DNA from: Deltaproteobacteria bacterium
GTDB taxonomy: Bacteria; Myxococcota_A; Polyangia; JAAYKL01
DNA: 64,000 nucleotides
Direction of reading: 5' to 3'
Assembly: GCA_030595125.1 (NCBI GenBank)
Contig: JAUVDV010000015.1
Coordinates: 1-64,000, forward strand
Below are positions 1 to 64,000 of this stretch, piece by piece. The translations under genes were made by a program, and so were the position numbers. The notes under the pieces were generated by a model that ran no database searches, was not told the DNA's origin, and saw only the letters and a program-made list of their open reading frames with translations. Position 1 is the stretch's first letter. Each line of letters opens with the position of its first letter.

Positions 1-486
1 ACCGGAACACTCGAAGGAGACCTCGCCGGGATCCACTTCCACGTCGCAGCCGGCGGAGGCCTCGCAGGAAGCCTGCGCCTCTACCGCCACGGAAACGCTG
101 GCGGAGCATTTGGGCTCCTGGTAGACCACTTCGAGGCTGCCACTGACGTTGGCATTGATCTCGGCATTGATGGCGCCCTTGACCGCCGCGGTCAGATCCG
201 CTGTGCTCATACCCTCCATGTCGGCCACGCCGAATACCTCACCGAGGGCCATCATGTCGGCCTTGAAGCTTCCGTCGATGGCGGCGGTGGCGCTGCCGAA
301 GCTACCAACGGCCTTGAAGATACCGTCGAGACGGGCGTCACCGGAGATGAATCCGTCGCCGGCGTAGACATCGCCGCAGGGTCCGCAGAGCCCCTCCGAG
401 ACATTGGTAATCTCATCGCAAGAAGACGCCATGAATGCCGTAAAGGCGAACATCATGACCAATACTAAGCTTTTAAATCTTGTCAT
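1..486 (-). CDS. Putative lipoprotein, C-terminus cut by window edge
   Basis: An open frame runs leftward from ATG at 486 to the window edge (162 codons, no stop), so the gene is partial. The start is preceded by a clear AGGAGGA ribosome binding site. The N-terminus is a lipoprotein signal: positive MTRFK, a hydrophobic core, then the lipobox ASSC with the lipidated Cys at about residue 23. The visible mature part is Ala/Gly/Asp-rich with alternating hydrophobic residues and a cluster of cysteines at the edge. I recognise no family. It is likely an envelope lipoprotein; function unknown. Confidence 0.75.
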   Translation of the reverse strand, partial: MTRFKSLVLVMMFAFTAFMASSCDEITNVSEGLCGPCGDVYAGDGFISGDARLDGIFKAVGSFGSATAAIDGSFKADMMALGEVFGVADMEGMSTADLTAAVKGAINAEINANVSGSLEVVYQEPKCSASVSVAVEAQASCEASAGCDVEVDPGEVSFECSG

Positions 487-582
487 TTTTTCCTCCTGGT
501 TCCTTTCTTTTCTCTTTCGTCAAAAGCACAGCACCGTGCCGTTGCCCCGACATATTTTTCTTTGTTGAAGTTATTTGTTGAT

Positions 583-611
583 TTATTACTCTTATTCTTA
601 AGCTAATTCAA
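583..611 (-). promoter_or_regulatory. Possible sigma70-type promoter for the edge lipoprotein
   Basis: On the minus strand TTGAAT (606-611) and TAATAA (583-588) are separated by 17 bp in an AT-rich intergenic stretch about 100 bp upstream of the start at 486. The match is moderate, so this is a weak call. Confidence 0.3.
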
Positions 612-778
612 GTGCGATGCAATCACTAATTCTTCCCGGAAACCAAGTCAATAATAACGCAAATTGATTTTCAGGTTCTTCTTTAATATTTTTTGACCGA
701 CTATCCCCCGTTTTTCTTCAATGAAAATGTCGATTTTTCACATTCGATTTTGTACCATGTAATGAAGCTACAGATCAA

Positions 779-806
779 TTGACAATGACATTCGCTGTGC
801 TATAGC
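779..806 (+). promoter_or_regulatory. Sigma70-type promoter for the OmpA/TSP3 gene
   Basis: A perfect -35 box TTGACA (779-784) is followed after 16 bp by TATAGC (801-806), a good -10 box. It lies about 60 bp upstream of the start at 865 with no other gene between. Confidence 0.55.
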
Positions 807-864
807 TTGCGGAAGTTTCGAAATACCAAGGAAAATCGACAGTTCGCCGAATTCGGAGGTCGAA

Positions 865-2868
<2,004 letters not shown>

Positions 2869-2925
2869 TCTCCTTGCCGGAAGGCTTGACCTGCTCTGTC
2901 ATGGACAGGTTCCCGAGGAAGACAA

Positions 2926-3927
2926 ATGCCGGGCGAAAAGCGCCGCTTCAAGCACTTAATCGTTTTTGTTCTGCTCGCGCTGTTGATCCACGCGGGAGTG
3001 GTGATACCTCTCCTGAACCTGATCATTTCCCTGCAGCCGGACCCGCAAGAGCCCTCCCCGCTCCAGGTCGATATCTGGAACCGTACCCTCGCGACAGAGC
3101 AAGAAGAGGAGAAGACCCCCGAGGAGGAACTGGAAGAGTACGAGCCGATAGAGGAGATCCCGGAAGGTCAGGTTGTCGAGACCGACCCGTCGCCGAATCG
3201 CAAGAAGCCGGACAAGGCCCGTTTTCTGGCGGAGTACGACTCAAAGGTGGAGCGAGAATCGAGATCTCGCATACAGGCTCCGGGGACCGGCCCCAGCTCG
3301 GCGGGCCAGCAGGCGCCTGGCCAGGGACAGGACTCCCAGACGATGCCGGGCGGAATGATATCGGAGTTGCACGGGGTCGGCCCCCTCCCCTCCGATCTCG
3401 CGCGAACCGATCAGGGCGACGTCTCCGCCGAGTTCCGCGCACCGCCCTCTCTTGAAAACATCAACACTAAACCGTCCATGCAGGCCATGACCCAGGCCCT
3501 CGTAGGCTCCGGGCTGGACAGCCTGAAGGATGTGGTGGACGGGGACAGCACCGCGCTCAACACTTCCGGATGGGACTACGCATCGTTCTTCAATCGAGTG
3601 AAGAAAAAGGTCGAGCAGTCCTGGCATCCAGGCGTCGAGTACAAGAAGCGTGATCCCTACGGCAACGTATACGGGTTCAAGGATCGCATCACGGTTCTGC
3701 TCGTGGTCCTTCGAGCCGACGGAACCCTGAAACACCTGTACGTGATGGACCCCAGCGGCGCGCCTTTTCTGGACGACGAGGCGTACAACGCCGTGGACCA
3801 CGCCGCGCCGTTTCCAAACGTTCCTCCGGGCCTGCGCGACAAGAACGACGGCCTCGTAAAATTCACGTTTCACTTCATCGTGGAGATAGGATCCCAGCCG
3901 GTCTTCAGGATGAGAAGGTACAAATAG
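2926..3927 (+). CDS. TonB family protein
   Basis: 333 aa. A single N-terminal membrane helix (about residues 9-33, after basic KRRFK) is followed by an acidic, Pro-rich and low-complexity periplasmic stretch to about residue 205. The C-terminal 110 residues look like a TonB C-terminal domain: a helix with VKKKVEQSWHP, then beta strands (ITVLLVVLRADGTL) and the typical SGAPFLDDEAYNAV segment. TonB proteins couple inner-membrane proton motive force to outer-membrane receptors; myxobacterial relatives also serve in motility complexes. No exbB or exbD gene is nearby, so the energising partner must lie elsewhere. The start behind GAGGAAGAC is the only good one. Confidence 0.8.
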   Translation: MPGEKRRFKHLIVFVLLALLIHAGVVIPLLNLIISLQPDPQEPSPLQVDIWNRTLATEQEEEKTPEEELEEYEPIEEIPEGQVVETDPSPNRKKPDKARFLAEYDSKVERESRSRIQAPGTGPSSAGQQAPGQGQDSQTMPGGMISELHGVGPLPSDLARTDQGDVSAEFRAPPSLENINTKPSMQAMTQALVGSGLDSLKDVVDGDSTALNTSGWDYASFFNRVKKKVEQSWHPGVEYKKRDPYGNVYGFKDRITVLLVVLRADGTLKHLYVMDPSGAPFLDDEAYNAVDHAAPFPNVPPGLRDKNDGLVKFTFHFIVEIGSQPVFRMRRYK

Positions 3928-3933
3928 GGGGGG

Positions 3934-5052
3934 TCAGAGATAGGATGCTATCCTGTCGAGGGAGTCAATTCGACCGGCGCCGCATGGAAGTATGGGCACC
4001 GCGCTGACCGTGTCGAGAGCGCCCCACGCCTCGCTCACCCTGTCGACCAGTTTCTTCTCCCTTTTAAAAGCCTCGTTCCACCGGGAGTTCAGCGCTCGTA
4101 CAGTCTCCATTGTCTCTCGGGGTAAATCCTCCGGAGGCTCGTCCGCCTCGGGCCAGTGCGCCCGGTTGAAGATGAGCGAATTCACGGCGATGCCGATCTC
4201 CCCCAGCTTCTTGTAGAACTCCCGCGTTTCCCTGAAGGTGGCCCTGTCCGACGTGGTTATCAGACAAAACGCCACATCGTCTCTGCGAAGGACCTTCTCC
4301 ACGGTCATGGCGCGTTCGGAGAAGCTCCCGAACAGATCCGACAACGCGTCAACGAACCCCATTATCTCCCCGAGCAGATCCGCTCCGGTGATTCGAGAAA
4401 CGGCTCCCATCACAATCTGAGCCCACCTGCCCACGATATCGAAACCTATCCGTCCGGGCCCACCGTAAGCGCGACGCATCATGCGCACCAGCGGCCCATC
4501 GAGCGCCTCCATCATCCTTCTGGGCGCGGTGAAAAAATCCAGCGCGTTCGCCGTGGGAGGCGTATCCAACACAATGAGATCTATGCTCTCGTCGCTCGCC
4601 AGCTCGCTCAACTTCTCCAGGGCCATGTACTCCTGCATGCCGCTCAACGATCCCGACACGTACCGGTAAAGCTTGTTTTCGAGGATTTGCTCCGCACGCC
4701 GTGGATCGGAAGTCCGCTCGTGAACAAACCGGTTGAAGGTCTCCACCGGATCCAGCATTCCGAAAGAGAGAAAACCGCCATCGTGAACGTCCGGCCCGAG
4801 AACCTCCGTTATGTCCCTGAACCTCGCGTCTCTCCCTTCATCCACAACCCCCAGGCTATCGGCCAGACGTCGCGCTGGATCTATTGTGAGACATGCAACC
4901 CTCCGACCCGCCCTCGCCGCCCTTGCCGCCATGGCAGCCGCAAGGGTGGTCTTTCCTACTCCGCCGGCGCCCACGCAGACGATGATTCTCTTTTCCATCA
5001 AGAGCGACCCCATATCTCTCCAGGACGCACGCCGCTCTCTCATGGGACTCAT
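3934..5052 (-). CDS. ArsA/Get3-type ATPase
   Basis: About 372 aa. It carries the deviant P-loop GAGGVGKTTLAAAMAARAA of the ArsA/Get3/MinD superfamily, then LTIDPARRLADSLG, and the switch-like LIVLDTPPTANALDFF, which identify the ArsA family. These ATPases serve arsenite efflux or tail-anchored protein targeting; in bacteria of this type the role is unclear. I chose ATG 5052 because it overlaps the upstream stop as ATGA and has GGGAG nine bases upstream; ATGs at 5013 and 4998 are alternatives, the latter just before the P-loop strand. No ars genes or TRC40 partners are adjacent; it ends the pil-linked leftward run. Confidence 0.8.
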   Translation of the reverse strand: MSPMRERRASWRDMGSLLMEKRIIVCVGAGGVGKTTLAAAMAARAARAGRRVACLTIDPARRLADSLGVVDEGRDARFRDITEVLGPDVHDGGFLSFGMLDPVETFNRFVHERTSDPRRAEQILENKLYRYVSGSLSGMQEYMALEKLSELASDESIDLIVLDTPPTANALDFFTAPRRMMEALDGPLVRMMRRAYGGPGRIGFDIVGRWAQIVMGAVSRITGADLLGEIMGFVDALSDLFGSFSERAMTVEKVLRRDDVAFCLITTSDRATFRETREFYKKLGEIGIAVNSLIFNRAHWPEADEPPEDLPRETMETVRALNSRWNEAFKREKKLVDRVSEAWGALDTVSAVPILPCGAGRIDSLDRIASYL

Positions 5053-6941
5053 CGCAACAACTCCCACTCCTCGCCGTTCAGCATGAGTATCCATGGTGAC
5101 GCGGTAGTCTCTCCTTTGGAATCGAATCCCCTGAACGGCGCGGCGAACGGGAGAACGGAATCCTCCCCCAGACCGCGAATCCAGCGTCTGATACCGACCC
5201 TCCCCTTGACTCCATCGGCCACTGCCCCGGCCACCAGCACGGCCGCGTCGTGCCCCAGCGCGGAGAAATACGTGGGGCGAACGCCGTATTCATCCGCAAA
5301 ACGATCGTCGAACCGGGAAGCGGAAGGGCCGCCATCGGCCTGATAGTGCCTTGCCGCCAGCGCCCCCTGAAGATATCTTCCGGCCCTGCGAACCAGATCC
5401 GTCGAGTATCCGATCGACGGAAGAAGAACCTGTACTGCCCGCCCGGATCCCGGCGCCGGCTCGAAGGAAACGGTCGACCAGATTCCCTTCGACGCAAGAG
5501 CGGGGGCAATCAGGGCGATCCGAGAGGCCCTGTCGGGAATGAACAACACGTCGAACTCGGCCTCGAAGAGATCTGATGCCTCCTGCATAAAATCGGTATC
5601 ATCGGGGGAATAACCTACCTCGACCACCGGCTCCACGCCCATGTCTCCCAGTTTTTGCGCAAAGGCGCTTCGCATTGCGCGACCGTAGCCGTCCCTGGGA
5701 TACATTATTGCGTAGGCTGTGCCGCCCTTGCGTGACGCGGTATCCAGCAACGCCCTCACCTCACTCGCGTTCGATGGAAACCCCCGAAAGACGTTGGGCC
5801 CTGTCCTGCCGATTCCCTCTTTCACAGACAGGAGGACAATCGGCACCCCCAGTTGTTGTGCACGAACGGCCACGGCCTTCGAGACAGCGGTGTCCATCGG
5901 TCCGATGACAGCCGCCACGTTCTCCTTGAGGACCATATCCTCGAGGGCGTCGACCGCATCGGAAGCACCCTTACCGGAATCGCGAATCACGACGGACAGA
6001 GACTCATTGGCATCCCCGAACCTCACGGCGTCCACACCGATCATCACGCCCTTCAACACGGTCTGCCCGACCAGGCGGGAACGTCCTGTGAGCGGAAGCA
6101 GGCAACCCACCGCTCCCATGTCCACTGTGGTCCTGTCATCGAGCACCTCGATGATATCCGCCACGGCATTGTCCTGATCGCGCCCCGCCTTTTTCACCAC
6201 CTTGAGGATATCGGCCACCGCGTCCAGATCACCTTCATTGTGCCTGATCCACGCAAGGCGCGACATGACCAGCGGCCACGCCGCACCTTCCGCGTCGAGA
6301 TCGGAGCCCAGCTCTTTCAGCAACACCACGTCGAAGATCCCGTCGCAGATTATCTGCAGTTCCCGCATGGCATCTTCCCTCGCGTCCTTCGCAGGGCCGA
6401 TATCCAGGAAACCGTCCAGCCACATCACGGTGTACCGATCATCCTTCAGGGCACGCGCGGCCTGCCACAGGGTATCGAGCAGGAGCAGGTTGTCACCGTG
6501 ATCGGTCATCTTTCCCATCAACTCGGTCAGGATACGAACAGCGCTGTCGGATGAGCCGCTTCGATGGAGCGCGATCCCCGAGTACAAACGAGCTTGCCGC
6601 GCTACCGAATCATCTGATTCCCTTTCCAGTACCGGACCGAGGAGGACTGTCGCCAGATCCGGATTTTTGTCTTCCAGCGCAATACGGCCGAGGAACACCA
6701 TCGCGCTCCAGGCGAGGGGATCCCCGGGAAACAATCTCAAAAAATCGTTGAACTCCTGCTTGGCGATCTCGCGGTGACCCTCTGTAAACGTGTCCCGCGC
6801 CTGCTTGAAAGACGCCTCCGCGGCCGGGTTGTCGCTGTGGACCGTTTTGGGACTTGCGGGCGACACATTGGGCGGACATCCGGATTGGGCCAGGGAAAGC
6901 CCGATGAGCAAAAATAGACGTACCGGCAAACGTAGGGTCAT
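5049..6941 (-). CDS. Penicillin-binding protein activator-like lipoprotein (TPR plus type 1 periplasmic-binding fold)
   Basis: 630 aa. A lipoprotein signal (LSLAQSGC, Cys about residue 22) is followed by TPR-like helices (about 40-260, with KQEFNDFLRLFPGD) and a leucine-binding-protein-like domain (about 280-600; GCLLPLTGRSRLVGQ, AVIGPMDTAVS, YAIMYPRDGYGR). This arrangement matches LpoA-type PBP activators, which sit in the outer membrane and stimulate peptidoglycan synthases. The same fold occurs in branched-chain amino-acid binding proteins, but the TPR part, the lipid anchor and the lack of transporter genes favour a cell-wall role. Its stop overlaps the start of the ArsA-type ATPase. Confidence 0.75.
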   Translation of the reverse strand: MTLRLPVRLFLLIGLSLAQSGCPPNVSPASPKTVHSDNPAAEASFKQARDTFTEGHREIAKQEFNDFLRLFPGDPLAWSAMVFLGRIALEDKNPDLATVLLGPVLERESDDSVARQARLYSGIALHRSGSSDSAVRILTELMGKMTDHGDNLLLLDTLWQAARALKDDRYTVMWLDGFLDIGPAKDAREDAMRELQIICDGIFDVVLLKELGSDLDAEGAAWPLVMSRLAWIRHNEGDLDAVADILKVVKKAGRDQDNAVADIIEVLDDRTTVDMGAVGCLLPLTGRSRLVGQTVLKGVMIGVDAVRFGDANESLSVVIRDSGKGASDAVDALEDMVLKENVAAVIGPMDTAVSKAVAVRAQQLGVPIVLLSVKEGIGRTGPNVFRGFPSNASEVRALLDTASRKGGTAYAIMYPRDGYGRAMRSAFAQKLGDMGVEPVVEVGYSPDDTDFMQEASDLFEAEFDVLFIPDRASRIALIAPALASKGIWSTVSFEPAPGSGRAVQVLLPSIGYSTDLVRRAGRYLQGALAARHYQADGGPSASRFDDRFADEYGVRPTYFSALGHDAAVLVAGAVADGVKGRVGIRRWIRGLGEDSVLPFAAPFRGFDSKGETTASPWILMLNGEEWELLR

Positions 6942-7057
6942 CAGCGCAGTCTAGAAAACGGATTGGATTGTATCAAGCCCGGCAGGCTATTCTACAACCC
7001 GCGCAGATCCTGCGCGGGTATTCGGCGCCAAGGGCGGATGAACGAGGCGTTTAACAA

Positions 7058-8728
7058 TCAATCTCCCGCCGGTAGGTTCCTCGGGATGGTCACTCTGAAT
7101 ACCGCGCCACCGTTTTCTCCGGAAAAGACTTCGATTTTTCCGTCGTGCGCCTTGATTATTCCTTTACATATGGCGAGCCCCAGTCCCAGTCCCCGCTCCC
7201 GGGTGCTGAAGAACGGCTCGAAGATCCTATTTTCATCGCCGAGGGGCACGCCCGGCCCCTCATCTGAAACCTCGATGACCATGTCGTCACCCGAAGGCGC
7301 GAGCAAGATCCCCACCACGTCCTCCTCCTGTGAAAACCCGGCTGCGTTCAAAAGGAGGTTCCACAACACCTGCTTGATCTGTCCCTGGTCCAGGCCGGCT
7401 TCCAGATCCTTGTCCTCCATTGTCACATCCACCTGCAAACCCTCGGCTTCCTTGCTCACCGCGAATGTGTCCACCACCTCCCCGACCATCTTCCCCACGT
7501 TAATGGTATGTCGATCAGGATCTCTGGGTCTGGCGTACTCCAGCATGTCATTGACCAGATGCTCCATTCTGTTCAGCTCGCGAAGAACGATTTCGCGAAG
7601 AGCGCACTCCTCCGCGTTGAGATCCGGCCGGCTCGCGATCATCTGAAATGAACCCGATACGGCGCTCAGGGGGTTGCGAATCTCATGAGCCAGGTTGGCG
7701 GCGAGTTCGCCCAGGGCCGCGAGCTTGCGAGCTCGCTCCAGGTCGGCCTCCAGGCGTTTGACCTTGGTCAGGTCATTGAAGATCACCACGTTCCCCCGCC
7801 GCTTTCCATCGGCGGCAACCAGGGGCGCCACCGTGTAGTCCACCGGAACTTTGCGACCGCTCGGGGTCAACCCGACACCGTGCCCCCTGGCATTCGACAC
7901 ATCCACCGAACCGAGCACGCCGGTGAGATCGGGAAACAGATCCATGATCATGCGCCCCTCCACCTGCCCTTCTTCCAGCTCGATGATGCCCATGCCCTCC
8001 GGGTTCATGGTCAGGATCTCACCCGATTGCCCGGTCGTTGCCAGGCCAACCGTGAGCGATCTGATGATATCCGAGTGCAAGGCGGCCAGATCAGCACGCT
8101 CGATGCGCTCCCGATCGAGCCCACGCCCCGTCCGTTCGAGCCTTGCAACCAGGGAGCTCACCAGCCCGGCGACCACGAACAGGCTCGCCACGTTGATCCC
8201 CAGGAAGTACAAGGTTTCTCTCAGGGTGGTCACCGCCATCATCTGATCCGAGAGTGGCTGGACCCGGCCGGGCCCCATCAGGATCACCATGAGGACCAGC
8301 ACTACCGTGGAACCCGCCGCCGAGATGAACGCCGCTCGTCCGCCAAGCACCACCGCAGCCACGATTACCCACAGATCGAAGAGGAACGTGAACCCTGACG
8401 CGATCCCGCCGGTGGCGTAAGCGAGCCCCCCCCACAGCAAGGAGTCCACCCCGAACTGGATCCAGGAAAGCAGCAGCATCCTTCTTCCGGTCCGATACCA
8501 GATGGCATATCCGATGGTCGCCAGGTAGATGAACGCTATGAGGCCAAGAAGAAACCTGGGCGACGGCGCCTTGAGGAACGTCACTGTGCCGTAGTTGAGC
8601 ACGAGGGTGGCTCCGAGCAGGGCCGAGATCAGAGCCACTCGCAGGAGCATGACCCAGGCGAGACGCCGGCCCAACAGCTTCAGGCGAGCTTCTTCTCCAC
8701 CCGCACCGGCGTTTTCTATGGGGACCAT
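7058..8728 (-). CDS. pilS: PilS-like membrane sensor histidine kinase
   Basis: 556 aa from ATG 8728 (a TTG at 8743 is also possible). About six hydrophobic segments fill residues 25-190, followed by a coiled linker, a PAS domain (about 225-330), a HisKA dimerisation helix with phospho-accepting His in HEIRNPL, and a HATPase_c domain with N box NLLLNAAG, G1 DEGPGVP and G2 GLGLGLAICKG. The architecture and the position directly after pilC fit PilS, sensor of the PilSR system controlling pilin expression. No response regulator pilR lies in the window, so its partner is elsewhere; the symbol rests on context. Confidence 0.75.
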   Translation of the reverse strand: MVPIENAGAGGEEARLKLLGRRLAWVMLLRVALISALLGATLVLNYGTVTFLKAPSPRFLLGLIAFIYLATIGYAIWYRTGRRMLLLSWIQFGVDSLLWGGLAYATGGIASGFTFLFDLWVIVAAVVLGGRAAFISAAGSTVVLVLMVILMGPGRVQPLSDQMMAVTTLRETLYFLGINVASLFVVAGLVSSLVARLERTGRGLDRERIERADLAALHSDIIRSLTVGLATTGQSGEILTMNPEGMGIIELEEGQVEGRMIMDLFPDLTGVLGSVDVSNARGHGVGLTPSGRKVPVDYTVAPLVAADGKRRGNVVIFNDLTKVKRLEADLERARKLAALGELAANLAHEIRNPLSAVSGSFQMIASRPDLNAEECALREIVLRELNRMEHLVNDMLEYARPRDPDRHTINVGKMVGEVVDTFAVSKEAEGLQVDVTMEDKDLEAGLDQGQIKQVLWNLLLNAAGFSQEEDVVGILLAPSGDDMVIEVSDEGPGVPLGDENRIFEPFFSTRERGLGLGLAICKGIIKAHDGKIEVFSGENGGAVFRVTIPRNLPAGD

Positions 8729-8735
8729 CGGTCGG

Positions 8736-9941
8736 CTATTCAATGGTGCCGGCGAGCTCGAAGATGGGGAGATACATGGAGATGACCATGCCTCCCACGA
8801 GGCCGCCGATCACAACCATCATCAGAGGTTCGAGCAGGCTGGTCAGTGCCGCCACCGCAACGTCGACCTCCTCGTCGTAGAAATCGGCGATCTTGTTGCA
8901 CATGACGTCCAGGGCGCCGGTCTGTTCGCCCACGGCGATCATCTGTATCACCATGCCCGGAAACACACGCGCTTCCGCCAGGGGCTCGGATATGTTCCGA
9001 CCCTCGGCAATCCGGTCCCTGGCAAAATTGACCGCCCTCTCGATTACAACGTTTCCGGCCGCCTTGCTCACCGTGTGAAGGGCCTCGAGGATGGGAACGC
9101 CGGAGGACAGCAGGGTACCGAGGGTCCGTGTGAACCGGGCCACGGCGATCTTCCTCACCACCGGACCGATGATGGGCATAACGAGCGCTGTCCGGTCGAG
9201 CAAGTGCCGCCCGAACTTGCTGCGCTTGAACACGTTGAAACCGACCACGATTCCGATGCCGACTGCCAAAATTATATACCAGCTTTCCTGAAACGCATTG
9301 CTGATATCGATGACTATCTGCGTCGGCGCGGGCAGCCCCTTTTTGGAACCGAAATCGGCGAACATGCCCTCAAAGGTTGGAATGACCCATTTGAGCAAGA
9401 TAACAATGACCAGAAGCGCCACGACCGAGATTCCGATCGGGTAGACCATCGCGCCCTTGATTCTGCGCTCCAGGCGCTCCTTTTTTTCGATGTACTCGGA
9501 AAGCCTCTTCATGATGGTGTCGAGGATACCGCCCAACTCACCCGCCGCGACCAGATTGACGAAGAGTTCATCGAAAATCTTGGGGTGCCTGCCAAGAGCC
9601 TCGGAGAACGTAGAACCTCCCTCGACCATACCCTTGATCTCCAGGAGTTTGGCTCCGAACCACTTATTATCGCTCTGGTTTCCCAAAATATCCAGACACT
9701 GGACGAGCGGGAGACCCGCGTCGATCATGGTGGCGAACTGCTGGGTGAAGGTCTTCAGATCCTTGGAGCTGACGCCCCGCAGTAAACTGATCTTTAACTT
9801 GCGAGGCTTCTTCTTGACAACGATGGGTGTGAGCCCCTGCCCGCGAAGCTTGGCTTCGACGGCCGACTCGCTATCGGCGGAGATATCGCCGGAAACAACC
9901 TTCCCGGTCTGGTTTCTCGCCTGGTATCGATATTCAGTCAT
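8736..9941 (-). CDS. pilC: Type IV pilus inner-membrane platform protein PilC
   Basis: 401 aa, the usual length. The N-terminus YRYQARNQTGKVVSGDI is typical, and two homologous GspF/T2SF domains follow (about 70-195 and 275-395), each with the RFTRTLGTLLSSGVPILEAL type motif and long hydrophobic segments at about 168-190, 210-235 and 370-395. PilC anchors the pilus motor ATPases PilB and PilT on the cytoplasmic face and guides pilin through the inner membrane. It follows pilT with a 96-bp gap in a pilB-pilT-pilC-kinase order that is common in deltaproteobacteria. Confidence 0.93.
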   Translation of the reverse strand: MTEYRYQARNQTGKVVSGDISADSESAVEAKLRGQGLTPIVVKKKPRKLKISLLRGVSSKDLKTFTQQFATMIDAGLPLVQCLDILGNQSDNKWFGAKLLEIKGMVEGGSTFSEALGRHPKIFDELFVNLVAAGELGGILDTIMKRLSEYIEKKERLERRIKGAMVYPIGISVVALLVIVILLKWVIPTFEGMFADFGSKKGLPAPTQIVIDISNAFQESWYIILAVGIGIVVGFNVFKRSKFGRHLLDRTALVMPIIGPVVRKIAVARFTRTLGTLLSSGVPILEALHTVSKAAGNVVIERAVNFARDRIAEGRNISEPLAEARVFPGMVIQMIAVGEQTGALDVMCNKIADFYDEEVDVAVAALTSLLEPLMMVVIGGLVGGMVISMYLPIFELAGTIE

Positions 9942-10037
9942 TGATTATCACTCACCCGAAGCGCCCGTCTTTCAGATTCAATTACAACATCTTACCCTGT
10001 CGGATCCCACCCGGTCAAAAATGCTTCATGTCGCATA

Positions 10038-11105
10038 TCATCCCGAGCCGGCAATCATGCCTTTCAGTTCGTCCTGATCCTGACTCCGACCCATCGCCTC
10101 TTCCAGGGTGATGAGTCGCCGTTGCAACAACATGAACAGGGATTGATTGAGAGTCATCATCCCGTGCTTTCCCTGCCCTACCTGCATCTGCGAGTAGATC
10201 TGATGTACCTTGTCTTCGCGGATGAGGTTTCGGATGGCGGCGTTCGGAATGAGGACCTCGGCCGCGACCACCCTTCCCGGCCCCGAGGCTCGCGGCAGCA
10301 GTTGCTGGGTCATCACTCCCTGGAGCACGAGCGAGATCTGCGCCCTGATCTGCGCTTGCTGGTGCGGTGGAAAGAGATCGAGTATTCGGTGAATTGTCTG
10401 CACACAGCTGTTGGTATGAAGCGTGGTGAAGACCATATGCCCGGTCTCGGAGATTGTCAGCGCGGCCTCCACCGTCTCGCGATCCCGCAACTCGCCGATC
10501 AGCACCACATCGGGATCCTGCCTCAAAATGTACTTCAGAGCCTGTTTAAATCCCCCTGTATCCGTCCCTACCTCGCGCTGATTTACGATGCAGCGCTTGT
10601 GGGGGTGTAGATACTCGATGGGATCTTCGATGGTGATGATGTGGTAGCGTTCAGTGGAGTTGATCCCGTCGATTATGGCCGCCAACGTAGTCGATTTGCC
10701 GGCGCCGGTCGGTCCGGTGATACACACCAGGCCGCGGGGGCGATGAGAAAGCGCATCGGCCGCCTTTGGCAAACCGAGCTCCTCCATTGTCAGAATCTTG
10801 AAGGGGATCGCCCGAAAGGCGCCCGCCGCAGCGCCGCGTTGAATAAAAATGTTGGCTCTGAAACGAGCAAGGTTCTTGACACCGAACGAGAGATCCAGCT
10901 CGTTCTCCTTCTCGAACCGTACCTTTTGTTCCTCCGTGAGAATGGAGTAGCAAAGCCGCTTTGTGTCCGCCGGTGCCAGCGGCTCCATCTTCAGCGGCAC
11001 GAGGGCGCCGTCAATCCTCAGTTGTGGAGACGATCCGGTGGTGAGATGAAGATCTGACGCCCCCTTCTCGATCATCGCCTTCAGTAACTGGTGAAGATTT
11101 GCCAA
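10038..11105 (-). CDS. pilT: Type IV pilus retraction ATPase PilT
   Basis: 355 aa. Walker A GPTGAGKSTTLAAIID, Asp box TIEDPIEYLH, Walker B DVVLIGELRDRETVEAAL and His box are present, and the C-terminal AIRNLIREDKVHQIYS is the PilT-specific AIRNLIRE motif. PilT hydrolyses ATP to depolymerise pili and drives twitching motility. The only start consistent with the family N-terminus is TTG at 11105, supported by AAGGAG seven bases upstream. The gene lies 26 bp after pilB. Confidence 0.95.
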   Translation of the reverse strand: MANLHQLLKAMIEKGASDLHLTTGSSPQLRIDGALVPLKMEPLAPADTKRLCYSILTEEQKVRFEKENELDLSFGVKNLARFRANIFIQRGAAAGAFRAIPFKILTMEELGLPKAADALSHRPRGLVCITGPTGAGKSTTLAAIIDGINSTERYHIITIEDPIEYLHPHKRCIVNQREVGTDTGGFKQALKYILRQDPDVVLIGELRDRETVEAALTISETGHMVFTTLHTNSCVQTIHRILDLFPPHQQAQIRAQISLVLQGVMTQQLLPRASGPGRVVAAEVLIPNAAIRNLIREDKVHQIYSQMQVGQGKHGMMTLNQSLFMLLQRRLITLEEAMGRSQDQDELKGMIAGSG

Positions 11106-11131
11106 TTCAGTTCTCCTTCGCAGCGAAGATA

Positions 11132-12841
11132 TCAGTCAGCGGCTGTCACGCGCAGCACCTCCTCCAGAGAGGTGACGCCATCACCGACCTTCTGCAACCC
11201 CGCCATTCGAAGGGAGGTCATCCCGAGGCGAATCGCCTCGGCCTTGAGCTCGGCGGTGGAACAACCTTGCAATACCAGATCCTTGAGTTCCTCGCCGAAC
11301 ACCATTACCTCATAGAGCGCAACGCGACCCTTGAAACCGGAGTCGTTGCAATGGGAGCATCCGGAACCCTCGCAGGCCTGGAAGCCCGCAGCGATATCCT
11401 CGGGCGTGACACCGGCCTGCAGCAGCGACTCCTCCGGCAAGTTCACCGGCTCCTTGCATTCGGAGCAGAGTCTCCTTCCGAGCCGCTGCGCAATAACCAT
11501 GATCACGGACGCTGTCACGAGGAAAGGCTCGATACCCATGTTCAGCAGCCGGCTGATGGTCGACGGGGCGTCGTTTGTATGCAGCGTGGACATCACAAGG
11601 TGGCCCGTGAGCGCCGACTTCACCGCGATCTCTGCGGTCTCGAAGTCTCGAATCTCGCCCACCATGATGATGTCCGGATCCTGCCGGAGGAACGAGCGAA
11701 GGCTCGCCGCGAAGTTCAGGCCGATCTCCTCGTGCATCTGCACCTGGTTGATCCCGTGCAGGTTGTACTCCACCGGATCCTCCGCCGTGGAGATGTTCAC
11801 GTCGGTCTTGTTCAACTCGGAGAGCGCCGAGTAAAGTGTTGTGGTCTTGCCCGAACCGGTGGGTCCCGTCACCAGAACCATCCCGTACGGCTGGTGGATG
11901 GAATTCTTGAATTCGCCAAGAGGCTGCGCATCAAATCCGAGCTTGGTCATGTCCAATTCCAGGTTGGACTTGTCGAGGAGCCGCAACACCACCTTCTCTC
12001 CAAAGAGGGTCGGCAGCACTGACACGCGGAAGTCCATCTCTCTTCCCTTGCCGAGCTTGAGCTTGATACGACCGTCCTGGGGCAATCTGCGCTCGGCGAT
12101 ATCGAGCCTGCTCATGATCTTGAGGCGGCTGATGAGCGCGTTTCTGAGCTTGAACGGCGGCTTCATCTCCTCGTGAAGCACTCCGTCTACCCGATAACGT
12201 ACGCGAATAGCTTTCTCGTAAGACTCCATGTGGATGTCGGACGCGCCCATCTTGATGGCGTTGACGAGGATCAGATTGACCAGGCGAATAACCGGAGCAT
12301 CCTCGCTGAGCTTCTCGAGCTCCAGGATGTTGGTGCCTTCCTCATCCTCTGTGCCGAACTCGAACTCCTCGTCGTCGAACCCTTCCATCACCTCGTCGTA
12401 TGACGCCAGCGGGGCCGCATAGTAGGTCTCGATGGCCTTCTCGATGGATGCCTCGGCCGCCACCACGGGCTCCACGTTGTAGCCCGTGAGGAACTTCACG
12501 TCGTCGATGGCGTGAAGGTCTGTGGGATCTATCATAGCGACGACCAGCGAGGTCCCGGCCCGGGAGATGGGGAGTATCTTGTGGCGTTCTGCCACCTCCT
12601 TGGGGATGAGTTCGATTATTCCGTGCTCTATCTCGTATTTTTCAAGATCAATGGACGTAACGTTGTACTGTGTGGCGATGAACTCGGCCACATCGTTGTC
12701 GGAAACAAATCCCAGCTTGGCCAGACTCTTGCCGAGATTGTCCCCGCTGGTTTTCTGAAGCTCCTGCGCTTTTCGCAACTCGACCAGGGAGATCATGTTC
12801 TCCCTGACCAGAAGCTCTCCAAGACGATTTTCAGTGGACAT
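11132..12841 (-). CDS. pilB: Type IV pilus assembly ATPase PilB
   Basis: 569 aa. An N-terminal MshEN/T2SSE_N domain (about 1-150) precedes the GspE-type ATPase: Walker A GPTGSGKTTTLYSAL, Asp box AEDPVEYNLHG, Walker B DIIMVGEIRDFETAEIA, and a C-terminal Zn-binding tetracysteine set (CSECKEPV..C....CSHCNDSG). PilB powers pilus extension. MshEN domains of PilB can bind cyclic di-GMP in some species; whether this one does cannot be read from the sequence. First gene of the pil run, with GGAGG just before ATG. Confidence 0.95.
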   Translation of the reverse strand: MSTENRLGELLVRENMISLVELRKAQELQKTSGDNLGKSLAKLGFVSDNDVAEFIATQYNVTSIDLEKYEIEHGIIELIPKEVAERHKILPISRAGTSLVVAMIDPTDLHAIDDVKFLTGYNVEPVVAAEASIEKAIETYYAAPLASYDEVMEGFDDEEFEFGTEDEEGTNILELEKLSEDAPVIRLVNLILVNAIKMGASDIHMESYEKAIRVRYRVDGVLHEEMKPPFKLRNALISRLKIMSRLDIAERRLPQDGRIKLKLGKGREMDFRVSVLPTLFGEKVVLRLLDKSNLELDMTKLGFDAQPLGEFKNSIHQPYGMVLVTGPTGSGKTTTLYSALSELNKTDVNISTAEDPVEYNLHGINQVQMHEEIGLNFAASLRSFLRQDPDIIMVGEIRDFETAEIAVKSALTGHLVMSTLHTNDAPSTISRLLNMGIEPFLVTASVIMVIAQRLGRRLCSECKEPVNLPEESLLQAGVTPEDIAAGFQACEGSGCSHCNDSGFKGRVALYEVMVFGEELKDLVLQGCSTAELKAEAIRLGMTSLRMAGLQKVGDGVTSLEEVLRVTAAD

Positions 12842-12873
12842 CAGGCCTCCGAGGTTACCAACAGAACTGTAAA

Positions 12874-12902
12874 AATGTATAATCTCATGGGATTCGCGTC
12901 AA
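12874..12902 (-). promoter_or_regulatory. Candidate sigma70-type promoter upstream of pilB
   Basis: On the minus strand TTGACG (12897-12902) stands 17 bp from TACATT (12874-12879), with TATACA overlapping it at 15-bp spacing. It is the only promoter-like pair in the 127-bp gap before pilB. Confidence 0.35.
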
Positions 12903-12968
12903 TAAATCTATTCATGCATTCAGTATTCGTCTTGAGGTTAGTTGCTAAAATTGAGGTACTAGCGCCGA

Positions 12969-14018
12969 CTAGTCTTCCCAGATGAGCTTCCACGGGTGAT
13001 GTTTGATGTCGCGGAGCAATTCCTTGAGGTCGTCGTAGATTTCCTCGTCGGTCATGAGCTGGCCGACGGTGCCCTCACCCCTGCGCATCTTTTCGACCAT
13101 GGTGTCGACGTTGGCGAGGGTGCGGTCCGCTCGAGTCGCGATGTCATCGAGCTTGGCCAGGGCGTTTTTGATGTTCTTCTGTTCTTCCGGACCTATGGTG
13201 TCACCCAGGCGATCGATGATTGCGAGCGCCTCGCGCGTGTCCTTGAGGAGAGGATTGATCTCCCTGTCCAGCTTGGTCGTTATCGATTCGAGGTTGTCCA
13301 TGGTACGCTCAACCCCCGGATCGTCGATGAACTTGTCCTGCGCTCCCTGGACCAGCGTTCTGGTCTCCTCCACGAGACTCTCCACCCCCTCCATGATCTT
13401 TCCGATCCTGGCCCTCTCTCCCGTGCCCCCATCTTCCGCAACTGCGGCCTCCAGCTCCCCCACGAGCCGTGCCGTGCCACCCAGAAGGATATCGAGATTG
13501 TCTGCGTTGGTTTGCAGGAGCCTGTTGAGGCCGGTCACCAGCTCCGCAGCGTCGGCCAGGAAGAGATCGAGGCGCGGTGGGTCGGTGCCGAATACCGGGA
13601 TCTTTGGATCCAGTGTCTCCGGATGCACGCCGGGATCGATCTCCAGGAAAGGATCGCCGAGCATTCCCTTTGTGGTGATGTAGAACCTGACGTCCTTGCG
13701 CATGGTCCTGGCCACTTCCTCGTCGATCTCCACTCGTGTTCTGACCAACGAAGGGCGCCCGGAGGCCGGATGAATCGGACCGGTCTGCCCCAGGAATGTC
13801 ATCTCGGAGATCACACCCACCTTGCGGCCGGCAACCTTCACCACGGCTCCTGCTGTCAGCCCACCCGGATTCTGGAAGTAAACGTCCACCTGCCTGCGCT
13901 CTCCGAAATGCCAGTCGCCCAGGATGAGAACGAACGTCACCAACAAGGTCAGCGCTACGAGAATCATCGCCCCAACCTTGAATTCCAGATGCTTTTCGTC
14001 ACGCCCGCCGGCGCTCAT
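12969..14018 (-). CDS. mlaD: MlaD/MCE-family substrate-binding protein
   Basis: 349 aa. A single membrane helix (about 15-35) anchors one MCE domain (about 40-125; VDVYFQNPGGLTAGAVVKVAGRKVGVI), followed by a long helical, coiled-coil-prone tail. MCE proteins form hexameric rings that bind phospholipid between inner and outer membranes. At 349 aa it is longer than the 183-aa E. coli MlaD and resembles the single-MCE, long-tail forms that may bridge the periplasm. It overlaps mlaF by 4 bp and ends the mlaE-mlaF-mlaD operon; no mlaB or mlaC is seen here. Confidence 0.88.
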   Translation of the reverse strand: MSAGGRDEKHLEFKVGAMILVALTLLVTFVLILGDWHFGERRQVDVYFQNPGGLTAGAVVKVAGRKVGVISEMTFLGQTGPIHPASGRPSLVRTRVEIDEEVARTMRKDVRFYITTKGMLGDPFLEIDPGVHPETLDPKIPVFGTDPPRLDLFLADAAELVTGLNRLLQTNADNLDILLGGTARLVGELEAAVAEDGGTGERARIGKIMEGVESLVEETRTLVQGAQDKFIDDPGVERTMDNLESITTKLDREINPLLKDTREALAIIDRLGDTIGPEEQKNIKNALAKLDDIATRADRTLANVDTMVEKMRRGEGTVGQLMTDEEIYDDLKELLRDIKHHPWKLIWED

Positions 14019-14758
14019 TGCACACCCACTTTCTCAGGTTTTCCCTCCATGAAACCTCGTACCACGGAATCCGTGCATTGGGCCAATTCCTGAACAGTTC
14101 CCAGAAACCGTAGACGCCCTTCGTGAAGCATCGCCACCCTTTGCGCGATATCGAAAATGGACCTGACGTCGTGTGATACCACGACCTGCGTGACACGCGA
14201 TCGGGCCAGAGCGCCATTGACAAGAGCGTCGAATTTCCTGGCTGCGAGCGGGTCCAGACCGGTGGTCGGCTCGTCGAACAGAATGGCGCGCGGCTCCATG
14301 GTCATGGTTCGTGCGATAGCGACGAGCTTTCGGAGGCCCGGCCCGAGTGTCGCCGGATCGCGATACGCCAGATGTTCCACACCCACTTGCGCGAGATACC
14401 CCAATGCGCGTTCCCGCGCGCGAACCACCGACAATTTAAGGTGCTTTCGAAGTGGAAGAGCCACGTTCTCCACGCATGACATGGAATCGAACAGGGTCGC
14501 ATGCTGAAAAACCATCCCGCACTTGCGCCGCAGACCCGTCAACTGTCGCTCGGTCATCGTCGTTACCTCTTCGCCCTCGAAACGGATAGAACCCACATCC
14601 GGCTTGAGGAGCCCGACCAGTTGCTTGATCATGACGCTCTTGCCGACACCGGAGCGCCCGACGATGCAGAATATCTCACCTTCCGATATGGAAATCGAAA
14701 TATCGGTCAATATCCTCCGACCGCCCAGGGTTATGGAAATATTGTCGAAATCTATCAT
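14015..14758 (-). CDS. mlaF: Mla-type ABC transporter ATP-binding protein
   Basis: 247 aa. Walker A GRSGVGKSVMIKQLVGLL (the GxSGxGKS.MIK form typical of MlaF), Q loop MVFQHATLFDSM, and Walker B AILFDEPTTGLDPL are present, with the H loop VVSHD. The signature region reads LGPGLRKLVAIART rather than LSGGMRKRVALAR, so the canonical LSGG is altered to LGPG, a deviation worth noting. I set the start at ATG 14758, which forms ATGA with the mlaE stop; longer in-frame readings run through mlaE. It powers MCE lipid transport with MlaE and MlaD. Confidence 0.88.
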   Translation of the reverse strand: MIDFDNISITLGGRRILTDISISISEGEIFCIVGRSGVGKSVMIKQLVGLLKPDVGSIRFEGEEVTTMTERQLTGLRRKCGMVFQHATLFDSMSCVENVALPLRKHLKLSVVRARERALGYLAQVGVEHLAYRDPATLGPGLRKLVAIARTMTMEPRAILFDEPTTGLDPLAARKFDALVNGALARSRVTQVVVSHDVRSIFDIAQRVAMLHEGRLRFLGTVQELAQCTDSVVRGFMEGKPEKVGVQ

Positions 14759-15594
14759 ATCCCCCCAGACGCCACATGGGCCAACAACGAGATAATCGAA
14801 TCGAGGACGATTATGGCAAGAGACGAGCCCACAACCGCGTCGGTGGTTGCCTGCCCCACTCCCCGCGCGCCGCCCCGGGCTGCGAGACCGCACGCGCCGG
14901 ATACGATCGGCACGGCGATTCCGTACACCAGGGCCTTGATCATTCCCTGGACCACGTCGGAGGTGGTTATCATGTCCAGGTTCCAGTACGCGTTGGCGCT
15001 GATGGAGAACCAGATCATCCCGGTCAGGAAACCGGCCAGGATCGCGGCCGCCGACCCTATCACTGTCAGAGTGAGCCCGGCGGCTATCCCTCCGCGAAGC
15101 CGTGGAACTATCAGCGCCTCGATGGGTTCCGCCGCGCACATACGCATTGCGTCCAGCTGTTCGGTCACCGCCATGGCGCCGATCTCTGCGGCTATTCCGG
15201 CGCCCACCCGGCAGGCGATGAGGAGACCTATCACAGTGGGACCGAGCACACGCACCAGTATCTTGAGAAACGACGCCCCGACCAGGGATGTATCCCCGAT
15301 GGATCGGGCCATCTGCTCCGTGGACTGGTACACCATGATCATGCCCACGAACGACATGGAGATGAGGATGAATGTCAACGATCCGTTGGTGAACCGGTAC
15401 GCCATCTTCCATGACTCGCCCTTGTCGGTCCGGGCGGTGAAGATCATGGACATTGTGCGCCCGAGGAGGATTCCCACCTGGCCCAGGCGCGCAGTCCCCA
15501 CCGCTGCGGGATTCGGCTGCGCTACTTCCGCAGGACGCAGGCCCGCGTCCGCCAGGGTGTGCCTAGCAAATAGGTTTTTTTGCTTCTCCGCCAT
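14755..15594 (-). CDS. mlaE: MlaE-family ABC transporter permease
   Basis: 279 aa with about five to six membrane segments. Family hallmarks include the amphipathic start GILLGRTMSMIF, the segment SFLKILVRVLGPTVIGLLIACRVGAGIAAEIG spread over residues 130-160, and the EQLDAMRMCAAEPIEALIVPR stretch. MlaE is the inner-membrane permease of the phospholipid transporter. First gene of the operon; a TATGAT at about 15643 may be its -10 box but no good -35 box accompanies it. Confidence 0.88.
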   Translation of the reverse strand: MAEKQKNLFARHTLADAGLRPAEVAQPNPAAVGTARLGQVGILLGRTMSMIFTARTDKGESWKMAYRFTNGSLTFILISMSFVGMIMVYQSTEQMARSIGDTSLVGASFLKILVRVLGPTVIGLLIACRVGAGIAAEIGAMAVTEQLDAMRMCAAEPIEALIVPRLRGGIAAGLTLTVIGSAAAILAGFLTGMIWFSISANAYWNLDMITTSDVVQGMIKALVYGIAVPIVSGACGLAARGGARGVGQATTDAVVGSSLAIIVLDSIISLLAHVASGGI

Positions 15595-15675
15595 ACCGTT
15601 TACGCACCGATTCCCATAAGTCTCGAGATCATAGCATAGTATGTATGTCGGACTCCAAGAACGGGCGGTTGCGTT

Positions 15676-17496
15676 TCACTCCCACTCGATGGTTCCAGGC
15701 GGCTTGGATGTGAGATCTATCGCCAGACCGCAAATCCCTGGCAGGGAAAGAATCTGGTCGCGAAGTTCGTCGATGAGCGCGGTGGGCAGCGGCGCGGCGG
15801 CGGCGGTCATGGCCCGCTCCGAGTAGATGGGGCGAAGAATGCATAGCTCCTTACCCTCTCCGTCGATCTCCAGGGGAACGAGCACCGTGGGACATTGCCA
15901 GATATCCTGGTAGATGCCATGCCGCTTCAGCCCTTCCATCATCAGGTGATCGGCCTCGCGCAACAGGTCGAGTCTCTCCTGGGTAATCGTGGCGCGAAGT
16001 GTTCGTACGCTCCTGGGGGCATTCGGTGAGAGGTTCCAGATGCAGCGGTTGATCCCGGCGACCTCCTTGAAGACTTTGCCCGAGGCCTCGACCAACTTAT
16101 TCCAGTCGGCGGCGCCGCTGAACATCACCGGGTGCTCATATGAACGCAGATCAGCCTTGACGCCGACGGATTTGATGGGCAGGACGATCGCATCCAGCCC
16201 GTACTGACCGGCCGCCGCCTGGAGATCGGGCACGAGCGCATCGCAGGCGTTCTGGTCCTCGTTGCCATCGGAGCACAACAGCCTCACTCCCAGCCCGGGG
16301 CCGGGAAACGGGTGCCGCCAGACGATATCGTGCGGGATGCCCAGCTTCTCGCCAAGCTCGCGAACTTCTACTTTGTACAGATCTGCGAGCGGCTCCACTA
16401 CCTTTCCACTCGCGATCATCTTTTCAATGATGGGAACGCGGTTGTGATGTGTCTTGATGGTGTCCGCCCGCTTCGTGCCGCCAGTCTCGATGGTATCCGG
16501 ATAGATGGTGCCCTGACCGAGTAGATGGTCCTCGATACCCAGCTTCTTCGCCTCACGCTCGAACACCTCCACAAAAGTGTTGCCGATGGCCGCCCGTTTC
16601 TTCTCGGGCTCCACCTCCATCCCGAGCGCCTCCAGAAATGCGTCGGCTGCGGACACGAAATGCAGGTTGTTGCCGAGCCCCAGATCCTCGTACATCCGCA
16701 AGACACCCGCGCTCTCGTCCTTTCGCATGAGCCCGTTGTCCACGTGAAGCATGTGAAGCCGATCCGGGCCCAGTGCCATGCCGAACAGCTTTGCGGCCAC
16801 GGTGGAGTCCACACCTCCCGAAGCGAGGAGAAACACGGACTGATCGCCCACCTGCCGCCTGATGGCGTTCACCTTTTCATCGATGTAATTGTCCATGGTC
16901 CACGAGTCTTTGCACCCGCAGATATCCTTGACGAAGTTTGCGATCATCTCATCGCCGTGAATAGTGTCATCGACTTCGGGATGATACTGGAACCCGTACC
17001 TTTTCAGTTTGTCCGATCCGATGGCCGCGTTGTGATGTACCTTCCCCGCATCACCGAGCAGCGTGTAGCCCAGTTCCTCGAAATCCGGCCCGATCTCCGC
17101 CACCGAGTCGAAGTGGCTCATCCAGACCGTCTCCACCTTGCCAAGCCCCCTGAACAGAGGGTGATCCCGAACGATATGCATGTCGGCACGGCCCCACTCG
17201 AGCCCCCCGTGCACCACCTTGCCACCGTAGTGCTTCGCGATCTCCTGATGCCCGAAGCAGAAACCAAGGATGGGAATGTCCAGATCGTAAATCTCTTTTG
17301 TGTAGGAGGAGTCCTCCCCGTGGGACGACAGCGCCGGGCTGCCCGAGATGATGATCCCCTTGTATTGTGTAAATTTCTCAATGGGATCCTCCGGCTGAAG
17401 GATCTCGGCGAGCACCCGGTGTCGGCGAACTTTTGTGGTGATCAGGTGAGCGTATTGCCCTCCGAAATCGATCACGGCAATGGCATCGTGCTTCAT
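15676..17496 (-). CDS. guaA: GMP synthase (glutamine-hydrolysing), long form
   Basis: 606 aa, about 80-90 residues longer than the usual 510-525. A class I glutamine amidotransferase domain (1-195; nucleophile in LGFCFGHQE, His/Glu in YHPEV) is followed by the PP-loop ATPase (LASGGVDSTVAAKLF) and the C-terminal dimerisation domain ending in KPPGTIEWE, the family's conserved tail. It converts XMP to GMP using glutamine and ATP in the cytoplasm. The extra length lies mostly in the C-terminal half (about residues 400-540), where a dimerisation-domain insertion like those of long GMP synthases is likely. ATG 17496 is chosen because a promoter and AAGGGG precede it closely. Confidence 0.93.
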   Translation of the reverse strand: MKHDAIAVIDFGGQYAHLITTKVRRHRVLAEILQPEDPIEKFTQYKGIIISGSPALSSHGEDSSYTKEIYDLDIPILGFCFGHQEIAKHYGGKVVHGGLEWGRADMHIVRDHPLFRGLGKVETVWMSHFDSVAEIGPDFEELGYTLLGDAGKVHHNAAIGSDKLKRYGFQYHPEVDDTIHGDEMIANFVKDICGCKDSWTMDNYIDEKVNAIRRQVGDQSVFLLASGGVDSTVAAKLFGMALGPDRLHMLHVDNGLMRKDESAGVLRMYEDLGLGNNLHFVSAADAFLEALGMEVEPEKKRAAIGNTFVEVFEREAKKLGIEDHLLGQGTIYPDTIETGGTKRADTIKTHHNRVPIIEKMIASGKVVEPLADLYKVEVRELGEKLGIPHDIVWRHPFPGPGLGVRLLCSDGNEDQNACDALVPDLQAAAGQYGLDAIVLPIKSVGVKADLRSYEHPVMFSGAADWNKLVEASGKVFKEVAGINRCIWNLSPNAPRSVRTLRATITQERLDLLREADHLMMEGLKRHGIYQDIWQCPTVLVPLEIDGEGKELCILRPIYSERAMTAAAAPLPTALIDELRDQILSLPGICGLAIDLTSKPPGTIEWE

Positions 17497-17515
17497 GATT
17501 TGGCCCCTTTTCTCT

Positions 17516-17544
17516 GCTATACAGATTCTGGAACTCCCGGGCAA
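17516..17544 (-). promoter_or_regulatory. Candidate promoter for guaA
   Basis: On the minus strand TTGCCC (17539-17544) and TATAGC (17516-17521) are separated by exactly 17 bp. The expected transcript would begin about 12 bases before ATG 17496, just including the AAGGGG ribosome site. Confidence 0.45.
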
Positions 17545-17550
17545 GCTGCT

Positions 17551-17573
17551 CCCCTCCCCGCAATGGGGAGGGG
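17551..17573. repeat. G/C-only inverted repeat between guaA and the prenyltransferase
   Basis: CCCCTCCCC (17551-17559) and GGGGAGGGG (17565-17573) are perfect arms around a 5-base loop, followed by more G-rich sequence to about 17585. There is no T tract, so it is not a standard terminator. It may be a copy of a genomic palindromic repeat or form a G-quadruplex. Confidence 0.55.
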
Positions 17574-17606
17574 CCGGGGGTGGGGTCTCCTCTTTCGTTC
17601 TAGTCT

Positions 17607-18530
17607 ATGCTATCAATACCGACCATGACCAAACTTGGCGCACTTCTACGATTGGCTCGACCCAAGCAATGGATAAAGAACATTTTCGTGTTCACCGCCA
17701 TTATCTTCTCGGGACGGGCCACAGACATCGACGCCATATCACACGCGCTGATAGCTTTCGCCGCCTTCTGCCTGGCGGCGACCTCGATCTACCTGCTCAA
17801 TGACTTTCGCGACGTGAAGGAGGATCGACAGCACCCGACCAAGAAAACACGTCCCCTTGCCGCAGGCACGCTGCCACTGTGGACCGGACCTGTCGGGTTC
17901 GCGCTGGCCGCAGTCGGCTCGCTGGCCATCGCCCTGTCCTTCCTCAATACCACCTCCGCCATGGTGCTCGGCCTCTATCTCATATTCAACCTCGCCTACT
18001 CGCTCGGGCTCAAGCACCTGGTAATAATCGACGTGCTCATCATCGCAGCGGGCTTCGTTCTGCGTATCCTCGTCGGCGCTGCGGCCATCTCGGTGATGCC
18101 GTCCACATGGTTGATCCTCTGCGCGGTCACCCTCTCTCTCTTCCTCGGTTTCACAAAACGACGCGCCGAGGTTGTTCTGCTCGGAGAGAAGGCAAAGGAA
18201 CACCGCAAGGTCCTGGCATATTACAACACGTCGTTTCTGGACCAGATGATCTCCATCGTGACCGCGGCCACGGTGGTCTGCTACATCCTCTACACGGTGG
18301 ATGAACGAACGGTCGCCCTGGTGGGTTCGAGGTTGTTGATCCTCAGCGTGCCGCTGGTCCTCTACGGAATATTTCGCTACCTTTATCTGGTCTATCACGC
18401 CGAATCGGGGGGCGATCCCACACGAACGGTCTTCACCGACATCCCACTTCTGCTCAACGGTATCGTATGGGGTGTGCTCTGCACGGGGATCATCCTTTTC
18501 GGAAAGGAATTGCTCAATGCGATCTACTGA
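17607..18530 (+). CDS. UbiA-type prenyl-phosphate transferase, decaprenyl-phosphate phosphoribosyltransferase-like
   Basis: 307 aa, about eight to nine membrane helices. The first aspartate motif NDFRDVKEDRQHPTKKTRPLA closely follows the pattern of decaprenyl-phosphate 5-phosphoribosyltransferase (UbiA/Rv3806c type), and LGFTKRRAEVVLLGE is the second cytoplasmic motif. Such enzymes transfer phosphoribose onto polyprenyl phosphate, an early step to prenyl-linked pentose donors. Neither ATG 17607 nor 17625 has a convincing ribosome site; 17625 would begin MTKLGALLRLARP. An SMR-type transporter gene follows 30 bp later. Confidence 0.8.
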   Translation: MLSIPTMTKLGALLRLARPKQWIKNIFVFTAIIFSGRATDIDAISHALIAFAAFCLAATSIYLLNDFRDVKEDRQHPTKKTRPLAAGTLPLWTGPVGFALAAVGSLAIALSFLNTTSAMVLGLYLIFNLAYSLGLKHLVIIDVLIIAAGFVLRILVGAAAISVMPSTWLILCAVTLSLFLGFTKRRAEVVLLGEKAKEHRKVLAYYNTSFLDQMISIVTAATVVCYILYTVDERTVALVGSRLLILSVPLVLYGIFRYLYLVYHAESGGDPTRTVFTDIPLLLNGIVWGVLCTGIILFGKELLNAIY

Positions 18531-18560
18531 TAAGGTTCTTGAGAGAAACGAGGTGCCCGC

Positions 18561-18917
18561 ATGAATCGCGGCTTCGTTCTGCTCGGTGTGGCAGTAGTCT
18601 TCAACGGCGTCGCCAACGTCCTGATGAAAAAGGGCATGACCGGCGCGGACAATATCAGCGGCCTCGGCGAAACCATCAAACACTACCTCACCTCGTGGCC
18701 CGTTATCGTAGGGCTGGCCCTCTTCGCCCTGAACGTCATCGCGTACACCCAGGCGCTCACCAAAATACCTCTCTCCGTCGCGTATCCCATAATGGTCTCC
18801 ATGACCGGCCTCATCGTCATCTCCGGATCGATGGTCCTGTTCAAGGAGCAGATCGGCTGGTTTCAGTGGATAGGTTTTGCGCTCATCATCGCAGGCGTGA
18901 TCTGCGTAACCAGATGA
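18561..18917 (+). CDS. SMR/EmrE-like four-helix transporter
   Basis: 118 aa with four hydrophobic helices (about 3-20, 42-63, 68-88, 95-115), the size and pattern of small multidrug resistance or ArnE/ArnF-type proteins. The SVAYPIMVSMTGLIVI segment with Tyr-Pro resembles the helix-3 region of the family. Beside a polyprenyl-phosphate pentosyltransferase, a flippase for the prenyl-linked sugar is as plausible as drug efflux. It is preceded by GAGGTGCCC and overlaps the next gene by ATGA. Confidence 0.72.
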   Translation: MNRGFVLLGVAVVFNGVANVLMKKGMTGADNISGLGETIKHYLTSWPVIVGLALFALNVIAYTQALTKIPLSVAYPIMVSMTGLIVISGSMVLFKEQIGWFQWIGFALIIAGVICVTR

Positions 18918-19879
18918 GAACACCCTCTAAATTGTATGCGTGCAAGGCGGTCGCGATCTTCGCGGTTCTCGTGCTTTCGAGTTGTACCGAACGCCAGGAG
19001 TTGCCTGATCCCAATCTCGACGAGCGAAATCGTGTCCTCAACGAAGTATCCGAGATGATCGACATTATCTCGAGAGCCGACGCATCCTCCACCGCCGATC
19101 TGCTGGAGCACTCGGATCACCGGGTTCGTCGCGCCGCTGCCCTTCGTCTGAAAGATCTGGGGACAGAAGCAACCTCGGAGATCTCGCGACTCGTGAAGGC
19201 GCTTGGCGACGATCACCCCCGAGTTCAGACGGCTGCGGCACGCGCACTGGGATCCATTGGCGACGAAAGCGCGATAGAACCGCTCATAACCAACATGGCC
19301 GATGAGAATCGCAAGGTCCGCTTGTGGACCTGGAAAACCCTCATGCAGCTCGGGGATCCGGCCATCGAAGCCCTGATAGCGCACCTGGGCAAGAACACCC
19401 CCACCCGGGCTCTGTCGTATAACGACGAGGCAGGAAACAAGAGATCTCTTCTTATCGAGATCCGCACCAGGATGCCATCCTTCGGCGCCAGGGCCGTCCC
19501 GGCGCTCATGGCCGGCCTCGAAAGCAAAGATCCCTGGATAAGAACCAACGCGGCCAACATCCTCGGCGAAATCGGTCCTCCCGCAAGGGACGCCATTTTG
19601 GCACTGGTGAACGCGCTCGACGACGATTACGACGACTGCAGGTTCAGGGCCGTAGAGGCGCTCGAAAAAATAGGAGATCTGGACCCCGCGGTGATGCCTG
19701 CCCTCGAGACGGCAAGCAAGGACAAATCAAAGAAGATCGCCAACCGGGCGAAGCGCGCAATAAAGACAATCAAGGCCGAGCTGGCGAAGAAAAAAGGAAA
19801 GAAAAAGGCAAAGAAAAAGACGAGGGGAAAGACAAAACAGAAGGCAAAACAGAAGGCAAAGAAAAAAGGGAAACCCTGA
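18914..19879 (+). CDS. HEAT-repeat lipoprotein with polylysine tail
   Basis: 321 aa. Start ATG 18914 overlaps the SMR stop (ATGA). The signal ends in the lipobox VLSSC (Cys about residue 24). Residues about 50-290 form HEAT/PBS-lyase-like repeats (HPRVQTAAARALGSIGDESA, DPWIRTNAANILGEIGPPAR and related units). The last 30 residues are nearly all Lys with Gly, Ala, Thr and Gln. HEAT repeats are protein-binding scaffolds; the polycationic tail could contact anionic envelope polymers or nucleic acid. The tail is encoded by an A-rich stretch (19785-19875). Confidence 0.75.
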   Translation: MRTPSKLYACKAVAIFAVLVLSSCTERQELPDPNLDERNRVLNEVSEMIDIISRADASSTADLLEHSDHRVRRAAALRLKDLGTEATSEISRLVKALGDDHPRVQTAAARALGSIGDESAIEPLITNMADENRKVRLWTWKTLMQLGDPAIEALIAHLGKNTPTRALSYNDEAGNKRSLLIEIRTRMPSFGARAVPALMAGLESKDPWIRTNAANILGEIGPPARDAILALVNALDDDYDDCRFRAVEALEKIGDLDPAVMPALETASKDKSKKIANRAKRAIKTIKAELAKKKGKKKAKKKTRGKTKQKAKQKAKKKGKP

Positions 19880-19895
19880 CGATCCAACCTTCGCG

Positions 19896-19929
19896 CCGCG
19901 CCCTTATAAGGGCGCGGTCAGGATGACCT
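19896..19929 (+). repeat. Left palindromic end of the HUH element
   Basis: Contains the hairpin CCGCGCCC/GGGCGCGG around a 6-base loop, followed by GTCAGGATGACCT. Inverted relative to the end at 20481-20514 and closely similar to 47001-47034. Confidence 0.85.
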
Positions 19930-20017
19930 ACTTTCCTGCAAAATCAACGGGTGCTACCGGTCAAGCCCGGAGGGCTTTCCGGTTGACCATGAAACACTTC
20001 GCGGATAGTCGATCTGC

Positions 20018-20434
20018 ATGAAACAGCGACATTCGTTCACGAACCTCCTGTATCACATGGTCTTTCGCACCAAGTTAAGGGAGCACTTCATCACCACACC
20101 CGAGGTCGAACACGCGCTTTTCGGCTTCCTCGAAGTCAAAGCTCACCATCTCGATGCGTATATTCTGGAGGCCGGCGGTTGGAGAGAGCACATTCACTTG
20201 CTCGTTCGCACTAGGCCTACGATGGCGCTGTCTGACGTGTACGGTCAACTAAAGGGATTCAGCTCGAGATCCTGGCACAAGAAGTTTCCCGATATGCCAT
20301 TCGGATGGGCGGACGGCGTGTACGCCGTAACCGTGGATCCGGAAAACCACGATGGGTTGAAGGCATATATTCGCAACCAACGAAAACACCACGAGGAACG
20401 AACCACCATCGCAGAGTGGGAGCCCGAGGAGTGA
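20018..20434 (+). CDS. tnpA: IS200/REP-associated tyrosine transposase (TnpA, Y1 HUH family)
   Basis: 138 aa, the usual size. The HUH motif appears as HIH in WREHIHLLVRT and the catalytic tyrosine as YIRNQRKHHEE near residue 111-121, the pattern of Y1 single-strand transposases (PF01797). These enzymes cut and rejoin single-stranded DNA at subterminal hairpins, and relatives called RAYTs spread REP/REPIN palindromes. The gene is complete with no frameshift and lies between inverted hairpin ends. No tnpB or IscB gene is present. Confidence 0.88.
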   Translation: MKQRHSFTNLLYHMVFRTKLREHFITTPEVEHALFGFLEVKAHHLDAYILEAGGWREHIHLLVRTRPTMALSDVYGQLKGFSSRSWHKKFPDMPFGWADGVYAVTVDPENHDGLKAYIRNQRKHHEERTTIAEWEPEE

Positions 20435-20480
20435 AGCCCGCAGGGCTTGGCCGTTCGGTACGCAGAGATCATTCGGCACC

Positions 20481-20514
20481 AGGCCATCCTGACCGCGCCC
20501 TCATAAGGGCGCGG
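20481..20514 (-). repeat. Right palindromic end of the HUH element
   Basis: Inverted copy of the left end with a single loop change and one change in the AGGATGRCCT extension. A smaller hairpin AAGCCC/GGGCTT precedes it at about 20436-20450. Confidence 0.85.
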
Positions 20515-20563
20515 TGAAAAGACCCGTCAGCACAGCTGGATCCGGATGAAGCAATCGTGATCG

Positions 20564-21706
20564 TTAAATCCGCTTGATTGTGTAATCCATCCGACCGAGA
20601 CCCATCTTCGCAGCGTGGCGAACGTGCCCCCAGGAGTTTTTCAGGTGGACGGCTCCGAAGGGATCCCGACCGTCATAGCCATCCCGGATGAGCCGGTCGG
20701 CGCGCGAACCTAGCAACAGGGGCGCATCGGCCACCATGTCGAGGGTTGCCGCGTCCACGGCCACCGGGTCCGTCCCGACGAGCACACCGACGTTCTGGAT
20801 CATGGGCACATCGCACATGTCCATGCAGTCGCACTCGGGTTGCATCTCCATCATGAAGTTCACGTACACCACCTTGTCGGGCGAGAAGGTGCCAAGCACT
20901 GTGCGTGCCTGGGCCGCCAGCGCTTCCTGAAACAAGTTATCATCCTTGGGCGTGAACAACGCCTGATCCGGACATGCGGATATACACCGACCACAGCGCC
21001 AGCAGTCGTCCGACACGATCACCTCATCGTTGACGATCTCGATTGCGCCCATGGGGCAGTGCCTCTGGCAGATGCCACACAGGTTACAGACATCGACCCC
21101 CTTCCACTCGGGAATAGTCCCCATCAGGAAATGCGCCTTGCCCCTGCACTTCTCCCAGGTGCCTTGCCGGGGGTGCGAGCTCACACCTCCCATGGCCACA
21201 TGCTTTATGGCGCCTCCGAATCCGGCCTGGATATGTCCCTTGACGTGACTGATGACAACCATCGAGGGCGCGTCGTGAATTGCGGAAGCAACGCATTGCG
21301 TTCCCAGGAGTTCACCGGCGTCCATCTCTACGGAGTCATTTCCAAAGATCCCGTCCGCCAGAAACACCGGGGCTCCCAGTGTGGCCCGGTTGTATCCGTT
21401 TCGGTTGGCGACCTCCAGGTACTCATGTCCCAGCATCCGCACCGTATCCGTCACAAACGGGTGGGCGCCGATCTTTTTCAGCGCCCTGACGACCTCTGCA
21501 ACAAACGGGGGGCGGATGGTCTGTATGGCGCCCCTGCTCCCGAAGTGGATCTTCACGGGCACCACGTCTTTGCGCCCAACCGCGTCGGCAAGAGGATAGT
21601 CTTCGAGGAGCCCGATGAAGCGTCCCAGCAGGGAATCGGCGTAATCGAATCTGTCGGCACGCGCGGTCAAAAACCAGATCTCGCTGGGCGTACTCTCGTC
21701 GACCAT
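20564..21706 (-). CDS. DUF362 protein with two [4Fe-4S] ferredoxin motifs
   Basis: 380 aa. A DUF362 domain (about 40-210, 290-360) encloses a bacterial ferredoxin module (about 215-275) with CNLCGICQRHCPMGAIEI and CWRCGRCISACPDQAL, enough Cys for two [4Fe-4S] clusters. A further Cys set CDCMDMC lies near residue 300. DUF362 proteins are thought to be cytoplasmic electron-transfer or metallo-cofactor proteins with no settled function. ATG 21706 follows AAGGAG; upstream readings run into the pyrBI gene 24 bp away. Confidence 0.82.
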   Translation of the reverse strand: MVDESTPSEIWFLTARADRFDYADSLLGRFIGLLEDYPLADAVGRKDVVPVKIHFGSRGAIQTIRPPFVAEVVRALKKIGAHPFVTDTVRMLGHEYLEVANRNGYNRATLGAPVFLADGIFGNDSVEMDAGELLGTQCVASAIHDAPSMVVISHVKGHIQAGFGGAIKHVAMGGVSSHPRQGTWEKCRGKAHFLMGTIPEWKGVDVCNLCGICQRHCPMGAIEIVNDEVIVSDDCWRCGRCISACPDQALFTPKDDNLFQEALAAQARTVLGTFSPDKVVYVNFMMEMQPECDCMDMCDVPMIQNVGVLVGTDPVAVDAATLDMVADAPLLLGSRADRLIRDGYDGRDPFGAVHLKNSWGHVRHAAKMGLGRMDYTIKRI

Positions 21707-21729
21707 TGCCCTTGCTCCTTTCCGTCCAG

Positions 21730-23226
21730 TCAAACGATCTGCGCCGATGTCATGAGCTGATCGCAGTAGTGACAACGAACCTTTTCGTCTCCGGCTCTCA
21801 ACATTATCGGTTTGACCGACTCCTGGTGCTCCACGCGAGATATGCATCCCTTGTTGGAGCATGCCATCTGAGGAATGTTCTCGATGATCGAGGGCAACTT
21901 CAATCTGATCTTTCTGACCACCTTGGCTTCCTTGATAATATTCACGGTGCACCCCGGGGAGATTGCGGCGACGCCTCTCAGCTCCTCTTCGGTGAACTCA
22001 CGCTCCTCGATCATCAGCATTCCCTTGATCGATTCCGGCCTGCTCAGCGACCGCACTGTGGCCGCGCGGTAGATGTCACGACGCTCTCTGACCTTGAGCA
22101 TACGAACCAGAACGTCTTCCATGTACGGTCGCATATGGTCTATCACCACGCCGTTTTTTCGAAGCGGACGTATGGACACATCGGTTCTCACCGGCTTGTC
22201 CTCGACGTTGAGCTCCTCGAAGAAGTCCCCGTTCAAGTCCGGGGTCTTCCACTGGGCTCCGTCGAAATCATCTCCCATCAGACCGAGTGAAAGAGCGAGT
22301 TCCGTGAGCCTTGTGGGGACACCGTTTCCCGCCTGAACCTTGTACAGCGCCTTCGGGTTTCCATCCAGACTCGAGGAAATGGAGGGAGCGGCCTTGTCAA
22401 TCGGCAGGGGGTGCATCAGGCCGAAGCCATCGCGTGTTTTCCCGATCATCGCCCCGGTGAACTCACTCATGGACTTGGCCTTGTCGAACTCGGACAGGTC
22501 GGGCATGCGTTCCTTCTGGATTCTGGTCTGGTACATGATGTCGGTTGCCCCGGCCATCTCGTCGAGTTGCTCGTGAACCGTCACCTTCACGCCGCGCTCT
22601 TTCATCATCTCCATCAGAACATCCGGCAGGGCAAGCACCTTGTGAGAAAACAGGTGAAGGCGCACGCCTTCGAACTTGGCCAGCGCGATCGCCAGCGAAT
22701 GCGCCGTCCGTCCGTACTTGAGATCTCCTGCTATCCCCATATCGAAGTTATCGAGCCGACCGAGATGCTCGCGAATCGTGAAGAGATCGAGCAGCGTCTG
22801 GGTCGGGTGCTCGTGCTTGCCGTCGCCGGCGTTGAAGACGGGCGCCTGTATATGATCGGCGGCAAACCTGGCCGAACCGTCCAGCGGATGGCGCATGATG
22901 ACGGCGTCGCAAAGATACGCTTCGTACATGTCGAGGGTATGTCGGAGGGACTCGCCCTTCTTCACGGATGTTCCCTCGGTGCTCGAAAACCCGGTTGTTC
23001 TCATGCCCAAGCGCATGGCCGCGATCTCGAAGCTCGTTCGCGTTCGCGTGGAGTTCTCGTAGAACAGCAGCGCGGCGAGGAGATCCTTCCCGTCGGCCAA
23101 TCGGTACCTGGAAACATCCTTTGCGGCAAGGGCCCGCTTCATCTCGACGGCCTTGTCCAGGATGAACATGACCTCGTCAGTTGTGAAGCTATGGATGTCT
23201 GTCAAATCTCGATCTTTGAAAGCCAT
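21730..23226 (-). CDS. pyrBI: Fused aspartate carbamoyltransferase, catalytic plus regulatory (PyrB-PyrI)
   Basis: 498 aa. Residues 1-330 are a PyrB catalytic chain: carbamoyl-phosphate loop STRTRTSFE, HPTQTLLDL, and MHPLPI near the end. Residues about 345-498 are a PyrI regulatory chain, with RTDVSIRPLRKNGVVIDH starting the nucleotide-binding domain and the Zn site CSNKGC..CHYC near the C-terminus. The enzyme makes carbamoyl-aspartate in pyrimidine synthesis, and the PyrI part predicts allosteric control by CTP/ATP. Fused PyrBI occurs in a few bacteria such as Thermotoga; here no frameshift or stop is seen at the junction. ATG 23226 has AAGGGG six bases upstream. Confidence 0.93.
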   Translation of the reverse strand: MAFKDRDLTDIHSFTTDEVMFILDKAVEMKRALAAKDVSRYRLADGKDLLAALLFYENSTRTRTSFEIAAMRLGMRTTGFSSTEGTSVKKGESLRHTLDMYEAYLCDAVIMRHPLDGSARFAADHIQAPVFNAGDGKHEHPTQTLLDLFTIREHLGRLDNFDMGIAGDLKYGRTAHSLAIALAKFEGVRLHLFSHKVLALPDVLMEMMKERGVKVTVHEQLDEMAGATDIMYQTRIQKERMPDLSEFDKAKSMSEFTGAMIGKTRDGFGLMHPLPIDKAAPSISSSLDGNPKALYKVQAGNGVPTRLTELALSLGLMGDDFDGAQWKTPDLNGDFFEELNVEDKPVRTDVSIRPLRKNGVVIDHMRPYMEDVLVRMLKVRERRDIYRAATVRSLSRPESIKGMLMIEEREFTEEELRGVAAISPGCTVNIIKEAKVVRKIRLKLPSIIENIPQMACSNKGCISRVEHQESVKPIMLRAGDEKVRCHYCDQLMTSAQIV

Positions 23227-23438
23227 TTCGAACCCCTTTTCCGATGCTTCGTTCGCGGACAGCGGAAACCATCCGGGTTTGAATGTTTTTTGTATCCGAT
23301 CAGACGCCCGGAGGGAAATGTGTTTTTGAGGAAAAGGCATTCATTGGTTCTCGCGGTGGCAGGAAACCCCAACACCCTCTCCTATATCGTTCCGGTCATA
23401 CGAACGAAGAAGGTGGCGTTCGGGGTTCCAGCACAACG

Positions 23439-24761
23439 TTATGGCGTCGCCTTCTCTTTCTTTTCATCGGTAGTGCCGTTTCGTTTCAGCAGGCTGAGGG
23501 TGTCTGCCCGCTTATCCGCCTCGGCGATGGCCTGGAACTCATCCGGTGTGATGGCATCCGGCCGGGTATTGAATGCTGTCCCCGGGGCAAATGTCTGCCT
23601 GTATGCCGCATCCACAAACAGTTGGATATGAATCCAGTCTGAAACTGGGCTCTCGTAGAGGGTCTCCTCAAGTTCGATAATCGCCGGGGCTGGGTTTGAG
23701 GAACAAGGGGAAGGCTTGCTCTTATTTGACTCGATGGTATTTGGGACCAGAAAAGGAGCTTGAATATGGCTCATGGCGTAGTTCCGTTTCAGGACAAGAA
23801 ATTTATCCGGAAGCCGCTTTGTTGAATCCCACCAGAGACCGTCAACTCGCTGCATGTACATCCGACTCTCTTTTTTTGAGACCGCCCCAAGAGCCTTCAG
23901 TGTTGCCTGGATCCAGGTGTCGAAGTTCCTGGCGTACTGGTTGTCGTTAAAGAGCAGGGCACTGTAGATGAGGCCATTGGCAATCGATATTCCGAGAAGG
24001 TTTGAGTATGCATCTTCCATGGAATATGCCGACGTCTCTTGGGAAATCACGGAAAATTCCCTGTAGCCGTGCCACTGGGCGATTTCATGCCACAGGGAGA
24101 GCTGAAATGCTGTCCACGATGCCAGGACCGTTGCAACCCTTGCCCGTTCGAATTTATCTCCCCTGACCTCAATGGGATCGACCAGGATGACCCTTGGGCC
24201 AAGTTCGCCCTTTAATTCGATAGAAAAGGAGGTGCCCAGGTTTTTGTAAAATTCAAAAAAAAGAAAGATTGTCAGGTCCGAATAATCCCGCACATGGGCC
24301 GTGTCTATGAACCCTCCCCGGCAGGTATATATGATCCCGTTGTTTTCACGGGTCCCGGCCTTTTTGTCCGTGCCGTGCCCGCCGAAAAAACCGGAATCAT
24401 AAGTGTGTGGTCCGAGCCCATTTTTTCCGATGATATTCACAACCTGATATAGCGGGACCGGAATATTCTTCACGCTGACTTTTACATCCATGCCGAAAAT
24501 ACAGCACGGGCGAAGCCTCACGGGGGGTTCGAACTGGGGCAGGTGAACCGGATTGATGTCCCCCCGGTAAGGGTAGTAGGCATTCTGGTCCATGGCCGCC
24601 TGAACAGCCTCAGGGGTCGGTGTGATCGTTACGGCCCACATGGGGCGCTTGGCGGCACAGGAAGAGAGGGTCAATGCCAGGATGACGGCAAGTGGCGTTA
24701 AGGCGAATTTAATGGGGGAGGTGGGTATTGAACTCATGCGTCTCAATCTGTGTTGGTTCAT
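23439..24761 (-). CDS. DUF4056-family lipoprotein
   Basis: About 440 aa. A signal with lipobox LTLSSC precedes a domain matching my memory of DUF4056: RLRPCCIFGMDVKV near the start, NNGIIYTCRGGFIDTAHVRDY in the middle, and LWHEIAQWHGY plus SMEDAYSNLLGI later. The His-Glu and Tyr-Ser-Asn residues in these motifs are conserved-looking and could be catalytic, but the family has no known activity. ATG 24761 lies five bases after the upstream stop; ATG 24737 is an alternative with a shorter signal. Last gene of the leftward TetR-linked block. Confidence 0.75.
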   Translation of the reverse strand: MNQHRLRRMSSIPTSPIKFALTPLAVILALTLSSCAAKRPMWAVTITPTPEAVQAAMDQNAYYPYRGDINPVHLPQFEPPVRLRPCCIFGMDVKVSVKNIPVPLYQVVNIIGKNGLGPHTYDSGFFGGHGTDKKAGTRENNGIIYTCRGGFIDTAHVRDYSDLTIFLFFEFYKNLGTSFSIELKGELGPRVILVDPIEVRGDKFERARVATVLASWTAFQLSLWHEIAQWHGYREFSVISQETSAYSMEDAYSNLLGISIANGLIYSALLFNDNQYARNFDTWIQATLKALGAVSKKESRMYMQRVDGLWWDSTKRLPDKFLVLKRNYAMSHIQAPFLVPNTIESNKSKPSPCSSNPAPAIIELEETLYESPVSDWIHIQLFVDAAYRQTFAPGTAFNTRPDAITPDEFQAIAEADKRADTLSLLKRNGTTDEKKEKATP

Positions 24762-24765
24762 ATCA

Positions 24766-26253
24766 TCAACGACGTAAACCATCAAAGAACTCTACATATC
24801 GATCATAAATCGGGCGCGTCTCCCCTGTTTCGCAGACTACGAGCTGGTTATTTGCCTTGGAGTTAAACGCATCGCTTTTGGCATTTGCCGATCCGGTAAT
24901 TACGAAATACTTCGAGTTGCGTCCGTTTTCAATTTCAAACAAATAGTCCTTCGCGTGTATTCGGCGACCGAACGCGAATTCCATGTGGGTTTCTGATGAA
25001 TCGTCAACCCATGAACACAGTTCTCCACAAAGAGCATCGCGACGGTCTCTTGCCGTAACAACTGAAATATACCGTGGCGTAAATTCGTTTTGAAGCTTTG
25101 AAAGCAATGTCCAGGCAAAACCACCCTCATAAAGACGCCAGTGAAACATGTTAATCTTGACAGTGTTGTCTACCCATGAATCTGTCCATGAACTATCGAT
25201 CATCTCCTCCACGTGCCTGGCTACCGGGTTGAAATCGATATCCCAGCAGTCCTTGCCTATGTGTTGCGGAATGGGATAGAAGTACGCCGAAAACACACCG
25301 TCGCTATAATTCAAGTTGTTATTGTCATGGCAGTAATCAGCGAATGGCGTTGGCTCGGAGTCGTGCGGGTCTGAACCTGTTCGTACCTGACCCCAGAAAC
25401 TCTCCCGGTTGAGTTTTGGATCGTTGAATTTGTGGGCCGAGTCGAAGATCTTCTCGAAATACCTCAAGTAGGCGAGATAAAGCCCCGTATTGTTATCAAT
25501 GAGTAATCCGGTATTGCTGAAGTCTATATAGTCGGTGTTGGCGGTGCTTACGTAAACGGTGTCCTTGAAATCCAAATCATCATCTCTGTAGTGAGAAACC
25601 AGCATGAACTTGTTATGCTGCTGGCCTTTTGTGTTGCCGAGAAGCCAGTATACTCGACGGCGCTGGAGATTTTCCATGTCCGAGGTTCGTTTGAAGAACT
25701 CTTCCAGACCATCATCTACCCCGGGGTTCTGCCATATCAGTTTGACCGAAATTCCTTCCTGTGCCGCCCTTGTCAGTGACAATGCGAGCCGCTCCGAATC
25801 CAGACACTCGGAACTCCTGTTGCTCCAACAGTCATATTCATCTGAACCGGCCAGGCGGCCGATGAAGAGATCGAGGTCCATTTTGTAAACCGCGAAGCGT
25901 ATCTCTACTTTTGCCCCGGGATTGTCGCGCTTGTAGTCAATTGCGTTTCTGATCAATGCTCCATATGCACCAACCGTTGCGTTTCTGCGCATGATCTCGC
26001 TCTTCCCACCAAGGCGGTTCGAATAGAAGCTCGCTCGTACCGCCTTTTCACCCACCTGTACCCATACGGGTCCGTCGGTCGATCCTGATGCCGTCAAGGT
26101 TGGAGATTTAAAGCCGTTATTACTTTTGGAATCACGCTCACGAAAGGGCTTGCTACAACCTACTGAAAGGAATCCAACCACAAACGCAGCAAGGAGGACA
26201 AGCGCAAGCACGTGAATCTTCGTTGCGAAGCTACTCGTGATTCCTTCAGTCAT
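24766..26253 (-). CDS. Phospholipase D-like lipoprotein
   Basis: 495 aa from ATG 26253, which overlaps the previous gene by 8 bp. The lipobox is LSVGC (Cys about residue 33). Two PLD-type motifs occur: HNKFMLVSH near residue 220 and HAKDYLFEI near residue 430, each followed by an Asn/Ser-rich GSANAKSDAFNSKANNQ type strand. The first motif lacks the usual distant Asp six residues after Lys, so it is a variant HxK site. PLD-superfamily enzymes cleave or transfer phosphodiester groups, such as phospholipid head groups or cardiolipin. Placement in an envelope-lipid operon fits. Base composition is visibly lower in GC than neighbours to the right of 28 kb. Confidence 0.78.
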   Translation of the reverse strand: MTEGITSSFATKIHVLALVLLAAFVVGFLSVGCSKPFRERDSKSNNGFKSPTLTASGSTDGPVWVQVGEKAVRASFYSNRLGGKSEIMRRNATVGAYGALIRNAIDYKRDNPGAKVEIRFAVYKMDLDLFIGRLAGSDEYDCWSNRSSECLDSERLALSLTRAAQEGISVKLIWQNPGVDDGLEEFFKRTSDMENLQRRRVYWLLGNTKGQQHNKFMLVSHYRDDDLDFKDTVYVSTANTDYIDFSNTGLLIDNNTGLYLAYLRYFEKIFDSAHKFNDPKLNRESFWGQVRTGSDPHDSEPTPFADYCHDNNNLNYSDGVFSAYFYPIPQHIGKDCWDIDFNPVARHVEEMIDSSWTDSWVDNTVKINMFHWRLYEGGFAWTLLSKLQNEFTPRYISVVTARDRRDALCGELCSWVDDSSETHMEFAFGRRIHAKDYLFEIENGRNSKYFVITGSANAKSDAFNSKANNQLVVCETGETRPIYDRYVEFFDGLRR

Positions 26254-26617
26254 AACCGGTTGTATCCTTGCCGCCCCGAGAACCATTTTCCCTTCCAGAT
26301 GTTCGGTCGTCCTTGCGCGGGCATACTCGTCTGTCATTGATTTTTTGTGCGGAGAGGACGGAACCGTCTGAATCAAACTCGATGACAAGCGAACCCTCAA
26401 GATCTCCGCAGTATACCCATTGAGTAACTCCCAAGGATTTCTGATACGCCCTGTCCGGTGTACCGTGTTTTCGAAGAACGTTCCCCTGCTCTCCTATGAA
26501 AGTGTCCTGCAATGAACCAGTTGGAAGAGTCTTGATAGGCTTCTCTGCGCTTGCGCACGAGGCGCAAAACCAGGCAACGAGAATTGCTGAAAGACAATAT
26601 CGCTGTGACCAAAGCAA
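26246..26617 (-). CDS. Small lipoprotein, possibly BamE/OmlA-like
   Basis: 123 aa starting at TTG 26617 with GGGAG about ten bases upstream; no ATG gives a signal peptide. The N-terminus is a lipoprotein signal ending CASC. The mature part (about 35-95) has GEQGNVLRKHGTPDRAYQ followed by beta strands, a pattern like the helix-hairpin fold of BamE/SmpA-type proteins; this is a weak likeness. The tail is basic and Gly/Arg-rich. It sits between a Sel1 lipoprotein and a PLD-like lipoprotein and is probably translated with both. Confidence 0.55.
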   Translation of the reverse strand: MLWSQRYCLSAILVAWFCASCASAEKPIKTLPTGSLQDTFIGEQGNVLRKHGTPDRAYQKSLGVTQWVYCGDLEGSLVIEFDSDGSVLSAQKINDRRVCPRKDDRTSGRENGSRGGKDTTGYD

Positions 26618-26645
26618 GTTCGGAGTTCTCCCTTGTTAAATCAGG

Positions 26646-27020
26646 TCAATCGGACTTCTTCACAGCAGAAAGTCTCTTCTCTTCGATAAAGTAGTATCTT
26701 GCCTTGCTCTCGTCAGCCGGGCCTCCTTCTCCCTTTCTCCACATCCTGCCGGCGAAGATGCACGCCATGGAATCGCCCTTCTCGCAAGCTATCCCGTAGT
26801 ACATTCTCGCCTTGGCCAGATCCTTCTTCCCGCCCTGTCCCTTCTTCCACATCGACGCGAGAGCGTAGCAACTCCTACTGTCTTCTTCATCCTTGCACTC
26901 GGTCTCCAATGAGCTTCGTGTTACGATCAGGCTACATCCCGCGCTGAACAGCAGCGCGCAGAACAGGGCGATCACAACGCGAAATAATGAACTCTTCTTG
27001 TCAGTAGTTTCTTTTTTCAT
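26646..27020 (-). CDS. Sel1-repeat small lipoprotein
   Basis: 124 aa. Lipobox FSAGC (Cys about residue 29). Two Sel1/TPR-like units follow, each with Cys at the paired positions found in helicobacter cysteine-rich proteins: RSCYALASMWKKGQGGKKDLAKA and DSMACIFAGRMWRKGEGGPADE regions. Such repeats bind partner proteins in the periplasm. Its start lies 20 bp inside the end of the membrane-HD gene, so translation is likely coupled. Confidence 0.72.
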   Translation of the reverse strand: MKKETTDKKSSLFRVVIALFCALLFSAGCSLIVTRSSLETECKDEEDSRSCYALASMWKKGQGGKKDLAKARMYYGIACEKGDSMACIFAGRMWRKGEGGPADESKARYYFIEEKRLSAVKKSD

Positions 27021-28221
27021 TTGGCTTTCCGTTACTTCTCATTCCTTTAAGGAATTCTCGTGACGACACGTATTTGTCGACGAAAGTGACAATGAAGGAC
27101 TCCTTGTACCTTGGTGGAACCAACGTGAGCGGCCACATGTGCTTCAAAATGATGTCACGCTCGATCTCGTTCAGCTTGAAGTGACGCTCGGCGTTCTCCA
27201 TGGCGATTTTGGGATGCTCGAATCCATGGTATTTCTCGCGAGGCAGGTCCGGCGCGTCATGGTTTCTCCAGTCATAGAGAAAGAAGTCATGCAGCAACCC
27301 CCCCCGTGCCGCCGATCTGAAGTCAAGACGAAGGCGCTTGCATATCCGATAGGCCAGATACGATACAGCTTCGACGTGATTGAGGATGGTGTCATCATGA
27401 TGCTTGAAATCTCTCAGCCGCAGGAAGTCTTCGTTTTGCTCGATGTCTGCGACGATGCGAAGGTATTCCGCGTCATTAGCGCGTTCCTCTTCTCGTGTTT
27501 TTCTGGGCGTCTCCCCGAACACGGTCAAGAGACTCTCAGCGCGGCTCTTGATACCGCCTGTGATCTGCCCATGAAGGTAGACATGCAGGCGGGGGAACGC
27601 ATCCAGCAGCCTTCTGAAAGACCCAATTGTGCTTTGAATCCTCTCGTTGTCGATAAAAAGATACTGCGAGCGAAGGTAAAGAACGCGTTTCTTGAAAGAT
27701 GTGACGGCAATCACCGACACTGTGGCATCGACAAGGAAATAAGCCGCCCCAAGGGTCGCCACCCATACCCGATGCCGTTCATCAATGAAAGAGAAGGTAC
27801 GCTCAACGAAGGGATGGATGAACATCACCAAAAGGAGCGCCGCTCCTGTCCAAAGCAGCGAGTACTTCAGGCAGATCCTGCCCTTCAGGTTGAGCCTGTT
27901 GCCATGATAGTCCCACAAAGTGAACCCGAACAATCTCTCCGAGATCGTTCCGGTCAGGTACTCAGTTCCTGATATCGCCAGCCCGTAGGCCAACGTCTGC
28001 AATATGATGTTCGAGTCAGGAAAAAGAGTGTGGAATCCAATCACCGTGACCGTCCCAAAACCATAGATCGGCAAGAACGGACCGTACAGAAACCCCGCGT
28101 TCACAAACCTTCCCCGATTGGCAGATCTGAAAACGACCTCGACAACCCAACCTCCAAACGCATAGAAGTTGAAGAACAGGAGCGCATTGACGATGAATGC
28201 CATGGGGTTTTCTATTTCCAT
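27001..28221 (-). CDS. Membrane protein (CmpB-like) fused to an HD hydrolase domain
   Basis: 406 aa. Residues 1-190 contain about five membrane helices with FNFYAFGGWVVEVVFRS, GFLYGPFLPIYGFG and LFGFTLWDYHGNRLNLKGRI region motifs, matching the putative ABC transporter permease CmpB family (PF06541). Residues about 250-400 are an HD-type domain: HHDDTILNHVEAVSYLAY, LLHDFFLYDW and KHMWPLTLVPPRY, with the paired His-Asp metal ligands. HD domains are phosphohydrolases of nucleotides or phospho-substrates. Both halves are mostly known to me from Firmicutes as separate or adjacent genes. ATG 28221 overlaps the patatin stop; ATG 28203 is possible. Confidence 0.72.
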   Translation of the reverse strand: MEIENPMAFIVNALLFFNFYAFGGWVVEVVFRSANRGRFVNAGFLYGPFLPIYGFGTVTVIGFHTLFPDSNIILQTLAYGLAISGTEYLTGTISERLFGFTLWDYHGNRLNLKGRICLKYSLLWTGAALLLVMFIHPFVERTFSFIDERHRVWVATLGAAYFLVDATVSVIAVTSFKKRVLYLRSQYLFIDNERIQSTIGSFRRLLDAFPRLHVYLHGQITGGIKSRAESLLTVFGETPRKTREEERANDAEYLRIVADIEQNEDFLRLRDFKHHDDTILNHVEAVSYLAYRICKRLRLDFRSAARGGLLHDFFLYDWRNHDAPDLPREKYHGFEHPKIAMENAERHFKLNEIERDIILKHMWPLTLVPPRYKESFIVTFVDKYVSSREFLKGMRSNGKPNEKRNY

Positions 28222-29141
28222 GTCTCCAGAGCGACCAGAGTTGCCGAATATCCAGCCTCTATCGCCTCCTTTGCTCGATGGAAATCCAGGAACATGAAAT
28301 TGTCGAACTCTGGTCGAATTACCAGATCGGGGGGATCTATTTGAAAGTTCGTTTCCGTTATCCGTACTTCCATGATGCCAATCGAAGTTCCGAGAACGTC
28401 ATAGATTGAGGGAGTAGCGCTATCATTTCTCCCAATATTGATCTGTTTAGATAGCATCGGATGCACAGATTCTGCTCGTTGGTTCAGCTCCTTTCGCAGA
28501 TGAGTCAACCAGACGGACATTTGTTTTTCCTCGGTGTCCTCATTCTTCATCAGGCTGCCGCCGCCCGTCTTCATCGGAGGCTTTTTCGTCAAAGAGTGAC
28601 TGAGATCGACCGCGATCACTCGATCCGCGCCAAGGCTTCTGGCAACTGTTACCGGAACCGGGTCCACCAACCCACCATCCACCAGCACTCGGCCATCCAG
28701 TACCACAGGCGTGAAGATCCCTGGAATCGATATGCTCGCTCTTACAGCTTCAATGAGATCACCGCTCTTGAGGACTACCGCCGAGCCCGACCGTAAATCG
28801 GTCGCGACGGCTGCAAATGGTAACCGAAGGTCTTCGAAGTGTGTTTTTTGAACATGTCCTCGAAAGAACGTCTCGATCTTTTTTCCATCGATCAGGCCGG
28901 ACCTGGGAAAGACGACGTCAAGGAAACTCACGATCCGACCCCAGTCCATCTTGAGAACGGCTTCCTCCAGCAGTGCTATCCGCCCCGAGGCATATATGGC
29001 CCCTACCAACGCTCCTATGCTTGTGCCTGCGACGCAGTCTATTTGAATATCGGCTTCAGCAAGGGCTCGAAACACACCAATGTGAGCCCAACCTCTCGCC
29101 GATCCGCCCCCGAGAGCCAGACCAATCTTTTCATGTTTCAT
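28212..29141 (-). CDS. Patatin-like phospholipase
   Basis: 309 aa. All patatin landmarks are present: oxyanion loop GLALGGGSARGWAHIGV, nucleophile Ser in GTSIGALVG (near residue 42), and catalytic Asp in DGGLVDPVPV (near residue 155). This Ser-Asp dyad hydrolyses acyl chains from phospholipids. It has no signal peptide, so it is probably cytoplasmic or on the inner-membrane face (RssA/NTE-like). It overlaps the RND gene by 11 bp and the membrane-HD gene by 10 bp. Confidence 0.9.
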   Translation of the reverse strand: MKHEKIGLALGGGSARGWAHIGVFRALAEADIQIDCVAGTSIGALVGAIYASGRIALLEEAVLKMDWGRIVSFLDVVFPRSGLIDGKKIETFFRGHVQKTHFEDLRLPFAAVATDLRSGSAVVLKSGDLIEAVRASISIPGIFTPVVLDGRVLVDGGLVDPVPVTVARSLGADRVIAVDLSHSLTKKPPMKTGGGSLMKNEDTEEKQMSVWLTHLRKELNQRAESVHPMLSKQINIGRNDSATPSIYDVLGTSIGIMEVRITETNFQIDPPDLVIRPEFDNFMFLDFHRAKEAIEAGYSATLVALETWK

Positions 29142-32121
29142 TCAATTCCTCATCGAAAGTAGCATTGGACATGGACCGACGCCTTTTAAATGCTGTCCAG
29201 GAGAAAGCTCGTTTGGGCCAGCAGCGACCTGTTCCTTTACCTCTCCTGGTCAGAAACTTGCCACGTTTTGCCAGCACGAGAATGGATGGAATCAATATCA
29301 TGGCCGAGGTCGCGCTCACGATCATGGTGAGCGCCGTCATCCAGCCGAAATTGTGCATCGGTACCACGCTGCCGAACATCAGGGCGATGAATCCCATGGA
29401 AACAGCAAGCGCGTTGATGGTAATCGCGATGCCCGTGGTCTTCATCGTTTCCAACGAGGACTCTTCGATTGTTTGCCCTGCCTGACGTTCAATCCTTAGT
29501 CGCGACAGGAAATGGATTGCATAGTCCACGCCGATACCCACGGCAACCGACGCGATCATCATCGTCGTGATGTCCAGCGGAATGCCGAAGTAACCCATCA
29601 AACCAAAATTGAACAAGACGGTAAACAGGATCGGAATAACGGCGATTGTCCCGGCCCATAGCGATCGAAACTGTAGCGCGACCAGGAGAAAGACTATCAG
29701 GACTGCGATCATCAGACTTCGCCACTGGCTCGTTATCAGGCTTTCGTCCAGTTCTTTGTAAATGCTCGGCATGCCGGTGACCGCGAGGGAGATCTCGGTC
29801 GAGGACACCGCAGGATTATCGGTTTGTTCTACAGCAACGCGGCTATCGTTCAATTCCCAGAGGTCACCGTTCAGATCGTCGACGAGCCAGTCATCAGACT
29901 GTAGGTCATTTGGCAGCGATGATATGAGCCTGGAGAGGATGGCCTCAATCCTCAATGATTCTGCTCGATCGTCCATCAACCTCACGAGAGAGGCGGCCAT
30001 ATCGCCTGCCAACTCAGGGTCTTCTTCGATAGCCTCTGCAGGAAGCTCCTTTTGAATGAGCGCCTTCACGTCGATCAAAGAGAACCGCTCCCCTGCAAGA
30101 AGCTGACTTGTCCCGGCCCTGAGACGTGCAAGAATCTCCGCCGAGTCTATCTCCAACTCGGATTCATCTCCCTTGAGATACGACATTATTTCTTTTACGG
30201 ACCCAAGTATATGCGACTTGTCGCCAAGAGAGATCTTCCGGCTCGCCGCTAAGCGAATGGTTTCTTCAATGCTCCCGAGCGAGTTGTGATCATTCCCCAA
30301 GCGGGCGGCAACATCGTAGCTCACCATTTCTACAACTCGTTCAACCAGTTGCTTGCGATTTTTTTTCTCCAATTCGCCGGATGGCTTATCGCCAGCTTTC
30401 AATGCCACGACGTTCCATTTCTCAAGAACCTCGGAATCGATAAAGGTGTTGACGATGCCGACCAGTTTCATGAGCTCTCCACTGTCGACGGTGCCGACGG
30501 TGGCCTGAATTACGGCCTCCTTCTCATCAGGGGTCACGAGTTGGTCCATGATCTCGTTGCCCTCGAGAAGCATCCACAGATTCCCGACCCCGGCGGCGCT
30601 GTCCGGGATGGAGTACCGCCCGTTCATCTGCTGGTTCATCTCGCAAACGAGATCCGCAACGGACTGCGAGTTGCTGACGTGGGGCAAGGTATCGAGGTAC
30701 TTCCCGATACGCAGCATCTCTTTCAACACGAAGGGGTCCTTTATGGGGCCGCGAACTCGGATCTGAACGACCATGGCGCCGCCGAATTGCTCCTCCATCA
30801 TCTCTTCGGCGATGCGGATCTCGCTTCCCTCCTCGAAGTATTCGACCATATTTACCGAGCGCTTGATGTTGGTCAGGCCCAAACCTGCGGCGACCGCGAT
30901 CAATGCAGCTCCAGATAAGGTCAGGCGCGGATGTCTTGTGACCATTGAGCCCAAACCAGACATCAAGCGCATTCCGAGCGTGATCTTTCCCGAGAAACGA
31001 TCCGCCCGTACTCCCCGAGGTTTCAATAATGACAAAACGGCCGGCAGAAATGTGGTTGCCAACAGGAGGGCGCACAGAACCCCGATCGCCGTGAATATTC
31101 CGAACTCCCGAATGAGCGTGAGATAGGAAGTCGTAAATGAAAGGAAGCCCGCCAGAGTAGTTACGCCGGCCAGAATAATCGGCAAACCCACTTCGGCGAT
31201 GGCGCGCTTGAGGCCCTTATCCGGAGACTCACCACCACCGCCGACGACCTCGTTGTACTTGTTGAGCATGTGAATTCCATAAGCGCTACCGATGGCAATG
31301 AGCAGCACCGGCATGCCGTTGGATACCAAGGTCAGGTCAGCGCCGAACACGGCCATCAATCCTATTGCCCACGTGGTGCTGAACAGCACCGTACCCAACG
31401 GCAGCAGAACACCTCGAATCGTCCGGAAGCTCAGAAACAGGGTGATCATCACGAGAAACGCCACCAGCGGAATGAGCAGCCCCATATCTTCGAAGATGAT
31501 GTCATTGATGAACACCATCCATAGGGGCAGGCCCGCGTAATACGAGATGAGATCTCCCTTGAATTCCTCGGTGGCGTCGCGAAGGAAACGTCCGACAACA
31601 GCCCTATCGACTCCTTCTTCGAGCCGAATCATCACGGCGGTGTACTTTCCATCCGCCGAAACAAGGCTCCCCGAGTACATATCCTTGGAGAGCGTGTATC
31701 TCTTGAGGGAATCCAGCTCTTTTTTCGTTTCTGGAATTTGATCCGGAGGAATCAATTTGCCGATCTCCAGACCGCCTTCGATTTTCTTGATGTCCAAAAT
31801 GTTCGTGATGCTGATCACGTTGCGAACACCTTCGATCTTTTCGTATTCCCCGGTGAGATTGCGAACGGTCTTGAGCGTCGAAGAGTCGAAGATATCGCCG
31901 TCCTCGGCCTCGAACGCGATTACGCCCATCGAACTTCCGCCGAAGATCTTGCCGACCTCGTTGAAGATCTTCACGGACTCCTTGTCCTGTGGCAGGTAAC
32001 TGAGGATATCGCTGTTGATCGTCAAGGTTGACGCCTGATAGCCGAGCCAGCCCGTGATCCCGATCGTAATGATGATAATTGCGATACGAAACTTAATTAC
32101 GAATTCAGCGTATTTTCTCAA
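29131..32121 (-). CDS. RND/MMPL-family lipid exporter
   Basis: 996 aa with twelve predicted membrane segments in two halves. Each half begins with one helix (about 10-30 and 395-415), a large periplasmic domain, then five helices around GIDxDY-type motifs (GSAYGIHMLNKYNE in half one, GIGVDYAIHFLSRLR in half two). This matches the MMPL/HpnN branch of RND proteins, which move hydrophobic molecules such as hopanoids or lipids toward the outer membrane using proton motive force. The second periplasmic domain (about 440-790) is unusually long and helical. Neighbouring LolA-like and barrel genes support a trans-envelope route. Confidence 0.88.
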   Translation of the reverse strand: MRKYAEFVIKFRIAIIIITIGITGWLGYQASTLTINSDILSYLPQDKESVKIFNEVGKIFGGSSMGVIAFEAEDGDIFDSSTLKTVRNLTGEYEKIEGVRNVISITNILDIKKIEGGLEIGKLIPPDQIPETKKELDSLKRYTLSKDMYSGSLVSADGKYTAVMIRLEEGVDRAVVGRFLRDATEEFKGDLISYYAGLPLWMVFINDIIFEDMGLLIPLVAFLVMITLFLSFRTIRGVLLPLGTVLFSTTWAIGLMAVFGADLTLVSNGMPVLLIAIGSAYGIHMLNKYNEVVGGGGESPDKGLKRAIAEVGLPIILAGVTTLAGFLSFTTSYLTLIREFGIFTAIGVLCALLLATTFLPAVLSLLKPRGVRADRFSGKITLGMRLMSGLGSMVTRHPRLTLSGAALIAVAAGLGLTNIKRSVNMVEYFEEGSEIRIAEEMMEEQFGGAMVVQIRVRGPIKDPFVLKEMLRIGKYLDTLPHVSNSQSVADLVCEMNQQMNGRYSIPDSAAGVGNLWMLLEGNEIMDQLVTPDEKEAVIQATVGTVDSGELMKLVGIVNTFIDSEVLEKWNVVALKAGDKPSGELEKKNRKQLVERVVEMVSYDVAARLGNDHNSLGSIEETIRLAASRKISLGDKSHILGSVKEIMSYLKGDESELEIDSAEILARLRAGTSQLLAGERFSLIDVKALIQKELPAEAIEEDPELAGDMAASLVRLMDDRAESLRIEAILSRLISSLPNDLQSDDWLVDDLNGDLWELNDSRVAVEQTDNPAVSSTEISLAVTGMPSIYKELDESLITSQWRSLMIAVLIVFLLVALQFRSLWAGTIAVIPILFTVLFNFGLMGYFGIPLDITTMMIASVAVGIGVDYAIHFLSRLRIERQAGQTIEESSLETMKTTGIAITINALAVSMGFIALMFGSVVPMHNFGWMTALTMIVSATSAMILIPSILVLAKRGKFLTRRGKGTGRCWPKRAFSWTAFKRRRSMSNATFDEELNET

Positions 32122-32151
32122 AAGAGGCTCCTTGTTTAATGATCGCTGCGG

Positions 32152-33831
32152 TTAGAAACTGGCAACTGCCTTGACGTATACTTGGTCCTGATCGTCGAGG
32201 GCGCTGAAAAGCCCGTCCCCCTCGCCGTCGAGCAAGAAAGCGCCCACCGCAAGCTCGAGATTGTCGAAAGGCCTGTAAGAGAACTCGGGCATCACCACAT
32301 AGCCATGCGCTTCCTTAACATTATCCCAGTCTGAAATCATGCCTCCCCCGCCAAGCGCGAGCTTGAACTTGTCTTCCAGGAACTTCCACTCCAGGCGGGC
32401 CAGCAGATAGTCGTTTAACTCGTCGCGTGAGCGCTCCACGAAGAACCCGTGCATGTACTGAACATTGACGTAGAACCCGCAGGAGAATGTGTAGTCGAGC
32501 CCGGCCGTATACTTGACGTAGACTTCGTCCTCGACCGCGACCTGTTCTTGCGTGACAGGATCTCCTGTCGGGCCGGGTGCGGTGATCTGCATCGTTGCGC
32601 CCTCGGGGATGAACACCCCCACCTCCGCCCAGTACCCAACCGAGAAGAGCTCACCCGCAAAGTCAGCTCCGATTACGTGCTGCTCCATGAAGGAAGAGGT
32701 GGTGCTCAAGCTGACGCTGGTGGCATCGACCGGCGTGATCGTGAGCTCCGTCGGCACCGGGAGATCATCGTACCCGTGCAGGTAGCTCAATGAGAAGTCA
32801 ATATCCAGGACGCTCCCTGAGAACTTCACCGCTTGCATGGAGTGTTTCAGATCAAAGGGGCCGGTGTCGATGTGGTCCTCCTGTTCCACCACCTGAGCGC
32901 CGCCAAGCAGCGGAGTCAGATCCTGGCCTCCACCAAGGTCGAGACCACCTGCCCTTGGCAGGAGAACAGGACGGACAGACGGGAGCCATATTGCAGCCAG
33001 AGACCAGTCGTTGGGGAAGGTGTATGACAACACCGCTGCGGTGGAGGGTATCTTTGCGCCCCAATCGAAAATGTCCGTGAAGTCGTCGGGATTGAGGTTA
33101 TCGGTGGGGTTGAGCTTGTCCGCAGCACCCCAAGTGATCCGTTGCTTGCCAAAAGAGAAATCAATCCCCGGAGCAAACAGATCGTGCGCCTTGAAGTAGA
33201 TCTCCCAGGGAAAGGCGTCGAACGGCATTTGTTTATTCGGGTCTGACAGATCCGAAGAGCTGGAGACTCCCGACAGGCTATAGAAGCGCACCTCGCCACT
33301 GACTACGACAAGGAGGTTATCCGTAGGCCAGGTCTTCAACTCGAGGCGTGCCTTGCTGTAGAAATCGACCATCGGGACCTCCGAGTCGGAGGTCAAGAAC
33401 CGCTTGTCCAGCTTTACAAAACCGGAGATATTCGGTCGCCACGCGCCATCATCATCCTCGTTTTCTTCGAACTCCTGTTCAAATTCATCGTCTTCCTCAA
33501 AGGAGTCATCCTCCTCGACAGAAGCGCCTTCGTCCATGCCCGCTCCTTCCTGAACGGAGGAGTTCTCTTCACCTTCTGTATCCGGAGTGTCATCCGATTC
33601 ATTCTCCGGTGATTCATCCTCCGGTTCGGAAGGCTTATCCTCGATGTCGCCCGGTGTTTCTTCGGCAACATCTTCCTGGGGATCGGGTGGATTTCCTTCG
33701 ATGTCGCCGGGTTGCTCGTCGACGACGGCCGGTTGCTCCGTCGCGTCATCGGTTTCCTGCTGGGCGTTGCCGATATGTGCGACACCTAGAGACAGCACAA
33801 CAGTGTAAAGGAAGATAGTTTTCTTGGTCAT
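32152..33831 (-). CDS. DUF1302-like outer-membrane barrel with acidic N-terminal extension
   Basis: 559 aa. A signal peptide (about 1-23, ending GNAQ) precedes about 105 residues that are nearly all Glu, Asp, Pro, Gly and Ser. From residue 130 on the sequence is beta-rich and has WRPNISGFVKLDKRF, the GKQRITWGAADKLNPTDNL motif typical of DUF1302-like proteins, and a terminal Phe (VKAVASF). DUF1302 proteins commonly neighbour MMPL exporters and LolA-like genes and are thought to form outer-membrane channels for lipid export. The acidic extension is not usual in this family. Confidence 0.8.
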   Translation of the reverse strand: MTKKTIFLYTVVLSLGVAHIGNAQQETDDATEQPAVVDEQPGDIEGNPPDPQEDVAEETPGDIEDKPSEPEDESPENESDDTPDTEGEENSSVQEGAGMDEGASVEEDDSFEEDDEFEQEFEENEDDDGAWRPNISGFVKLDKRFLTSDSEVPMVDFYSKARLELKTWPTDNLLVVVSGEVRFYSLSGVSSSSDLSDPNKQMPFDAFPWEIYFKAHDLFAPGIDFSFGKQRITWGAADKLNPTDNLNPDDFTDIFDWGAKIPSTAAVLSYTFPNDWSLAAIWLPSVRPVLLPRAGGLDLGGGQDLTPLLGGAQVVEQEDHIDTGPFDLKHSMQAVKFSGSVLDIDFSLSYLHGYDDLPVPTELTITPVDATSVSLSTTSSFMEQHVIGADFAGELFSVGYWAEVGVFIPEGATMQITAPGPTGDPVTQEQVAVEDEVYVKYTAGLDYTFSCGFYVNVQYMHGFFVERSRDELNDYLLARLEWKFLEDKFKLALGGGGMISDWDNVKEAHGYVVMPEFSYRPFDNLELAVGAFLLDGEGDGLFSALDDQDQVYVKAVASF

Positions 33832-33854
33832 GTGTGTAGCTCCGCGATAGTTGG

Positions 33855-34607
33855 TCAGTGAACTTTCTTCAGATTTCTCTTGCTGAACACTTTGTCGGCC
33901 AACCCCTGGTCGTGCTTTACATTGACCAGTTTCATGGTGGTGGTGTGGTTCCGTAGGACGTCCTTTATTTTGATATGGGTCGGTGTCCAGTAGCCGTCGA
34001 TCTTTTTGACGGCGCCGTTGGTCATCACCTTGAACAGCTTGCCGGCCTTGTTGAACATTTCGACCTTCGAAGGCAGGTATGTCTTCTTATTGACGCGCAT
34101 TACGAGCTTGGAGTAATCGGTCTTCGCTCCGGGCTTCGGTTTGCAGGTCAGCACGTAGTGTTCGCCGTCGGTCTTGTCGAGCACCGCGCTGTATTTCTCC
34201 GGGTACTTGCTCTCCGAAAGATCGTTATACGAGAAGTCGGTCGCCATGAAGTTCTCGTTCTTCACGTGCGACGCAATCCGGCGGATTTTCCCGAACGCGG
34301 GTGAGTACAGGTACAAGGTATCATCATCGATTACCAGGAACCCCACGCCCTTCACGTCGGCTGGAGAGAGGAAGGTGAAGAGCTTCTTCTGAGCGCCCTT
34401 CTGAGAAATCTTCATCTTCCGCTCTTTGGTGGTGCCGTCCTTGGCCTTGATGATCATCTTGATCGTGGCCGTCCTGTCCGCCGGTGCGTTCATAGCCTTT
34501 TCGACCTTTGCCAGGATCTCGTCTCCCGTCAGAGCAAATGCCGGCACGGCAAACGTGTTGACAACAAGGAAGGCCGCTACCAGCAGGATATTTGTTTTTT
34601 TCATCAT
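33855..34607 (-). CDS. LolA-like outer-membrane lipoprotein-sorting/lipid-carrier protein
   Basis: 250 aa. Signal peptide about 1-25 (VPAFA). The mature part has TGDEILAKVEKAMNAP, then alternating beta strands with FLSPADVKGVGFLVIDDD, KIRRIASHVKNENFMATDF, and VKKIDGYWTPTHIKI, the pattern of the outer membrane lipoprotein-sorting (LolA/LolB-fold) proteins that travel with MMPL exporters. It probably shuttles a hydrophobic cargo between the RND pump and the outer-membrane barrel. First gene after the TetR terminator; GGAGAAAG precedes ATGATG. Confidence 0.85.
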   Translation of the reverse strand: MMKKTNILLVAAFLVVNTFAVPAFALTGDEILAKVEKAMNAPADRTATIKMIIKAKDGTTKERKMKISQKGAQKKLFTFLSPADVKGVGFLVIDDDTLYLYSPAFGKIRRIASHVKNENFMATDFSYNDLSESKYPEKYSAVLDKTDGEHYVLTCKPKPGAKTDYSKLVMRVNKKTYLPSKVEMFNKAGKLFKVMTNGAVKKIDGYWTPTHIKIKDVLRNHTTTMKLVNVKHDQGLADKVFSKRNLKKVH

Positions 34608-34704
34608 GACTTTCTCCTTCTTTCGTTCGGTTTTTTTTCAGCCGAATGTTGTGCTGTTCTCACTTTACGACTGAACAGACCGATTAAATGTTCAATTCGA
34701 GGGT

Positions 34705-34733
34705 AAAAAAAACGGCAGTTCCCTGCCTTTTTT
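34705..34733. terminator. Bidirectional-looking terminator after tetR
   Basis: Stem GGCAG (34714-34718) and CTGCC (34723-34727) with loop TTCC, flanked by an A run on one side and TTTTTT on the other. On the minus strand it follows the tetR stop (34741) by 8 bases. It separates tetR from the nine-gene run, so that run needs its own promoter in 34608-34704. Confidence 0.75.
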
Positions 34734-34740
34734 ATTCCGG

Positions 34741-35334
34741 TCACTGCTCTTGTCGAGGCAGCAAGCCATGAGTGAAGACATCAAGGCCCTCCCGCATCAC
34801 ACTGGTTATCATGGTTGTGTTTTCGCTGACAAGAAGATCGGCTTCGATTCCCTTGAACGCCGCGATCAAAGTTCTGGCAATGATATCCACCCGTATCTTC
34901 CGAAATCTTCCTTTTTCTATTCCGTCTTCGAGAATTGAACAAAGCAAATTGGATTCCTCGAGAAAAAACCTCTCTCGGCACTTTCCCGCGACGGGCAAGA
35001 GTTCACGCCCGGCTGTTTGCGAGACGCGATACAGGTTGAGCAGCTTCTTGATCTTCCTGAACCGAGTCAGGACAAAAGCATGCAGTTGGTCCATGGGATC
35101 TTTGCGGCTTCGAACGATTTTTCGCAGATCCGCCAGCAACAGGTCGCTTTCCCGGTTTACCACTTCGGTAAATATCTGCTCTTTGTTTTTAAAATAGTAA
35201 TACAAAGCCGCCTTGGTGATTCCACAGTTAGTGGCGATATCCGCCGTGGTACACCGCCTGAATCCATATTGGGCAAAGAGCGCCCGCGCTTCGTTGAGGA
35301 TTTGTTCTTTCTTCTCTGGGAATTGATCTGCCAT
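34741..35334 (-). CDS. TetR/AcrR-family transcriptional regulator
   Basis: 197 aa. The N-terminal helix-turn-helix (about 8-55) reads ILNEARALFAQYGFRRCT, then TADIATNCGITKAALYYYF and KNKEQIFTEVV, a textbook TetR DNA-binding domain. The C-terminal part is a helical ligand-binding region (TetR_C type). TetR proteins usually repress neighbouring genes and release DNA on binding a small hydrophobic ligand. Here the likely target is the downstream lolA-barrel-RND-phospholipase run; a fatty acid or lipid ligand is an inference. Confidence 0.9.
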   Translation of the reverse strand: MADQFPEKKEQILNEARALFAQYGFRRCTTADIATNCGITKAALYYYFKNKEQIFTEVVNRESDLLLADLRKIVRSRKDPMDQLHAFVLTRFRKIKKLLNLYRVSQTAGRELLPVAGKCRERFFLEESNLLCSILEDGIEKGRFRKIRVDIIARTLIAAFKGIEADLLVSENTTMITSVMREGLDVFTHGLLPRQEQ

Positions 35335-35376
35335 TTCATTCCTCGGTCAGTACAACAACACACCAGTACCATGCTT

Positions 35377-35395
35377 AACATTTAAACGCAATGTT
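35377..35395. promoter_or_regulatory. Candidate TetR operator upstream of tetR
   Basis: AACATT and AATGTT form a perfect inverted repeat separated by 7 bp (35377-35395), 43-61 bases before the tetR start. The half-site GAACATT (minus strand) recurs in the tetR-lolA gap at 34688-34694, as expected if one regulator binds both places. Confidence 0.4.
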
Positions 35396-35487
35396 CAAAT
35401 AGTATCGCAGGGACAAACAAGCCACTCCCCGATTTCATAATTGAGAAGGTCCGCAAAATGAATTGAAAAAAGAGGAAGCGCAGAAAC

Positions 35488-36603
35488 CTACTTCAAAAAC
35501 TCGTCGTAGGGGGTGAGTTTCATTTTTAGCGAGTCGGCCACGGCCGGGCAGGTCAGATTGCCCTCGACGCAGTTGAGGCCCGTCTTGACCACGTTGTCCT
35601 CGATACAGGCCTTCTTCCATCCCTTGTTTGCCAGGTCGACGGCGTACTGCATTGTGGCGTTGGTCAGGGCGAAGGTGGAAGTGCGCGGCACGCATCCGGG
35701 CATGTTGGCCACACAATAATGAACTATGCCCTCAACCTCGAATGTCGGCTCGGCGTGGGTAGTGGGCTTGCTGCACTCGAAGCAGCCGCCCTGATCGATC
35801 GAGACGTCGACAAGCACCGCTCCGGGTTTCATCAACTTGAGCATGTCTTTGGTGATAACCCAGGGGGCCGTGGCGCCGGCGACGAGAATGCCGCCGATGA
35901 CCAGATCTGTGGTCTCGATGGCCTTGCGCAGATTCCATGGAGTTGATTTGAGAGTGTGCATGCGGCCCTGGTATATCTCGTCGAGCTGCCGCAGGCGCTC
36001 CGTGTTGATGTCCATTATCGTCACGTTGGCGCCCATTCCGACGGCCATCTGGGCCGCGTTTGTTCCCACGACGCCGGCGCCGATTACCAGGACGTTGCCC
36101 GGGTCGGTTCCAGGAACTCCGCCCAGCAACTGGCCGCGACCGCCGAAGGGACGCTCCAGATACTTGGCGCCTTCCTGAACGGAGAGACGACCCGCGACCT
36201 CACTCATTGGGATGAGTAAGGGCAACTTGCCGCGCCGCTCTTCCATGGTCTCGTAGGCTATCCCGACACAGCCGGTCTCCAGGATGCGCTTTGTCAGATT
36301 CTCGTCGCCCGCCAGGTGCAGGTACGTAAACAGGAGCTGGCCTTTTTTGAGCATCTTGAGCTCGGGATCGAGCGGCTCCTTGACCTTGATGATCATTTCG
36401 GAGATGTCGAATATTTCCTTGGCCGTGCTCAGGAACTTCGCCCCCACCGAGGTGTACTCGTCGTCGGTGAGTCCGCTGCCCATCCCGGCGCCCTTCTCGA
36501 CATAGACCGTATGACCGGCCTGAACCAGCAGTTCCACTCCGGCGGGTGTCATTCCTACACGGTACTCGTGATTCTTGATTTCCTTTGGAATTCCTATGAT
36601 CAT
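35488..36603 (-). CDS. ald: Alanine dehydrogenase
   Basis: 371 aa, usual length. N-terminal MIIGIPKEIKNHEYRVGMTP, catalytic Lys/His region (VKEPLDPEL, FTYLHLA), and the NAD-binding GxGxxG in VLVIGAGVVGTNAAQMA identify the family. It interconverts L-alanine and pyruvate plus ammonia with NAD. The ribosome site GGGAG is close to the ATG. On the minus strand a TTGACA at 36672-36677 could be the -35 box. It stands alone between tetR and the cyclophilin. Confidence 0.95.
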   Translation of the reverse strand: MIIGIPKEIKNHEYRVGMTPAGVELLVQAGHTVYVEKGAGMGSGLTDDEYTSVGAKFLSTAKEIFDISEMIIKVKEPLDPELKMLKKGQLLFTYLHLAGDENLTKRILETGCVGIAYETMEERRGKLPLLIPMSEVAGRLSVQEGAKYLERPFGGRGQLLGGVPGTDPGNVLVIGAGVVGTNAAQMAVGMGANVTIMDINTERLRQLDEIYQGRMHTLKSTPWNLRKAIETTDLVIGGILVAGATAPWVITKDMLKLMKPGAVLVDVSIDQGGCFECSKPTTHAEPTFEVEGIVHYCVANMPGCVPRTSTFALTNATMQYAVDLANKGWKKACIEDNVVKTGLNCVEGNLTCPAVADSLKMKLTPYDEFLK

Positions 36604-36682
36604 TTTCTTTTTCTCCCTGTTTGCTGAGAGCTTTTTTACATGTGAACTTGGCTACTATCGTCGTCATGCGGTGTCAAGTCAG

Positions 36683-37354
36683 TTAGTCGACCAGGACGGA
36701 TGCGGACTTGATGTAGTCGAGCCTGGGGAATTCCTTTTTCAAATACGCGTTTCCCTCCAGGTGAACTCGCCGCTGGCCCGGCCCCATTCCCTTGGGGGCG
36801 CCCTCTCCGTAGCCCGCGTACAGTTTATCCACTGCGGTCATGTCCCGCACCCGGCCGAACGGGGAGAAACCCATCCCGTCCAGGTTGCTATTGTCGCCCA
36901 GGCTGATGAAGAACTGGGTCGTTCTGCTGTTGCGGCCTGCCATGGCGAAGCTTGCCATTCCCCGGGTGTTGCTCTTCTCGACTGAATCGTCCTGGATCCT
37001 GTTGCTTTTCCACTTCTTGTTCATGATGGGATCTCCGTGTATCCCCACCTGGGCCATGAAGCCGTCGATCACCCGGAAAAACGCCACGTCCTTGTAGTAA
37101 CCCATTTCGACCAGCTCCAGGAAGCGATCCGCCCCGTTGGGAGACCAGTCCCTGGTCACGTCGATCACAATTTCGCCCGCTGTCGTGGACAGCTTCACCG
37201 TGTATTTTGCGGGGGCCTTCCCGTTCACCATGATCGAGGCAGTCGGCTTTTCCACCTGTACCACGCTGGAGCCCGCTTCCTTCTTTGTCTCACCGCAGCC
37301 CGTTGCACAAAGCGCAAGGATAATTGTCAAAAATGCGAGGGTGGATTTTATCAT
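36683..37354 (-). CDS. Cyclophilin-type peptidyl-prolyl isomerase, lipid-anchored
   Basis: 223 aa. Signal with lipobox CATGC (Cys about residue 20), then a cyclophilin domain: TAGEIVIDVTRDWSPNGADRF region, VAFFRVIDGFMAQVG, and ASFAMAGRNSRTTQFFISLGDN (short-loop prokaryotic form). It catalyses proline cis-trans isomerisation, here on the periplasmic side of a membrane. The usual substrate-binding Arg in the FFRV segment and QFFI motif are kept, so it should be active. Confidence 0.9.
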   Translation of the reverse strand: MIKSTLAFLTIILALCATGCGETKKEAGSSVVQVEKPTASIMVNGKAPAKYTVKLSTTAGEIVIDVTRDWSPNGADRFLELVEMGYYKDVAFFRVIDGFMAQVGIHGDPIMNKKWKSNRIQDDSVEKSNTRGMASFAMAGRNSRTTQFFISLGDNSNLDGMGFSPFGRVRDMTAVDKLYAGYGEGAPKGMGPGQRRVHLEGNAYLKKEFPRLDYIKSASVLVD

Positions 37355-37437
37355 TGTTCTTCTCCCTTTGATGATGGGGTTCTGATCGGCGGGAGCTTAT
37401 CTCTTATTGCGAAATTTGGGAATAGGAGTGGACAGCA

Positions 37438-38109
37438 TCAGAAGATGCAGCACTCACCCCAATCGCAGGCATACCAGGGGTCCACATATCCGCCCAGAAA
37501 CCCACACAGGACATCCGGCAGGCAGGTTGACGGGCAGGGATCGGGCTCGAGCCAGATTTCGCAACAAACGAAGGCACTACCACAATCGTAGCCCGGATAC
37601 GGGATGCCTCCCATCATGTTGCACTCGGCCGGGGTCAGGCAATCGAAGGGGCAGGGGTCGGGATCGGGATCGTCCCAGTCGCAGCATACACCCCAGTCGC
37701 AATAGAACCCGGGCAACGGCACACCCCCCAGCGCGTTGCATTCACCCCACCCGAGGCAATCGAAGGGACATTCGGGGTCGACATCGGTGTCCGAATCAGC
37801 ATCAACGTCCGAGTCGGAATCAACGTCCGAGTCGGAATCACCGTCCGAGTCGGAATCACCGTCCGAATCGGAATCACCGTCAGAGTCGGAATCACCGTCA
37901 GAATCCGAATCACCGTCAGAGTCCGAATCACCGTCAGAGTCCGAATCGCCGTCTGAATCCGAATCTCCGTCTGAATCGGAGTCACTATCGGCATCGGAGT
38001 CCAGGCTCCCGTCCGGGTTGCCCAGCACGATCGGCAACTCATCACCACAACCGAACACCAACACGGCGACGAACAACACCTCCCAGAACACCAACATCTT
38101 GCAAGTCAT
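37438..38109 (-). CDS. SD-stalk lipoprotein with three six-cysteine repeats
   Basis: 223 aa. The signal peptide ends VLVFGC. A stalk of about 80 residues is almost only Ser-Asp/Gly-Asp dipeptides. The C-terminal part holds three copies of a disulfide-type repeat, each C-x3-C-x5-C-x12-C-x(4-5)-CC ([33 protein letters not shown] begin them). I do not recognise the domain. The design suggests an outer-surface module held away from the membrane by a charged, possibly calcium-binding stalk. A strong promoter precedes it. Confidence 0.8.
37801..38000. repeat. 18-bp coding tandem repeat in the SD stalk
   Basis: On the minus strand the stalk is coded by an 18-bp unit (Gly-Asp-Ser-Asp-Ser-Asp), repeated about ten times with few synonymous differences. 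Such arrays can change length by slippage without shifting frame. Confidence 0.75.
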
Positions 38110-38132
38110 GAGTTCCCTCCCTTTATAAAAAT

Positions 38133-38161
38133 ATTATATTAGGCCCCAAATCGGCTCGCAA
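38133..38161 (-). promoter_or_regulatory. Strong sigma70-type promoter for the SD/Cys lipoprotein
   Basis: Consensus -10 TATAAT (38133-38138) lies 17 bp from TTGCGA (38156-38161) on the minus strand, with start of transcription expected about 17 bases before ATG 38109. Confidence 0.6.
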
Positions 38162-38189
38162 CTGATTTTATGAACAGCGCCGTAGAGCT

Positions 38190-39146
38190 TCACAGCACAT
38201 CGAGGTCCCTGCCGTAGACTACTTCTCCACCGTATTCGGATCTGACCTCTGCAAGAATGGACTCCTCGGTCATACCCCACTTGAGCTGGTGATAGAGGAC
38301 AAGCAGTTTGGGTTTTGCCCTGTTAGCGATCTTCGCCAGCTCCAGGGAGGACGTGTGCGAGGCCTTGTGGTACGCCTGCCAGTCGACGGGCCGGGCGTTC
38401 AATCCGGCGGTGGAGTACACCTCGTGCACCAGCACGTCACAGCCGTTGCAGGCCGTGACCACGCTATCCACAGGCGCGGTATCGCCGGAGATGACCACCG
38501 AGCGATCCGGGGTGTCGAACCTGTAGCCATACGCGTGCTTCCACGCGCCGTGGCGCACCGCGAACGCCGACACCTTTACATTGCCGTCGCTGTAGATCTC
38601 GCCTGGTGAAATCTCGTGGACGTTGACGTTATATCCCTGGAGGCGGCTGGGCTGATTGCCCTCCTCGCGCACGTTGATATCCAGCTTCCAGGCCTCGATG
38701 ATCCTGTCGGTCATGTGCTGCAATCCCGGCGGGCCGTACACATCCATCGGCCGATCCCGTCCGATAACCCACGGGGTAAAGATGAAATCCGGGTAGCCCA
38801 GCGTGTGATCCGAATGAAGGTGCGTGATGAACGCCCTGGTAATTCGCTCGGGGTTCATCGCGGCCATGCCGTTCAGGTAGGCCGCCGCCGCTCTCCTGAC
38901 CACCCCCGCGCCGAGGTCCACGAGATACGCTTCTTTGCCCACGACAACCGCCACGGACGGTCCGGAACAGTTCGGGTCGGGGTTGGGGGTGCCGGTGCCC
39001 AGGAGAATTACTTTTGTTGCTGTGGCGGGAGGATCGAGGGCAGCCTCCGCCCGGGGCGCCCGAGTGATCTCCGGGGGCGTCTCATTTTTACACGAGGACG
39101 GCGCGATGAGGAAAATCGCGCTGATAGCTATGACCTGGCATTTCAT
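38190..39146 (-). CDS. MBL-fold metallo-hydrolase lipoprotein (RNase Z-like fold)
   Basis: 318 aa from ATG 39146 (TTG 39152 possible). Lipobox APSSC. The metallo-beta-lactamase Zn motif is HLHSDHTLGYPD, with further ligands in VISGDTAP, DVLVHEVY and LYHQ. The order GTGTPNPDP.SGPS...VDLGAGVVRR is that of the RNase Z/arylsulfatase-like branch. Because it carries a lipid anchor it cannot act on tRNA precursors; a periplasmic ester or sulfate-ester substrate is more likely. It follows the gene at 39154 with almost no gap. Confidence 0.82.
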   Translation of the reverse strand: MKCQVIAISAIFLIAPSSCKNETPPEITRAPRAEAALDPPATATKVILLGTGTPNPDPNCSGPSVAVVVGKEAYLVDLGAGVVRRAAAAYLNGMAAMNPERITRAFITHLHSDHTLGYPDFIFTPWVIGRDRPMDVYGPPGLQHMTDRIIEAWKLDINVREEGNQPSRLQGYNVNVHEISPGEIYSDGNVKVSAFAVRHGAWKHAYGYRFDTPDRSVVISGDTAPVDSVVTACNGCDVLVHEVYSTAGLNARPVDWQAYHKASHTSSLELAKIANRAKPKLLVLYHQLKWGMTEESILAEVRSEYGGEVVYGRDLDVL

Positions 39147-39153
39147 CGTCAAG

Positions 39154-40131
39154 CTACTTGAAATGCGGAATCAGCACGGTCAAATGAACTGATGCCTGAA
39201 ACACATTGAACATGGCGCCTTCCCCATCGTCCTTTTCACATGTGTCCTTGTCTTCGCATTCTTCCGACTTGTAAGGATTGGTAAACAGGAAGTCGAAATC
39301 GAAACCCAGCCCCACGTTTCCACGCTCGCTTCCGTCCATCAGGAAGAAAGTGGCGCCCGCACCAATCTTGAAATTGAAGGGGGAATACTGCCGATAGGTG
39401 ATGCGATCTTCGTAGATCTTGGCGATTTCCTTGAAGGAAAGCCAGCCCGCGCCGAGCTTGAGGTAGATGTCTGCCGGTTCGAGTGGAAGATATCCTCGAA
39501 CCGCCGCCATGATGTTCATGAAGCGCGAGAACTTGGCGTCAATGTCCTCTTCCCTGAAGCCACCCGCTTTTACGATGAGAAAATAGTATCCCCAGTCGAT
39601 GCCCGCGGCGAGGAATGGGAGGAACCGTGCCCCGATGAAGATGCCGCCGCCCGGTCCTGGCTTTCGATCATAGAACATGTCATCGAGTTCCGAAGAAAAG
39701 ATATCGCATTCCGCGTGGGCCTCGGGAACGCAGAAAGTAGCTCCCAGCCGGATCTCGAGTTCCACTCCCTTGCGGTCGAGCACGAACACCCCGGGGGAAG
39801 CAGGTTGAGCCTGGGGTTGTGACGCCGGTTGAGAATATGTTGTGACGGGCGCCGGGGCGGGGGCAGGTGCGGGCGCAGGAGCGGAAGGATTCACGCACTC
39901 ACCGTTCTCGCAGATCCGGTCTCCCTTGCAGTCCGAGTCCATGGCACAGCCCGGGGCATATTCCGGAACCGGTGAGGGATCGTGCTCCGGCTGCACCGGA
40001 TCTGTGCACAGATTGTTTTCACAGATCTGCTCCCCGGGGCATTCGTTGTCAGTGGTGCAATTGGTTGTCTGGGCTGCAGCAGCCGACGCCCACAGTGACA
40101 TGATGGCGACCATCAGAAAAATCTTGTGCAT
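39154..40131 (-). CDS. Outer-membrane barrel protein with two Cys-rich N-terminal repeats
   Basis: 325 aa from ATG 40131, which has GAGGGG upstream. Signal peptide about 1-20 (AAAAQ). Two repeats NCTTDNECPGEQICENNLC and GCAMDSDCKGDRICENGEC form disulfide-rich modules of a type frequent in myxobacterial surface proteins. A Pro-Ala linker (about residues 82-115) joins them to a beta-rich domain of about 200 residues ending in HFK that resembles an outer-membrane barrel. No specific family recognised. It may be cotranscribed with the MBL lipoprotein behind it. Confidence 0.7.
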   Translation of the reverse strand: MHKIFLMVAIMSLWASAAAAQTTNCTTDNECPGEQICENNLCTDPVQPEHDPSPVPEYAPGCAMDSDCKGDRICENGECVNPSAPAPAPAPAPAPVTTYSQPASQPQAQPASPGVFVLDRKGVELEIRLGATFCVPEAHAECDIFSSELDDMFYDRKPGPGGGIFIGARFLPFLAAGIDWGYYFLIVKAGGFREEDIDAKFSRFMNIMAAVRGYLPLEPADIYLKLGAGWLSFKEIAKIYEDRITYRQYSPFNFKIGAGATFFLMDGSERGNVGLGFDFDFLFTNPYKSEECEDKDTCEKDDGEGAMFNVFQASVHLTVLIPHFK

Positions 40132-40185
40132 CACATTCCCCTCTTTCATTGCGATGGACGACGCAACCAATCTTCAGCAGCTCTC

Positions 40186-41580
40186 TTATTTCCAGTGTCC
40201 TTTAATGAACTCCTGCGTTTCGGGCAAGCCACCTTGCAAAATGAGGTAGCCGTTATGAGGCTCGCGATCGGTAATCTCGTGGTTGATTGTGTGGCGCATC
40301 ATCCGCATGACCTCGGCGTGGTCGTCAGTATGTCCCAACACCCAACCGAGCTTCATCAGGGCTGTTTCGGGCAGCATGTTGTCCAGCGGAACCACTCCCA
40401 TGTCCATCAGATCCCGACCGGTGTCGTATACGTACATCTGGGCGAACCCCCAGAGAGTCTGCACCGTCATCACAATATGGATGCCATTTTTAATGGCCCT
40501 TTCCAGCGCAGGATAAATGGGCTTGTTCACGTGGCCGAGGCCGGTCCCGGCGATCACGATACCCCGATATCCCTTCTCCACCAGGGCGTCCAACAGGTCG
40601 GGTTTCATGCCCGGGTAATAATACAACATGGTGATCCGGTCGTCGTAAACGGTATCGAGCTTGATCTTCCTGTCGGGATCTCGCGGCCGGAAGTCCTCGG
40701 TCAACAGCTCGAAAGAACCCCTGTCTACCCTGCACATCGGAGTATCTCCGATCGTGCGAAAAGCGCTCCTGTACGAGGAGTGCATCTTGCGAACACGCGT
40801 TGCCCTATGCAGCAGGGCGTATTGGTCCGAGGTGGGTCCGAACATGCAGACCTGCACCTCGGCGATCGGGCCGTAACCCGCAGTCTTTACCGCGTGCATG
40901 AGATTGAGCGCCGCATCGCTGGAGGGTCTGTCCGAACTTCGCTGGCTCCCGACCAGCACGATCGGCACGGGGCTGTCCTGGATCATGAACGTGAGGACCG
41001 CCCCGGTATGCCCCATGGTGTCCGTGCCGTGCCCGATGACAATTCCGTCGGCGCCGGCTTCGATCTCATCGCGAACGGCTCTCGCCAGGGTGGCGTACTC
41101 TTCCCAGCCCATGTTCTCCGAGAACACCCCGAATATCTTTTTGGTTGTCAGATTGGAGATATCCGCCAATTCCGGCACAGCACCATACAGTTCGCCGGGA
41201 GTGAATGCGGGGATGACCGCGCCGGTACGGTAATCCAGGCGGGAGGCGATGGTACCACCTGTTCCAAGTAGCGTTACATTGGCCAGATCAGGCGATCGCG
41301 GAAATTCCTGCTCGGGGATTTTATAAATTATCTTCTTGTAACTCAGTTCCTCGATGGTCGTGACCCTGTCGACATGGATTCCCACGTTGTAGCCCGTCTT
41401 CTGTTTGAGGACTATGTGCAGGTCATCGAAGTTCCCGCTCCGAGGAAGGATGACCCCCTCGAATACGCTCCCCGCCGTGTTGACCACTCTGACGTCACTC
41501 CATACGCGAACGCCCCACTTCTTCAAGCGGCCCTTCGCAATTCCCCGGTAACCTTTATAGGGATCTTCTTGATCGCTCAT
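40186..41580 (-). CDS. gatD: Glu-tRNA(Gln) amidotransferase subunit D (archaeal-type asparaginase subunit)
   Basis: 464 aa. An N-terminal beta-barrel domain (about 10-85; VRVWSDVRVVNTAGSVFEGVILPR) precedes a class I asparaginase fold with VTLLGTGGTIASRLDYRTGAV, GIVIGHGTDTMGHTGAVLTF and VLVGSQRSSDRPSSDAALN, holding the catalytic Thr, Thr-Asp and Lys-region residues (Arg-Ser-Ser-Asp here). The extra N-terminal domain and the partner gatE distinguish it from ordinary asparaginases. GatD frees ammonia from Gln/Asn for GatE, which amidates Glu-tRNA(Gln). It overlaps gatE by ATGA. This enzyme type is described as archaeal; its neighbours here are bacterial. Confidence 0.93.
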   Translation of the reverse strand: MSDQEDPYKGYRGIAKGRLKKWGVRVWSDVRVVNTAGSVFEGVILPRSGNFDDLHIVLKQKTGYNVGIHVDRVTTIEELSYKKIIYKIPEQEFPRSPDLANVTLLGTGGTIASRLDYRTGAVIPAFTPGELYGAVPELADISNLTTKKIFGVFSENMGWEEYATLARAVRDEIEAGADGIVIGHGTDTMGHTGAVLTFMIQDSPVPIVLVGSQRSSDRPSSDAALNLMHAVKTAGYGPIAEVQVCMFGPTSDQYALLHRATRVRKMHSSYRSAFRTIGDTPMCRVDRGSFELLTEDFRPRDPDRKIKLDTVYDDRITMLYYYPGMKPDLLDALVEKGYRGIVIAGTGLGHVNKPIYPALERAIKNGIHIVMTVQTLWGFAQMYVYDTGRDLMDMGVVPLDNMLPETALMKLGWVLGHTDDHAEVMRMMRHTINHEITDREPHNGYLILQGGLPETQEFIKGHWK

Positions 41581-43541
41581 GCCTGACCCTCCATGGCCGA
41601 GTGCAAGGCCGCTGATGCGTCCTTTGCCGGAATTCGCCCCCGCAGGTTCTTCATCACGATCCCCATCAGGAATCGGTGTCGCTGCCCGACGCTGTCGTTC
41701 GGGTGATCGGGTTGGCCTGTCTGGACGATCTCCAGGAGGTCCTCCCGCCAGCTCACCGCTTTCTCGTCCAGACCGAGCTTCTCCACGATGTCCCGCATGC
41801 TCCGATCGCCAACGGCGGCCATCGACGATACAATTCGTTTCCAGTCCTCAAAGAGAGTGCCGTTGCTCGAAACCAGGGAGAAGAGCTCGCACCAGAGATC
41901 ATCGGGTATGCCGTCCACCGCCACTCCGTCACGGCGAAGACCCTTGATCCGCTCTCCGAAGAAGAAGCAGGCTTGCCGGACATCCGCGCCGCCTTGATCG
42001 ACGACCAAGTCCACCAGTCTGGCTCCACCCCTGCGAATGAGGAAGTATATGGTGCTGAGCGGTACGCCGACGCCGGAATATCGCTTTTCTCGCAGCCAGG
42101 GCAACTCGGGGAGGGCAACGCGCAATCGCTCCATCCGCTCGCGAGTGATTTGCTGCGGGGGGCTGTCGGTATCGGGATACATGCGGTCCGGACCCGGCAG
42201 GATCCGTTCGAAATCGGTCGATCCGTCGTCAAACGGCTGCCTCGTCTCGTGAGGTATTCCCTCGACGGCGTCGGCATAGCGCAACCGGACCTCTTCGGCG
42301 GCGCACAACGTGTCCTGCTCGATTCCCCAGACCACCACCAGGGAGTCGTTCGGCCCGCATCCTGTTTTCTTTTTCAGACGCTGGATCTCCCCCTTGGCGC
42401 CCTGGTAATCGGGCCATTTCTCACTGTGCAGAAGGATCGGCTGCTGATCGAGGCAGGCTATTACCCTCACCCGGCCGATCAGCTCGTGTGCGAAGGTCAG
42501 ATCCGGTTGTCCGGGCCAGGACAAAGTGCCGGCCAGATCGGGAAGTCGGATCGCCCTGACGCAGAAGGAGCCGTTCAATAATTCGAACCCCTTTTTGCGT
42601 CCGTCCTGTTCAACGAAGCGCTCCCAGTTTTCCCGGTGAAGGAACTCCAGAACGGAATTGGAGAAGAAGTCGGTGACATCGGTGTGCTCGATCTTTATCG
42701 AGTCGGGTTTGGTGAATCCCCGCGAATGAAGCTCATCGCGAAGCTTGAGCAGGTTGACCTGCCGAACGGCTTCACCGTGAACGAGCGCCGGCGCCCATCC
42801 CGCCTGCGGCACGCCCTTGATCTCCACGCGTCGCCCTCCCCTGACCGATACGTTCACATCCTGGCGGCTGGCGCCCATGCCCACACGCACATGCCCGGTG
42901 CTCCTGCAGACTCGTCCAACGAGCAGAATCGCCTCCTCCACCTCGTCCGGCTCGTGCAGCTCCGGCCCGGTCACTGTTTCGATAAGGGGTATCCCCAGGC
43001 GATCGGTTCGCCATACGATCAAATGACCCTTGTCCGAGACTTCGCGACAGCTGTCCTCCTCGACGCTCACCTGGATAATGGTGAGTTCTCTACCGCGGAA
43101 CGGAAGCTTGCCGTTGACACCGACGATCGCCGTCCGTTGAAACCCCGTAGGAATAGAGCCGTCGAGATATTGTTTTCGGGCGATGTGCACTTCGTCAACG
43201 ATGTCACAACCCAGCATCAGGCACTGCTCGATAGCCACATCCAGGGCGTTTGCGTTCATCAGGAAAGGAGGAGTGTCGTCCATTTCATATGTGCAAACGT
43301 TTTTTTGATGGAGCAGGTACACGATATTCTTTTTTGTCTTGAACTCCATCAGGGCGGTGCCGTCGTACTCTCCCAACTCCGACAGGGTCGGGCGCATGTG
43401 CCGCAAGACGGTTCCGTCGTGATCTTTCGTGTATAATCCGGCCGGACAGCGGCAAAACAGCTTCTTCTCGGTGAGGAGTTGTTGGTGTACTTCAAGCCCG
43501 CAAATGAGCCCCACCTCTTTATAGTCGATCGATTGAGTCAC
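41577..43541 (-). CDS. gatE: Glu-tRNA(Gln) amidotransferase subunit E
   Basis: 654 aa, the length of GatE and well above GatB (about 480). N-terminal GLICGLEVHQQLLTEKKLFC, then GVPQAGWAPALVHGEAVRQ and the kinase-like glutamyl-phosphate core. An AspRS-like insertion (about 305-420; GTLSWPGQPDLTFAHELIGR) is present, which is the feature separating GatE from GatB. The C-terminal helical and YqeY-like tail binds tRNA. GTG 43541 is the start, with GGGAGGA upstream. It works with GatD on misacylated Glu-tRNA(Gln); a tRNA-Gln gene lies 120 bp away, divergent. Confidence 0.93.
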   Translation of the reverse strand: MTQSIDYKEVGLICGLEVHQQLLTEKKLFCRCPAGLYTKDHDGTVLRHMRPTLSELGEYDGTALMEFKTKKNIVYLLHQKNVCTYEMDDTPPFLMNANALDVAIEQCLMLGCDIVDEVHIARKQYLDGSIPTGFQRTAIVGVNGKLPFRGRELTIIQVSVEEDSCREVSDKGHLIVWRTDRLGIPLIETVTGPELHEPDEVEEAILLVGRVCRSTGHVRVGMGASRQDVNVSVRGGRRVEIKGVPQAGWAPALVHGEAVRQVNLLKLRDELHSRGFTKPDSIKIEHTDVTDFFSNSVLEFLHRENWERFVEQDGRKKGFELLNGSFCVRAIRLPDLAGTLSWPGQPDLTFAHELIGRVRVIACLDQQPILLHSEKWPDYQGAKGEIQRLKKKTGCGPNDSLVVVWGIEQDTLCAAEEVRLRYADAVEGIPHETRQPFDDGSTDFERILPGPDRMYPDTDSPPQQITRERMERLRVALPELPWLREKRYSGVGVPLSTIYFLIRRGGARLVDLVVDQGGADVRQACFFFGERIKGLRRDGVAVDGIPDDLWCELFSLVSSNGTLFEDWKRIVSSMAAVGDRSMRDIVEKLGLDEKAVSWREDLLEIVQTGQPDHPNDSVGQRHRFLMGIVMKNLRGRIPAKDASAALHSAMEGQA

Positions 43542-43620
43542 TGTGCTCTTCCTCCCGTAAAACGCCCGTTGATGGGTACATCAAACCTATTGAAAAGACA
43601 AGAGTTCCAGGGGACTTCGC

Positions 43621-43649
43621 TTGACAGATTTCATCGATTTGGCTAACTA
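43621..43649 (+). promoter_or_regulatory. Promoter for tRNA-Gln
   Basis: A perfect TTGACA (43621-43626) is followed after 17 bp by TAACTA (43644-43649), placing the transcription start a few bases before the tRNA 5-prime end at 43661. The -10 box is poor but the geometry is right. Confidence 0.5.
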
Positions 43650-43660
43650 GTTTTCGTCTT

Positions 43661-43731
43661 TCGGGGATCGTCTAATGGCAGGACGGCGGGTTCTGGCTCC
43701 GCTGATCTAGGTTCGAATCCTAGTCCCCGAG
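43661..43731 (+). tRNA. tRNA-Gln (anticodon CUG)
   Basis: A full cloverleaf can be drawn: acceptor stem TCGGGGA (43661-43667) with TCCCCGA (43724-43730), D arm GTC...GAC, anticodon stem GCGGG/TCCGC with loop TTCTGGC giving anticodon CTG, and T arm CTAGG-TTCGAAT-CCTAG. Discriminator base G73; CCA is not encoded. The first pair is U1-A72, the identity feature of bacterial tRNA-Gln (archaeal ones have A1-U72). It reads CAG codons and is the substrate type of the adjacent GatDE. Confidence 0.93.
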
Positions 43732-43776
43732 CAAATCTGGTACAAAGGGCCCGCCATGGCGCTTTGCGCGGACGCC

Positions 43777-44721
43777 CTACAAGCAGGCGTAAACTTCCCA
43801 CTCGTAAATCAAGGCGTTGCCCACGGACATGGAGTATGCATTGTAGATTCTTATCGAGGTGGTGGTTACCGGCGCGGTGAACTCGTAGTACAACCAGTCG
43901 CCGGTCTGGCCGGTGACCGTTCCGTCCGTCACCCATGTAGAGCCGCTCATCCACTGAACATCCCCACCTTCGAGCCCCCTGCCGCTCGTGTAGAGGCATC
44001 CCGAACCTGAGGACGGCTCCGTATCGACCCACATCCCCCAGAGGGTCTGTGCTGTCCCCCAGGTGTACTGAAAATAGGCCCCGCCGCCGTAGCTGGTACC
44101 GGTGTCAATCCAGCAAAACCCACACCCGCTTTGAAGGCCGCCGTCTTTGAGTCTTCCGGGGCCATACGTTACCTGATCTGTGCTGCCCGAGCTGATAGTT
44201 CCCGTGGCCGAGAGCGCCACATTGGCCCCCATGGAGCAACCCAGGCAGGCGCCCATGTCGCAGCCTCCGCTGCAGTAGATCTCAGTGTGATCGTAGTCAC
44301 ATACGGCCGTGATACAGGCCCCGTCGGCGTCGTAGTTCCACGCCGTGTCTCCCACGCAGGTATCCGCCGGCGGGGAGTCACACGCCACCGTTGTGCTGTC
44401 GTATACGCACTCGGTTCCGTCCCAGACTCCAGCGTCCTCGTATTCGAGCACTACCCCACCGTCAGCGCACTCGTTGTCGGGTGGCACGTTGCAATCGGGC
44501 GGTTCGGTGTCACTGTCGGTATCCGTGTCGGTATCGGTATCCGTATCGCCATCCGTGTCCGTATCGGTATCCGAGTCGCCATCACTATCTGCGTCAGAAT
44601 CAGGTTCGCCGATGTCGATAGCTGCATCAGCGCAGCCAATCACAGAGTTGAGCGTTGCCAGGAGGCACAGAAAAAAGTGTGCTTTTAGTGTGTGATCTAG
44701 GAGCAATTGTACACTCGCCAC
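43777..44721 (-). CDS. SD/TD-stalk lipoprotein with discoidin-like C-terminal domain (copy A)
   Basis: 314 aa. Hydrophobic signal ending SVIGC, an acidic stalk of Asp with Ser/Thr/Gly (about 38-75), two Cys-rich units (NVPPDNECADGG..., CDSPPADTC...) and a C-terminal domain of about 150 residues (GANVALSATGTISSGS to YEWEVYACL). The latter resembles a galactose-binding/F5-8 type C fold, which binds sugars or surfaces. No ATG fits; the frame opens at GTG 44721, overlapping the upstream gene. Its C-terminal 150 residues are nearly identical to those of the next gene, pointing to recent duplication. Confidence 0.75.
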   Translation of the reverse strand: MASVQLLLDHTLKAHFFLCLLATLNSVIGCADAAIDIGEPDSDADSDGDSDTDTDTDGDTDTDTDTDTDSDTEPPDCNVPPDNECADGGVVLEYEDAGVWDGTECVYDSTTVACDSPPADTCVGDTAWNYDADGACITAVCDYDHTEIYCSGGCDMGACLGCSMGANVALSATGTISSGSTDQVTYGPGRLKDGGLQSGCGFCWIDTGTSYGGGAYFQYTWGTAQTLWGMWVDTEPSSGSGCLYTSGRGLEGGDVQWMSGSTWVTDGTVTGQTGDWLYYEFTAPVTTTSIRIYNAYSMSVGNALIYEWEVYACL

Positions 44722-45839
44722 TCGAAAATCAAGCCGTTGGCCACGGACATGGAGTATGCATTATAGATTCTTATCGAGGTGGTGGTTACCGGCGAAGTGA
44801 ACTGGTAGTACGCCCAGTCGTTGGACATACCGGTGACCGTTCCGTCGGTCACCCATGTAGAGCCGCTCAACCACTGGACATCCCCGCCTTCGAGCCCCCT
44901 GCCGCTCGTGTAGGCACATCCCGAACCGGAGGACGGCTCCGTATCGACCCACATTCCCCAGAGGGTTTGTGGTGATGACCAAGTGTACCTGAAATAGGCC
45001 CCGCCGCCGTAGCTGGTACCGGTGTATATCCAGCAGAACCCGCACCCGCTTTGAAGGCCGCCGTCATTGAGTCTTCCGGGGCCGTACGTTACCTGATCTG
45101 TGCTACCCGAGCTGATGGTTCCCGTGGCTGAGAGCGCCACATTGGCCCCCATGGAGCAACCCTGGCAGACGCCCAGACTGCATGTGTACGGACACACGGT
45201 TTCGGTATGGCTGTACTCGCACTGGTCCACAACGCAGGTCCCCGACGCGCTGTAGTTCCAGGCGGTGGTGCTGACGCATGTGTCGGCCGGCGGGGAGTCG
45301 CACGCGGCCTCGGTGTGCGGATAACTGCATATTCCGCCGCTACAGGTACCCGGCGAATAGTATGACCACAGCACATTTGAAATGCACTCGTCGGGCGGCG
45401 GCGAGTTACAAACGATGCCGAGACACGGATCGTCTACACACACCCCGGTATCACACTCGTACGGGCAGATAATGGTGCTGAAATCGTACTCACACTCGGT
45501 GCCGTTCCATGTGCCCCCGTCATCGTACTGTGCCAGCTCGGTCGTGGAGATACACACATCATCGGGCGGCGAGTCACAAGCCGGCGGGTCGGTATCGGAA
45601 TCTGTGTCCGTATCACTATCTGTATCAGTATCGGCATCGCCATCAGTATCGGTATCACCATCTGTATCCGAGTCGCTGTCCGAGTCCGAATCGCTGTCCG
45701 AATCCGAGTCGCTATCCGAGTCCGAATCGCTATCGCTGGACGGGTCACCTTCGACGAGATCCACTTTGGCGCAGGAACAAAACAGAACCCCGCAACAAAG
45801 GAAGATCGCAAAAAAAACATGGGCAACGGTCTTGGTCAC
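44697..45839 (-). CDS. SD/TD-stalk lipoprotein with discoidin-like C-terminal domain (copy B)
   Basis: 380 aa. GTG 45839 is chosen because AGGAGG lies eight bases upstream. The signal ends LFCSC; the stalk (about 35-80) is Ser-Asp then Thr-Asp; three Cys-rich units with SPPxDxC spacing follow; the C-terminal discoidin-like domain matches copy A almost residue by residue (GPGRLxDGGLQSGCGFCW shared). Compared with copy A it has extra Cys-rich units, so the tandem copies differ mostly in stalk and spacer length. Surface adhesion or carbohydrate binding is a reasonable guess. Confidence 0.78.
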   Translation of the reverse strand: MTKTVAHVFFAIFLCCGVLFCSCAKVDLVEGDPSSDSDSDSDSDSDSDSDSDSDSDSDTDGDTDTDGDADTDTDSDTDTDSDTDPPACDSPPDDVCISTTELAQYDDGGTWNGTECEYDFSTIICPYECDTGVCVDDPCLGIVCNSPPPDECISNVLWSYYSPGTCSGGICSYPHTEAACDSPPADTCVSTTAWNYSASGTCVVDQCEYSHTETVCPYTCSLGVCQGCSMGANVALSATGTISSGSTDQVTYGPGRLNDGGLQSGCGFCWIYTGTSYGGGAYFRYTWSSPQTLWGMWVDTEPSSGSGCAYTSGRGLEGGDVQWLSGSTWVTDGTVTGMSNDWAYYQFTSPVTTTSIRIYNAYSMSVANGLIFEWRVYNCS

Positions 45840-45869
45840 GAAAAACACCTCCTCTTGCAAGGGGTCTGT

Positions 45870-46880
45870 CTACTCGATGGGCGTGGTGCCGCCCTCGACG
45901 GGATCTCCGGACCACTGGAAATTGTCGATGAACACGATTGAGTCGAAGACACAGTCGCCTTCATCATGGATCGAGAAAGTGAGATTGAATGAGGCGCCCC
46001 CCTCGATGGGCCAGCTCGTGCGCAGCCAGCCGGTCGAACCGGAAACGGAGGGCATGGCGGGCTCCCAACCGGAGCCGGATTCGTCACACGTGTGCGCCGG
46101 ATTCTCGAAAAAGTTGACGTCCACCTCCACCTCCATGCCGGAGTCGTCGAAGGAGATATTGGTTGGCGATCCGCCGTTGAGCTGGTCGTACTCCATTATA
46201 GCGTAGAACGCATCGTTGAATCCCTCGCCGATCCACTCGTCGTACTCCGCCGACGCGAAAAGAAAATCGAAGGTGAACCCCTCCGCGTTTGCGGGGGCGG
46301 TCAACGAATACTGAAGCTGGACCACATCGCACGATATGAACGTCTCCGACGTCGTGGCCGTGTATCCCTGGAACGGGGGCAGAGGATCGTTGCCGATTAT
46401 CGCGCCGCCCGCGGTCGAACCTCCTATGTCATCCGGACCCGCGTTGTTGGGATCGGCCTGACCCACGGGGCCGGTGCTCAGAGCGATCATTTCGCAACCG
46501 TGGGTGTGAATCAGACAGTCGTTGCTACCCTGGGATTCGAGCACGGCAAAGGCCAGGTCCAGAGCGGTAGCGCCGCTGGTCGAGAACTTGTTTACTGATA
46601 TCAGGTGCTCGTTGGGGCAGAGGTTCATCGCCGAAGCGAGATTGTCCGCAGTGTTGCCTGTGATCTCCGGGCAGTCACAGTAATTGTTCTCCGTATCCAC
46701 ATCGCCGTCAGTATCCGAGTCGGTATCGGAATCAGAATCGGAATCGGAATCAGAATCGGAATCGGAGTCCGAGTCGCCACCCATCGCGTAATCGGGGTCT
46801 TCCTCGGCACACGACAAGACCAGAAACCCGGTCAGCAAAACGAGCAAAATGGCATTCGAAGCAGTAAATATACGAGTCAT
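45870..46880 (-). CDS. SD-stalk lipoprotein with choice-of-anchor L domain
   Basis: 336 aa from ATG 46880 (AAAGGAGG upstream). The lipobox is VLSC, the stalk is Ser-Asp (about 32-55), and the rest is a choice-of-anchor L domain: NTADNLASAMNL, CDVVQLQYSLTAPANAEGF, FDFLFASAEYDEWIGEGFND and VFIDNFQWSG are its landmarks. This domain is found on bacterial surface proteins with various anchors; its ligand is unknown. Here the anchor is lipid rather than a C-terminal sorting signal. Confidence 0.82.
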   Translation of the reverse strand: MTRIFTASNAILLVLLTGFLVLSCAEEDPDYAMGGDSDSDSDSDSDSDSDSDTDSDTDGDVDTENNYCDCPEITGNTADNLASAMNLCPNEHLISVNKFSTSGATALDLAFAVLESQGSNDCLIHTHGCEMIALSTGPVGQADPNNAGPDDIGGSTAGGAIIGNDPLPPFQGYTATTSETFISCDVVQLQYSLTAPANAEGFTFDFLFASAEYDEWIGEGFNDAFYAIMEYDQLNGGSPTNISFDDSGMEVEVDVNFFENPAHTCDESGSGWEPAMPSVSGSTGWLRTSWPIEGGASFNLTFSIHDEGDCVFDSIVFIDNFQWSGDPVEGGTTPIE

Positions 46881-47203
46881 GGAGAAGCCTCCTTTGGCAA
46901 TAAGCTTACTTTTACACAATTTAATTGTACTACAAGTTTCGGTCTTTTTTCCATTCTTCATTTTGACAACATCTGAAAAGAAAAATTTCATTACTTCATG
47001 CCGCGCCCTGAATAGGGCGCGGTCAGGATGACCTTTGTTCCTGTAAACCCATGGAAACCACCGGTCAAGCCCACAGGGTTTTCCGTTTCAGGCAGCCCTC
47101 CGGGCTTGCGCGAAGCGCATTCTGACCGCGCCCTCATAAGGGCGCGGTATGCGATACTTTAAACCCATTGACATAAATATCGCCCGCGGCGACCATTGTT
47201 TTC
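46881..47203. other. Gene-free divergent region holding the short palindromic element
   Basis: Between the divergent genes at 46880 and 47204. 46881-47000 is AT-rich and should contain the leftward promoter; 47001-47147 is the REPIN-like element; 47148-47203 is short and without a clear promoter. Confidence 0.6.
47001..47147. mobile_element. Transposase-less copy of the palindromic element (REPIN/MITE-like)
   Basis: 147 bp bounded by 47001-47034 and the inverted end near 47114-47147. Both ends carry the CCGCGCCC/GGGCGCGG hairpin of the HUH element at 19896-20514, and inner pieces (ACCGGTCAAGCCC, AGCCCTCCGGGCT) also match, but the gene is missing. It fits a non-autonomous derivative moved by that transposase. 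Confidence 0.8.
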
Positions 47204-48019
47204 ATGAGATCAGCGGTTGTCATCTACGGTTTTCTGGGAGCCTTCACGTGCATGGCATCCATCGTCGATGCCTCAGATCTGCAACCCGTACCATCCCATC
47301 CGAAAGCCGGTTTTACAGCAAAAAGCCAATCTCTTTCCGGCGAAATGATCGCCCGGGGACAGGACGGCGTGAAGGTAGTCGCCTGCAAGGCCGCAATCGT
47401 CACCGGTGTCATCGGTTCCCAAGTTCGCGCGCGTTGCGCTTCGGGCAAAAACGATGGCGACCCATCGATCGAACTTGTCGACGGAGCCTTTCACGTACAC
47501 GTGGGAGGAAAACCCGTGAAGGTTCAAATGGGCGACACCATCGTTCGGCTACTCCTGGCCCAGATGATCGCAGTCAAGACAAAGAACAACTGGGTAGTCC
47601 AGATCAAACATCTCGGTGAGGCCGGGTCGGCAAAGATCCACCCTCCCCCCACCGCACTTCCGAAACCCGCAGCAATCGATCCGGCCGCGCCGGTGCCCGA
47701 CGGAAGCGACCCGGCGGCAACCACCCCCGCACCCAGGGAAATCCCCGCCGTTCCCATCAGACAGGGACAGCGCTTCAGGTTGGTCGGCAATGACAAACCC
47801 GCAGCGGCATCCAGCAAGGAGAAGAAGCTTCTGGGACGGGCGATCGGGCGGTTGCTTCCAACCTCCAAAAAGGTGCCAAGGCCGCTACTGGATCCCCGTG
47901 ACCTGGAAGACCCGGAGGACTTCGCGATCGTTGCCGGCACCTCCGAGGCGGCTCTCGGCGAACTGGAGATAGAGGCCATTGAGGTGGACGTGGGATGTGT
48001 CGAAATCTGCGTGGACTGA
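47204..48019 (+). CDS. Secreted protein of unknown function
   Basis: 271 aa. Signal peptide about 1-23 (IVDASD). The mature N-terminal part (about 35-140) has beta-rich sequence with two cysteines (VVACKAAIVTG, VRARCASGKND) and a KVQMGDTIVRLLLAQM helix; a Pro/Ala linker follows (145-185), then a basic segment and an acidic C-terminus ending CVEICVD. I do not recognise a family. Its last codons overlap the start of the thioredoxin-like lipoprotein, so the two are probably translated together. Confidence 0.6.
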   Translation: MRSAVVIYGFLGAFTCMASIVDASDLQPVPSHPKAGFTAKSQSLSGEMIARGQDGVKVVACKAAIVTGVIGSQVRARCASGKNDGDPSIELVDGAFHVHVGGKPVKVQMGDTIVRLLLAQMIAVKTKNNWVVQIKHLGEAGSAKIHPPPTALPKPAAIDPAAPVPDGSDPAATTPAPREIPAVPIRQGQRFRLVGNDKPAAASSKEKKLLGRAIGRLLPTSKKVPRPLLDPRDLEDPEDFAIVAGTSEAALGELEIEAIEVDVGCVEICVD

Positions 48020-48633
48020 TTTTTTTTCCGACGCTTCTCGCGGCTTGCGCCACTGTCGGATGCCTCAACGAGTACGCCGTAGAGCAATGCATTCCCGGCT
48101 ACGGAATAGTCATCAACAACAAGGATGCCCCTCGGATCGGCCCGACTTTCGCCCCGGTGAATCTCACATTGTTCGGCGATTTCCAGTGCCCCGGCACTCA
48201 CCAGCTCTGGTACTCCCTTTCCGAGTTTCTCTCGAAGCTCGAAGAGGACGGAAAGAGCCACGAGCTGAGAATTGATTTCCGACACTTCCCCCTGACCAAC
48301 ATTCACAACCACGCCGGCGACGCCGCGCTGGCGGCTGCGGCCGCCCACAGGCAGGGAAATTACGACTTCTGGATTATGTTTCCCAAGCTCCTCAAGCAGG
48401 GAACCGAGCTTTCAAGGGAGCATATCCTCATGTACGCCCAATCGTCCGGGCTGGACATGGCGCAGTTCGTTGAGGATATCAACAGCTCAGAGGTACTGGA
48501 TGTCGTCAACGAGGATATGGCTCTCGCCCTCGAACTGGACCTGCCGGGCACTCCGTCGGTGATACTGTGCGGGGTTCAAATGTCGGCGACGCCGGAAGAT
48601 TTGGTGGATAACCTGGAGCACCTGCTTTACTGA
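47995..48633 (+). CDS. DsbA-like thioredoxin-fold lipoprotein with single-cysteine active site
   Basis: 212 aa. Lipobox ATVGC (Cys about residue 23). The thioredoxin fold is seen in VNLTLFGDFQCPGTHQLWYSL, a helical insert with HFPLTNIHNHAGDAALAAAAA, and the cis-Pro loop LPGTPSVILCG. The usual CxxC is CPGT, so only one active-site Cys remains, although another Cys follows the cis-Pro loop. A lone Cys could still act in isomerase, reductase or glutathione-type chemistry but not as a standard dithiol oxidase. Start overlaps the previous gene by 25 bp. Confidence 0.8.
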   Translation: MCRNLRGLIFFPTLLAACATVGCLNEYAVEQCIPGYGIVINNKDAPRIGPTFAPVNLTLFGDFQCPGTHQLWYSLSEFLSKLEEDGKSHELRIDFRHFPLTNIHNHAGDAALAAAAAHRQGNYDFWIMFPKLLKQGTELSREHILMYAQSSGLDMAQFVEDINSSEVLDVVNEDMALALELDLPGTPSVILCGVQMSATPEDLVDNLEHLLY

Positions 48634-48645
48634 AACATTGTGTGG

Positions 48646-49053
48646 TCAGGGCTTCTTCCACTGAACGGTTTCGTCGTACCGGCCGGAGTGATCACCGTGG
48701 ATTTCTAACTCATTGTCGTCTCTGACAACAAAGGTGGCGCGCTCCCCGGCGATACGAGAGAAGTACAATCGTTTGCGCACCCCATCCTCAACCTGGATCA
48801 GCTCGCAAAGGCTTTCGTTATTCTCCGCCTTGAGATTAGTGTGGCAGACCGGACAGAAGAAATCCCAGGTCTCACCCTGCTCGAACTCGGCTCCCGGAGG
48901 TTTGTAGAGCTCGTAGTTACCCGGTTCCGGATGAAAGCCGACGAGCATCTGCGCGCCGCCGTTGATGGCAACGAGGGTGACCATGCCTCCCGGGTTGACC
49001 ACGCTGCCGCATTTTGAACATCTGTACTGCCAGCTCACGTACCCTCCATTCAC
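48646..49053 (-). CDS. Small protein with zinc-ribbon cysteine pairs
   Basis: 135 aa. GTG 49053 overlaps the upstream stop as GTGA. CSKCGSVV near residue 12 and CPVCHTN near residue 67 form the two CxxC knuckles of a zinc ribbon; the C-terminal half is beta-rich (KRLYFSRIAGERATFVVRDD). No family recognised. Cytoplasmic, no signal. Coupling to the L,D-transpeptidase gene may be only positional. Confidence 0.65.
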   Translation of the reverse strand: MNGGYVSWQYRCSKCGSVVNPGGMVTLVAINGGAQMLVGFHPEPGNYELYKPPGAEFEQGETWDFFCPVCHTNLKAENNESLCELIQVEDGVRKRLYFSRIAGERATFVVRDDNELEIHGDHSGRYDETVQWKKP

Positions 49054-50831
49054 TGATGAATCACGATCCGGGTGCCGGGATTGTCACGTGTTGCTATTAT
49101 ACCATGATATCCTGCCGCCAGGTGGGGGCCGGTCCAGAAGAACAGGCGCCGCGCGTCGGAGGGGGAAAGGTTGACGCATCCGTGGGAACGCACCCGTCCG
49201 AACCCGTTGTGCCAGAACGCCGCGTGAAGCGCGTATCCCTCTTCGAAGTACTGAGTCCAGGGAACATCCTCGATGGAGTAGGCCTCCTCGCCGCCCTCCG
49301 GATCGTCCATGGTTATGGTCACGTGTTTGCCATAAATCCTGAACGAGCCCTCCGGTGTATCGAAGTCTTTTCGTCCCGTGGAAACCAGGGTGGCGAAGAC
49401 CGGCGAGGCTCCCTCGTATGCCACCAGAGTTTGTTGTGACAGGTTGATATCTATCCAGCGCTCGCCCGGCGATAGATCTTCCGGCGGCTGGACTTGTTGG
49501 GCCACGGCCACAGTCCTCTTGCGCACGTAAAGGTTTTCCCCGACCTTTGCGTAGCGCTTTCCCTTTCTCTTCATCTCACCCAGATACGGCAGATGGCTGT
49601 ACCGGACCTGGCGTTCCCCGGCCTTCAACGGACCGCCCTCCACCTTCTGTTCGAGCAGCTTGACCCCGCGGCCCACGATGAACGCCACGGGCAGCGGATT
49701 GCGGTGGTCGATCAGGATCCCCTTGAGATCGGAGGGTTTTGCCTCGTAGAGTTTGTCGGCCTGGATGAAACGATTGCGGACGGTGCGCTGATAGGTGACG
49801 TCTTCCTGGCTGACTTTGTCGTCCGTGCTCACGTAGTATCCCTTGGCCATTCGCAGGTGAACGAACTTCGGCAAGGCATGAGGATCGGCGATCCCTCCGT
49901 CCCCGTCGGCTTGCTCTTGCGCGGGCTTGTGGATAACGACGGGCGGCGGCGCAACCGGAACGGCTATCCCCGCATCCGGGCCTTGCTCTTTATCGGAGCC
50001 GGCCGCCGAGGCCGCCCTGGCGAAAACCGCCTGGAGGGTGTCATCATTGTCCTGCACCGCCTGAGCGTGGGCCTCGCTGTGCGCGTCCCTGGTCTCGATC
50101 AACTTGAAGATCTCCCTGGTTTCCTGGATTTCCTCAGCAGTGGGAATGCGCCAGTACTCGGGTGTGCCGTCCTCCCTGGCGTACTTGTAATCGTATGGGA
50201 GCGGGTTGTTGAGCCTGGGTTTCGGAGGAGCGGGCGCGAAGGTGACCGGCTTTATGCCGACGTTTATTCCCAGGCCGTCGCAGATGAAGCCTCCCTCCGA
50301 GATCTCGTGCCATCCCCTCGCGCACCCCTTGGTGGACACTCGCTCACTCACTCGAAAAGTGGATCCCCGCCGGGCGTACCCGATGGTCCGGGAGTCGGGC
50401 CTGGGCTGAATCTTGATCTGGGTATGGAAGTGGTAGGCCACAGCATACATCGGAAATTTCTCTTCGATGTTTTCTTCGGGGGCGTCGTCCTTGATCGCCT
50501 CCCCGGCCTCGTCGATGGAGACCTGGTCCTCGTCGGATTGCTCGGCTACCGGGGTTTCGTTGTCGATCTTTTCCAGATCGGAAGGGTTCTCCGATTCGAG
50601 CAGCGCGGTCTCGTTGACCAGAGTCGGATCCGGCGTCACACCCTCGCCCACGTCCACCTCTTTTTCGGGAAAGAGTTCCTTGACGGATGAAAGAGGGGAT
50701 TGCCCGGCATTGTCGAAGCACTGCCACAGGCCGAAGGCCGACAGCCCCCCGAGGATCACGGCGGCGATGATCGTCTTGACCCGGGATCGCCCTGTTTTTT
50801 TACGCCTTTTTCGGTTCTTTCGCCTGGTCAT
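49050..50831 (-). CDS. L,D-transpeptidase (YkuD) with long periplasmic N-terminus
   Basis: 593 aa. ATG 50831 is preceded by GAGGAGG at nine bases; the earlier TTG reading contains that site and is rejected. A basic N-terminus (RKNRKRRKKTGR) and one membrane helix (about 18-36) are followed by an acidic linker, an SH3-like segment (about 120-175; IKPQPDSRTIGYARRGSTF-like), and a C-terminal YkuD domain (about 460-593) with catalytic Cys in RSHGCVNLSPSDARRLF. It cross-links peptidoglycan 3-3 or attaches proteins. Inner-membrane anchored, facing the periplasm. Confidence 0.88.
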   Translation of the reverse strand: MTRRKNRKRRKKTGRSRVKTIIAAVILGGLSAFGLWQCFDNAGQSPLSSVKELFPEKEVDVGEGVTPDPTLVNETALLESENPSDLEKIDNETPVAEQSDEDQVSIDEAGEAIKDDAPEENIEEKFPMYAVAYHFHTQIKIQPRPDSRTIGYARRGSTFRVSERVSTKGCARGWHEISEGGFICDGLGINVGIKPVTFAPAPPKPRLNNPLPYDYKYAREDGTPEYWRIPTAEEIQETREIFKLIETRDAHSEAHAQAVQDNDDTLQAVFARAASAAGSDKEQGPDAGIAVPVAPPPVVIHKPAQEQADGDGGIADPHALPKFVHLRMAKGYYVSTDDKVSQEDVTYQRTVRNRFIQADKLYEAKPSDLKGILIDHRNPLPVAFIVGRGVKLLEQKVEGGPLKAGERQVRYSHLPYLGEMKRKGKRYAKVGENLYVRKRTVAVAQQVQPPEDLSPGERWIDINLSQQTLVAYEGASPVFATLVSTGRKDFDTPEGSFRIYGKHVTITMDDPEGGEEAYSIEDVPWTQYFEEGYALHAAFWHNGFGRVRSHGCVNLSPSDARRLFFWTGPHLAAGYHGIIATRDNPGTRIVIHQ

Positions 50832-50970
50832 CTTCGGGCGCCTCCTCGTCAATATCGAGAATGATATTTCACGTCTGACAAGTCCAGAAATCGACCTTGT
50901 TCTAAAAATCCACCGGGCTGTAAAACCAAACGCGCACCTGGGTGCGACTATTTCCCGGCGCGGAGAAGAA

Positions 50971-51016
50971 GTGGACTGTGGACTTGGTGGACAGAGTGGA
51001 CAGAGTGGACAGTGGA
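50971..51016. repeat. Short GTGGAC tandem array
   Basis: Six imperfect units of 7-9 bp built on GTGGAC (GTGGACT, GTGGACTTG, GTGGACAGA, GTGGACAGA, GTGGACA, GTGGAC) lie between the L,D-transpeptidase start and the end of the DUF2007 gene. Not coding. Confidence 0.7.
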
Positions 51017-51017
51017 C

Positions 51018-51335
51018 CTATTCAGCGTCCTCAGAGCCCCCACCATCTTTTCCCTCTTCCTCGTCTTCGGGGGGCATCTGGGAGGGGATGATCTCACCGG
51101 ACTGCATCTTCCGGTATTCTTCGATCAGTTCTTTGGCGCGCTCCAGGTTCTCTTCGCGAACACGGAAGATGACCGCGTTCTGGGCGCGCGGCATCAACTG
51201 GCTCATCATCCCCGGACCCACCCGGTTCTGTACGATGAACTCGATCTCGGCATTGCCGAGGAAAGCCGTCAGCAGATCTGCCTCGATGGGATCGCCAATA
51301 CGCACTAACTCTACGAAATTTCCATCAGGGGCCAT
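51018..51335 (-). CDS. DUF2007-like small protein
   Basis: 105 aa from ATG 51335, which has GGAGG five bases upstream. The pattern VELVRIGDPIEADLLTAFLGNAEIEFIVQN followed by AVIFRVREENLERAKELIEEY is the ferredoxin-like fold of DUF2007/putative signal-transducing proteins; the C-terminal 20 residues are acidic. Function unknown. It follows the rel gene on the same strand by 63 bp. Confidence 0.7.
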   Translation of the reverse strand: MAPDGNFVELVRIGDPIEADLLTAFLGNAEIEFIVQNRVGPGMMSQLMPRAQNAVIFRVREENLERAKELIEEYRKMQSGEIIPSQMPPEDEEEGKDGGGSEDAE

Positions 51336-51398
51336 GTGGTCCTCCATGTTCGTTATGTGTTCAACCAACAATTTACATCGGCATTCAAATCCGAAACA

Positions 51399-53546
51399 TC
51401 AGTGGTGAATGCGCTCGACCTCAAAAACGTCTTTGTACTGTTTGAGCGCTCGGATCAAGTTGTTTAGTTGGTCGAGGTCCTTGACGTGGAAAGTGAAAGT
51501 GTTCACCGCGTGGTTGATATCGTCCACATCGCAGTGGGCAGAATCGATGTTGATGCCCGTCGACTGAAAGGCGTTGCTGAGATCGGCAAGGAGACCGGCC
51601 CTGTTGCTGGTGAGCACCTGAAGACGAACCGGGCGCTCGGACACGGCGTTGGGGGCCCACTGAACACTGGTCTGTCGCTCCGGATCGAGCGCCGCCGCCT
51701 TGGAACACCCGCGACGATGAACGACGATGCCCCGTCCCCCCTTGCTGACGTAGCCGATCACGTACTCTCCGGGCAGGGGATTGCAACACCGGGCGAAGCG
51801 GATGAGCAGATTGTTCACCCCATCGAGGACGATGCCGGAATCCTGGCCCTTCACCTTGCGGATGACTTTTTCTAGCGGGCTCTCCTTGATCTCGGAGGGA
51901 GGACTCTCGCGCTTGTCCTCGGGGAGCAGGCGATCCACCACGTCACCCTTGTCGATCTTTCCGTACCCGACCGCGGCGAGGAGCTCCTCCGCGTTGTTCA
52001 TCTTGTAGGTCTCCGCCACCCTGTCCACTTCGCCCGACTTGGTCATCCTGTTGAACGAGCATCCGTAACGACGCAACGATTTCTCCACCATGTCCCTGCC
52101 CGCCTGCACCGATTGCGCGCGTTGCTCGATTCGCAGGTAGGATTTGATCTTGTTGCGCGCCTTGCTCGTGACCACGAACTCCAGCCAATCGGCCGACGGC
52201 CGCTGGGTCTTGGATGTGGTGACCTCTATTGAGTCACCGTTCTTGAGCTGCGTACTGAAGGGCACCTGCACGCCGTTTACCCGGGCGCCTGTGCAGTGGG
52301 TGCCCACCTCCGAGTGGATGGCGTAGGCAAAATCAAGGGGGGTCGCGCCCTTTCGAAGAGATATGACATCTCCGGCGGGGGTGAAGACGAACACCTCGTC
52401 CAGAAAGAGATCCACCTTGACCGAATCGAGGAACTCCTGCGAGTCCTTGAGCCCGTCCTGGTGTTCTAGCATCTCCCTCAGCCAGTTGAACGCCTTCGCC
52501 GACTTCTCATGCGCCCCTTCCTTGTAAGCCCAGTGGGCGGCGATCCCATACTCGTTGATGCTATGCATCTCCTCGGTCCGGATCTGGATCTCCATGCGAT
52601 TGCCCCCCTTGCCAACCACCGTCGTGTGCAACGATCGGTAGTGGTTGGGCTTGGGCATGGCGATGTAGTCCTTGACGCGTCCGGGCACCGGGACCAGCTT
52701 GGCGTGGATGAGGCCGAACACCGCGTAGCATTCGGGCACGTCCGTGCAAATGATCCTGAACGCGATGGCGTCGTATACCTTCTCGTATTCGAGCCCCTTG
52801 GAGACCATCTTCTGGTGAATCGAATAGAGGTTCTTCTGGCGCCCGGAAACCGAGACCTGGAGATTCGCATCCGCCATGAGCTTCATGAGATCTTTTCTGG
52901 TTCGTTCGATGTACGCAACGCGAGATTTCTTGGTCTTGGCGACCTGCTTCGCGAGATCGGCGTAAATGTCGGGCTCGAGATACTTGAACGCCAGGTCGTC
53001 TATATCTGCTTTGAGCCAGTGGATTCCCAGACGGTTTGCCAGGGGCGAATAGATATCGCGGGTTTCCTGGGCTATCCGTTCCCGCTTGTCCCGATCCAGA
53101 TGCTCCAGGGTGGACATGTTGTGGAGCCGGTCGGCGAGCTTGATGACCAGGACCCTGATGTCCTGCGCCGTGGCGACGAGCATCTTTCGAAAGCTCTCCG
53201 CGTGGCGCTCCTCTCGCGGAACGAAGGCCACGTTGGACAGCTTGGTCAATCCGTTCACGAGATCGCTCACTTCTTCGCTGAAAATCTCCTTGATCTCTTC
53301 GAATGTTGTCGGAGTGTCCTCAACTGTATCGTGAAGCAGCGCCGCGCAGATGGATGCGGCGCACAACCCCATATCCGCAACGATCTTCGCCACCGCGACC
53401 GGGTGGATCATGTAGGGTTGACCGGACCGCCGAACCTGTCCTTCGTGCTTTCTGGATGCAAAGAGATAAGCCCGTTGTATGGGCGAGGAATCACCTTCCG
53501 AACGGTGATTGGAGTAGCTTTTGAGAATATCTTCTATCCGGATCAT
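51399..53546 (-). CDS. rel: Bifunctional (p)ppGpp synthetase/hydrolase Rel (RelA/SpoT family)
   Basis: 715 aa, complete. An HD hydrolase domain (about 25-180) has an intact ALLHDTVEDTPTT; the synthetase domain (about 230-345) contains YDAIAFRIICTD, RVKDYIAMPKPNHYRSLHT and MEIQIRTEEMHSINEYGIAAHWAYKEG; then TGS (about 385-445), helical, zinc-finger (CCNPLPGEYVIGYVSKGGRGIVVHRRGC) and ACT (about 640-715) domains. It sets (p)ppGpp levels in the stringent response. Both catalytic sites look intact, so it is a true bifunctional Rel. Confidence 0.95.
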   Translation of the reverse strand: MIRIEDILKSYSNHRSEGDSSPIQRAYLFASRKHEGQVRRSGQPYMIHPVAVAKIVADMGLCAASICAALLHDTVEDTPTTFEEIKEIFSEEVSDLVNGLTKLSNVAFVPREERHAESFRKMLVATAQDIRVLVIKLADRLHNMSTLEHLDRDKRERIAQETRDIYSPLANRLGIHWLKADIDDLAFKYLEPDIYADLAKQVAKTKKSRVAYIERTRKDLMKLMADANLQVSVSGRQKNLYSIHQKMVSKGLEYEKVYDAIAFRIICTDVPECYAVFGLIHAKLVPVPGRVKDYIAMPKPNHYRSLHTTVVGKGGNRMEIQIRTEEMHSINEYGIAAHWAYKEGAHEKSAKAFNWLREMLEHQDGLKDSQEFLDSVKVDLFLDEVFVFTPAGDVISLRKGATPLDFAYAIHSEVGTHCTGARVNGVQVPFSTQLKNGDSIEVTTSKTQRPSADWLEFVVTSKARNKIKSYLRIEQRAQSVQAGRDMVEKSLRRYGCSFNRMTKSGEVDRVAETYKMNNAEELLAAVGYGKIDKGDVVDRLLPEDKRESPPSEIKESPLEKVIRKVKGQDSGIVLDGVNNLLIRFARCCNPLPGEYVIGYVSKGGRGIVVHRRGCSKAAALDPERQTSVQWAPNAVSERPVRLQVLTSNRAGLLADLSNAFQSTGINIDSAHCDVDDINHAVNTFTFHVKDLDQLNNLIRALKQYKDVFEVERIHH

Positions 53547-53720
53547 TAAGGAGCTCGAGGCTAATACCTGTCAAGTCAAGTGACAACACCGGCGCTTCGA
53601 CCGGTATCGCCTCCCCCCTCATCTCAATCATGTAGTATATTTACGTATTTGCAAGAGTGCAATTATAGGTTCTACTTTTTATGGAAAGCCGAAATTGGGT
53701 AAAAAGAAGGAGTAATCACC

Positions 53721-55190
53721 ATGGCTATCGATTTCATTCGGGAGCTGACTCTCCATCTGGAGGCGCGATATCCGCTGATATTCCTTAATACCGGCGAGGA
53801 GAATCGGGCGCTCGAAGCGCTGGGAGAGGCCGCCGGAAAAGCCGGGCGCCGACTCGTTAGAGCGCGTGAGCTCGGCGGCGCGGTTGATCTGGAAGAAGCG
53901 TTGACCAGGTGCGAAAGCGACGAGTCCGTGCTGGTGCTCGACAGCGTACACCGCAGCATGGACGAACCGGATTTGGTTCGCCTCCTGGCTGATTTCGGCA
54001 GGATTGATTCAAAAGCGCCGGGTGGAACCGCGGTGATCCTGGCGCCGTGGGCCGATGTTCCGGTGGAGCTGACGAGGATGAGCGCCGTGCTGGAGCTTCC
54101 GTTGCCCACGGCCGAGGAACTCATGGAGGTGCTGACCGGAGTATGTGCGCAGACCGGAGTGCTGCAGACGGATGACGACGGCAAGGCGCTCGTGCGGGTG
54201 GGACAGGGGCTGGAGATGGAGGAGGCCGGCAGAGCTTTCAAAAAAGCGATGATCGGCTGGCCCACGGACGCCGCGGGCGCCAGGAGGTCGGTCGAATCCG
54301 ACAAGCGCCGCGCTCTGCGACGAAGCAATGTGCTCGAACACGTGGAAGCGCCAACGGACATGGGGGATGTGGGAGGCCTGGACCAGCTCAAGTCCTGGTT
54401 GAATTCCCGGGCCGGCGCGTTTTCACGAAAGGCGCGTGATTTCGGATTGCCGGCGCCCCGGGGTTTGCTGCTCATGGGGATCCAGGGATGCGGAAAATCG
54501 CTGGCCTCCAAGGCCGTCGCCGGTTTCTGGCGCCTGCCCCTGGTGAGGCTGGATCTCTCCGCCGTCTTCGGACAGCCGCGTCCGGAGGAGGCGCTGCGCG
54601 GGGCGCTGAAGGTGGCCGAGGCAATGTCTCCGATGGTCCTGTGGATAGACGAAATTGAAAAGGGTTTTGACAACAAGGGAGAGGGCCCCGCCGCTCGTAT
54701 CCTGGGCGGGATGGTCACATGGCTCCAGGAGAAACAGCAGGAGGTCTTCGTTGTCGCGACCGCGAACAGGGTGGAGGCGCTTCCCCCGGAGCTCCCCAGA
54801 AAAGGTCGTTTCGACGAGATCTTTTTCGTGGACCTCCCCGACGGACGCGAGCGGCAGGAGATCCTCTCGCTCCACCTCGCAAGACGAGGGCTCGATCCCG
54901 GCGGCTACGATCTGGACGGCCTGGCCGGACTCACGGAAAAGTTCACGGGCAGCGAGCTCGAGCAGCTGGTGATCTCCGCTATGTACTTCGCCTTCGGAAG
55001 GGAAGAGAAACCCAACGACGCGGATCTGGCACGCGCTCATCGGGAGACGGTGACCCTGTACGAGACGTTCGAGCCGGAGATAAAGAAGCTTCGCGAATGG
55101 GCGCGCAAGAGAGCGCGTCCCGCTTCGACGGATAGGCGAAAGATCGATATGTTTTCCGATGATCAAAAGGAAGGGAACGCCAAAAAATGA
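53721..55190 (+). CDS. AAA ATPase, Ycf46-like
   Basis: 489 aa. An N-terminal P-loop-less domain (1-190; FLNTGEENRALEAL, VLVLDSVHRSM) precedes one AAA module: Walker A MGIQGCGKSLASKAVAG, Walker B MVLWIDEIEKGFD, sensor 1 VFVVATANRVEALPPEL, Arg finger region RKGRFDEIFFVDLPD. The order, and a degenerate N-terminal half, match chloroplast/cyanobacterial Ycf46 proteins. GGAG precedes ATG at 53721. It overlaps the next gene by ATGA. Role in these bacteria unknown. Confidence 0.85.
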   Translation: MAIDFIRELTLHLEARYPLIFLNTGEENRALEALGEAAGKAGRRLVRARELGGAVDLEEALTRCESDESVLVLDSVHRSMDEPDLVRLLADFGRIDSKAPGGTAVILAPWADVPVELTRMSAVLELPLPTAEELMEVLTGVCAQTGVLQTDDDGKALVRVGQGLEMEEAGRAFKKAMIGWPTDAAGARRSVESDKRRALRRSNVLEHVEAPTDMGDVGGLDQLKSWLNSRAGAFSRKARDFGLPAPRGLLLMGIQGCGKSLASKAVAGFWRLPLVRLDLSAVFGQPRPEEALRGALKVAEAMSPMVLWIDEIEKGFDNKGEGPAARILGGMVTWLQEKQQEVFVVATANRVEALPPELPRKGRFDEIFFVDLPDGRERQEILSLHLARRGLDPGGYDLDGLAGLTEKFTGSELEQLVISAMYFAFGREEKPNDADLARAHRETVTLYETFEPEIKKLREWARKRARPASTDRRKIDMFSDDQKEGNAKK

Positions 55191-55681
55191 AGGTCAGCAT
55201 TATGCACGTGGTGCCCGTTCCCGTCGAAAAGGCGATCAGCGCTTACGGCGACATGGAGTTTTACACGGCGCGACAGAAGGACGCCGGGGCGATTACTATC
55301 GATGTCCTGGAGACCGAGGATCTCCCGGATGAAAAGTTTCGTTTCAGGGTCAGGGTCACCGAGCCGTCGCGGGTACCGAGCTTTCTTCGCAAGTCAGATG
55401 TGGACACCTATGTGGACGACAGCGTGCTCGATACCACGGCGCAAACTCTGACCTGGAAGATCACGCCGTCGGTGGCGGCCGATATATTCAAGATGAGCGG
55501 GCGTGTGGATTTTGCGGCGCAGGATGATTCGACCCGCGTGACCTACAACGTGACCATGGAGGTGAAGATCCCGCTGCTGGGCAAGAAGGCCGAAAAGCAC
55601 GGTCTCTCAAGGACCGAGGATGCGTGCGCGCAGCAGTCGGCTTTCCTGGAAAAGTGGATCAACGAGCAATCGTCGTCTTGA
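55187..55681 (+). CDS. DUF2505/SRPBCC-like small protein
   Basis: 164 aa. VSIMHVVPVPVEKAISAYGDMEFYTARQKDAG, a long beta meander (LTWKITPSVAADIFKMSG, STRVTYNVTMEVKIPLLG) and a C-terminal helix (ACAQQSAFLEKWI) give the START/Bet v1-like fold, closest in my memory to DUF2505. Such proteins bind hydrophobic ligands. It is translationally coupled to the AAA ATPase and its end overlaps the convergent hydrolase gene by about 20 bp. Confidence 0.7.
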   Translation: MKVSIMHVVPVPVEKAISAYGDMEFYTARQKDAGAITIDVLETEDLPDEKFRFRVRVTEPSRVPSFLRKSDVDTYVDDSVLDTTAQTLTWKITPSVAADIFKMSGRVDFAAQDDSTRVTYNVTMEVKIPLLGKKAEKHGLSRTEDACAQQSAFLEKWINEQSSS

Positions 55682-56435
55682 TAAGGTCGAACAGGTCGGA
55701 CTGCATGCTGTCGCTAATGGTGTGACCTCTTCGCGAATACTCCTTCAGTTCGGCATCCCATCCCTTTTCGCTAAGCAGCTTGACGGTTTTTCGGGCGGGC
55801 TCGATGGGAATTATTTCGTCCATATCCCCGTGGAGCGCGCGGATCGGGACGGACTTTGTCGGGCCCGGAGATTTTCCATCTATCAGGGTTTGTGGAATGG
55901 CGCCGCTCACCGGTATCGTCGCCCGGATTTTTTCCGGATGCCGCACGGCAACGGCAAAGGAGATCGCCCCGCCCTGGGAGAATCCGGTGACAACGGGTTT
56001 GCCCTTCATTGGGACGTTGACGGAAAGCCAGTCGAGCAGGTTGCCGATCAGATCGGCCGCCGCGCCGATCCCTTCTCCGAGGGATTTGCTTGCCCGGTAT
56101 GGGAGACGCACGAAAAACCAGGAGAAGCCGGGGCCGTGTGCGGCGGGAGCTCTCGGCGCGATGACCCTGGCCTCGATGGGAAGGGTTTCATAGAGGCTGA
56201 TGAAGTTTCTCGGAGTATCCCCCAGACCGTGGATCGCAAGAACCACCGGTAGCTTCTCTTTCGTGTCCGCCCCCGCGGACAGGTATTCGAGGTATTCGAG
56301 AGGAGGCGCCGTTTTCTCGGCAACCGCTTTTTGAGTCGACGTCCCGGACGACGTCTGCGCAACCTCCGACCTCGTGCATCCAGCGACTGCCGCCAGCAGC
56401 ACCAGACCCAGAAAAAGATTTCTAATGCCGATCAT
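55659..56435 (-). CDS. Carboxylesterase/phospholipase-type alpha/beta hydrolase lipoprotein
   Basis: 258 aa. Lipobox AVAGC. The alpha/beta hydrolase fold has LAIHGLGDTPRNF, nucleophile Ser in VTGFSQGGAISFA, and Asp/His in LHGDMDEIIPI and RRGHTIS, placing it near the PF02230 phospholipase/carboxylesterase family. Anchored in a membrane it may cut acyl esters of lipids or proteins. Its 5-prime leader GATGGAGGTGGGCGAAG and first residues MIGIRNLFLGLVLL are shared with unrelated lipoproteins at 61635-63881. Confidence 0.88.
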   Translation of the reverse strand: MIGIRNLFLGLVLLAAVAGCTRSEVAQTSSGTSTQKAVAEKTAPPLEYLEYLSAGADTKEKLPVVLAIHGLGDTPRNFISLYETLPIEARVIAPRAPAAHGPGFSWFFVRLPYRASKSLGEGIGAAADLIGNLLDWLSVNVPMKGKPVVTGFSQGGAISFAVAVRHPEKIRATIPVSGAIPQTLIDGKSPGPTKSVPIRALHGDMDEIIPIEPARKTVKLLSEKGWDAELKEYSRRGHTISDSMQSDLFDLIKTTIAR

Positions 56436-56502
56436 CTTCGCCCACCTCCATCTTACGGAACGAATATATCATCTTTGTGGGATGTTTGTCGTTTGACGTT
56501 TG

Positions 56503-56536
56503 TCCGCCGTCGCTCGCTGTCGCGAGCTATGGCGGA
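56503..56536. repeat. Two-part palindrome in the divergent gap before the ABC-F gene
   Basis: TCCGCC-gtc-GCTCGC-tgtc-GCGAGC-tat-GGCGGA: two perfect 6-bp stems separated by matched 3-base bulges. It lies between divergent starts and has no T tract. Either a dispersed palindromic repeat or a regulator site. Confidence 0.6.
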
Positions 56537-56652
56537 TGATCGTTGCCAAACTTGTTATAGTGTGTCTGGCACCCATGCGGAAGGCCACTTGAGTTATCGA
56601 TTTTCAGTGTGTAGTAACCTCAGATGACGGTGCGGCGGAACAAGGCAACACA

Positions 56653-58446
56653 ATGGCGCTGATTGCCCTGAGAAAAGTAAATATCTCTTTCGGGGGGGCA
56701 GCCCTGCTGGATGCGGTCGATCTGCGCATCGAGCCCGGCGAGCGGGTGTGCCTGGTCGGACGAAACGGCGCGGGCAAGACGACGCTGATGAGAATCATCT
56801 CCGGGGAAATCACGCCGGACTCGGGGGTTGTGGAAACCGGTGAATCGGTGAGAATTGCGGGGCTGCCCCAGGATGTTCGCGAAGACCTGAGCGGCACCTG
56901 TTTCGACGTGGTGGCCGGCGGGCTGGATGAAGCGATCGCTCCCAAGGAGGAGCAGCTCCATCGCGTAAACGAGGTGATCTCCCGCCTGAGCCTGGATGGC
57001 CCTTCCCGCGTGGACGAGCTGTCCGGTGGGCTCAAGCGCCGTGCGTTGCTGGCGCGTGCCCTCGTGAGCGAACCGGACATCCTGCTGCTCGACGAGCCGA
57101 CCAATCATCTCGATCTGGAATCGATCGAATGGCTGGAGCAGTTCTTGTTGCGGTACAAAGGAACCCTGCTCTTCATCACCCACGACAGGTATTTCCTGCA
57201 GCGCCTGGCGACGCGGATTATCGACCTGGACAACGGCAAGCTCACGAGCTGGCCGGGTGATTTCGCCTCCTATAAAAAAAAGAAACACTCCGCGCTGGAG
57301 GTGGAAGAACAAAACCAGATCCGCTTCGACAAAAGAATAGCCGAAGAAGAGATCTGGATCCGCAAGGGGATCAAGGCGAGGCGAACCCGCAATGAAGGCC
57401 GGGTGCGAGCGCTCCAGAAGATGCGCGACATCGTGCAACAGCGACGCGTACGTGCCGGTGCGGCGCAGATCCACATTCAGGAGGCGGGGCGGACGAGCAA
57501 GAAGGTCGTTGCGCTGAAGGACACGTCTTTTCGCTACGGGGATGGTCCGACGATCATCGAGGACTTTTCGACCACCGTGTATCGGGGTGACAAGATCGGC
57601 ATCGTAGGCAAGAACGGCTCGGGCAAGACCACGTTGATCCGGCTGATGCTCGGGGATCTGAAGCCCAGCCAGGGTACCGTGACGATCAGCGAGCAGCTCG
57701 AGGTCGCCTACCTGGGTCAGCTCAGACATCAGCTGGACGAAGAAAAGACCGTGATCGACAACGTGCTATCCTCCGGTGATCAGGTGATCGTCGATGGCCG
57801 ACCCCGGCATATCATCACCTACCTTCAGGATTTTCTCTTTTCCCCCGACCGGGCAAGAAGCCCAGCCTGGGTGCTTTCCGGTGGTGAGAAAAACAGGTTG
57901 TTGCTGGCAAAGCTCTTCACCAAGCCCGCCAACGTGCTTGTGTTGGACGAGCCGACGAACGACCTGGATACTGAAACCCTGGAGCTGCTCGAAGAACGCA
58001 TTCTCGAGTTCAACGGCACTGTGTTGTTGGTCAGCCACGATCGCGCATTTCTGAACAACTCCGTGACGAGCACTCTCGTGTTCGAAGACGGGGGAAGCAT
58101 CGGTGAATACTCTGGCGGATACGACGATTGGATGTCACAAAAAGCCCCGCAGGCCAGGACCCATCGAGCCAAACCCAGGACAAGGCCCCGCCCGAAGAGA
58201 CCACCGCAGCCACGCAGATTGACCTTCAAGGAAAAGCACGAGCTCGAACAGCTGCCGTCGAAGATCGAGGCGCTGGAAGCGGAGCAGGCCCGGTTGCACG
58301 CGGATATGGCGGATCCCGATTTCTATCGAAATAGCGGCGACAAGATTGCGCCCGCAACCAGTCGATTGGAAGAGATCGAATCGCAACTCAAAACGGCCTA
58401 CGGTACCTGGGAGGAACTGGAATCGATCAAGGAGGACGGGAAATAA
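56653..58446 (+). CDS. uup: ABC-F family ATPase (Uup-like)
   Basis: 597 aa. Two ABC domains without membrane segments: GRNGAGKTTLM, LSGGLKRRALLARAL, DILLLDEPTNHLD in the first; GKNGSGKTTLIRLM, LSGGEKNRLLLAKLF, LVLDEPTNDLD in the second, joined by a charged P-site-tRNA-interaction-motif-like linker (about 245-300). A basic, then coiled-coil C-terminal extension (about 520-597) is the Uup hallmark. Uup relatives act on ribosomes and on branched DNA stability. Its last 54 coding bases plus the stop region are duplicated at 60013. Confidence 0.9.
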   Translation: MALIALRKVNISFGGAALLDAVDLRIEPGERVCLVGRNGAGKTTLMRIISGEITPDSGVVETGESVRIAGLPQDVREDLSGTCFDVVAGGLDEAIAPKEEQLHRVNEVISRLSLDGPSRVDELSGGLKRRALLARALVSEPDILLLDEPTNHLDLESIEWLEQFLLRYKGTLLFITHDRYFLQRLATRIIDLDNGKLTSWPGDFASYKKKKHSALEVEEQNQIRFDKRIAEEEIWIRKGIKARRTRNEGRVRALQKMRDIVQQRRVRAGAAQIHIQEAGRTSKKVVALKDTSFRYGDGPTIIEDFSTTVYRGDKIGIVGKNGSGKTTLIRLMLGDLKPSQGTVTISEQLEVAYLGQLRHQLDEEKTVIDNVLSSGDQVIVDGRPRHIITYLQDFLFSPDRARSPAWVLSGGEKNRLLLAKLFTKPANVLVLDEPTNDLDTETLELLEERILEFNGTVLLVSHDRAFLNNSVTSTLVFEDGGSIGEYSGGYDDWMSQKAPQARTHRAKPRTRPRPKRPPQPRRLTFKEKHELEQLPSKIEALEAEQARLHADMADPDFYRNSGDKIAPATSRLEEIESQLKTAYGTWEELESIKEDGK

Positions 58447-58472
58447 TGACTTCCACTCCTTGGGAAGGGGCG
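58383..58472 (+). repeat. 90-bp repeat, original copy at the ABC-F 3-prime end
   Basis: Covers the last codons of the ABC-F gene and 26 bases beyond. It matches 60013-60102 with about two mismatches. Includes a copy of the 31-bp GGAAATAATGACT motif at 58438-58468. Confidence 0.9.
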
Positions 58473-58518
58473 GACATATTTGGAGGGATCCCGCGCGGGA
58501 TCTTGTCGTCGAATTGGT

Positions 58519-59373
58519 ATGATGTTAATTCTTCGCGTCAGAACAATGCCGAGCATACTAACCAACAATATCACCCTGACGGTGTTGGCTGTCGTTACCT
58601 GGGCAGGATGCGGACCCGTGCCGGCAACACCCGCCGAGGCGCCGGATTCACCCACCGAGGCGCCGACCACACCCGTCACGGAAAACAAGGCCGAAATTCC
58701 CGCAGAGTCGGCCGTGGATACCCGCCTGCTTGAGGTTGCGCTCTCTCTGCCGGACTTCAACGGCTGGACCGTGGTTCCGGTGGCGCAGTTCAGCAGCGGG
58801 CTTCGCCACGCGGTCATCGTCTGGCCGGCCATCAGTCCTGGTGGAACCGTGGAGGACGACGACGTGGTGGGAGTCACACTGGAGCGAACAACCGACGGCT
58901 CGTACCGGCTGGCAGACACCCCGGGGAGCCGCGATGTATGGAGTTCACGCTGGCGCAACCGGGGGAGCAGCGATATTTCACCGGTAGCCCGCGAACTGGG
59001 CGGCTCGGAGGGAGAGGTGCGTGAACGCTTGGAGGGAGCGCCGCTGGACGAACTCGGGGCGCTGCTCGAATCTACAACTCACGAGTTCGCCGCCGAAGTG
59101 GCGCGAGGTAATCGCGACCTGGCGAAACGAGCGGCCTCCAGGTTTTCCCGCCTGGTAGCCCTGCCGCAGGTCGTGTTCGATGACTGGCCCTGGAACATCC
59201 TGCAGAAAGCCGCTACCGGAAGGCTGCAGATTCAGCACCTCGGCACAAGGCTTGTCGACGGCTATGCGAAAATCGATATCTTGATCACCGTACCGGACCG
59301 ACCGGCGTACAAGGGGACAATACCCGCAGTAAAAGTGAGCAAGAACCGCTGGGTCATCATCGGAACATACTGA
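58519..59373 (+). CDS. Putative lipoprotein of unknown function
   Basis: 284 aa from ATG 58519; ribosome sites are poor for all candidate starts (58480, 58519, 58546). Signal with lipobox TWAGC, then a Pro/Glu/Thr-rich linker (about 37-65). The mature part has VALSLPDFNGWTVVPV, a helical middle with REGxREHRE-type charged segments, and a C-terminal beta-rich part (YAKIDILITVPDRPAYKG, NRWVIIGTY). No family recognised. It lies between copies of the 31-bp repeat. Confidence 0.6.
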   Translation: MMLILRVRTMPSILTNNITLTVLAVVTWAGCGPVPATPAEAPDSPTEAPTTPVTENKAEIPAESAVDTRLLEVALSLPDFNGWTVVPVAQFSSGLRHAVIVWPAISPGGTVEDDDVVGVTLERTTDGSYRLADTPGSRDVWSSRWRNRGSSDISPVARELGGSEGEVRERLEGAPLDELGALLESTTHEFAAEVARGNRDLAKRAASRFSRLVALPQVVFDDWPWNILQKAATGRLQIQHLGTRLVDGYAKIDILITVPDRPAYKGTIPAVKVSKNRWVIIGTY

Positions 59374-59396
59374 TCCGCTTTTTCCGCGTTAGGGCC

Positions 59397-59427
59397 CGGA
59401 AATAATGACTTCCACTCCTTAGGAAGG
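59397..59427 (+). repeat. 31-bp repeat copy 2
   Basis: Motif CGGAAATAATGACT + TCCACTCCTTAGGAAGG, containing the inverted repeat CTTCC-N8-GGAAG. Further copies at about 58438-58468, 59983-60013 and 60068-60098. Confidence 0.85.
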
Positions 59428-59430
59428 CCC

Positions 59431-59667
59431 TTACTTTATGGGCAACGAATCATCTTCAAGATAGAAAATCTCCTCGATGGTCAAATTGAAAAATTTTGAG
59501 ATCTGCCAGGCACGCAGAAGTGAAGGTATTGTTTTTCCCGTCTCAATAGCGCAAACCGCCTGTTTGGAGAGCCCGAGCTTTCGTCCGAGTTCTTCCTGCG
59601 TCATTTCTGTGTTCAATAATCTGAGCCTTCGGATTTTGTTTTTGAACATTCGTCTTTCACGGGGCAT
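59431..59667 (-). CDS. Small XRE-family helix-turn-helix regulator
   Basis: 78 aa. RRLRLLNTEMTQEELGRKLG, LSKQAVCAIETGKTIPSLL and ISKFFNLTIEEIFYLEDD match the compact Cro/CI-type regulators (YgzD/YozG-like) best known from Firmicutes. AAGGAGG precedes ATG 59667. It is lower in GC than flanking genes, stands alone between 31-bp repeats, and has the 21-bp repeat array upstream, so horizontal transfer of a small cassette is likely. It may bind that array. Confidence 0.85.
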   Translation of the reverse strand: MPRERRMFKNKIRRLRLLNTEMTQEELGRKLGLSKQAVCAIETGKTIPSLLRAWQISKFFNLTIEEIFYLEDDSLPIK

Positions 59668-59739
59668 ACGATTTCCTCCTTAGAGCCTATCTGCGCAGGC
59701 GCTTATATGAAAAAGTCGGCTTTGCACCTGTCGAGTTAA

Positions 59740-59949
59740 CCTTTTTATTGACTTTGTTAATCTTCTAGTAGACCAGGTTATGCTATTTATTGTAATTGTA
59801 AAGCTTTATATGGATTATATTCGGTTGTTTGTTTACTTTATCTAGCTGTTTATTGATATTGTCCAGTTATTTGTTGATATTTTTCTGCTGTTTATTGTTT
59901 CTGTTCTGCTGTTTATTGATTTTGTTCAGCTGTTTGTTTGCGAAAGTAT
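59740..59949. repeat. 21-bp-period AT-rich repeat array upstream of the XRE gene
   Basis: Ten contiguous 21-bp units begin at 59740, 59761, 59782, 59803, 59824, 59845, 59866, 59887, 59908 and 59929. The best are near GCTGTTTATTGATTTTGTTCA; 59761 is degenerate and 59803/59824 are diverged. On the minus strand one frame reads heptads such as LNKINKQ, LDNINKQ, LDKVNKQ and INKVNKK, interrupted by TAA/TAG codons. No spacers, so not CRISPR. Confidence 0.75.
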
Positions 59950-59982
59950 GGGGACTATTGACTTCCCGTTTGTAAAGAGTCC

Positions 59983-60013
59983 CGGAAATAATGACTCCCA
60001 CTCCTTAGGAAGG
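59983..60013 (+). repeat. 31-bp repeat copy 3
   Basis: Same as copy 2 with one T-to-C change. Its right end abuts the duplicated ABC-F tail exactly. Confidence 0.85.
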
Positions 60014-60102
60014 CAACTCAAAACGGCCTACGGTACCTGGGAGGAACTGGAATCGATCAAGGAGGACGGGAAATAATGACTTCCACTCTTTAGGAAGGGG
60101 CG
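60013..60102 (+). repeat. 90-bp repeat, duplicate of the ABC-F 3-prime end
   Basis: Near-identical to 58383-58472, including the TAA stop of the ABC-F gene, but detached from any open frame. Ends one base before the stop of the FG-GAP lipoprotein gene. Confidence 0.9.
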
Positions 60103-60103
60103 T

Positions 60104-61450
60104 TTACGGAATGCAATCGCTCTCCCACCAGGTAATAGTATTATCGTTGTATGCCGCACCGAGCACATCAATGTCGCCGTCACTATCCACGTCGGCGGCG
60201 TATACCGACTGAGCACCATTGACTGCCCCATCCACCGTGTGCTCTGTCCAGACGGTCCCGTCTCCTGTGCTGTTCGTCCACCAGATGATGGCATCGGCGC
60301 CATCCAATGCGGCGAGCACGTCCATGTCGCCGTCTCCGTCAACGTCCGCCGCATATACCGACCTGGGACCGTCCAATGCCCCGTCTACAATGTGTTCTGT
60401 CCAGACGGTCCCGTCGCCCACACTGTTCTCCCACCAGGTGATGTCACCGTCGCTATTGGCCGCACCGAGCACGTCCAGATCCCCATCCCCATCCACGTCA
60501 GCGGCGTGTACCGAACAGGCGCCATCGAATGCCCCGTCTACCAGGTGCTCTGTCCAGACGGTCCCGTCTCCTGCGGTGTTCTCCCACCACGTGATGTCAC
60601 TGTCATTTGCAGCCGCACCCAGCACGTCCACATCGCCGTCTCCGTCAATGTCCGCCGCATATACCGAATAGGCAGCGTCAAATGCCCAATCCACCGAGTG
60701 CCCTGTCCAGGTTGATCCATCACCGGCCGAGTTCTCCCACCATGCAATTTCATCTTCGATATACGCCGATCCGAGCACGTCCATGTCGCCGTCTCCGTTA
60801 ACGTCCGCCGCGTATACCGAAGAGGCGCCACCAGATAACCAGACTATATTATTCTCGACCCATGCGGTGCCGTCACCCGTGGTGTTCTCCCACCAGGTAA
60901 TGTGATGGTCCCAGTACGCCGATCCGAGCACGTCCATGTCCCCGTCGCCGTCGATGTCCTCTGCGTGTACCGACCAGGCGCCATCGAATGCCCCGTCCAC
61001 TGTATGCTCTATCCAGATGGTACCGTCTCCTGCGATGTTCTCCCACCAGGCGATGTCATTGTCATTTGCAGCCGCGCCGAGCACGTCCATGTCCCCGTCG
61101 CCGTCAATATCGGCGGCGTATATCGATTGAGCGCCGGCGAATGCATTATCCACAATATGCTCGGTCCAATTGGGAACACAGAAGCCAGTGGCTGTATCCG
61201 TGTTTGTGTCTGTGTCTGTGTCTGAATCGGTTCCCGTGTCGGTGTCTGTGTCTGTTCCCGTATCGGTGTCTGTGTCAGTGTCCGTGTCGATGTCGGTATC
61301 GCTATCGCCGTCGGCGTCGGTATCAACGTCCCCGTCGGAGTCGGAATCGGAATCGGAGTCGGAATCGGAATCGGAGTCGGAATCGGTAGTCCCATCACCG
61401 GGAACGGCCGGCAAGCTTTGGGAACAACCGGCCGCCGCCATGACCAGCAC
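60104..61450 (-). CDS. SD/TD-stalk lipoprotein with seven FG-GAP/VCBS repeats
   Basis: 448 aa as read from GTG 61450. Paralogues suggest that the natural start is ten codons upstream (61480), but that codon is ATT, and an in-frame stop lies just before. The lipobox AAAGC is followed by SQSLPAVPGDG, a Ser-Asp then Thr-Asp stalk (about 22-85) and seven repeats of about 50 residues, each with SVYAADxDGDGDxDVLG and ITWWEN. Seven DxDGDGDxD units predict a calcium-binding seven-bladed beta-propeller, closed by an extra strand NWTEHIVDNAFAG. Likely a surface adhesin-type lipoprotein if the start works. Confidence 0.78.
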   Translation of the reverse strand: MLVMAAAGCSQSLPAVPGDGTTDSDSDSDSDSDSDSDSDGDVDTDADGDSDTDIDTDTDTDTDTGTDTDTDTGTDSDTDTDTNTDTATGFCVPNWTEHIVDNAFAGAQSIYAADIDGDGDMDVLGAAANDNDIAWWENIAGDGTIWIEHTVDGAFDGAWSVHAEDIDGDGDMDVLGSAYWDHHITWWENTTGDGTAWVENNIVWLSGGASSVYAADVNGDGDMDVLGSAYIEDEIAWWENSAGDGSTWTGHSVDWAFDAAYSVYAADIDGDGDVDVLGAAANDSDITWWENTAGDGTVWTEHLVDGAFDGACSVHAADVDGDGDLDVLGAANSDGDITWWENSVGDGTVWTEHIVDGALDGPRSVYAADVDGDGDMDVLAALDGADAIIWWTNSTGDGTVWTEHTVDGAVNGAQSVYAADVDSDGDIDVLGAAYNDNTITWWESDCIP

Positions 61451-61634
61451 CAGACCTGGTAGAAGGTTCTTGATATTAATCCCCGCCTTTCAACTCCTAC
61501 CCCTATGAGTGGTGCCCGAGTCATTTTTGGGAGGTCATTTCCAGGAGAAATATCGAGAGCTCTTGAATAATGAGTCTGCAACTCGCGTGAGGGGTTCATG
61601 CTTTGGGGGTGGTGTCCCGGCTTCTAGCGGTGCC

Positions 61635-62591
61635 CTAAATATACGTCGCGATGCAGTAGAGACCGCTCAGGCGGAACGCGCCGGTGGTGGTCGTCCACTG
61701 CTCGAGCCCCGTGGCGGCATGAAAAACGTGCAGGCTAGCGCCGGACCCCTGCGTAATGATGAGGAGATCGTCGTCCGTTACCGACATGCCCCAGATCCCG
61801 TAGTCATAATTCTCCAGGGCGACCGTGGTATTCGGAGTGCCGGAAGGCAAAGGGTAAACGTCGATATGATCGGCGGAGTGCCAGGCGGTGTACATGGTCT
61901 GGTCATGAATCGTAAACCTGGTGTTTGCTGTAAATATATTAAGGAAGGTCGGATTTAGCGCGACAATATCGCTGAAGGACGAATAAACGAGCAGATTGTC
62001 ATCGTAAGGCGGATCGCCCCCGGTCGGCATGATAACCAGGTCGCCATCCCAGGCAGCCATGGATTTACAATAGGCTCCGTAGGCCGCCTCAAAATCGAAC
62101 TCCTCCGTAGTTCCATTCAAGAGGGAAACCCGGTAGACCATGTCCATGCCACCGTCACAGAAATAGGCATCGTCACCGACAATCGCTATTCCGTTTGAGA
62201 TGGTGAAATCGAAGTAGGGAACCTGAGTGATATTGCACAAGTTTCCCGAGACAACTCCGACGAGCCCCACGTAGTTGTTGTTTGGGAGGTAATGAATAAC
62301 GGAATAGCAGTACCAATCCTCCTGCATGATGGAGTCGCAGGCGGCCGGCCAGGGGATGGTTTCCGTATCAGTGTCGGTATCCGTATCCGTGTCTGTGTTT
62401 GTGTCTGTGTCTGCGTCGGTGTCTGCGTCCGTGTCTGTGTCGCCGTCAGCGTCGGTATCAACGTCCCCGTCAGAATCGGAATCAGAGTCGGAATCGGAAG
62501 TCCCATCACCGGGAACGGCCGGCAAGTTTTGGGAACAACCGGCGGCGGCCAGCAGCACCAGGCACAGTATAAGATTTTTGATGCCGATCAT
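61635..62591 (-). CDS. SD/TD-stalk lipoprotein with propeller-like C-terminal domain
   Basis: 318 aa from ATG 62591, which shares its A with the stop of the previous gene (TGATG). Signal MIGIKNLILCLVLLAAAGC, then SQNLPAVPGDG as in the FG-GAP paralogue, a Ser-Asp/Thr-Asp stalk (about 32-75), and a 240-residue beta-rich domain with repeats around GIAIVGDDAYFC, MAAWDGDLVIMPTGG, FTIHDQTMYTAWHS and GMSVTDDDLLIITQGSG. This looks like a PQQ/YncE-type propeller lacking cofactor motifs. Function unknown; surface display is likely. Confidence 0.72.
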   Translation of the reverse strand: MIGIKNLILCLVLLAAAGCSQNLPAVPGDGTSDSDSDSDSDGDVDTDADGDTDTDADTDADTDTNTDTDTDTDTDTETIPWPAACDSIMQEDWYCYSVIHYLPNNNYVGLVGVVSGNLCNITQVPYFDFTISNGIAIVGDDAYFCDGGMDMVYRVSLLNGTTEEFDFEAAYGAYCKSMAAWDGDLVIMPTGGDPPYDDNLLVYSSFSDIVALNPTFLNIFTANTRFTIHDQTMYTAWHSADHIDVYPLPSGTPNTTVALENYDYGIWGMSVTDDDLLIITQGSGASLHVFHAATGLEQWTTTTGAFRLSGLYCIATYI

Positions 62592-63367
62592 CACAGCCCA
62601 CCTCCATCTATGTCAGAGGGATATAGAAAGCCGTCCACAACCGCCTCGATGTTGCTATAGTTCCGTTTCTCGCCGCAGACGAAAACTGTTGGGGTTCCCC
62701 CGACACCCTGCGCCAGCGCCTGTCCCTTGTCCCACTCCAGGAAGGCCTGGGTCTGCTCGTCCAGACGGTCCTCCTCGAGTTGCACCATGTCCAGGTTGAG
62801 GACGTTGTCGCAGAAAGCCAGGGCCTCTTCGCTGCTGTAGTACACGGACGGGTCGTTGTCGTTGATGCCGGCGTACAAGTAGTCGTGGAGCGCCCAGAAG
62901 TTCTCCATCCCCTGTTGTCCGGCGGCGACCGTGATGGCGTGGAGTTCCCATGCGGGCTCGTTGTTGAACGGGTAGTGATGATAATAAAAGCGTACGTGCG
63001 CCGTGAAGTCGTCCCGGTCGTTCCAGATCTGATCGGCCAGTTTGGAAAAATACGCACAGTGAGTGCACTTGAAGTAGGTGATATTGACCACCTCGAGCCA
63101 TACGTCTTCTTCCCCGCCGTAGTAAGGGCTGTGGGCGTTGTTGAAGAGGTCCGGTGTTCCCTCCGGACAGTATTTTCCCGGCCCGGTGTCGTCGGTATCA
63201 ACGTCCCCGTCAGAATCGGTGTCCCCGTCTGAATCGGTGTCGGAATCGGTGTCGGTGTCGGTGTCGGAATCGGTAGTCCCATCACCGGGAACGGTCGACA
63301 AGTTTTGGGAACACCCGGCGACGGCCAGCAATACCAGACCCGGTAGAAGATATTTGATGCCGATCAT
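62591..63367 (-). CDS. SD-stalk lipoprotein with DsbA-like thioredoxin domain
   Basis: 258 aa. Signal MIGIKYLLPGLVLLAVAGC, a Ser-Asp/Thr-Asp stalk (about 32-58), then a DsbA-type domain: VVNITYFKCTHCAYFSK with active-site CTHC near residue 100, a helical insert, and cis-Pro loop GGTPTVFVCGE. The CxxC is intact, so it should be a thiol oxidoreductase tethered away from the membrane by the stalk. The C-terminal codons DGGGL are also the ribosome-site leader of the next gene. Confidence 0.83.
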   Translation of the reverse strand: MIGIKYLLPGLVLLAVAGCSQNLSTVPGDGTTDSDTDTDTDSDTDSDGDTDSDGDVDTDDTGPGKYCPEGTPDLFNNAHSPYYGGEEDVWLEVVNITYFKCTHCAYFSKLADQIWNDRDDFTAHVRFYYHHYPFNNEPAWELHAITVAAGQQGMENFWALHDYLYAGINDNDPSVYYSSEEALAFCDNVLNLDMVQLEEDRLDEQTQAFLEWDKGQALAQGVGGTPTVFVCGEKRNYSNIEAVVDGFLYPSDIDGGGL

Positions 63368-63434
63368 CTTGCCCCACCTCCATCTACGGCGATGATCATA
63401 TCATCTTTGGAGGACTCAGTCTCGCGAGGGGGTT

Positions 63435-63881
63435 CTAGTAAAGATAGCCGTAGCAGATGCCACCGCCGGTGCCTGAATCCACACAGTCGGCTCCGGACGG
63501 GCAGTCAAGCGGATTGCCACAGGGAACCATGCAATAAAACGGGGGCTCGAAGTTAACCCCGTCCGAACTCTGTCCGTGACTACAGACCTCCTCGCCGACG
63601 GCCACATCGGTGCAGTATGCGACGTCCGCTGTCTCGAAGTTGCAACACTCGGGAGCACAGTAACCCTGCGTGTCATCTATGCTGGCGATAATGATGCACT
63701 CTGTGGAGGTTGGACAGTCGGCGGTGGTATCGCAGGGGCCGCCCCATTCGGTGATGCCTTCGAGCGCAGTGCACACGTCGGTGTCGGTCACCCCACTGTC
63801 GAAGCTGCCCGACCAGTCGTCCGAACACCCGACAGCGGCCAGCAACACCAAGCACAGTAGAATATATTTATTATCGATCAT
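63435..63881 (-). CDS. Small Cys-rich lipoprotein
   Basis: 148 aa. Signal MIDNKYILLCLVLLAAVGC, a very short Asp/Thr segment instead of a full stalk, and 15 cysteines in the mature part spaced as in small disulfide-rich modules (CDTTADCPTSTEC, CAPECC, CMVPCGNPLDCPSGADC). The DCPSGxxC pattern also occurs in the protein at 39154. No enzyme motif. It shares the GATGGAGGTGGG leader with neighbouring lipoproteins. Confidence 0.75.
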   Translation of the reverse strand: MIDNKYILLCLVLLAAVGCSDDWSGSFDSGVTDTDVCTALEGITEWGGPCDTTADCPTSTECIIIASIDDTQGYCAPECCNFETADVAYCTDVAVGEEVCSHGQSSDGVNFEPPFYCMVPCGNPLDCPSGADCVDSGTGGGICYGYLY

Positions 63882-64000
63882 TACAACCCACCTCCATTTA
63901 TTGGGACAATCATATCATCCAAACGACGGTCTTTCCATCAACCTCGCGTCGTGGTAACCCCCACCTCGTCAAAAGGGGCGATCATTCAACATGACGGAAG
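63882..64000. other. Right-edge intergenic sequence
   Basis: Leader of the last lipoprotein (GGAGGTGGG at about 63887-63895) and an unassigned stretch. An ATG at 63991 is too near the edge to judge. Confidence 0.5.

Follow-up and report, generated by a model that had tools for sequence, protein, structure and literature searches.

A bacterial-type GatDE amidotransferase and a tRNA-Glu-like tRNA-Gln(CUG) in a bacterial genome that also encodes GlnRS

GatDE has been stated to occur only in archaea (PMC9499178, 2022; PMC8007984, 2021), and archaea to lack GlnRS (PMC9499178). No bacterium with both routes to Gln-tRNA was known in 2014 (PMC4206432), and a large survey of bacterial GluRS, GlnRS and GatCAB published that year left GatDE out (PMC3927822). 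The locus described here lies in the window, a 64,000-nucleotide stretch of a Deltaproteobacteria bacterium genome. Its closest described counterparts are the archaeal GatDE enzymes of Methanothermobacter (2d6f) and Pyrococcus abyssi (1zq1), which likewise consist of two subunits, a GatD with GatD_N and asparaginase-like parts and a GatE made up of a catalytic domain, an insertion and a tail (31–36% identity over the fold match). The bacterial type differs in forming a clade of its own on a long stem, in about 14 residue switches fixed in the rows compared, in the C-terminal extension of GatD and in its coexistence with GlnRS; in addition, tRNA-Gln here has U1-A72 instead of the A1-U72 pair read by archaeal GatDE (PMC9499178).

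Bacterial GatCAB performs the same class of reaction, and GatB has the GatE catalytic domain and the Yqey tail. Its GatA subunit, however, is an amidase that is absent here, and GatB models gave only 59–129 bits with the GatE of the window, well under their cut-offs. In Acidithiobacillus ferrooxidans, GluRS1 glutamylates tRNA-Gln(CUG) but not tRNA-Gln(UUG) (PMC3927822), the same isoacceptor split as is proposed below, although that organism uses two GluRS enzymes and GatCAB where the present genome has one GluRS, GlnRS and GatDE. Bdellovibrio, which has GlnRS, AsnRS and GatCAB, also retains an amidotransferase beside direct synthetases (PMC4206432); the redundancy is explained there by Asn synthesis, whereas the amidotransferase here is GatDE.

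Identity and layout of the gatE-gatD locus

A sequence-only reading of this DNA had taken the gene pair for a true GatDE, as opposed to an asparaginase with a GatB, and this identity is now firm. GatD scored 488.5 bits with NF003217 (cut-off 310) and 483.7 bits with TIGR02153 (equivalog cut-off 324), and contained the GatD_N domain PF18195 (42.3, cut-off 25.7). GatE scored 474.1 bits with NF003107 (equivalog cut-off 456) and 393.9 bits with TIGR00134 (cut-off 319.6), far above its scores with the GatB models. The closest solved structures for both subunits were the archaeal GatDE structures 1zq1 and 2d6f. An AlphaFold model of GatE (pLDDT 82.5) matched 1zq1_C and 2d6f in Foldseek (E about 1e-47 to 1e-41, TMt 0.81), matched GatB less well than archaeal GatE, and gave weak matches to AspRS, which are consistent with the AspRS-like insertion attributed to GatE in the same reading. 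Among 16 relatives, the Pfam GAD domain (GatB/AspRS) was recognized in two and the GatB_Yqey tail in eight; the tail in the window's GatE (E 0.0014) was under Pfam's cut-off. Judged from its sequence, this GatDE probably amidates Glu-tRNA-Gln.

Features of the locus are listed in Table 1. The gene order is gatE then gatD, and ORF calls confirmed both their four-base ATGA overlap and the 654-residue GatE. The tRNA-Gln(CUG) gene, placed earlier 120 bp away in the opposite direction, was found there with a gap of 119 bp to the gatE start codon. The C-terminal extension of GatD (EPHNGYLILQGGLPE...) lies beyond the region that aligns with the archaeal chains. The tRNA promoter is kept in the sister species, and an analogous one precedes a second tRNA-Gln(CUG) copy on contig C140. 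Comparison of two species of the genus showed 110 of 119 identical bases in the gatE/tRNA intergenic DNA and purifying selection on both genes (dN/dS 0.13 for gatE and 0.08 for gatD).

Table 1 Features of the gatE-gatD locus (positions in the window).
Feature	Position	Strand	Details
gatE, Glu-tRNA(Gln) amidotransferase subunit E, bacterial-type subfamily	41577..43541	(-)	654 aa, GTG start
gatD, asparaginase-like amide-donor subunit with GatD_N domain	40186..41580	(-)	464 aa
Ribosome-binding site GGGAGGA	43550..43556	(-)	8 bases before the gatE GTG; sequence read directly; retained in sister species
tRNA-Gln(CTG), divergent from gatE	43661..43732	(+)	U1-A72, C2-G71, G3-C70, G73, U11-A24, U13-G22, no base 47
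Sigma-70-like promoter of the tRNA-Gln(CTG) gene	43621..43649	(+)	TTGACA 43621-43626, 17-base spacer, TAACTA 43644-43649; read directly

Phylogeny and distribution of bacterial GatDE

All bacterial GatE sequences sampled formed one deep clade in the tree, separate from archaeal GatE (SH-aLRT 100) and borne on a long stem of 1.07 changes per site, and the window's GatE nested in an Acidobacteriota-dominated subclade (SH-aLRT 99). This position deep inside the bacterial clade rules out a recent archaeal import. The transfer proposed at the outset is supported as horizontal movement but not as a direct archaeal origin. The clade covers about a dozen phyla and at least 583 GTDB stretches; the gatE-gatD order is kept across phyla, and the distribution is patchy. 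In the rows compared, about 14 GatE columns switch between the archaeal and bacterial types, for example DGSI-P in bacteria versus DGSN in archaea, and CTYEMDD versus C-L-V-E-x-D-E. Bacterial GatDE is an old and widespread branch, apparently unreported: a search of the openly accessible literature found no report of GatDE in myxobacteria, Acidobacteria or Ignavibacteria.

Adjacency of the tRNA gene to gatE was seen only in the two genomes sampled from the genus and in none of 28 other loci of the phylum or 33 close named loci. The suggestion that the tRNA travels with gatDE as a mobile module was rejected on this ground. Among 55 loci compared, no third gene was conserved and no partner-like neighbour family other than gatD was present; the few other families common to these loci consisted of generic families, low-complexity sequence and ORFs lying antisense to gatD.

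Genome inventory and tRNA-Gln features

The window's genome contains a complete GlnRS gene (767 bits), AsnRS (612 bits) and a single, bacterial GluRS. No match to the GatA amidase (PF01425) was obtained in this genome, which is 95% complete, and GatB was absent, PF02637 matching only GatE and below cut-off. Joint absence of gatCAB and glnS had been suggested as support for GatDE as the sole route to Gln-tRNA; gatCAB is indeed absent, but GlnRS is present and the sole-route proposal was rejected. GatDE sits beside GlnRS and does not replace it, and these bacteria therefore appear to have two Gln-tRNA routes. The combination of GatDE and GlnRS without GatCAB recurs across phyla, including three chromosome-level assemblies, and all three systems occurred together in 15 of 50 named genomes. 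AsnRS was detected in 46 of the 48 genomes tested. Within the phylum, GatB was found in about 5 of 29 GatE-positive genomes versus about 263 of 349 others (Fisher p 6e-10, relatedness ignored). At the gene level, the many genomes that have both GlnRS and GatDE contradict the description of GatDE as archaea-only (PMC9499178, PMC8007984) and the statement that no bacterium has a dual route (PMC4206432). Any annotation that considers only GlnRS and GatCAB when deducing how Gln-tRNA is made is affected.

The GluRS of the window's genome retains an Arg aligned with the residue for tRNA-Gln discrimination, as do nearly all GatDE- and GlnRS-containing genomes checked. The column was picked using Thermus and B. 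subtilis data, Arg358 of Thermus being the residue that we take to mark this discrimination. With its equivalent retained, a non-discriminating GluRS is unsupported as a simple reason for GatDE.

The tRNA-Gln(CUG) copy on C140 is identical to that beside gatE, and the core of both resembles that of tRNA-Glu: U11-A24, U13-G22 and the lack of base 47 are common to tRNA-Gln(CTG) and both tRNA-Glu of the genome. An augmented D stem and the absence of base 47 are likely GluRS1 elements (PMC9976931). The C2-G71 pair of tRNA-Gln(CUG) breaks a rule published as absolute for GlnRS genomes, and its occurrence together with a tRNA-Glu-like core in such a genome is a new observation. The tRNA-Gln(TTG) of the same genome keeps the GlnRS set (G11-C24, base 47, G2-C71, G3-C70, G73, U38). 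Both isoacceptors carry U1-A72 and G73, not the archaeal-type A1-U72 and A73. On an Ignavibacteria chromosome with GlnRS and GatDE (83% covered), neither tRNA-Gln obeys the rule for 2:71 and 3:70, and tRNA-Gln(UUG) has A73; both isoacceptors look GluRS-like and are thus at odds with a simple UUG/CUG split. This tRNA contrast covers one genus and most of one Ignavibacteria chromosome, with a published survey (PMC3927822) as control. The main Gln codon is CAG (70 versus 20 in eight genes). Identity of tRNA-Gln under two competing systems becomes directly testable.

Possible roles of GatDE beside GlnRS

We place at about even the chance that a bacterial-type GatDE from an Acidobacteriota-like bacterial donor has been kept beside GlnRS and serves tRNA-Gln(CUG). 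The gatE-gatD cassette would have been acquired as two genes from such a lineage, and its product would be a functional Glu-tRNA(Gln) amidotransferase that belongs to a bacterial-type subfamily of its own. GlnRS would load tRNA-Gln(UUG) directly, and the single GluRS would glutamylate tRNA-Gln(CUG), with its tRNA-Glu-like core, to Glu-tRNA-Gln(CUG). GatD would release ammonia from glutamine or asparagine, and GatE would activate the esterified glutamate and amidate it to Gln-tRNA-Gln(CUG), so that the meaning of CAG codons as glutamine would be preserved. Having a second tRNA-Gln(CUG) gene by gatE may raise substrate supply next to the enzyme. GluRS and GatDE would in this manner serve or correct the CUG isoacceptor. 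The earlier view that GatDE replaces part of Gln decoding keeps its tie to the decoding system and is narrowed to this one isoacceptor.

Counted in favour of the isoacceptor model were the enzyme identity and fold, the clade, the inventory, the tRNA features, the CAG bias, purifying selection, A. ferrooxidans GluRS1 specificity, the elements of PMC9976931 and the Ignavibacteria tRNA-Gln. Counted against it were the retained discriminating Arg of GluRS, U1-A72 versus the A1-U72 read by archaeal GatDE, and the GluRS-like appearance of both Ignavibacteria isoacceptors. Somewhat more tentatively, bacterial-type GatDE across the dozen phyla may constitute a second Gln-tRNA route beside GlnRS, split by tRNA isoacceptor, and the same pair may occur in Thermoplasmatota archaea.

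Alternatively, GlnRS could charge both tRNA-Gln, with GatDE merely repairing occasional Glu-tRNA-Gln as a pre-translational proofreader. GlnRS is complete, GluRS keeps its discriminating Arg, so that Glu-tRNA-Gln should be rare, and GatDE coexists widely with GlnRS, even with GatCAB present in 15 of 50 named genomes; such quality control is nevertheless unlikely, as it leaves unexplained the extra tRNA gene, the departure of tRNA-Gln(CUG) from the GlnRS identity set and its tRNA-Glu-like look. It is still more doubtful that GatDE takes the place of GatCAB in bacteria already equipped with GlnRS and AsnRS, where it might make asparagine by amidating Asp-tRNA-Asn. The scarcity of GatB in GatE-positive genomes of the phylum (about 5 of 29, versus about 263 of 349) and the roughly 14 switched GatE columns point in this direction, as do the Bdellovibrio GatCAB, thought to make Asn on tRNA (PMC4206432), and the finding of no AsnA/AsnB match in 83% of the Ignavibacteria chromosome with E. 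coli queries. The established substrate of archaeal GatDE, however, is Glu-tRNA(Gln), and with AsnRS in 46 of 48 genomes a requirement of GatDE for Asn is unlikely.

The family membership, the archaeal best PDB matches and the lack of GatCAB had favoured a recent archaeal transfer and GatDE as the chief or only source of Gln-tRNA; against the deep bacterial placement of GatE and a complete GlnRS gene, this reading is barely credible. It is very improbable, too, that the pair is a horizontally acquired, functionally redundant one. GlnRS and AsnRS are both present, so that neither Gln nor Asn charging seems to need GatDE, and distribution is patchy; yet dN/dS is 0.08–0.13, the gatE-gatD order is kept across phyla, and the pair occurs in chromosome-level assemblies.

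The gatD-gatE locus and its products

The sequence-only reading had described gatD and gatE overlapping by ATGA with a tRNA-Gln gene close by, and this arrangement was borne out by ORF calling, ARAGORN and the NCBIfam equivalog cut-offs, which both proteins passed. Neither protein reached the cut-offs of the GatB and asparaginase II models in the profile search. GatD also passed the broad "type I asparaginase" subfamily model, with a score below that of the GatD models. Archaeal GatDE were the best solved relatives in a structure-database comparison. The top matches of the GatE AlphaFold model (mean pLDDT 82.5) were 1zq1_C and 2d6f, followed by GatB and, weakly, AspRS, and the archaeal chains share both catalytic-domain motifs and the insertion with the window GatE. 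In this enzyme family, GatD frees ammonia from an amide donor, and GatE phosphorylates the glutamyl ester before amidating it. Purifying selection on both genes was observed in a comparison of two species.

Features of the gatD-gatE locus in the window
Feature	Position	Strand	Basis
GatE	41577-43541	-	ORF calling
GatD	40186-41580	-	ORF calling; ATGA overlap with GatE
tRNA-Gln(CTG)	43661-43732	+	ARAGORN

GatDE has been described as confined to archaea (PMC9499178, PMC8007984), and in the openly readable literature no bacterium is known with both routes to Gln-tRNA (PMC4206432). Because NCBI's own models would name the window proteins GatD and GatE, bacterial gatD and gatE have probably been annotated in databases already without discussion in the openly readable literature.

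Four nearby ORFs (37438-38109, 43777-44721, 44697-45860 and 45870-46991, minus strand) carry long Ser-Asp repeat linkers and probably encode secreted proteins. The near-identical C-terminal domain of 43777-44721 and 44697-45860 suggests a local duplication.

Possible routes to Gln-tRNA in the window's genome

The assembly (5.39 Mb, 203 contigs, 95% complete) encodes one GlnRS (contig C113, 578 aa, TIGR00440 767 bits), one bacterial GluRS (contig C198, 461 aa) and AsnRS (612 bits). Profile search of this 95% complete assembly found no GatA-family amidase and no GatB; this leaves GatDE as the one tRNA amidotransferase recognised there, alongside both direct synthetases. Of the expectation that GatDE might be the sole route, the absence of gatCAB held and that of glnS did not.

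The tRNA-Gln genes comprise one TTG and two CTG copies of identical sequence, one adjoining gatE and the other paired with a tRNA-Glu gene on contig C140, both preceded by a promoter-like element (TTGACA-17 bases-TAA). Eight genes contain 70 CAG against 20 CAA codons, which makes the CUG tRNA important. It lacks base 47 and has the pairs U11-A24 and U13-G22, as do both tRNA-Glu genes, and it has C2-G71 and C38; tRNA-Gln(UUG) has G11-C24, base 47, G2-C71, G3-C70, G73 and U38. Acidithiobacillus ferrooxidans GluRS1 glutamylates tRNA-Gln(CUG) and not (UUG) (PMC3927822). The likely GluRS1 elements given in PMC9976931 include the loss of base 47 and an augmented D stem. In an Ignavibacteria chromosome with GlnRS and GatDE (83% covered), neither tRNA-Gln follows the 2:71 and 3:70 rule reported for genomes with GlnRS, and tRNA-Gln UUG has A73.

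In the proposed mechanism, tRNA-Gln(CUG) would be glutamylated by GluRS and converted to Gln-tRNA by GatDE, while GlnRS would serve tRNA-Gln(UUG). This division is weakened because the genome's GluRS keeps the Arg that we take to mark tRNA-Gln discrimination. It is also weakened because both isoacceptors have U1-A72, whereas archaeal GatDE reads A1-U72 (PMC9499178). Two other roles are live: GatDE may act as a proofreader, or it may substitute for GatCAB. The substitute role is favoured by the rarity of GatB where GatE is present: within the phylum, about 5/29 genomes with GatE have GatB, compared with about 263/349 others (our own count; Fisher test, relatedness ignored).

The KLSKR signature loop of GluRS is about 5 residues shorter (ILGLSKRLRSAG instead of ILGPDGKRLSKRHGA) in all three genomes of the window's family that were compared (locus L003:1495-2880, G246 and G155), an uncommon feature for a sole GluRS.

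Distribution of bacterial GatDE

GatE exceeded the cut-off in 29 of 379 phylum genomes, 26 of which also had GlnRS over the cut-off, with a fragmentary GlnRS in one more; the two without it (G003, G272) had GatB. The phylum is probably Myxococcota, as one member's GatE is identical to that of a MAG named "Deltaproteobacteria bacterium". gatD lies directly 3' of gatE in 28/30 phylum loci, mostly with the same 4-base overlap, the other two being convergent (G200) or on a separate contig (G155).

Family f28 (12 genomes; L013, L015, L024, L029, L030 and others) encodes a GatE of ~560-615 aa without the C-terminal Yqey-like tail, with gatD still directly after it, mostly overlapping, and GlnRS also present (fragmentary in one). 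At locus L033 (G110), a gatD that exceeds its cut-off comes after a very divergent GatE-like gene (209 bits, 542 aa); GlnRS is present in that genome too, as is a separate GatB-like match.

Among 84,980 GTDB species scanned, at least 583 stretches encode relatives of the window's GatE. The best 80 of these included Acidobacteriota, Myxococcota, Planctomycetota, Ignavibacteria and other Bacteroidota, Calditrichota, Zixibacteria, Aminicenantes, Latescibacterota, Gemmatimonadota, Eisenbacteria, Neomarinimicrobiota, KSB1 and others, and one archaeal MAG. Among 50 scan genomes checked, GlnRS exceeded the cut-off in 40 and GatB was found in 21; by our own count, 25 had GlnRS and GatDE without GatB. 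Since this combination also occurs in chromosome-titled or single-contig entries (CP070758, Gemmatimonadota; CP054675, Ignavibacteria; CP070707), it is not merely a binning artefact. Neither GlnRS nor GatB was found in the GatDE-bearing bacterial MAGs of loci L107 (G392), L161 (G423, with two GluRS genes) and L164 (G425), which are candidates for GatDE as the sole route.

Origin of the bacterial GatE

GatE trees were of a quick type without bootstraps, with SH-aLRT as support, and the archaeal references were Pyrococcus, Methanothermobacter and 22 Thermoplasmatota sequences. A recent archaeal transfer to the window's genome was not borne out: a long branch (length 1.07, SH-aLRT 100) sets all sampled bacterial GatE to one side, and the window's genus is nested in a 20-row, mostly Acidobacteriota subclade (SH-aLRT 99). 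Among named genomes, Thermoanaerobaculales come closest to it, with 68% identity. The GatE of G155, a genome of the same family, is 45% identical and is placed elsewhere, and the phylum's GatE requires at least 5 changes on well-supported branches. We read this history as probably one of repeated transfer, or of transfer and loss, among bacteria. The bacterial-type GatE of two Thermoplasmatota genomes (L138, L225) groups with the bacterial clade as its sister (support 81); the deepest transfer could therefore have run in either direction.

Published reviews report no GlnRS in any archaeon. The Thermoplasmatota MAG G414 has a GlnRS gene on a contig that otherwise looks archaeal (e.g. an RNA 3'-phosphate cyclase-like protein), and mis-binning is possible. 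Next to its bacterial-type gatD/gatE pair lie genes for glutamine synthetase and for an AsnRS-like asparagine synthetase of archaeal type. G442 is a second genome with bacterial-type GatDE. The Thermoplasmatota loci lie at L226:8326-10011, L227:137-3662 and L228:5866-9335, with gene names assigned from sequence by eye.
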